Below, one piece after another: positions 1 through 21,714 of a stretch of DNA of 21,714 nucleotides. Within the stretch, counting starts at the first letter, position 1. Each line of letters starts with the position of its first letter. The notes under the pieces are model-generated. The model ran no database searches and was not told the DNA's origin. It saw only the letters and a list, made by a program, of their open reading frames with translations. The position numbers and the translations under genes are program-made. Origin of the DNA: a virus; IMG/VR virus record IMGVR_UViG_3300006916_000466, positions 1-21,714 of that record, one strand, 5' to 3'.

Positions 1-1
1 A

Positions 2-376
2 TTTATGGAAGATCAACAATTTGTAAATATATTACATGTATGTAAAACTTATATAGGTTCTTTTTCTAGAGTATGGGATCATCCTTGGATATTACAAGAT
101 GCATGGGGAGTAAGAAATGATTATGGAGATTATACAAGAAATCATCGACACGGACAAAGTAATATATCAGGATTAATTTATTTAAATAGCAGCACACAAG
201 AATTAGAATTTCCAGAATTACAAACTAAAGTTAAACCTGAACCGGGAAGAGTAGTTATTTGGGATTCTTTATTAAGGCATGAATGTAAACCAAATAGATC
301 AGATATATCTAAATATTCTGTAGTGTTTAACATAGATTATCAAGTAGGTTACGAACATCAAGACTATCGATCTTGA
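2..376 (+). CDS. 2OG-Fe(II) oxygenase, 3' part (5' end outside the window)
   Basis: This is the C-terminal part of a probable Fe(II)/2-oxoglutarate-dependent oxygenase. The frame is open to the left edge, so the Met at base 5 is probably internal and the gene starts outside the window. Counting from that Met, an iron-binding HxH pair lies at H47/H49, followed by the usual ISGLIYLN strand, a PEPGRVVIWDS turn and strand, the second iron His at H92 (LLRHECKP), and a final SVVFNIDY strand. This order matches the phage 2OG-FeII_Oxy_5 type. The position that normally carries the 2OG-binding Arg reads Lys (K103), with R98 nearby, so cosubstrate binding may differ. The next gene starts 24 nt downstream. 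The substrate is unknown. The partial gene at the right edge of the window is in a compatible frame and looks like a matching N-terminal half. Confidence 0.75.
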   Translation, partial: FMEDQQFVNILHVCKTYIGSFSRVWDHPWILQDAWGVRNDYGDYTRNHRHGQSNISGLIYLNSSTQELEFPELQTKVKPEPGRVVIWDSLLRHECKPNRSDISKYSVVFNIDYQVGYEHQDYRS

Positions 377-383
377 AGACTGC

Positions 384-395
384 TTATGATATAAT
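384..395 (+). promoter_or_regulatory. Possible extended -10 element just upstream of the 401 gene
   Basis: The 24-nt gap before the ATG at 401 contains TG-A-TATAAT (387-395), a perfect extended -10 consensus. There is no good -35 at the proper distance (best is TCGATC at 367-372). A start about 7 nt after the hexamer would fall on or next to the ATG, giving a nearly leaderless mRNA, and no Shine-Dalgarno is visible before this ATG. In AT-rich DNA such a 9-mer is expected once or twice per strand by chance in a window this long, so only its position in one of the few gaps makes it notable. Confidence 0.3.
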
Positions 396-400
396 ATGGC

Positions 401-2569
401 ATGCCATTAAAAAATGTACAAATACAGCCAGGATTTAATAAACAAACAACTGCTGTCGGTGCTGAAGGTCAGTGGACTGATGGAGATTTTGTTAGGTTTA
501 GATATGGTTTACCAGAAAAAATAGGTGGATGGGCACAGATTACAGGTCAAACTTTAGTTGGTGCAGTCCGAGAACAGCTTGTATGGGCTGATTTGGATGG
601 CAGAAGATATGCAGCTTTAGGTTCTAATAAAGCTTTATTTATTTATTATGAAAGTGCTTTTTACGATATTACACCATTGGACACTGCTATTACTGGTTGT
701 ACTTTTGGTACAACTAACGGTCTAACAGAAGTAGGTGTTAATAAAACTGCACATGGTTTAGAGGTTGGAGATTTATTTACTTTTACATCTGTAACCCCTC
801 CCGTAGGAGCAGGATATGTTGCAGCAGATTTTACCACTAATACTTTTCAAGTAGTTACCGTACCTTCAACAGATGCTTTTACAATTACTATGGCTACGGG
901 TGCTGGAACGACAGTATCTAACAGTGGATCAGCTGTAGTTAATCCTTATATAAAACCAGGGCCACTTACTCAATCTGCAGGTTATGGTTACGGAACTTCT
1001 ACTTTTGGTGGAGCTTCTGGAGTCTTAGGAAGTTTAAATGGATCTCTAAATGATGACACCGCAGGAACGGGCGGGTCAGGAACTTCAATAACGCTTGCCT
1101 CAACAAATGGCTGGCCAACGTCTGGAACTTTTAAAGTTGGAACAGAATTTATATCTTATACAGGAGTATCATCAAATGATCTTACTGGTATTACGAGAGG
1201 TGTAGCAGGAACTCGATCTGCACACTCTTCTGGTGCTACTTGTGAATACTACACTGCATGGGGAGATGCTTCATTATCTTCCACAGTTGTACTAGACTCT
1301 GCATCTTGGTCTTTAGATCATTTTGGACAAAAACTAATTGCAACTATTAAAAATGGTAAAACATTTGAATGGGATCCTCTTAATGTATCTACTGCAGCTT
1401 TAACAACAAGAGCTACTGTAATATCAGGAGCACCTACAAAATCAGTTATGTCGATTGTTTCTGAAAGAGATAGACATTTAATTATGATTGGAACAGAAAC
1501 AACTATTGGTCAAACTGCATCACAAGATAAAATGTTTATTAGATTTTCTGATCAAGAAAATATTAACGATTACACAGCTACTTCAGTAAATACCGCAGGA
1601 TCTTTAAGGCTTGATTCTGGTGTTAAGATAGTTGGTGCAGCTAAAGGAAAAGACTATATTTTAATATTAACAGATACTTCTGCATACATTATGCAGTTTG
1701 TTGGCCCACCATTTACTTTTTCTCTTAGACAAGTAGGTTCTAATTGTGGTGCAATAGGTCAACATGCAATTAAATATGTTAATGGTAAAGTATTTTGGAT
1801 GGGACAAGCAGGAGGCTTCTTTGTTTATGATGGTACAGTTAAATCATTACCTTGTTTAGTAGAAGATTTTGTATTTACATTTACAGGAAATAATGTGGTT
1901 ACAGACAATATTGGAATTAACTACACTAATGGCGAACAAGTATATGCAGGTTTAAATCATTTGTATGAAGAAATTACTTGGTTCTATCCTAAGAATGGTT
2001 CTGATGAAGTAGACAGACAAGTTACATACAACTATGCAGAGAACACTTGGCATACAGGATCTCTAGCTAGAACTTCTTGGACTGATTCTACATTATATGA
2101 CAACCCATACGCGACAGACTACGATACGACTGGTGTTCCTACGTACCCTACTATTCAAGGAGTGACAGCGGAAAACGGAGCAACAACTTATTACGCACAC
2201 GAAATAGGAACTGACCAAACAGACAATGATGGTAATGTAACACAAACTATAACTTCTTACTTGCAATCTGGTGACTTTGATTTAGATATTAATGGAGATG
2301 GTCAAATGTTTATGAGTATGAGAAGGTTTATACCTGACTTTAAAAAAATAGTTGGTAATGCTAGTATTACAATAGGTCTTAAAAGATATCCTTCCTCTAC
2401 CTCAGCATCATCACCCCTTGGGCCTTTTACAATTACAAGCACTACTGATAAGGTAGACACACGTGCAAGATCTAGATTTGCAAGTGTAAAGATAGAAAAT
2501 TTATCTAGTGGAGAGAGTTGGCGATACGGAACATTTAGAGCAGATGTACAACCAGATGGTATGAGATAA
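401..2569 (+). CDS. Head-closure/tail protein resembling P22 gp10-type stabilization proteins, with inserted beta domains
   Basis: This 722-residue virion protein probably belongs to the head-tail connector or tail. The N-terminus (MPLKNVQIQPGFNKQ, then GQWTDGDFVRFRYGLPEKIGGW) and the later ASWSLDHFGQKLIATIKNGK segment are the style of the phage stabilization/tail family typified by P22 gp10; this is from memory of the family. The core is interrupted by two Gly/Thr/Ser-rich beta segments: about residues 103-180 (with a TAHGLEVGDLFTFTS signature) and about 225-285 (SGTFKVGTEFISYTG, then LTGITRGVAGTRSAHSSGA). Similar modules recur in marine phage tail proteins. DNA for the second is GC-richer than its flank. 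The C-terminal part (residues 330-722) is a long beta-rich domain. No Shine-Dalgarno precedes the ATG, and the only other in-frame upstream ATG is closed by a stop. The next gene overlaps by 1 nt (TAATG). A tail-hub role is an alternative. Confidence 0.65.
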   Translation: MPLKNVQIQPGFNKQTTAVGAEGQWTDGDFVRFRYGLPEKIGGWAQITGQTLVGAVREQLVWADLDGRRYAALGSNKALFIYYESAFYDITPLDTAITGCTFGTTNGLTEVGVNKTAHGLEVGDLFTFTSVTPPVGAGYVAADFTTNTFQVVTVPSTDAFTITMATGAGTTVSNSGSAVVNPYIKPGPLTQSAGYGYGTSTFGGASGVLGSLNGSLNDDTAGTGGSGTSITLASTNGWPTSGTFKVGTEFISYTGVSSNDLTGITRGVAGTRSAHSSGATCEYYTAWGDASLSSTVVLDSASWSLDHFGQKLIATIKNGKTFEWDPLNVSTAALTTRATVISGAPTKSVMSIVSERDRHLIMIGTETTIGQTASQDKMFIRFSDQENINDYTATSVNTAGSLRLDSGVKIVGAAKGKDYILILTDTSAYIMQFVGPPFTFSLRQVGSNCGAIGQHAIKYVNGKVFWMGQAGGFFVYDGTVKSLPCLVEDFVFTFTGNNVVTDNIGINYTNGEQVYAGLNHLYEEITWFYPKNGSDEVDRQVTYNYAENTWHTGSLARTSWTDSTLYDNPYATDYDTTGVPTYPTIQGVTAENGATTYYAHEIGTDQTDNDGNVTQTITSYLQSGDFDLDINGDGQMFMSMRRFIPDFKKIVGNASITIGLKRYPSSTSASSPLGPFTITSTTDKVDTRARSRFASVKIENLSSGESWRYGTFRADVQPDGMR

Positions 2570-3213
2570 TGGAAGATTTATTACAAGCACAATACAATAA
2601 TCAATTAGCTAATAGTGCAGCTGAATTATTTGACCAAAGACAAAGAGAGCAAGTTAACAACTCAGCTATGGGTATAATGAAATTAGGTTTTCAAAACTCA
2701 CCAGCTATGACAGCATTAGGTGACCCTATGTCTGAATATAGTAATTTTGATGTAGGTGGCCAAACTTTTGCATATGGTGATCCTATGGCACAAGAAAAAA
2801 GTAATTTTATTGAAAAAGGTTTTTTTAATGTTAATAGAAATGCACCTGGATTTAAAGGTTCACTTGCAAGAACTGGTATTAGTGCTTTAGGTAGAGCAGC
2901 AGGATTAGGAACAATAGCTTCTTCTGCACTTGGATTTGCATTTGCACCAATAGCAGGAATAGCTAGTTTGTTTAGTGGTTTAGGTAGAAGTACATCGATT
3001 GCAGGTTATCTACAATCTAAGCGAGACGCTAAGGCTAGAAGAGATGCAGCAGCAAGAGGTGCTAGAAAACAAGGTTTAAAAGCTCTGGCAAAAACTTATC
3101 ATGAAATTGGACAAAACAGAGATGGAGGAGGTCACCCAGGAGGATCTACAGCAGCGGCTGGTGCAGCGGCTCAGGCAGCAGATGATAGTGCAGCTGGAGC
3201 AGGAGGTTACTAA
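2569..3213 (+). CDS. Gly/Ala-rich virion-associated protein
   Basis: This 214-residue protein is not recognised as a named family. It begins with a Gln/Asn-rich helical region (residues 1-35), and residues 103-140 form a Gly/Ala-rich hydrophobic stretch (SALGFAFAPIAGIASLF) that could cross or touch a membrane. A basic helix follows at 148-175 (KRDAKARRDAAARGARKQG), and the last 35 residues are a low-complexity Gly/Ala tail. Such compositions are common in phage proteins that travel with the DNA. It starts within the stop of the previous gene (TAATG) and its 3' end carries the strong Shine-Dalgarno of the next small gene. Its place between tail and small virion genes supports a structural or ejection role, but a scaffold or assembly factor cannot be excluded. 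Confidence 0.5.
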   Translation: MEDLLQAQYNNQLANSAAELFDQRQREQVNNSAMGIMKLGFQNSPAMTALGDPMSEYSNFDVGGQTFAYGDPMAQEKSNFIEKGFFNVNRNAPGFKGSLARTGISALGRAAGLGTIASSALGFAFAPIAGIASLFSGLGRSTSIAGYLQSKRDAKARRDAAARGARKQGLKALAKTYHEIGQNRDGGGHPGGSTAAAGAAAQAADDSAAGAGGY

Positions 3214-3377
3214 TGGCTAAAGTAGATATTTATGTTCCTGAACCAACACCAACTTATACTGAAGAAAATCAAAGACAAGTAGCACAAACTTTACAAACAC
3301 TTAAAGATAAGTTAAACACAAGTTATCAACACGAACTTAAAAATGAACAAAACACTTTTAACTATTTTATGTCATGA
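3213..3377 (+). CDS. Small acidic/polar protein, 54 residues
   Basis: This short gene fills what would otherwise be a gap. It starts in a TAATG junction with the previous gene and has a perfect AGGAGG at 3201-3206, six bases before the ATG. It ends in an ATGA overlap with the next gene. The product begins MAKVDIYVPEPTPTYTEENQ and then forms one amphipathic helix (about residues 17-50, RQVAQTLQTLKDKLNTSY). No membrane segment or signal peptide is present. Precise coupling at both ends and the best ribosome binding site in the neighbourhood make it a real gene. Function is unknown; a small virion or assembly protein fits the context. Confidence 0.72.
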   Translation: MAKVDIYVPEPTPTYTEENQRQVAQTLQTLKDKLNTSYQHELKNEQNTFNYFMS

Positions 3378-3709
3378 CAATAAGATACAAAAGCGAAACA
3401 TTTGATTTAACTACAACAAACATCACGACAGTTTTAACGTGTCCATCAGATGCAACTATTATAGTAAAAGCTATTCAAGCTAGTCATCAGGCTGCATCAA
3501 ATGTGGATGTTGATGCTTTTTTACAAAAATCTGGTGGGTCAGATGTAGAGATTAGTCATGCTCAACTAAATAAAAATTTTATAAACATGGTTAGTTCAAG
3601 TTTAAATATGGAAGCTAGTGATGTTTTAAAAGTGCAAGCAGATACTGCTAATCAAATTACAGGATCTGTTAGCTATGCTCTTATAGATAGATCTCAAGAG
3701 AATGGCTAA
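3374..3709 (+). CDS. Small beta-rich virion-associated protein, 111 residues
   Basis: The product is a compact, Ser/Thr/Val-rich protein with alternating beta strands (ETFDLTTTNITTVLTCPSDA, then NVDVDAFLQKSGGSDVEIS, then ITGSVSYALIDRS). Its size, composition and place among virion genes resemble small decoration or tail-accessory proteins of marine phages, but I cannot assign a family. It overlaps its neighbour upstream by 4 nt (ATGA) and has no Shine-Dalgarno of its own, so it is probably translated by coupling. Its 3' end overlaps the 42-residue basic protein gene by 8 nt. There are no catalytic motifs. Confidence 0.55.
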   Translation: MTIRYKSETFDLTTTNITTVLTCPSDATIIVKAIQASHQAASNVDVDAFLQKSGGSDVEISHAQLNKNFINMVSSSLNMEASDVLKVQADTANQITGSVSYALIDRSQENG

Positions 3710-3830
3710 ACAAAAATTTACAAACTTTGTACCAAGACCACAACCTAGGAAGAGACCTAGACGTCACACCAAAAGTCTTAACAAAAGTAAGAAAAGATGT
3801 TTTAAAAAATACAATCGGCAAGGACGTTAG
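3702..3830 (+). CDS. Very basic 42-residue protein, conserved type in marine phages
   Basis: This tiny gene lies between 111- and 215-residue genes and overlaps both (8 nt and 1 nt). The product, beginning MAKQKFTNFVPRPQPRKRPR, has about 18 Lys or Arg among 42 residues and ends in KKYNRQGR. I recall very similar 40-45-residue proteins in cyanophage and pelagiphage genomes, with a conserved basic RPRRH core and a C-terminal KKYxGQGR-like end; this is recollection, not a search. The charge suggests nucleic-acid binding, for example DNA condensation in the capsid or RNA binding, but no experiment is known to me. The start lacks a spaced Shine-Dalgarno and probably depends on coupling. A stop at 3828-3830 overlaps the GTG of the next gene. 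Confidence 0.72.
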   Translation: MAKQKFTNFVPRPQPRKRPRRHTKSLNKSKKRCFKKYNRQGR

Positions 3831-4477
3831 TGCATATTACTAATTTTCAAAACAACAATATTAATAATCCTTTTAATCCACATTATTCATATCATATATA
3901 TGAAGATGATTTACCTTTAGATACAGAAGTATTAAGTGAGTTTTTATTACACAAAGAAAAACAACTTATAAAAGAACATCCACCACATGATAATGGTGGT
4001 ACAGGATTAAGTGAAAATAGTGTTACAAGTAGATTTATATATTACAACTTACTCGAGTTTCCTGAGTGTGGCTTTCTTAAAAATCATATAAGAAAAGCAC
4101 ACGATACATTTTGTAAGTTTTTAGAAGTAGATATACACGAATCATATTATGTTCAATGTTGGTTTAATGTAATGAGAAAAGGCGAAGAAATTAAATTACA
4201 TAATCATGCAGAGGATAATACAGGTTATTTGAGTGGGCATATATGTGTAAAAGTTGCAGATACTACAACAGATTACGAGGTACCTTATTTTAAAACATCG
4301 TATAGATGTAAAAATACACCAGGAAAAATAACTTTATTCCCAGGTTGGCTTTCACATAAAGTAAGCACTATAGAAAAGGACGATGTAAGAATAACCATAG
4401 CGTTTGACATAAGAACTCAAAGCTCTTATATTCAACACGTTAACGATAAATTAAAAAATCATTGGATTAAAATATGA
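3830..4477 (+). CDS. 2OG-Fe(II) oxygenase
   Basis: This complete 215-residue oxygenase opens the modification cassette. The iron-binding HxH is H124/H126 (KLHNHAEDN), followed by the LSGHI strand (134-138), the PGKITLFPGWLSHKV segment with the distal iron His H176, and the 2OG-binding Arg R187 in DDVRITIAFDI. The whole facial triad and the Arg are in place, so it should be active, unlike the less certain copy at the left edge. The layout is that of the phage 2OG-FeII_Oxy_5 family, whose members hydroxylate unknown substrates. The start is GTG at 3830, supported by AAGGA at 3820-3824 and a 1-nt overlap with the previous stop. It shares ATGA with the next gene. The target may be a protein side chain or a small metabolite. 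Confidence 0.82.
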   Translation: MHITNFQNNNINNPFNPHYSYHIYEDDLPLDTEVLSEFLLHKEKQLIKEHPPHDNGGTGLSENSVTSRFIYYNLLEFPECGFLKNHIRKAHDTFCKFLEVDIHESYYVQCWFNVMRKGEEIKLHNHAEDNTGYLSGHICVKVADTTTDYEVPYFKTSYRCKNTPGKITLFPGWLSHKVSTIEKDDVRITIAFDIRTQSSYIQHVNDKLKNHWIKI

Positions 4478-4674
4478 GTGATGAACTAATAAAAATACCT
4501 GCTAAAGCAGTAGAAATAGTAAAACATAAAAGAACTGGTAAGGTATATGCAGATAAAGCTGAATTTGATGCAGATGTTGCAGACCCTAATACAGATACAA
4601 CCGCAGAGGACTTCAGACAAGACTTAGAAATAACAGTTGCAAAACTTTCTATGTTTGGTAAAACCAAAACATAA
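4474..4674 (+). CDS. Small protein, 66 residues, function unknown
   Basis: This small gene sits between the oxygenase and the glycosyltransferase, starting in an ATGA overlap and ending in a TAATG overlap. The product has a central HKRTGKVYADKAEFDADVAD segment, a short beta-turn-beta with an acidic helix, and a C-terminal DLEITVAKLSMFGKT segment. The Lys/Thr-Gly-Lys-x-Tyr pattern followed by an acidic stretch is familiar from small proteins of marine phages that often sit beside structural genes, but I know no function. No membrane segment, signal peptide or metal motif is seen. The minus-strand frame over the same bases is a shadow. Retention between two enzymes suggests co-expression with the cassette. 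Confidence 0.65.
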   Translation: MSDELIKIPAKAVEIVKHKRTGKVYADKAEFDADVADPNTDTTAEDFRQDLEITVAKLSMFGKTKT

Positions 4675-5606
4675 TGAATCCTAGAGGTGGTACCGAGTTG
4701 CAAATGGAAATGCTTTACAAGCATTGTCCTAAAGAGCTGTTAGATAAAACACAAATCTGTACTTCTATACCTGGTAAAGTACCTATTGATCCAAATAAAC
4801 TAAATATACTTTGGCAAAAAAATTCATATGACCAATCAAACTTACAAGAATTTTTTAACAATCCTTTTAAACATTCTGATTATGATTGGTATGTATTTAA
4901 TTCACATTGGAATTATGAAAAATTTAGAATGGCTTTTAATATTCCACAAGAAAAATCAATAGTAATTAAAAACGGTTGTACAAATTTTCCAGAAAGAAAA
5001 CCTTATATAAAAGGCCAACCAATTAAAATAATACATCATTCAACTCCTTGGAGAGGATTAAACGTACTGTTAGCAGCAATGCAACTTGTAAAGAATCCAT
5101 TAATTACTTTAGATGTTTACAGCAGCACAAAAGTATATGGTAGTGAGTTTAGTCAAGCACATGAAGCTACTTATCAGCCTTTATTTGATCAGGCTAAATC
5201 TTTACCTAATGTAAATTACATAGGTTATGTACCTAATGAACAAATATTAGAAAAAATTACTGACTATCAAATGTTTGTATACCCAAGTATATTTGAAGAA
5301 ACATTTTGTATATCAGCTTTAGAATGTATGTCCGCAGGACTACATGTTATAACTACAAACTTTGGAGCTTTATTTGAAACTTGCTCTGAATGGCCAGTAT
5401 ATGTCAATTATGATTCCAATGTAGAAAACTTAGCAAGAGCAACTGCACATGCAATAGAAACAGCTGCTACATATCTACACGAACAACCTGTACAAGATCA
5501 TCTAGCAGAACAACAAAAATTTTTTAAAAAGTTTTATAGTTGGAAGAAAAAAGGTTCAGAGTGGGAAAACTTTTTAAAAGGTGCAATCCATGCAAAAGGT
5601 CTATAA
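4674..5606 (+). CDS. GT-B glycosyltransferase (GT4-like)
   Basis: This 310-residue enzyme is a retaining GT-B-fold glycosyltransferase of the group-1/GT4 kind. It starts with a GGTE motif (residues 5-8), normally the acceptor-side glycine loop, so it has a very short N-terminal domain; an in-frame stop at 4659-4661 rules out a longer start. Residues 76-104 (NSHWNYEKFR, then IVIKNG) form the interdomain link, STPWRGLNVLL (123-133) is the donor-site start, and E209-x7-E217 (EETFCISALE) is the EX7E donor-binding motif, followed by SAGLHVITTNFGA. It should transfer a sugar from a nucleotide sugar to an unknown acceptor. It overlaps the next gene by 17 nt. No signal or membrane segment is visible, so it acts in the cytoplasm. 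Confidence 0.85.
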   Translation: MNPRGGTELQMEMLYKHCPKELLDKTQICTSIPGKVPIDPNKLNILWQKNSYDQSNLQEFFNNPFKHSDYDWYVFNSHWNYEKFRMAFNIPQEKSIVIKNGCTNFPERKPYIKGQPIKIIHHSTPWRGLNVLLAAMQLVKNPLITLDVYSSTKVYGSEFSQAHEATYQPLFDQAKSLPNVNYIGYVPNEQILEKITDYQMFVYPSIFEETFCISALECMSAGLHVITTNFGALFETCSEWPVYVNYDSNVENLARATAHAIETAATYLHEQPVQDHLAEQQKFFKKFYSWKKKGSEWENFLKGAIHAKGL

Positions 5607-6036
5607 ACAATTTAGTGACGAAAAACTAGATTTCAATCAACTAACTAACTTAATATCTGAAGATCATTTTAAGTCTAAACAATCTAGTAAATGGCTAGAG
5701 AACTTTGTACTCCAAGGCACAATAGTCATAAAAAATGTGGGTGCACATCCTGCTTTTAATTCTTTAATAAATAAAATTATTAATCAATTTAAACTAAAAT
5801 TTAAATCAATGGATATAGATTTATATGTAGGGTTTACTCAAGGTGCAACATCTAATATACATCGAGACGACTATGATGTTTATCTATATAATTTGTATGG
5901 AAATGTTATTTATAACATTAATAAAGAAAACTATATGTTAGAAGAAAAAGATTTAATTACAATTAAACAAGGAGACATACATCAAGCAATTGGTTTATCT
6001 CCTAGAATAACATTATCGTTAGGAATTTATGATTAA
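5590..6036 (+). CDS. Cupin_4/JmjC-like oxygenase, 148 residues
   Basis: This is probably an Fe(II)-dependent oxygenase of the cupin/JmjC type. The segment with H91-x-D93, then YDVYLYNLYGNVIYNI, resembles the Cupin_4 (ribosomal oxygenase) signature HxD..DVF..Q..G....W, and the second iron ligand is H131 in the QGDIHQAIG turn, followed by the SLGIYD end strand. Known Cupin_4 enzymes hydroxylate ribosomal proteins, but their substrates cannot be transferred here. It is much shorter than those enzymes and lacks their C-terminal domain. I choose ATG 5590 over GTG 5581 because AAGGTG (5578-5583) lies six bases before it. It overlaps the upstream gene by 17 nt and the downstream one by 8 nt. A non-enzymatic cupin is possible. 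Confidence 0.6.
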   Translation: MQKVYKQFSDEKLDFNQLTNLISEDHFKSKQSSKWLENFVLQGTIVIKNVGAHPAFNSLINKIINQFKLKFKSMDIDLYVGFTQGATSNIHRDDYDVYLYNLYGNVIYNINKENYMLEEKDLITIKQGDIHQAIGLSPRITLSLGIYD

Positions 6037-6850
6037 AGATATAGGACAAAAGGTTAATAGAGAAGGTGCGGCTAAACCTATTTGGATAGGTAAATCAAGT
6101 GTACCACATATATATGTAGCTACGCCTGTTCACGATCAAGTTAGTATTCATTTCACACAATCTATACTAGACTTTCAAAAGTATTGTTTTCAAAACAAAT
6201 TAAAAGTAACTTTTCAATTAGTTAAATCATCATTAGTAACCCAAGGCAGAAACTTATGTGTTGCAGATTTTTTAACTTCCGGTGCTGACTATTTATTATT
6301 TATTGATTCAGATATTGAATTTGAACCAGGCACCATTCAAGCTATGATAGACAAAGACAAAGAGCTTATATCAGCTCCATACCCATTGAAAAATATTAAT
6401 TGGAAAAAAGCATTTGAAAAGATTCAAGCAGGAGATGTTAAAACATTAGAAGATCTTTCTAACGCAATCTATCAATATCCACTTAGAGTTCCAAATGAAC
6501 ACGATATAAGTATGCATGAAGGGATAATAGAAGTAACTCATGGTGCTACTGGTTGTATGTTAATAAAACGTAGTGTTTTTGATAAATTAATGAAAGCTTA
6601 TCCTGATAAAACTATTGTTCAAAAAACAGTTATGAATGGTGAACTAGTTGATAAAGATAACCTATGGAATTTCTTTGATACTTTATACGATTCAAAGACT
6701 AAAATGTATATGGGTGAGGACTTTGCTTTCTGCAAATTATGGAAAGATATAGGTGGTAAATGCTATAGTTACGTACTAGACCCAATTACCCACGTAGGCG
6801 AATTTAAATATAGTGGAAGGTTCGCTGATGAGTTGATAATCAATAAGTAA
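6029..6850 (+). CDS. GT-A glycosyltransferase (family 2-like)
   Basis: This 273-residue protein is a GT-A-fold nucleotide-sugar transferase. It contains IYVATPVHD near residues 28-36 (first Rossmann strand), a VTQGRN loop (70-75), the metal-binding D93-S-D95 in LLFIDSDIEFEP, a HGATGCMLIKR segment (171-181), and the GED at 229-231 (YMGEDFAFCKLW), where the catalytic base normally sits. H255 (ITHVGEFKYSG) is a candidate extra metal ligand. It ends the cassette: only a 47-nt gap with promoter and ribosome-binding signals follows, and its start overlaps the previous gene by 8 nt. With the GT-B enzyme it could build a disaccharide or glycosylate a hydroxylated residue; the acceptor is unknown. No membrane segment is seen. 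Confidence 0.85.
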   Translation: MIKDIGQKVNREGAAKPIWIGKSSVPHIYVATPVHDQVSIHFTQSILDFQKYCFQNKLKVTFQLVKSSLVTQGRNLCVADFLTSGADYLLFIDSDIEFEPGTIQAMIDKDKELISAPYPLKNINWKKAFEKIQAGDVKTLEDLSNAIYQYPLRVPNEHDISMHEGIIEVTHGATGCMLIKRSVFDKLMKAYPDKTIVQKTVMNGELVDKDNLWNFFDTLYDSKTKMYMGEDFAFCKLWKDIGGKCYSYVLDPITHVGEFKYSGRFADELIINK

Positions 6851-6861
6851 AATGGTATTAT
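6833..6861 (+). promoter_or_regulatory. Sigma70-type promoter for the second virion module
   Basis: TTGATA at 6833-6838 (5 of 6 to the -35 consensus) and TATTAT at 6856-6861 (5 of 6 to the -10 consensus) are separated by exactly 17 bases, and TG at 6853-6854 makes an extended -10. Transcription would start near 6868, leaving a short leader with AAGGAG (6881-6886) before the ATG at 6898. It sits in one of the few gaps, at the boundary between the modification cassette and the next virion module. The call assumes a host-type sigma70; a phage RNA polymerase or host regulator could also be involved. Confidence 0.55.
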
Positions 6862-6880
6862 TTACCATTTAAAGATCTTT
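6850..6880. repeat. Inverted repeat and palindrome over the promoter and leader
   Basis: AAATGGTA (6850-6857) and TACCATTT (6863-6870) are a perfect 8-bp inverted repeat around a TTATT loop, and AAAGATCTTT (6871-6880) directly after it is a perfect palindrome. The first arm overlaps the -10 region and the second spans the predicted start site, so it could be an operator, an RNA hairpin that affects leader stability, or a weak terminator for the upstream cassette. The stem has only two GC pairs per arm and there is no U-run, so a classical terminator is unlikely. Confidence 0.45.
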
Positions 6881-6897
6881 AAGGAGAACGTTTATAA

Positions 6898-7905
6898 ATG
6901 TTACAATTTTTACCCTATGCACTTGCCGCCTACGGAGGATACAGAGGTTATAGAGATGCTAAGAAATCTGGGGCTTCAGGAATAGGAAGATTATTATCGG
7001 CTGGTACAGGTGCCGCTATGGGCTACTATGGAGGTAAAATGATACCAGGTGTATCTACATCTGGATTTACTCCATTTACATCAACAGCTTTTGGTCAGTC
7101 ACTTCCTTTTGTTGGTGCAACACAATCAGCAGCAGCACAAACTGGTGGATTATCTGCAATGCAACAAGCACAAATTGCAAGTAGCGGAGCAGATCCAGGA
7201 TTAGCATTATCTCAAATGCCAGCAGGAGGTGAAGGAAACCCAACTGATCCAAGAAGTTTTTTACAAAAAATGTTTTATAAAAAAGATGCACCATCAGAAG
7301 TAGATCCATTAAAATTATTTGCAGGTGTATCTGGACTAAGTTATGCATCAGGTGCTTTTGAACAAGGCCCAGTAGATATGTATCAACCTACATACAATAT
7401 AGCTTACAAAGAATTTGCAGAGAAAAGACCTAACTTTAAATATATAGATCCACAAACTGGTGATGAAAAAAATTACGAAAAAGTTTACATACCTGAAGGT
7501 AATGTTGAGGGCAATCCATATCAAATGGTTAAATCTAGATTAAGAGAAGGTGGGTTAGCTGAAATAAAAAAATTTAATGAGGGTGGTATTAATTATTTAC
7601 CATCAAAAACATCTCATGACGAGTATGATTCTAACAATTATGTTAGAGCAACTGGTTATGTAGAGGACGGATCCGGAACAGGAGACAAAGACGAGGATAC
7701 GATGTTAGCTCAATTAGCAGACGGAGAGTTTGTAACAAGAGCAGACGGTGTATTAGGTGCTGGTTTAATAGCTGGAGCAAATCCTACAAGCATAAAAGAT
7801 ATGCGAGAAAAAGGTGCGGCTTACTTCTATGAACAGCAAAAAAGATATAAAAGAATTTTTGACTTAATAGGAGAAGCACGTGGCACGAGCAGCAAAAAAA
7901 ATTAA
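6898..7905 (+). CDS. Virion-associated protein with a conserved DEDTMLAQLADGEFV motif
   Basis: This 335-residue protein has a Gly-rich, weakly hydrophobic N-terminus (residues 1-60), an Ala/Gln-rich middle (75-110) and an acidic C-terminal third. Residues 214-230 (LREGGLAEIKKFNEGG) and the 265-279 block (DEDTMLAQLADGEFV, followed by a TRADGVLGAG end) match motifs I recognise in many uncultured marine phage virion proteins, where a DGxGTxTSDSIPAxLSDGEFV-like form is common. Function is unproven; it may be an ejection or tail protein. It has the best ribosome binding site in the window (AAGGAG at 6881-6886, 11 bases before the ATG) and a promoter upstream, so it heads a transcription unit. It overlaps the following gene by 26 nt. 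Confidence 0.6.
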   Translation: MLQFLPYALAAYGGYRGYRDAKKSGASGIGRLLSAGTGAAMGYYGGKMIPGVSTSGFTPFTSTAFGQSLPFVGATQSAAAQTGGLSAMQQAQIASSGADPGLALSQMPAGGEGNPTDPRSFLQKMFYKKDAPSEVDPLKLFAGVSGLSYASGAFEQGPVDMYQPTYNIAYKEFAEKRPNFKYIDPQTGDEKNYEKVYIPEGNVEGNPYQMVKSRLREGGLAEIKKFNEGGINYLPSKTSHDEYDSNNYVRATGYVEDGSGTGDKDEDTMLAQLADGEFVTRADGVLGAGLIAGANPTSIKDMREKGAAYFYEQQKRYKRIFDLIGEARGTSSKKN

Positions 7906-8341
7906 ACCATCAGTAAATATTGTACCTGTTCTACCTAAAGACGTAGAAAGATTTTGGCCTTTAGCTGAATTTATGATTAAAGAAGCGTTAATTTATTCTG
8001 GAAGATATGCAGAATCTTCTGACATATATAGTCTATTATTAAAAGATGAGGCACAACTATTTGTTATGTTTGGATCTGATGAAACAGAAGAGAATAAAGT
8101 ATTTGGTATAGCTGTAACAAGAATAGGTTCTATGCCTAATTACGATCAGTTAGAAATTATTATATGTACAGGTAAAAGAAGAGAGCTATGGGAAGATAAA
8201 ATTGTAGCTCATATAACTAACTTTGCTAAACAAAACAAATGTAAAAGACTTTGCATTTGGGCAAGACCTGGTTGGGAAAAAGTTTCCAAAAAATGGGGAT
8301 GGAAGAAAAAACACGTTCAACTAGTAAAGGATATTAAATGA
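7880..8341 (+). CDS. GNAT-fold protein, possible internal virion protein (T7 gp13-like)
   Basis: The 153-residue product looks like a small GNAT-fold protein. Strands FGIAVTRIG and YDQLEIIICTG precede a long helix (residues 103-119), then CKRLCIWARPG (121-131) and the C-terminal WGWKKKHVQLVKDI, which fits the end of the acetyltransferase fold. I do not see a clear acetyl-CoA-binding Q/RxxGxG/A loop, so catalytic activity is doubtful. T7 gp13, an internal virion protein, has a similar degenerate fold and lies beside the ejection genes, which is the same context as here. The start is GTG 7880, with AGGAG at 7869-7873 in good position. It overlaps the neighbours by 26 nt and 4 nt (ATGA). Confidence 0.55.
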   Translation: MARAAKKIKPSVNIVPVLPKDVERFWPLAEFMIKEALIYSGRYAESSDIYSLLLKDEAQLFVMFGSDETEENKVFGIAVTRIGSMPNYDQLEIIICTGKRRELWEDKIVAHITNFAKQNKCKRLCIWARPGWEKVSKKWGWKKKHVQLVKDIK

Positions 8342-9204
8342 GTTTTGTAAGTAATTTATTTGGTGGAGGCGGTGGAGCACCAGCATCAACTCCTGCATCT
8401 CAAACACAATTTGTTAGAGAAGCTCCAGGTATAGAAGAAAGAAAACTTGAGTTGATGGATATCGCGAGACAAGTTTCTCAAGATCCAATTAAATTACCTG
8501 GTATACAAGTTGCCGGATCTGGTCTTGGATCAGCTTTACAACAACAAGGACTAACGGCTGCCGGAACAACAGGTGCGGGTGCTGGAACTGTTAACCAAGG
8601 TATAGCACAAGTATTAGGTGCAGCAGCTCCTGTAGGTCAATCACAAATAAATCAATTTTTAAATCCTTATCAATCTTATGTTACTGATGAAATTGGAAGA
8701 CAAGGACAAATCATGCAAAACCAACTATCGGCACAGGCAGTTAATCAAGGTGCTTTTGGTGGAGGACGTGAGGGTGTTCAACAAGCGGAATTACAAAATA
8801 GAATTTTGGAAGCTCAGGGTAGAGCTAATGCTCAAGGATTTGGAACTGCATTAGGTGCAGCTCAAAGACAACAACAATTAGGTATGGCTGCTGGTCAACA
8901 ATTAGGAAACTTAGGTGCTGGTCAACAACAAATGGCTCAAGCAGATATTAATCAACTAATGGCTTCTGGTGGAATTCAACAGCAATTAGCTCAACAAGCA
9001 CTTGATGCACAAAGACAAACTACTTTACAACAACAATACGAGCCTTACCAAAGAGCAGAGTTTCTTGCAAACTTATATGCTGCAGGGCCTAAATCACAGT
9101 CTGGAATTACGATGACAACACAACCTGGCACAAGTCCATTAGCACAATCTATCGGAACAGGATTAGGAGCATTCACGGCATACCAAGCTGGACAACAACA
9201 ATAG
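8338..9204 (+). CDS. Gln/Ala-rich virion protein, probable ejection or tail protein
   Basis: The 288-residue protein begins with a Gly-rich stretch and continues as a Gln/Ala-rich helical rod. A conserved-looking block, NPYQSYVTDEIGRQGQIM followed by LSAQAVNQGAFGGGREG (residues about 107-144), resembles phage DNA-transfer and internal virion proteins in which such a block precedes long Gln-rich helices. Residues 165-235 contain repeated QQQ and AGQQ runs typical of a coiled coil. There are no enzymatic motifs. AAAGGA at 8326-8331, six bases before the ATG, supports the start. The end carries TAGGAGG, so the stop codon overlaps the Shine-Dalgarno of the next gene. Exact virion location is not readable from sequence. 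Confidence 0.6.
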   Translation: MSFVSNLFGGGGGAPASTPASQTQFVREAPGIEERKLELMDIARQVSQDPIKLPGIQVAGSGLGSALQQQGLTAAGTTGAGAGTVNQGIAQVLGAAAPVGQSQINQFLNPYQSYVTDEIGRQGQIMQNQLSAQAVNQGAFGGGREGVQQAELQNRILEAQGRANAQGFGTALGAAQRQQQLGMAAGQQLGNLGAGQQQMAQADINQLMASGGIQQQLAQQALDAQRQTTLQQQYEPYQRAEFLANLYAAGPKSQSGITMTTQPGTSPLAQSIGTGLGAFTAYQAGQQQ

Positions 9205-9212
9205 GAGGATTA

Positions 9213-11405
9213 ATGTCAATTAATAATGTTTTAAATCGTCCTATTTTTAGAAAACAAGCTTTACGTAAAGGTCATCTTAAAGTAATCAAAGCGAATACTG
9301 GTACTTATACAGGAAGTTATCTTCCACTAGATCCAAGAACATCAACTCCTAAAGGCCCTGGTTTTTTTTCAAAGCTAGGTTCTGATATAGGTGGAGTAGG
9401 AAGAAATATTAAAGACCCAAGATTTTTAATTAATGCTCCTTTTGGTATGGGTGGTGCTACTACTAGAACTGCAGGAGCATTTGGGTTGTACCCTTTAATT
9501 GGTGAAGCAACAAGAAAATTAGGAATGACAGGCGTTGGAAAAGATGTTGCAGATTTAGGTATATCTGCAGCGTTATCAAGAAATCCATATGCTGTTGGTG
9601 CGGGATTATTATATGGTGGTTATAGAGCAGCACGTCCTGTTATCGGAAGAGGAGTAGATTTAATTAAAGAAAGACCACTAGGTACAACTGCATCTAATGC
9701 AAGTTTTATGCCTGGTATTGAAGGTGTGTTAGGTAAACCAATTAATCAAGTATCACTAGAAGAAATGGTTAAGAATAATCCTAAAGGAAGACCAATAAAT
9801 AAACCGGGTGAAAGAAATAAAATAGCATCAGGAAGAGGTGCAGGAGATAAAGAAACTGCTGTTGGATATAAACCATTTGATGATGCTGTTGCAGGAGTTA
9901 CAGATAATTTAACTGTACCTGATAATATGGCTGAATTACCTGGAGAGCCTAAAGTTGATATAACTAAAGTAGTAAACAACATCGCACCAGTGCCACCGGA
10001 AACAGGTATTACTGCAGATGCTCCACCACCTAAAAAGGATACTAAACTTGCAAAAATAGAAACACAAGAAACTGAACAAAAACCAGGTGGAACACAATCT
10101 GCTGGTGACATTGTTACATCAGCAAATGAAAATTTAAACCAACCAACTAGAATAACTTCTGCAGATGGTGCACAAGTTACAGATGATATTATTGCAAGAG
10201 CAAGAAAAATAAGAACAGAATTAATGCAAGGTCAATCATCGCAAGCTAAACTTGTATTCTTAGCTAACTTAGCTTCTGGATTAATGTCTGGTACTACAAG
10301 CAAAGCTGGTATTGGTGGAGCTATGGAAGTATTTGGTAGAGCTTTAGGCCCAGCTGTAAATAATTATGCAATGATTAAACTTAAAGAAAATGAATTACAA
10401 AATGAATTTATGCAGAGTGCATTAGAGATTGCTTCTGATGAAATGGATAGAAAAAACAAAGCTTATGAATATCCTGAAGGAGACCCAGGTGTTGTTCAAT
10501 TTTTTAACGAAAATGGAAAAACGGTTAACATGACAGGAATTAGATTAAAAGATGGTACAGTACAAGTAGCTATGCCAGGACAGTATGATCAAAATGGAAG
10601 AAATGTTTATAGAACAATTCCACCAGGACAATACAATAGATTTGCAAAAAATGATGAATTAGCTAAACCACAAATAGAATTGTTAAAAGAACTAGAAGGT
10701 AAGTACAGAGCTTATGCATTAGGACAAAAATCAATTAATATTCTTAGAGAGTTTCAAGAAAAAGGTGAAACTGGAGCAGGGCCAGTTGGACGATTCAATT
10801 TATTTAGTCAAAGATTAGGAAGTGCGTTTGAAGATATTACAGGAAGAAAAATGTATGACTCTGCAGAAGCAGCTAATGAAAGATTACAGTTTGAAAGAGA
10901 TAAATTAATAAATGACTTAATGGTTGGAGAAGATTTAGAAAGAAAACAAGCTGAGAAAAAAGTAGACAGTTTACTTGGAGACTCAGTTGTTAAAGATAAA
11001 ATTATGAAAGCTATCCAACAAGCTACTGGTGAAGAAGATAAACAGAAACTTTCTCAATTAGCTATTAACGAAACGGTGATGGTTTACGCGTTAGCGAACT
11101 CATTAAAATCAAAAGACCGTTTAACAGAAAAAGATATTAAGATGGCTAAAGAACTTGTAAACATCTTCCCATTATTAAGAGGTCAAAGAGATGTAATTAG
11201 AGATTTATCATCAGTGAATAATACAATCCTAGGAGATATACAATCTTTAGAAAATCAATGGAGAGATGGATTACTTGGAGAAACTGGAACATTAGATAAT
11301 TTCAAAAGAAAATATGGAATTACTTCAGGAACAGGTGATCAACCAGAAGAATTAACAAACCCATTCACTGATAAATCAACTAAAGAATTATTGGAGATGT
11401 TCTAA
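9213..11405 (+). CDS. Large virion protein, probable DNA-ejection protein, 730 residues
   Basis: This 730-residue protein has a basic, Gly/Pro-rich N-terminus with two weakly hydrophobic Gly/Ala stretches (about 74-95 and 119-140), a disordered Pro/Thr/Lys-rich middle (about 190-310), and a helical C-terminal half beginning near residue 320 (DDIIARARKIRTEL, then KLVFLANLASGLMSG). No transglycosylase, nuclease or peptidase motif is visible. Its size and its position before an even larger helical protein resemble internal virion/ejection gene pairs of podoviruses (T7 gp15/gp16, P22 gp20/gp16), but I cannot show homology. AGGAGG at 9203-9208 sets the start. It ends in a TAATG junction with the next gene. 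Confidence 0.5.
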   Translation: MSINNVLNRPIFRKQALRKGHLKVIKANTGTYTGSYLPLDPRTSTPKGPGFFSKLGSDIGGVGRNIKDPRFLINAPFGMGGATTRTAGAFGLYPLIGEATRKLGMTGVGKDVADLGISAALSRNPYAVGAGLLYGGYRAARPVIGRGVDLIKERPLGTTASNASFMPGIEGVLGKPINQVSLEEMVKNNPKGRPINKPGERNKIASGRGAGDKETAVGYKPFDDAVAGVTDNLTVPDNMAELPGEPKVDITKVVNNIAPVPPETGITADAPPPKKDTKLAKIETQETEQKPGGTQSAGDIVTSANENLNQPTRITSADGAQVTDDIIARARKIRTELMQGQSSQAKLVFLANLASGLMSGTTSKAGIGGAMEVFGRALGPAVNNYAMIKLKENELQNEFMQSALEIASDEMDRKNKAYEYPEGDPGVVQFFNENGKTVNMTGIRLKDGTVQVAMPGQYDQNGRNVYRTIPPGQYNRFAKNDELAKPQIELLKELEGKYRAYALGQKSINILREFQEKGETGAGPVGRFNLFSQRLGSAFEDITGRKMYDSAEAANERLQFERDKLINDLMVGEDLERKQAEKKVDSLLGDSVVKDKIMKAIQQATGEEDKQKLSQLAINETVMVYALANSLKSKDRLTEKDIKMAKELVNIFPLLRGQRDVIRDLSSVNNTILGDIQSLENQWRDGLLGETGTLDNFKRKYGITSGTGDQPEELTNPFTDKSTKELLEMF

Positions 11406-14400
11406 TGGCTACATCAATAAAAGCATTACAGAAAAGTTTAGATGACAAAAGTTTAGATCCATCTAGATTATCAAAAGAACAAAGACAAATTATAGATACT
11501 TTAATTGAAAGAGGTGATCTTAAAGGCCCATCAATGGGCGAACTACAATCACAAAGAAGTTTTGCTGCTAAAAATATAGCAAGAGAAGAAGAATACCTTA
11601 AAGATCCAATTGCGGCAGCTTTAGCAGCAGAAGATAATCCTTACTTTGTAAAAGGCAGACCAACTGCAGAATTAGCAGGTGACCTATCAGGATCAATTGC
11701 ACCATACTTACTAATGAGAAAAAAAATATATGGTGCCGCTAAATCAGGAAACTTATGGCAAAAAGGCCCTGGCTTCTTTAAGAAAGCTGCAGATAAATTA
11801 GCAGATAAGATGCCTGGCAGATTAAAATTATTTGGTGGTGCTCTTAAATTACTTGCAAGAGTAGCTGATGCTCCAGCTAAAGTAGTTAAAAGTCCATTAG
11901 GTAGAGCTGAGTTATATTCAGTTATGGGAGGTACAGCAGGTGCTGGTGTAGGTTCTGTTACTTATGATGTATTAAATGAACAAGCAGGAACTTTAATTGC
12001 AAGTACAATTACAGATGAGTTTGCAGATATACCTCAACAAAAAATAGATAACGATATTTTATTAAATGCTGCAGATGCAACTAAGAACGCTTTAATGTGG
12101 AACGCAGGAGCTGCTGCACTTACACCATTTATTTCAGGGCCAATAGGTAAATTAGGTTCTAAATTATTTGGCACTAAAGGTGCTAAGGCAAAAGAGTTGG
12201 CACAATATGCAAGAGATAAAGGATTACCTTTACCACTTAACACTGCGATTGAAGATGGAGTTTTATCTGGTGTAGGTAAAGATTATTTTAAAACAGTTGG
12301 TGTATTTCCATTTATATCTGGTATTGGAAGAGAAGCTTTACAAGGTGCTGAACAAGCTGCAGGTAAACAATATTTAAATTCATTAGCAAAATTTGCACCT
12401 ATCATGAAAACATCCGCATTATCTTCTTCTATTTATAATCAAGCAGCTAAAGTATTTGCTGATAGATCTGCATTAATTGGAGCTAAGTATAAAGCATTTG
12501 ATACATTAGCTGAAACAGTTGGTAACCCTAAAGTTATTCCAATGGAAAATTTAAAAAGAATATCAACAGAATTTTTAGATCAAAATAGACAAATGTTTCC
12601 TAATATGGATAGATTTATATCTGATGGTGTTAATCCACAAAAGATAAATGAAATTTTAAAAATGTCAGGTGATCCACTTAATCTTTTTATGCAAGCAGTA
12701 AAAATGATGGGTGATGAAATGATTACTCCTAAACAATACGGTGGTTTAATGAAAATGATGAACCGAGCTATTGAAGGAACACAATATCAAAATATAAGAG
12801 CTTCTGTATTTGGGTTAAGAGAAGCTATGGAAAATGATTTAAATTCATTTGGTGCAAAATTGACAAAAGATACTTTTTTAAAAGATGAAGGTATTAAAAC
12901 TGCGTACGAAGAAATGTCTAAAGGCCAAGGTAAAGAAGTAGCAGAATCATTTTTAAACAACAACTTAAGAGATGCTGAACAACTTTATGCTAAACTATAT
13001 GATGCTAATGCAACCTTCTCTGCATCTATGGGTTTTTTAAAGAAAGCAGGTGGTCTTGTAGGTAAAATGAGAGGGTTTGATCAAAATTTATTTACATCAC
13101 AAGGTGTAAATGGAATCTATGGAATGCAAAGATTTCCTAGAGATAAGATGTTTCAAACTATGGAAAGAGATGTGTTTGCATCTAACTCACCTGAAGCTAT
13201 TGAACAATTCAAAGTTATTATTGGAGCTGCAGGGCCTAAAGCTTCTGACAATGGAAAAAGATTATTTGAAGCTGCTAAAGCAAGATATATGTTTAATGCA
13301 TTCTTAGGATCATTTGATTCAGCAGGAAGTCCAGCTGCACAATCAATCTTTAAAGATGTTGTTGGTGAATCACTTGGTGTTAAAGCAGGAACTGAATATG
13401 CACAAGATGCTATGAGAGCAATAGGTTCAGAAGCTATGGAAGCAAGAAGAGGTTTTAGTATAGATGATGTAAAACTAAACAATGGTATTTATGATTTAAG
13501 TCAAATTAGATTTAGTCCAAAAGACTTTGCTGATTTTAATATAAACAAATTCATGAACAAGTTAGGTGTAGGAGAAGCTACAGCAGACTTAGGTAGAGCT
13601 AAAATGGCTAGCTTACTAGGTAGAGATGGTGCTCAAGATTTCTTTAAATTCGCTAACTATATGAAAGCAGTTTCGGATGTACCTTTATCCGATACATCTA
13701 CCTTCTTACAGAGAAGAATGACACTCGGGTCATTTGGATCTGTAGCTGGTGGTATGTTTGTAGGTGCGGGTATGTTTGCAGTAAATCCTTTCGCTCCTGC
13801 AATATTTTTATTATTAGCTAGACGTGCTGGTAAAATGTTAACAGACCCTACTGCATTAAGATATATGAATGATGCATTAGGTGTAGATGAATTAGTACAA
13901 GGTCTTAAAGGAAAAGGTATAGGAGTAGATGGTAAATTTAAAATAAGAAGTATCAATCCTAAATTAACAGCTGCAGGCTTAACTCAGAAAAGAGAAGCGT
14001 TTGCAAGACTTGCAAACTATATGGCTGATGAAGATAAAGATTTACCAAGGGTAAATCCTAAAGATGTAGATCCTAAAGCTATCCAAGAAAAGTTATTAAA
14101 TATGTCATACAATATTGAACAACCTAGATACGATGATAAAACAATACCAAAAGATACACTTGAAGCTATGTTTGCTCAAGATTTTGCAAAAAGCTCGGGT
14201 AACGTTAATACAGATAATCAAATGGTAGACTATATTAAATCAACTATGGTTAATCAGGAAGCTGTTGAAATTGATCAAGCAGCTAGAGATGAAGAAGCTG
14301 ATCAAGCAGGTATAACTGATGATATGGAGTTAGCAGATGTTGGACAAGCTGTTAATAATAATCAACAACCTATGGTAGCACCGGCTACCGGACAAGTAGA

Positions 14401-14479
14401 TGCTAATCAATTTCAAGCATTATTTCCTAACGATCCAACAGGAGCTGCAATAGCACAAAGAGGAGTTAAACGTGGCTAG
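11405..14479 (+). CDS. Very large virion protein, probable DNA-ejection/internal protein, 1024 residues
   Basis: The longest gene in the window encodes a mostly helical 1024-residue protein. It has Gly/Ala-rich segments near residues 168-190 (YSVMGGTAGAGVGSVTYDV) and 230-250, and one clear hydrophobic stretch near 773-805 (GSVAGGMFVGAGMFAV, then APAIFLLLARRAG) that could insert in the host membrane. The C-terminus ends FQALFPNDPTGAAIAQRG, a tail I associate with other marine phage virion proteins. No lytic or protease motif is recognisable, so the cell-wall activity of T7 gp16 is not indicated. Length, membrane-active segment and operon place fit the last ejection protein. GGAG (11393-11396) precedes the ATG. 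The 58-residue gene overlaps its end by 8 nt. Confidence 0.5.
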   Translation: MATSIKALQKSLDDKSLDPSRLSKEQRQIIDTLIERGDLKGPSMGELQSQRSFAAKNIAREEEYLKDPIAAALAAEDNPYFVKGRPTAELAGDLSGSIAPYLLMRKKIYGAAKSGNLWQKGPGFFKKAADKLADKMPGRLKLFGGALKLLARVADAPAKVVKSPLGRAELYSVMGGTAGAGVGSVTYDVLNEQAGTLIASTITDEFADIPQQKIDNDILLNAADATKNALMWNAGAAALTPFISGPIGKLGSKLFGTKGAKAKELAQYARDKGLPLPLNTAIEDGVLSGVGKDYFKTVGVFPFISGIGREALQGAEQAAGKQYLNSLAKFAPIMKTSALSSSIYNQAAKVFADRSALIGAKYKAFDTLAETVGNPKVIPMENLKRISTEFLDQNRQMFPNMDRFISDGVNPQKINEILKMSGDPLNLFMQAVKMMGDEMITPKQYGGLMKMMNRAIEGTQYQNIRASVFGLREAMENDLNSFGAKLTKDTFLKDEGIKTAYEEMSKGQGKEVAESFLNNNLRDAEQLYAKLYDANATFSASMGFLKKAGGLVGKMRGFDQNLFTSQGVNGIYGMQRFPRDKMFQTMERDVFASNSPEAIEQFKVIIGAAGPKASDNGKRLFEAAKARYMFNAFLGSFDSAGSPAAQSIFKDVVGESLGVKAGTEYAQDAMRAIGSEAMEARRGFSIDDVKLNNGIYDLSQIRFSPKDFADFNINKFMNKLGVGEATADLGRAKMASLLGRDGAQDFFKFANYMKAVSDVPLSDTSTFLQRRMTLGSFGSVAGGMFVGAGMFAVNPFAPAIFLLLARRAGKMLTDPTALRYMNDALGVDELVQGLKGKGIGVDGKFKIRSINPKLTAAGLTQKREAFARLANYMADEDKDLPRVNPKDVDPKAIQEKLLNMSYNIEQPRYDDKTIPKDTLEAMFAQDFAKSSGNVNTDNQMVDYIKSTMVNQEAVEIDQAARDEEADQAGITDDMELADVGQAVNNNQQPMVAPATGQVDANQFQALFPNDPTGAAIAQRGVKRG

Positions 14480-14648
14480 AAAATCTGCATTAGATAGAAT
14501 AGATAATCACGAAAAGATTTGCAGATTAATGCAAAAGCAGACTTTTGATAGAATCGATAGAATGGAACAAAGAATAAATAGAATAGAAAAGATTATTGTA
14601 GGCGGAATGTTTGCAATATTTATGGCTGTACTTTCCAACCATTTGTAG
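14472..14648 (+). CDS. Small coiled-coil, single-span membrane protein (XhlA/holin-like)
   Basis: This 58-residue gene fills the gap after the large virion protein. The first 40 residues (MARKSALDRIDNHEKIC, then DRIDRMEQRINRIEK) form a short coiled coil with many heptad Ile/Leu positions, and residues 41-56 (IIVGGMFAIFMAVLSN) form one membrane segment. This layout matches XhlA-type small proteins that act with holins in lysis; many marine phages carry such a protein at the end of the virion genes. The start is GTG with AGAGGAG at 14459-14465 in good position. No endolysin is visible nearby, so the lysis role is inferred. It could also be an anchor for a virion complex. Confidence 0.65.
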   Translation: MARKSALDRIDNHEKICRLMQKQTFDRIDRMEQRINRIEKIIVGGMFAIFMAVLSNHL

Positions 14649-14660
14649 TATGAATGACTA

Positions 14661-15326
14661 ATGGAACTAGTCAGAAAATATCCCTATAAACATTATAATA
14701 GATTTTCAGATACAACCGGGCGTAAATATTTAGTTGGTGAAGCCAAAGTACCTTCAGTAACTACAATCTTAGGTGCTACTAAAGATCAAAAGTTTTTAGA
14801 CAACTGGAGAAGACGTGTGGGTAATGAAGAAGCAGATCGTATAATGAGACAAGCTAGTTCTATTGGAACTGAGATGCACCAAGTATTAGAAGATACATTA
14901 ACAGGACAAGGTTATTATAATGATACCCCTGAGGGAACAAAACCTAGAATGATGGCTAAAATTATTTTAGATAATATTAAGTTATCTGAAGTATGGGGTA
15001 ATGAAGTTAGTTTAGAATATAAAAATTTATTTGCAGGAACATGTGATTTAGTTGCCATGGCTTATGATAAACCATCTATCGTTGACTGGAAACAAGCTAA
15101 CAAATTTAAAAAAGAAGAATGGGTAGAAGATTATAAATTACAATTGGGTGCTTATTATTTAGCACACACATTAAACTACGGCCCTATAGAACAAGGAGTT
15201 ATATCTATCTGTACAAGAAATCTACAATACCAAGAATTTAAATTATCTGAAGCCGACCTCAAAGAGTACGGCGAAAAATTCTTAGAACGTTTAAATACTT
15301 TTACTGAGTTGCAAAATAAGCAATAG
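14661..15326 (+). CDS. PD-(D/E)XK family exonuclease
   Basis: The 221-residue protein has the motifs of the RecB/lambda-exonuclease-like PD-(D/E)XK superfamily: PSVTTIL near 31-37, GTEMHQVLE with H73 (69-77), E119, FAGTCDLVA with D129, the D142-W-K144 of SIVDWKQANK, and the QLGAYYLA motif with Q161. All catalytic-core residues are present. In phages such nucleases cleave or resect DNA during replication, recombination or packaging; here the module includes helicases and a probable ssDNA-binding protein, so recombination or degradation of host DNA is plausible. It starts 12 nt after the small membrane protein, with no obvious Shine-Dalgarno, and ends just before the convergent helicase gene. 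Confidence 0.8.
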   Translation: MELVRKYPYKHYNRFSDTTGRKYLVGEAKVPSVTTILGATKDQKFLDNWRRRVGNEEADRIMRQASSIGTEMHQVLEDTLTGQGYYNDTPEGTKPRMMAKIILDNIKLSEVWGNEVSLEYKNLFAGTCDLVAMAYDKPSIVDWKQANKFKKEEWVEDYKLQLGAYYLAHTLNYGPIEQGVISICTRNLQYQEFKLSEADLKEYGEKFLERLNTFTELQNKQ

Positions 15327-15362
15327 TCAGCAAAGCTATTTCTATTAAAATTATACTTTCAA

Positions 15363-16808
15363 TCATATTAACCAACTTTTTAATTCTTCTTCTCCTAATG
15401 TTTTTGCAGCAACTCTCCCTTTATTTGTTAATGACTTCATGATAGCCTCATCTAATGTACCACGTGCTACAATATCAATATAAACAACAGTTCCTTTTTG
15501 GCCCATTCTATGAGCACGGTCTTCTGATTGCATACGCACTTCTAAATTATAATTATTAGAATAGTAAATAACTGTATTGCAAGCAGTAAGTGTAAGACCA
15601 AAGCCACCAGTTGTAGGGTTACCCACAAAGAATCTTGTCTTGTCATCTTTTTGAATTCTACGTATTGCTTCTTGTCTATCTTCTACTGAAGTAGCACCAT
15701 AGATACTTACTACAGAATCTTCACCATATTTGTTTTTAAGAAACTGTATAATTTCTTCTAGGTTGTGGATGTAGTTGGCCCAGATAATAACCTTACCATC
15801 TGTTTCTTCAAGAATATCTTCCAACGCTTGTAGTTTATGATTGTGCAAGTTAAGTATTTTACCATCATCATCTTTAGTAAACCCATTACAAACTTGATGC
15901 AGTTTAATAATTTCAGTAAGTTTATTAGAAAAACTAATAGTGCTATCTTCAACTATAGCTAGAGCATTGATTCGCAGCTTTTCATATATTCTTTTAGCCT
16001 CACCTTCTAATTCAATATATCTTTTCTGCCTTACTTTAGGTTCTAGATCTAAACATTGGTCTTTACGAACCCTAGAAGAAAAGCCTTTTAGTTTATTTTC
16101 TAGCTCTTGTAAGTTTTTGTAATATTTTGGGATACTAATATATCTACCAGAACCCACTGGAATATCACCCATTTCAGCATATCTGTTTCTGAATGTTAAG
16201 TAGCTGCTAAAGCCTAAAAGTTGTGGATTTAAAAATTGACATTGTGTATATAGATCCAATGGAGATTTTGTTATTGGCGATCCTGTTAGTATACGCCTTA
16301 TGGCGGATAGTGTTCGTAATTTTAATATGTTTTTTGTTCTTTTTGCTGTTCGGTTCTTTATGGTTGTGGATTCATCCAACACTACCATATTTCGGGGTCT
16401 TTTAGATAAGTAATTAATACAAGCATCAAAACCTCTCTTAGTAGATAAAGCCTCTACATTAATAAGAAAGATATTTAATAATTTAGTTTTATCTTTATTT
16501 TTTTTATCTATATTCCATCTGTAAATATAATATTCAACTTCATCAGGTAAATGTGTTTCTATTTCTGTTTGCCATACTGTATAAACTGATTTAGGTGCAA
16601 TAATTAAACACGAATCAATTTTATTTTGTAAATACAACCAAGCAATGTTATCAATAGTAACTTTAGTTTTGCCTGTGCCCATTTCCATAAAGTAAGCAAA
16701 CTCAGATTTATGTGCAGATATCTTAAGTGCTTCCCTCTGATGTTCATAGGGTTTTGTTTTGTACGGGTATTTCCACATCGAACAAATTAATAAACTTTCT
16801 TCTTGCAT
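15363..16808 (-). CDS. SNF2-family (SF2) DNA helicase/translocase
   Basis: This is the only real minus-strand gene. The 481-residue protein carries the complete SNF2 set: the Q-like YEHQREAL (residues 21-28), motif I EMGTGKT (42-48), Ia LIIAPKSV (68-75), motif II DEST (145-148, a DEAH-box variant), III LTGSP (174-178), IV VIIWANY (340-346), V GNPTTGGFGLTLT (396-408) and VI QSEDRAHRMGQ (427-437). The GGFGLTLT and RAHRMGQ segments are characteristic of SNF2 proteins. Phage members are thought to remodel or translocate DNA in replication or recombination. No Shine-Dalgarno is visible before either ATG (16808 or the internal one at 16775). It faces the 16851 gene divergently and the exonuclease convergently, so it is transcribed separately. 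Confidence 0.88.
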   Translation of the reverse strand: MQEESLLICSMWKYPYKTKPYEHQREALKISAHKSEFAYFMEMGTGKTKVTIDNIAWLYLQNKIDSCLIIAPKSVYTVWQTEIETHLPDEVEYYIYRWNIDKKNKDKTKLLNIFLINVEALSTKRGFDACINYLSKRPRNMVVLDESTTIKNRTAKRTKNILKLRTLSAIRRILTGSPITKSPLDLYTQCQFLNPQLLGFSSYLTFRNRYAEMGDIPVGSGRYISIPKYYKNLQELENKLKGFSSRVRKDQCLDLEPKVRQKRYIELEGEAKRIYEKLRINALAIVEDSTISFSNKLTEIIKLHQVCNGFTKDDDGKILNLHNHKLQALEDILEETDGKVIIWANYIHNLEEIIQFLKNKYGEDSVVSIYGATSVEDRQEAIRRIQKDDKTRFFVGNPTTGGFGLTLTACNTVIYYSNNYNLEVRMQSEDRAHRMGQKGTVVYIDIVARGTLDEAIMKSLTNKGRVAAKTLGEEELKSWLI

Positions 16809-16850
16809 TGGTCAACAATTTATTTATAAGCGTTTCCAGGAGGAATAAAT
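16809..16850. promoter_or_regulatory. Divergent gap with strong Shine-Dalgarno and a possible weak promoter
   Basis: This 42-nt gap separates the minus-strand helicase from the plus-strand gene at 16851. AGGAGG at 16838-16843, seven bases before the ATG, is a strong ribosome binding site for the plus gene. TATAAG at 16825-16830 could be a -10, with a poor TTGCAT at 16803-16808 sixteen bases upstream. The minus side has an AT-rich TATAAATAAAT but no -35. Both genes must have a start site here, so a promoter is expected even though neither is convincing. Confidence 0.4.
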
Positions 16851-17393
16851 ATGGATATCGAAAAAATGTCAAAAATCGACATAGATCAGGATCAGATTAA
16901 ATCTATTTCTGATCAGTGTCAAAAACTTAGCGGTCTCCGACTCCAAATCGAACAGCGTGAAGAAGAAATCTCAAAACTAAAATCTCAAGCAAGAGATTTA
17001 GAAGAGAGAACTATTCCAGATATGATGCAAGAAGCAGGTGTGTCTTTGCTTAAACTTAAAGATGGTTCTACTGTAGAAGTAAAACCTTTTTATGCAGCTA
17101 AGATTCCTGAGTCTAGGATTGAAGAAGCCTTCAGTTGGTTGAGAGGTAATGGTCATGAAGATTTAATTAAGAATACTATTACTACTCAGTTTAGCAGAGG
17201 CCAAGACAATCAAGTGTCTGAACTTATAAGTGTTTGTGAGAAGTTTGGTTTCAACTATAATCAAAAACAAAAAGTTGAACCGATGACTCTTAAAGCATTT
17301 GTTAAGGATCAAGTTGAACAAGGTAAAGAAATACCCTTCGATATGTTTGGAGTGTATATCGCTAATAAAACTAAAATAACTAACAAAGGATAA
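16851..17393 (+). CDS. Coiled-coil protein in the replication operon, 180 residues
   Basis: The 180-residue product begins with a coiled coil (about residues 13-54, with SGLRLQIEQREEEISKL), then IPDMMQEAGVSLLKLKDGS (55-73) and YAAKIPESRIEEAFSWL (81-97), and ends with PMTLKAFVKDQVEQGKEIPF (144-163) before a last FGVYIANK strand. I recognise this arrangement from phage proteins placed beside ssDNA-binding proteins, without knowing their function. There is no nuclease, helicase or metal motif. It has the strongest Shine-Dalgarno of the replication module (AGGAGG, seven bases before the ATG) and is separated from the next gene by two bases. A role as partner of the ssDNA-binding protein is plausible from position only. 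Confidence 0.6.
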   Translation: MDIEKMSKIDIDQDQIKSISDQCQKLSGLRLQIEQREEEISKLKSQARDLEERTIPDMMQEAGVSLLKLKDGSTVEVKPFYAAKIPESRIEEAFSWLRGNGHEDLIKNTITTQFSRGQDNQVSELISVCEKFGFNYNQKQKVEPMTLKAFVKDQVEQGKEIPFDMFGVYIANKTKITNKG

Positions 17394-17395
17394 GT

Positions 17396-18190
17396 ATGAA
17401 TAACGGTGAAAAAACAACGAAAGACGTTGAAGTAATAGCTAAAAAAGGAGGAGCTTTAGCTGCAGTAAATTTAGAACAATTTGCTGATACTGGCTTTGAT
17501 AATGTTGATGCTAAATCAGTAGCATTACCATTTTTAAAAGTGCTAGGACAATTATCTCCTCAAGTAACACAAGGTGATAGTCAGTTTATCGAAGCTGCTA
17601 GACCAGGTATGATTTATAATACTGTAACGAACCAACTTTATAATGGTCAAAATGGTATTACAGTTATACCTTGTTATTATAAATTAGAGTATATCGAATG
17701 GAAAGACAGAGACCAAGGTGCAGTAGCACCAGTAAATGTTTATCCTGCAACATCAGACATCATGTCTAAAACAACAAGAGATGATAATGGTAAAGATAGA
17801 CTTGAAAATGGCAACTATGTAGAAGAAACAGCTTCTCACTATATTTTAATATGTGAAGATGGTTCTCAATCAACTGCATTGGTTACTATGAAATCCACTC
17901 AAAGAAAAAAATCTAAGAAGTGGAACTCTATGATGATGTCTTTAAGACAGAAAAAAGCTGATGGTAAAGGTTTCTTTAAACCTGCTCCATTCACGCAGCA
18001 ATATAAAATGCGAACTGTTTTAGAGAAAAATCAGTTAGGATCATGGTATGGCTGGGAAATAGAACATATTGGCCCTGTGGCTGATAAGACTGTTTTAGAA
18101 GCAGCATTCGGCTTTTACGAAACTTGTAAAAAAGGATCAGTAAAAGTTAATCATGGAAAAGAAGAACAACAGGAAAAAACACCCTTCTAA
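17396..18190 (+). CDS. Probable ssDNA-binding/recombination-associated protein, 264 residues
   Basis: The 264-residue protein has VALPFLKVLGQLSPQVTQG (42-60), ARPGMIYNTVTNQLYNG (68-84) and ITVIPCYYKLEYIEW (88-102), an N-terminal arrangement I associate with phage ssDNA-binding or annealing-associated proteins. Residues 165-182 (MKSTQRKKSKKWNSMMMS) form a basic patch. The tail (KEEQQEKTPF) is acidic-polar and ends in Pro-Phe, similar to the protein-interaction tails of bacterial SSB proteins (which end IPF), a suggestive but weak sign. It is not an OB-fold SSB that I can recognise from sequence alone. AAGGATAAGT (17387-17396) precedes the ATG. The primase follows after three bases. Confidence 0.55.
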   Translation: MNNGEKTTKDVEVIAKKGGALAAVNLEQFADTGFDNVDAKSVALPFLKVLGQLSPQVTQGDSQFIEAARPGMIYNTVTNQLYNGQNGITVIPCYYKLEYIEWKDRDQGAVAPVNVYPATSDIMSKTTRDDNGKDRLENGNYVEETASHYILICEDGSQSTALVTMKSTQRKKSKKWNSMMMSLRQKKADGKGFFKPAPFTQQYKMRTVLEKNQLGSWYGWEIEHIGPVADKTVLEAAFGFYETCKKGSVKVNHGKEEQQEKTPF

Positions 18191-18193
18191 TCT

Positions 18194-19765
18194 ATGAGTC
18201 TACTTGACAAAACCTTGGAAGAGTTTGTACAACTCTTCCAGGGCTCATCTACATATTTTGGTGCATCTCAGCCTATAGGAAGTAAAAAACCGAACGGCAA
18301 AAATGAATTCAAACATTGGGTTGAACCAAAACCAATGACGTTAGATCATTGGAAACAACATTTAAAAGGAGAAGCATACTATGGAAGCGTTCCAATTAGA
18401 GATGATAATACATGCTCTTGGGGGGTCATCGATGTTGATCGTTATAATATACAGCATAAGGACGTTATATCGGTTATACGGAAAAGACAGTACCCACTCA
18501 TCCCGTTCAGATCGAAATCCAACGGATTACACTTAGTATTATTTATTGATGGAGTCGTTGCTGCATCAGCAATGCGTAAGAAACTAATAGAGATAGCCTC
18601 AGACTTAGGAATCAACGACACAACAACAGACATCTATCCTGCTCAAGATGAAGTAGATCTATCTCCTGAAAAATGGGACGACAAAAGAAAAGGTAACTTT
18701 GTAAACTTACCATATCAAAAAGCACATATGACAACTCGTGTTGCTATGGATGACAATGGTAACGGAATTAAAATAGAAAATTTATTTGAATTTGTAAAAC
18801 CTTACAGATTAAAACCAGCAGACTTTAAAAAATTAAAAATATTTCAAGATGATGAAACTAAAGATTACCCACCTTGTGTAATTAACTTTATGAAAAACAG
18901 AGTGCAAAAAGGTGAGGGTAGAAATGATGCTATGTTTAACGTAGCAGTATTAGCAAAAAAAATAAATCCTGATCCAGTTATGTATGAAGATTGGACTAGA
19001 AATATGATGACTAAAGTTTGTTCTGAAAACTTACATCCTAAAGAGTTGCAAAATATTTTTAAAGGTGTAGAAAATAAAGAATATGCGTACAAATGTAAAA
19101 CGTCAATCGCTAGAATGCACTGCGTATCATCTACTTGCGTTAAGCGTAAGTTTGGGATTGGAACTAATGAAGCGTTACCCGAAGTAGGAAAACTTTTAAA
19201 AGTTAATTCTTACCCTGAACCTTATTGGATATTACCCATCCAAGGTAAATCAATTAGATTATCTACTAAACAATTATATCAACAGCAGCTATTAGGGGAA
19301 GCATTGCTTAATTATGATATAGTTTGGCGTACTTTAAAGCCTTCTAAAAGAGACCCTGACCCTTACAGAGATTGGCTAGAAGAGTTAATATCTAACAAAC
19401 AAGACATGGAAGGATTTGATGCAGCAGAAGAAATGGGTGATGTATTTAATTCTAGAATGTCTAGGTTTTTGGAAGATGTTGAAGATACAACTGAGTTTGA
19501 CCAAATTGATAATGGTAATATTTGGAAGGATGATTCTGAAATGAGATTTAAATTAGAAACATTTAGACAATTTATTAAAAAAATGGGTTATAACTGGTCA
19601 GAAAAAGATTGTACTAAATTTTTAGAATCGGGAGGTGCTAAACCTAAAAAGAAATTTCAAGCTATTGATAGCAGACATTGGGTTGTAGCATTACCAAAAC
19701 AAATGGAACACAAAAATAAAAATGTCAAATTTACTAAAGCAAAAGCTGCATGGGAAGACAGTTAA
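18194..19765 (+). CDS. Archaeo-eukaryotic-type primase (prim-pol)
   Basis: The 523-residue protein has an AEP primase core. D80-V-D82 in SWGVIDVDRYN is the catalytic metal-binding DxD, FRSKSNGLHLVLF (105-117, H113) is the sxH nucleotide-binding motif, and TTDIYPAQDEV (144-154) fits the third conserved acidic strand. A PriCT-like domain follows (GEGRNDAMFNVAVLAKK, 240-256) with C301, H309, C310 and C315 as a possible zinc site before GIG. The C-terminal 200 residues are helical and unassigned; no ATPase motif is visible. It should make primers and may also extend them. No Shine-Dalgarno is seen, so coupling to the upstream gene is likely. Its 3' end overlaps the helicase gene by 44 nt. Confidence 0.8.
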   Translation: MSLLDKTLEEFVQLFQGSSTYFGASQPIGSKKPNGKNEFKHWVEPKPMTLDHWKQHLKGEAYYGSVPIRDDNTCSWGVIDVDRYNIQHKDVISVIRKRQYPLIPFRSKSNGLHLVLFIDGVVAASAMRKKLIEIASDLGINDTTTDIYPAQDEVDLSPEKWDDKRKGNFVNLPYQKAHMTTRVAMDDNGNGIKIENLFEFVKPYRLKPADFKKLKIFQDDETKDYPPCVINFMKNRVQKGEGRNDAMFNVAVLAKKINPDPVMYEDWTRNMMTKVCSENLHPKELQNIFKGVENKEYAYKCKTSIARMHCVSSTCVKRKFGIGTNEALPEVGKLLKVNSYPEPYWILPIQGKSIRLSTKQLYQQQLLGEALLNYDIVWRTLKPSKRDPDPYRDWLEELISNKQDMEGFDAAEEMGDVFNSRMSRFLEDVEDTTEFDQIDNGNIWKDDSEMRFKLETFRQFIKKMGYNWSEKDCTKFLESGGAKPKKKFQAIDSRHWVVALPKQMEHKNKNVKFTKAKAAWEDS

Positions 19766-21332
19766 AATATTTGGCCCTCCAGGGACAGGTAAAACTGAGA
19801 ACCTTTTAAAACGAGTACAAAGATACTTACGACAAGGTTATTCACCTGATGAAATATGTTATATATCATTTACTAACAAAGCTGTTGACGAATGTGTAAG
19901 TCGTGTAAGAAAAAAATTTAAAGAGTATGATGAAGATGACTTTAAATATTTTAGAACCCTACATAGTTTAGCAAGACAACAATTTGCAGAGATTCCTGTA
20001 CTAGATCCTAAAGTGGATATGATTACGTTTCATACACAATATGGAACTGTAAAAGTAAATTTTAAAGAAGGTCATGATGAGCAAAAAGTTTATAACAATT
20101 GGTCGCTACAAATTTATGACAGAGCTAGAAACATGAAAGTAGATCCTGTGTGGCTGTACAAACAGCAGCCAAGAAAAGCTGTAAGGTTGCAGCAATTCAA
20201 ATCTATTATTGCAGGTTATGAAGAATTTAAAACTATGGAGTTAGAAAATGGACAACGGACACCGGACAGATTAGATTTTACTGATATGATACAAAAATTT
20301 ATTGATGATGGTTTATCAATACCTTTTAGAGTCTTAATGGTAGATGAAGCTCAGGATTTAACACCTTTACAATGGGACTTGGTTGTTAAGTTAGCGGCAC
20401 AAGTACATAGAGTTTATCTAGCTGGAGATGATGACCAGGCTATTTATGAATGGAATGGTGCAGATGTAGAACACTTTCAAACTTTTCCAGGTCGTAAAGT
20501 TATATTAAAAAAATCTGTAAGACTTAATAAAAATGTACATTTCTTTTCTAAATGTATTTTAAATTCTATGGGAGATAATAGAATAAAAAAAGAATTTATA
20601 TCTAATGGTAAAGAAGGATCTATTCATAGATGGAATGGATTAAAAAAAGTACCTTGGGACATGGAAGGATCTTGGATGGTACTTGCTAGAATAAACGATG
20701 TAAAAAAAGAATTGCAGCAAGAAGCAAGAAATCTTTCATTATATTATCAAGATGTAAAAGGTAATAGATCATTTGATACTAATCAATTTTTAGCTATTGA
20801 GTATTGGAATAAAATTAATCAAGGTGGATCTATAACAAGAGAAGAAGCAACAGTAATGTATGAGTTTCTTTTAAACATAGATCACGGCTACCGGTCAGCG
20901 GACAGCAAAAAATGGAGCTTTGCTCATCCGAATCAGGTGTTTAATTTTGACGAATTACATTTGAGGTGTGGTATGAGAGATCAAAAAAGCAGCTGGGAAG
21001 ATGCTTTTAAAAGAAAATTTAAGGAAAAAGATAAGTTGTATTTTAAAAAATTAATGAAAGAGGGTATAGATTTAAACTTGCCACCAAAGATAATTATAGA
21101 TACTATTCACCAAGTCAAAGGCGGAGAAGCTGATAATGTAGTTTTAGCAAGTAAATGTAATTATCCTTCTCATTTTGAGAAGAAAAACTTAATGGATAAA
21201 GTAAAAGAACTTAGAGTTTGGTATACAGGTGCAACAAGATCTAAAGGTACGTTGCATTTATTAGGCACCTATCATCAATATAACTTTCCATTAGGTAAAT
21301 ACTTTAAACTTTACGAGGCAAACTATGTTTAG
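19722..21332 (+). CDS. UvrD/Rep-like SF1 DNA helicase
   Basis: This 536-residue helicase has the SF1A motif set: Walker A GPPGTGKT (18-25), motif Ia SFTNKAV (49-55), Walker B DEAQD (208-212) followed by LTPLQWDLV, motif III GDDDQAIYEW (235-244), IV KSVRLNKN (264-271), V IHQVKGGEADNVVL (462-475) and VI VWYTGATRSK (499-508). The fold and AWGDDDQxIY-like motif III are typical of UvrD/Rep 3'-5' helicases. It probably unwinds DNA ahead of replication, partnered with the primase. The ATG at 19722 lies inside the primase gene and is the only good in-frame start before Walker A; no Shine-Dalgarno is seen. It overlaps the next gene by 8 nt. Confidence 0.9.
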   Translation: MSNLLKQKLHGKTVKIFGPPGTGKTENLLKRVQRYLRQGYSPDEICYISFTNKAVDECVSRVRKKFKEYDEDDFKYFRTLHSLARQQFAEIPVLDPKVDMITFHTQYGTVKVNFKEGHDEQKVYNNWSLQIYDRARNMKVDPVWLYKQQPRKAVRLQQFKSIIAGYEEFKTMELENGQRTPDRLDFTDMIQKFIDDGLSIPFRVLMVDEAQDLTPLQWDLVVKLAAQVHRVYLAGDDDQAIYEWNGADVEHFQTFPGRKVILKKSVRLNKNVHFFSKCILNSMGDNRIKKEFISNGKEGSIHRWNGLKKVPWDMEGSWMVLARINDVKKELQQEARNLSLYYQDVKGNRSFDTNQFLAIEYWNKINQGGSITREEATVMYEFLLNIDHGYRSADSKKWSFAHPNQVFNFDELHLRCGMRDQKSSWEDAFKRKFKEKDKLYFKKLMKEGIDLNLPPKIIIDTIHQVKGGEADNVVLASKCNYPSHFEKKNLMDKVKELRVWYTGATRSKGTLHLLGTYHQYNFPLGKYFKLYEANYV

Positions 21333-21531
21333 AAAATTAATAATACAAGCACTAGAAGATAAATATAATGCACAAATATCTAAAGCCGAAGCTACTATAA
21401 AAATATATTTTGAAAAACCAGTAGCTATTGGTGAACATCCACAACACGTTGACGAATGCGATAAATTAATAAATGAAATAGCTCAAGCACAAGAAAATTT
21501 AAAAATTATAAGAGACTTTGATTATGATTGA
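21325..21531 (+). CDS. Small helical protein, 68 residues, function unknown
   Basis: The product is highly helical, with two amphipathic segments: residues 2-29 (MFRKLIIQALEDKYNAQISK) and 43-64 (DECDKLINEIAQAQENLKII), joined by a short Pro-containing loop that includes GEHPQH. Similar short proteins occur in marine phages next to replication genes, but I cannot name a family. There are no metal or nuclease motifs despite the two His in the loop. The gene starts 8 nt inside the helicase and ends 8 nt inside the next gene, so it is part of the same translation-coupled unit. Confidence 0.65.
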   Translation: MFRKLIIQALEDKYNAQISKAEATIKIYFEKPVAIGEHPQHVDECDKLINEIAQAQENLKIIRDFDYD

Positions 21532-21714
21532 AAAGTATATAATGAAAGGCAATATTATACCATCTAGCATATGCGATATGCTAATAGAAAGGTCAAAAGA
21601 ATTAGAGTGGGAAAAACATTTATGGCATAATAATAATAGAAATGAGTTTCATGACAGAGATACAGAGGGTGTTATCTGTTCTTATATGCCTGATGATTTA
21701 TGTGGATTGCTGCA
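21524..21714 (+). CDS. 5' part of a gene, possible 2OG oxygenase N-terminal half
   Basis: The frame is open to the right edge, giving 63 residues and two extra bases. The product starts MIEKYIMKGNIIPSSICDML and continues with a SKELEWEKHLWHNN segment and a RNEFHDRDTEGV segment. The early helix, then a WxxHxW pattern and an RDTE turn resemble the N-terminal part of phage 2OG-Fe(II) oxygenases, but no iron ligands are inside the visible part, so the family is a guess. The start codon lies inside the previous gene's last codons (8-nt overlap). Joined in frame to the truncated gene at the left edge, it gives about 187 residues with the HxH near residue 112, a normal length for that family. Confidence 0.45.
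   Translation, partial: MIEKYIMKGNIIPSSICDMLIERSKELEWEKHLWHNNNRNEFHDRDTEGVICSYMPDDLCGLL

What the first reader, a model, noticed from the sequence alone, without database searches (positions are those of the whole stretch)
3830..6850. Oxygenase/glycosyltransferase cassette inside the virion genes
Four enzymes and one small protein form one tightly overlapping block between virion genes: a 2OG-Fe(II) oxygenase (full HxH, H, R set), a 66-residue protein, a GT-B glycosyltransferase with EX7E, a Cupin_4-like oxygenase with HxD and H, and a GT-A glycosyltransferase with DxD and GED. Overlaps are 1, 4, 1, 17 and 8 nt, so they are expressed together. Two oxygenases of different folds alternating with two glycosyltransferases of different folds suggests hydroxylation followed by glycosylation, as in hydroxylysine glycosylation, but of a phage or host target. 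A late-expressed virion protein such as the tail protein is one candidate; host ribosomal proteins (Cupin_4 precedent) or surface glycans are others.
Basis: partly seen in the sequence, partly recalled or inferred. Interest (0 to 1): 0.65.

Follow-up and report, generated by a model that had tools for sequence, protein, structure and literature searches.

The report
Phage glycosylation cassette with swappable oxygenases
A virus of the abundant ocean bacterium SAR11 carries two conserved sugar-adding enzymes among its particle genes, with oxygen-inserting enzymes swapped in and out around them, probably to decorate the virus's own surface or tail proteins.

Summary
The block is real: a 2OG-Fe(II) oxygenase, a 66-aa protein, a GT-B transferase, a minimal cupin/JmjC-like oxygenase and a GT-A transferase, all with catalytic motifs, in an HTVC023P-type pelagiphage. 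It is not one unit of four enzymes, however. The core is P66–GT-B–GT-A: GT-A directly follows GT-B in 46 of 46 dereplicated loci with room. Of relatives picked by another gene, 25 of 25 with 5 kb downstream carry both. The oxygenases are exchangeable cargo: the window's exact pattern occurs only in its own clade (3 of 46). Still, 23 of 46 loci hold some oxygenase-fold gene in the interval; one GT-less clade has nothing inserted (0 of 71). P66 also occurs without GTs. In unrelated T4-like marine phages the same GT families plus a 2OG-like protein sit between tail-fibre-type genes. No thymidylate-synthase/dCMP-hydroxymethylase gene was found in 13 records (12 with the GTs), which argues against the usual DNA base glycosylation. 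Best reading: a glycosylation pair for a virion protein, with swappable oxygenases. Substrate, sugar and any hydroxylate-then-glycosylate order remain unproven.

The parts
3702..3830 (+). 42-aa strongly basic ORF, start of the overlapping run; equivalent of HTVC023P gp75
   Evidence: translation; HTVC023P gp75 sequence; no family hit
3830..4477 (+). OXY1: 2OG-Fe(II) oxygenase (PF13759, phrog_81), H124/H126/H176/R187; accessory, present only in the window's clade
4474..4674 (+). P66: 66-aa conserved protein of unknown function, upstream of GT-B in 49/50 dereplicated loci; homologue also in GT-less phages
4674..5606 (+). GT-B fold glycosyltransferase (PF00534, GT4-like; phrog_2170), EX7E at 209-217
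5581..6036 (+). CUP: minimal cupin/JmjC-like oxygenase (phrog_4992), H94-x-D96 and H134; ATG start at 5590 gives the 17-nt overlap; accessory
6029..6850 (+). GT-A fold glycosyltransferase (phrog_1574), DxD 93-95, GED 229-231; best solved relative STIV A197
5..376 (+). C-terminal part of another 2OG-Fe(II) oxygenase (PF13759); full length 183 aa in L008; last of an oxygenase run between the tail-fibre genes and the phrog_3287 virion gene
401..2569 (+). virion protein (phrog_3287; 'stabilization protein' in relatives), left anchor of the variable locus
3213..3377 (+). p54, conserved small protein used as anchor
3374..3709 (+). p111, conserved protein upstream of P66 in GT-bearing and GT-less phages
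6898..7905 (+). p335, right anchor of the cassette with its own strong ribosome-binding site (AAGGAG)

Best explanation
The block is a protein-glycosylation module in the virion gene region. GT-B and GT-A act one after the other (order unknown) to build a short glycan on a phage virion protein, most likely a tail or fibre surface protein made from the same part of the genome. The oxygenases around and between them (here OXY1 and CUP) are exchangeable tailoring enzymes: they hydroxylate side chains of the same class of protein, either creating the acceptor hydroxyl or adding further chemical variety. In other clades the same slots take other oxygenases, a carbamoyltransferase or a further GT. 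The likely benefit is variation of the particle surface. Shown here: presence, motifs, predicted folds for CUP and GT-A, conserved GT pairing, cargo turnover, and fibre-gene context in unrelated phages. Inferred: late expression, substrate, sugar, order of reactions and benefit.
For: GT-A directly follows GT-B in 46/46 dereplicated loci, and 25/25 relatives chosen by the phrog_3287 gene carry both. GT-A and GT-B pairwise distances correlate at 0.83 across 35 loci. Both GT families recur together in other phages, adjacent or far apart: 15 of 18 phage records with GT-B also have GT-A. In L003 and L090-L094 (T4-like marine phages) GT-A, GT-B and a DUF6445/phrog_1644 2OG-like protein lie among collagen-like or YFGGG-repeat fibre-type genes. 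23/46 loci hold an oxygenase-fold ORF in the interval, against no insertion before P66 in 71 loci of one GT-less clade. The GT-A fold search gives STIV A197 first, then LH3, COLGALT1, GalNAc-Ts and mimivirus R699, largely protein or virion glycosyltransferases. The cassette lies among tail/ejection genes, and 0 of 8 records have PF00303. Precedents: mycobacteriophage capsid/tail glycosylation (PMC12363180); mimivirus L230, lysyl hydroxylase plus GT (PMC9614988).
Against: No substrate, sugar or modified residue has been seen. Similarity of GT-A to protein glycosyltransferases is at fold-core level only (TM about 0.37-0.45 on the query). In DLP6 and OC the GT-A relative lies in the replication gene region, which fits other roles. 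Oxygenases are also numerous in a phage without the GTs, so the oxygenase link may be to tail genes rather than to glycosylation. The GT-less comparison comes from one close clade. Late expression was not verified: the HTVC027P transcriptome gene table was not available.
Confidence: 0.5

Rival explanations
1. The GTs (and perhaps oxygenases) modify phage DNA bases: an oxygenase makes a hydroxylated base and the GTs glycosylate it, protecting against restriction.
For: TET dioxygenase plus GT and hydroxymethylase plus GT systems are known in phages (established knowledge; arabinosylation in RB69 and a pentose in Thanatos, listed). Some HTVC023P-type clades encode thymidylate synthase and aG/PT-PPlase hypermodification genes (PMC9599517). 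The GT-A relative in DLP6 and OC lies in the replication cluster. One GT-bearing contig has a C5-cytosine methylase.
Against: No PF00303 (thymidylate synthase/dCMP hydroxymethylase) in HTVC023P, HTVC027P or five GT-bearing IMG/VR contigs, nor in DLP6, OC, AG-345-L05 and two T4-like contigs (the control rang). C5-methylase in only 1 of 8. No Tet_JBP (but its control did not ring). OXY1 is PF13759 and CUP is cupin/JmjC-like, not TET/JBP. The cassette is among tail genes, not replication genes.
Confidence: 0.12
2. The GTs modify a host surface glycan (LPS or other) to change receptors or block superinfection.
For: Phage GTs of this kind are known from other phages, and GTs in pelagimyophages have been read as lipopolysaccharide modification (PMC9599517). 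Polyisoprenyl GtrB structures appear in the GT-A fold list.
Against: No flippase or other membrane partner was recognised in the block. The genes sit with tail/ejection genes and, in T4-like relatives, among fibre-type genes. The accompanying oxygenases have no obvious place in this reading.
Confidence: 0.15
3. The oxygenases and the GTs are functionally independent: the GT pair glycosylates one target, while the oxygenases act on other virion or host proteins and merely share a permissive insertion site.
For: GT pair without an oxygenase in the block in 23/46 loci and in HTVC023P/027P. Oxygenase runs upstream next to fibre genes occur with GTs (L008, HTVC023P) and without them (023Pt_psg01). 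Oxygenase identity turns over while the GTs stay.
Against: Inserted genes are strongly biased to oxygenases and sugar-tailoring enzymes. A 2OG-like gene follows the GT pair in all six T4-like loci. The insertions are absent from the same site in the GT-less clade.
Confidence: 0.2
4. P66 is the glycan acceptor or a dedicated carrier/adaptor for the GT pair.
For: Upstream of GT-B in 49/50 loci, about 70% identical, with a conserved PNTDTT stretch.
Against: A P66 homologue sits beside p111 in a clade without the GTs: none of 80 loci fetched by it carries a GT. P66 distances correlate only weakly with GT-B (0.40).
Confidence: 0.1

Closest known systems
Phage-encoded virion glycosylation in mycobacteriophages Che8, Corndog and Myrna (Freeman et al. 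2023, as cited in PMC12363180 and PMC11256854)
   Same: Phage-encoded glycosyltransferases that add sugars to the phage's own virion proteins.
   Different: Different hosts and GT arrangement; no oxygenase cargo is described in the passages read; here no sugar has been shown. Sequence homology to those GTs was not tested.
Mimivirus L230, bifunctional lysyl hydroxylase and glycosyltransferase (PMC9614988)
   Same: Oxygenase plus GT acting on a virus-encoded protein; the GT-A fold is close to collagen glycosyltransferases at core level.
   Different: L230 is one fused protein acting on collagen-like proteins; here separate genes, two GTs, several unrelated oxygenase families, and no Gly-X-Y gene seen next to the window's cassette.
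STIV A197, essential archaeal-virus GT-A, proposed to glycosylate the major capsid protein (PMC10551542)
   Same: Best solved relative of GT-A by profile (E 0.0035) and by fold (E 2.7e-7).
   Different: 15% identity; its acceptor is also unproven; no GT-B partner known to me.
Cupin_4 ribosomal oxygenases (YcfD, MINA53, NO66)
   Same: CUP model matches their double-stranded beta-helix core and keeps HxD and H.
   Different: CUP is 151 aa, has no room for the dimerisation and winged-helix domains, and is below the Pfam cut-off.
HTVC023P-type pelagiphage auxiliary genes reported by PMC9599517
   Same: The group's glycosyltransferases and eight non-orthologous 2OG oxygenases were already listed there.
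   Different: The GT pair as a fixed core with exchangeable cargo, and the parallel with fibre loci of T4-like phages, are not described in the sections read.

Membership tests
2OG-Fe(II) oxygenase PF13759 (OXY1) | Score above Pfam gathering cut-off | tested here: met
   47.3 bits against 27
2OG-Fe(II) oxygenase PF13759 (OXY1) | Iron triad and 2OG-binding arginine | tested here: met
   H124, H126, H176, R187
GT-B glycosyltransferase group 1 (PF00534) | Score above cut-off and EX7E motif | tested here: met
   50.6 bits against 26.4; E209/E217 invariant in 20 aligned sequences, 83/83
GT-A glycosyltransferase | Score above a Pfam GT-A family cut-off | tested here: not met
   Anp1 23.1 against 28.8; Glycos_transf_2 17.3 against 23.3
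GT-A glycosyltransferase | GT-A fold with DxD | tested here: met
   AlphaFold2 pLDDT 83.4; 2c0n E 2.7e-7; DxD 72/72
Cupin_4 / ribosomal oxygenase (PF08007) | Catalytic double-stranded beta-helix with HxD...H | tested here: met
   Model pLDDT 77, best matches YcfD, MINA53, NO66; H94, D96, H134
Cupin_4 / ribosomal oxygenase (PF08007) | Dimerisation and C-terminal winged-helix domains; family cut-off | tested here: not met
   151 aa, single domain; 17.1 bits against 22
L230-type hydroxylase/glycosyltransferase | Both activities in one polypeptide | tested here: not met
   Separate genes
L230-type hydroxylase/glycosyltransferase | Hydroxylysine made and then glycosylated | not testable with these tools
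   Needs biochemistry or mass spectrometry
Phage virion-protein glycosylation | Phage-encoded GTs linked to virion genes | tested here: met
Phage virion-protein glycosylation | Sugar found on virion protein | not testable with these tools
   Needs mass spectrometry of virions
Phage pyrimidine hypermodification plus GT | dCMP hydroxymethylase/thymidylate-synthase homologue | tested here: not met
   0/8 and 0/5 records, control positive; the window's own genome is incomplete
Phage pyrimidine hypermodification plus GT | TET/JBP dioxygenase | tested here: inconclusive
   0/8, but the control rang nowhere

The most novel reading that the evidence does not exclude
A modular phage system for protein surface chemistry: a fixed GT-B/GT-A pair builds a glycan on fibre or tail proteins, and an interchangeable set of hydroxylases (2OG, DUF6445, cupin/JmjC) plus carbamoyl- and other transferases varies the acceptor residue or the glycan. 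It would occur in unrelated marine phage groups and would be a bacterial-virus counterpart of hydroxylysine glycosylation.
Probability: 0.25. Interest if true: 0.8.

Novelty: new variant of a known kind. Interest (0 to 1): 0.55.

Why it matters
SAR11 phages are among the most abundant viruses in the sea, and many carry 2OG oxygenases whose targets are unknown. If these enzymes decorate virion proteins together with a conserved GT pair, it would give a function to a large class of unexplained marine phage genes and show that phages diversify their particle surface by hydroxylation and glycosylation. Two cultured phages, HTVC023P and HTVC027P, carry the GT pair, so mass spectrometry of their virions would test it directly.

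Tried and rejected
DNA hypermodification: searched PF00303, Tet_JBP and PF00145 in 8 records and PF00303 in 5 more; disfavoured, not excluded. P66 as obligate GT partner: rejected, because a GT-less clade has a homologue at the same place. Four-enzyme unit conserved across relatives: rejected. The phage-collection search with CUP found only two weak records, so CUP's wider history is open. The P66 search there gave only HTVC023P plus chance-level cyanophage matches. Cellular GT-A relatives (about 25-33% identity, Burkholderiales, Acinetobacter and others) stand alone with no GT-B, so they give no substrate hint. The promoter/terminator scan gave no more sites than shuffled sequence. The HTVC027P transcriptome paper does not name the GT genes' time class in its main text. 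Profile comparison of the 'ferrochelatase' family with the 2OG families was inconclusive.
Full report
What is there. The window belongs to a relative of the HTVC023P-type pelagiphages, podoviruses that infect SAR11. Between p111 (3374-3709) and p335 (6898-7905) lie, on one strand, a 42-aa basic ORF (3702-3830), OXY1 (3830-4477), P66 (4474-4674), GT-B (4674-5606), CUP (5581-6036) and GT-A (6029-6850). OXY1 and GT-B pass Pfam cut-offs; CUP and GT-A do not, but match PHROG families and have supporting predicted folds.

What is conserved. Eighty IMG/VR loci were fetched by GT-B. After dereplication (50 loci), GT-A directly follows GT-B in 46 of 46 with room, and P66 precedes GT-B in 49 of 50. To avoid choosing by the GT itself, 80 loci were fetched by the phrog_3287 virion gene: all 25 with at least 5 kb downstream carry both GTs. 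DxD and ED are kept in 72 of 72 and EX7E in 83 of 83. GT-A and GT-B evolve together (distance correlation 0.83), P66 less so.

What turns over. The pattern OXY1 before P66 and CUP between the GTs is found only in the window's clade (L008, L012, L013 among the 46). In other loci the slots hold other 2OG oxygenases, DUF6445 proteins, other cupin/JmjC-like proteins, a NodU-type carbamoyltransferase (Pfam 3.8e-55), a Gly_transf_sug-like protein, or virion proteins. Twenty-three of 46 hold at least one oxygenase-fold ORF; 16 hold nothing extra. HTVC023P and HTVC027P have the GT pair without an oxygenase inside the block. In a GT-less clade (like 023Pt_psg01) 80 loci were fetched by its P66 homologue; none carries a GT, 79 have p111 beside it, and in the 71 that span the site the p54-P66 gap is 272-353 nt, that is, only p111. 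The contrast 23/46 against 0/71 is large, but the GT-less loci are one close clade, so they do not count as independent.

Other phages. In INPHARED, 15 of 18 records with GT-B also have GT-A, in pelagiphages, AG-345-L05 and T4-superfamily phages of alphaproteobacteria and Stenotrophomonas, sometimes far apart in the genome. Many of these records are near relatives, so this is a few lineages, not 15 events. In AG-345-L05 and five IMG/VR loci, GT-A, GT-B (fused in L091 and L092 to an FkbM-like methyltransferase region) and a DUF6445/phrog_1644 protein are adjacent and lie among repeat-rich fibre-type genes; in L092 the upstream gene is collagen-like and hits many tail-fibre PHROGs. This is the strongest pointer to a fibre-type substrate. 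A SAR11 single-cell assembly (AG-919-D18) also holds the GT pair.

Folds. The CUP model (pLDDT 77) best matches YcfD, MINA53 and NO66 over its single domain. The GT-A model (pLDDT 83) best matches STIV A197, then LH3, COLGALT1, GalNAc-transferases, mimivirus R699 and, lower down, a PBCV-1 capsid GT. TM-scores of about 0.3-0.45 on the query mean a shared core only, not shared specificity.

Mechanism. Most likely the GT pair adds a short glycan to a virion protein, and the oxygenases act on the same class of protein. Shown: gene content, conservation, context. Inferred: timing, substrate, sugar, order. The co-occurrence data do not require hydroxylation before glycosylation, since the pair persists without neighbouring oxygenases, although both complete GT-bearing pelagiphage genomes looked at have oxygenases elsewhere. 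The window's own phage probably has four oxygenase-like genes (one of them unverified) between tail-fibre-like genes and the phrog_3287 gene, the last of which is the ORF at the window's left edge (L008).

Rivals. DNA hypermodification lacks its usual hydroxymethylase in 13 records searched, 12 of them with the GTs, though PMC9599517 reports such genes in other clades and the Tet_JBP control did not ring. Host surface glycan modification cannot be excluded. Independence of oxygenases and GTs is a serious alternative.

Known or new. Phage virion glycosylation by phage GTs is known (PMC12363180, PMC11256854), hydroxylase-plus-GT modification of a viral protein is known in mimivirus (PMC9614988), and the GTs and 2OG oxygenases of this phage group were listed as auxiliary genes (PMC9599517). 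What I did not find described in the papers read is the fixed GT pair with exchangeable oxygenase and tailoring cargo, shared with fibre loci of unrelated phages. The paper library is open-access only, so absence there is weak evidence of novelty.

Noticed in passing
3702-3830: 42-aa strongly basic ORF overlapping OXY1's start by 1 nt; matches HTVC023P gp75 in position and sequence; function unknown.
   Followed up: partly
L008:3263-5703 (upstream of the window in a near-identical contig): Run of oxygenase-like genes (P4H-like PF13640, a 'ferrochelatase'-labelled protein, DUF6445, PF13759) between tail-fibre-like genes and the phrog_3287 gene.
   Followed up: partly
L062:3447-3977; L070:6083-6574; L014:9430-10008: Some PHROG labels look wrong: members of phrog_274 ('DNA endonuclease V') hit 2OG-Fe(II) Pfam models, and members of phrog_1644 ('minor coat protein') hit DUF6445 with an HxD...H-like pattern.
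   Followed up: partly
L001:2340-2957; L008:3856-4416: Protein labelled ferrochelatase in pelagiphages has an HxD...H pattern and no Pfam hit; profile comparison with 2OG families was inconclusive, so the label is unverified.
   Followed up: partly
L015:7949-9451; also L047, L048: NodU/CmcH-type carbamoyltransferase inserted in the GT locus, in L015 and L048 with a further GT-like gene.
   Followed up: partly
L003, L090-L094: T4-like phage loci with GT-A, GT-B and a DUF6445-like protein among long repeat fibre-type genes; GT-B fused to an FkbM-type methyltransferase in L091/L092.
   Followed up: yes
6851-6869: AATGGTA-TTATT-TACCATT inverted repeat just after GT-A, before p335's ribosome-binding site.
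   Followed up: no
21518-21712: Start of a further ORF with a weak match to 2OG family phrog_61 (E 0.015), cut by the window end.
   Followed up: no
L259 (AG-919-D18 SAR11 single-cell assembly): 47.8-kb contig with the GT pair plus P4H and DUF6445 genes, probably a phage in an infected SAR11 cell.
   Followed up: partly
L270-L300: GT-A relatives (about 24-33% identity) in Burkholderiales, Acinetobacter and other bacterial contigs, standing alone with no GT-B nearby.
   Followed up: partly
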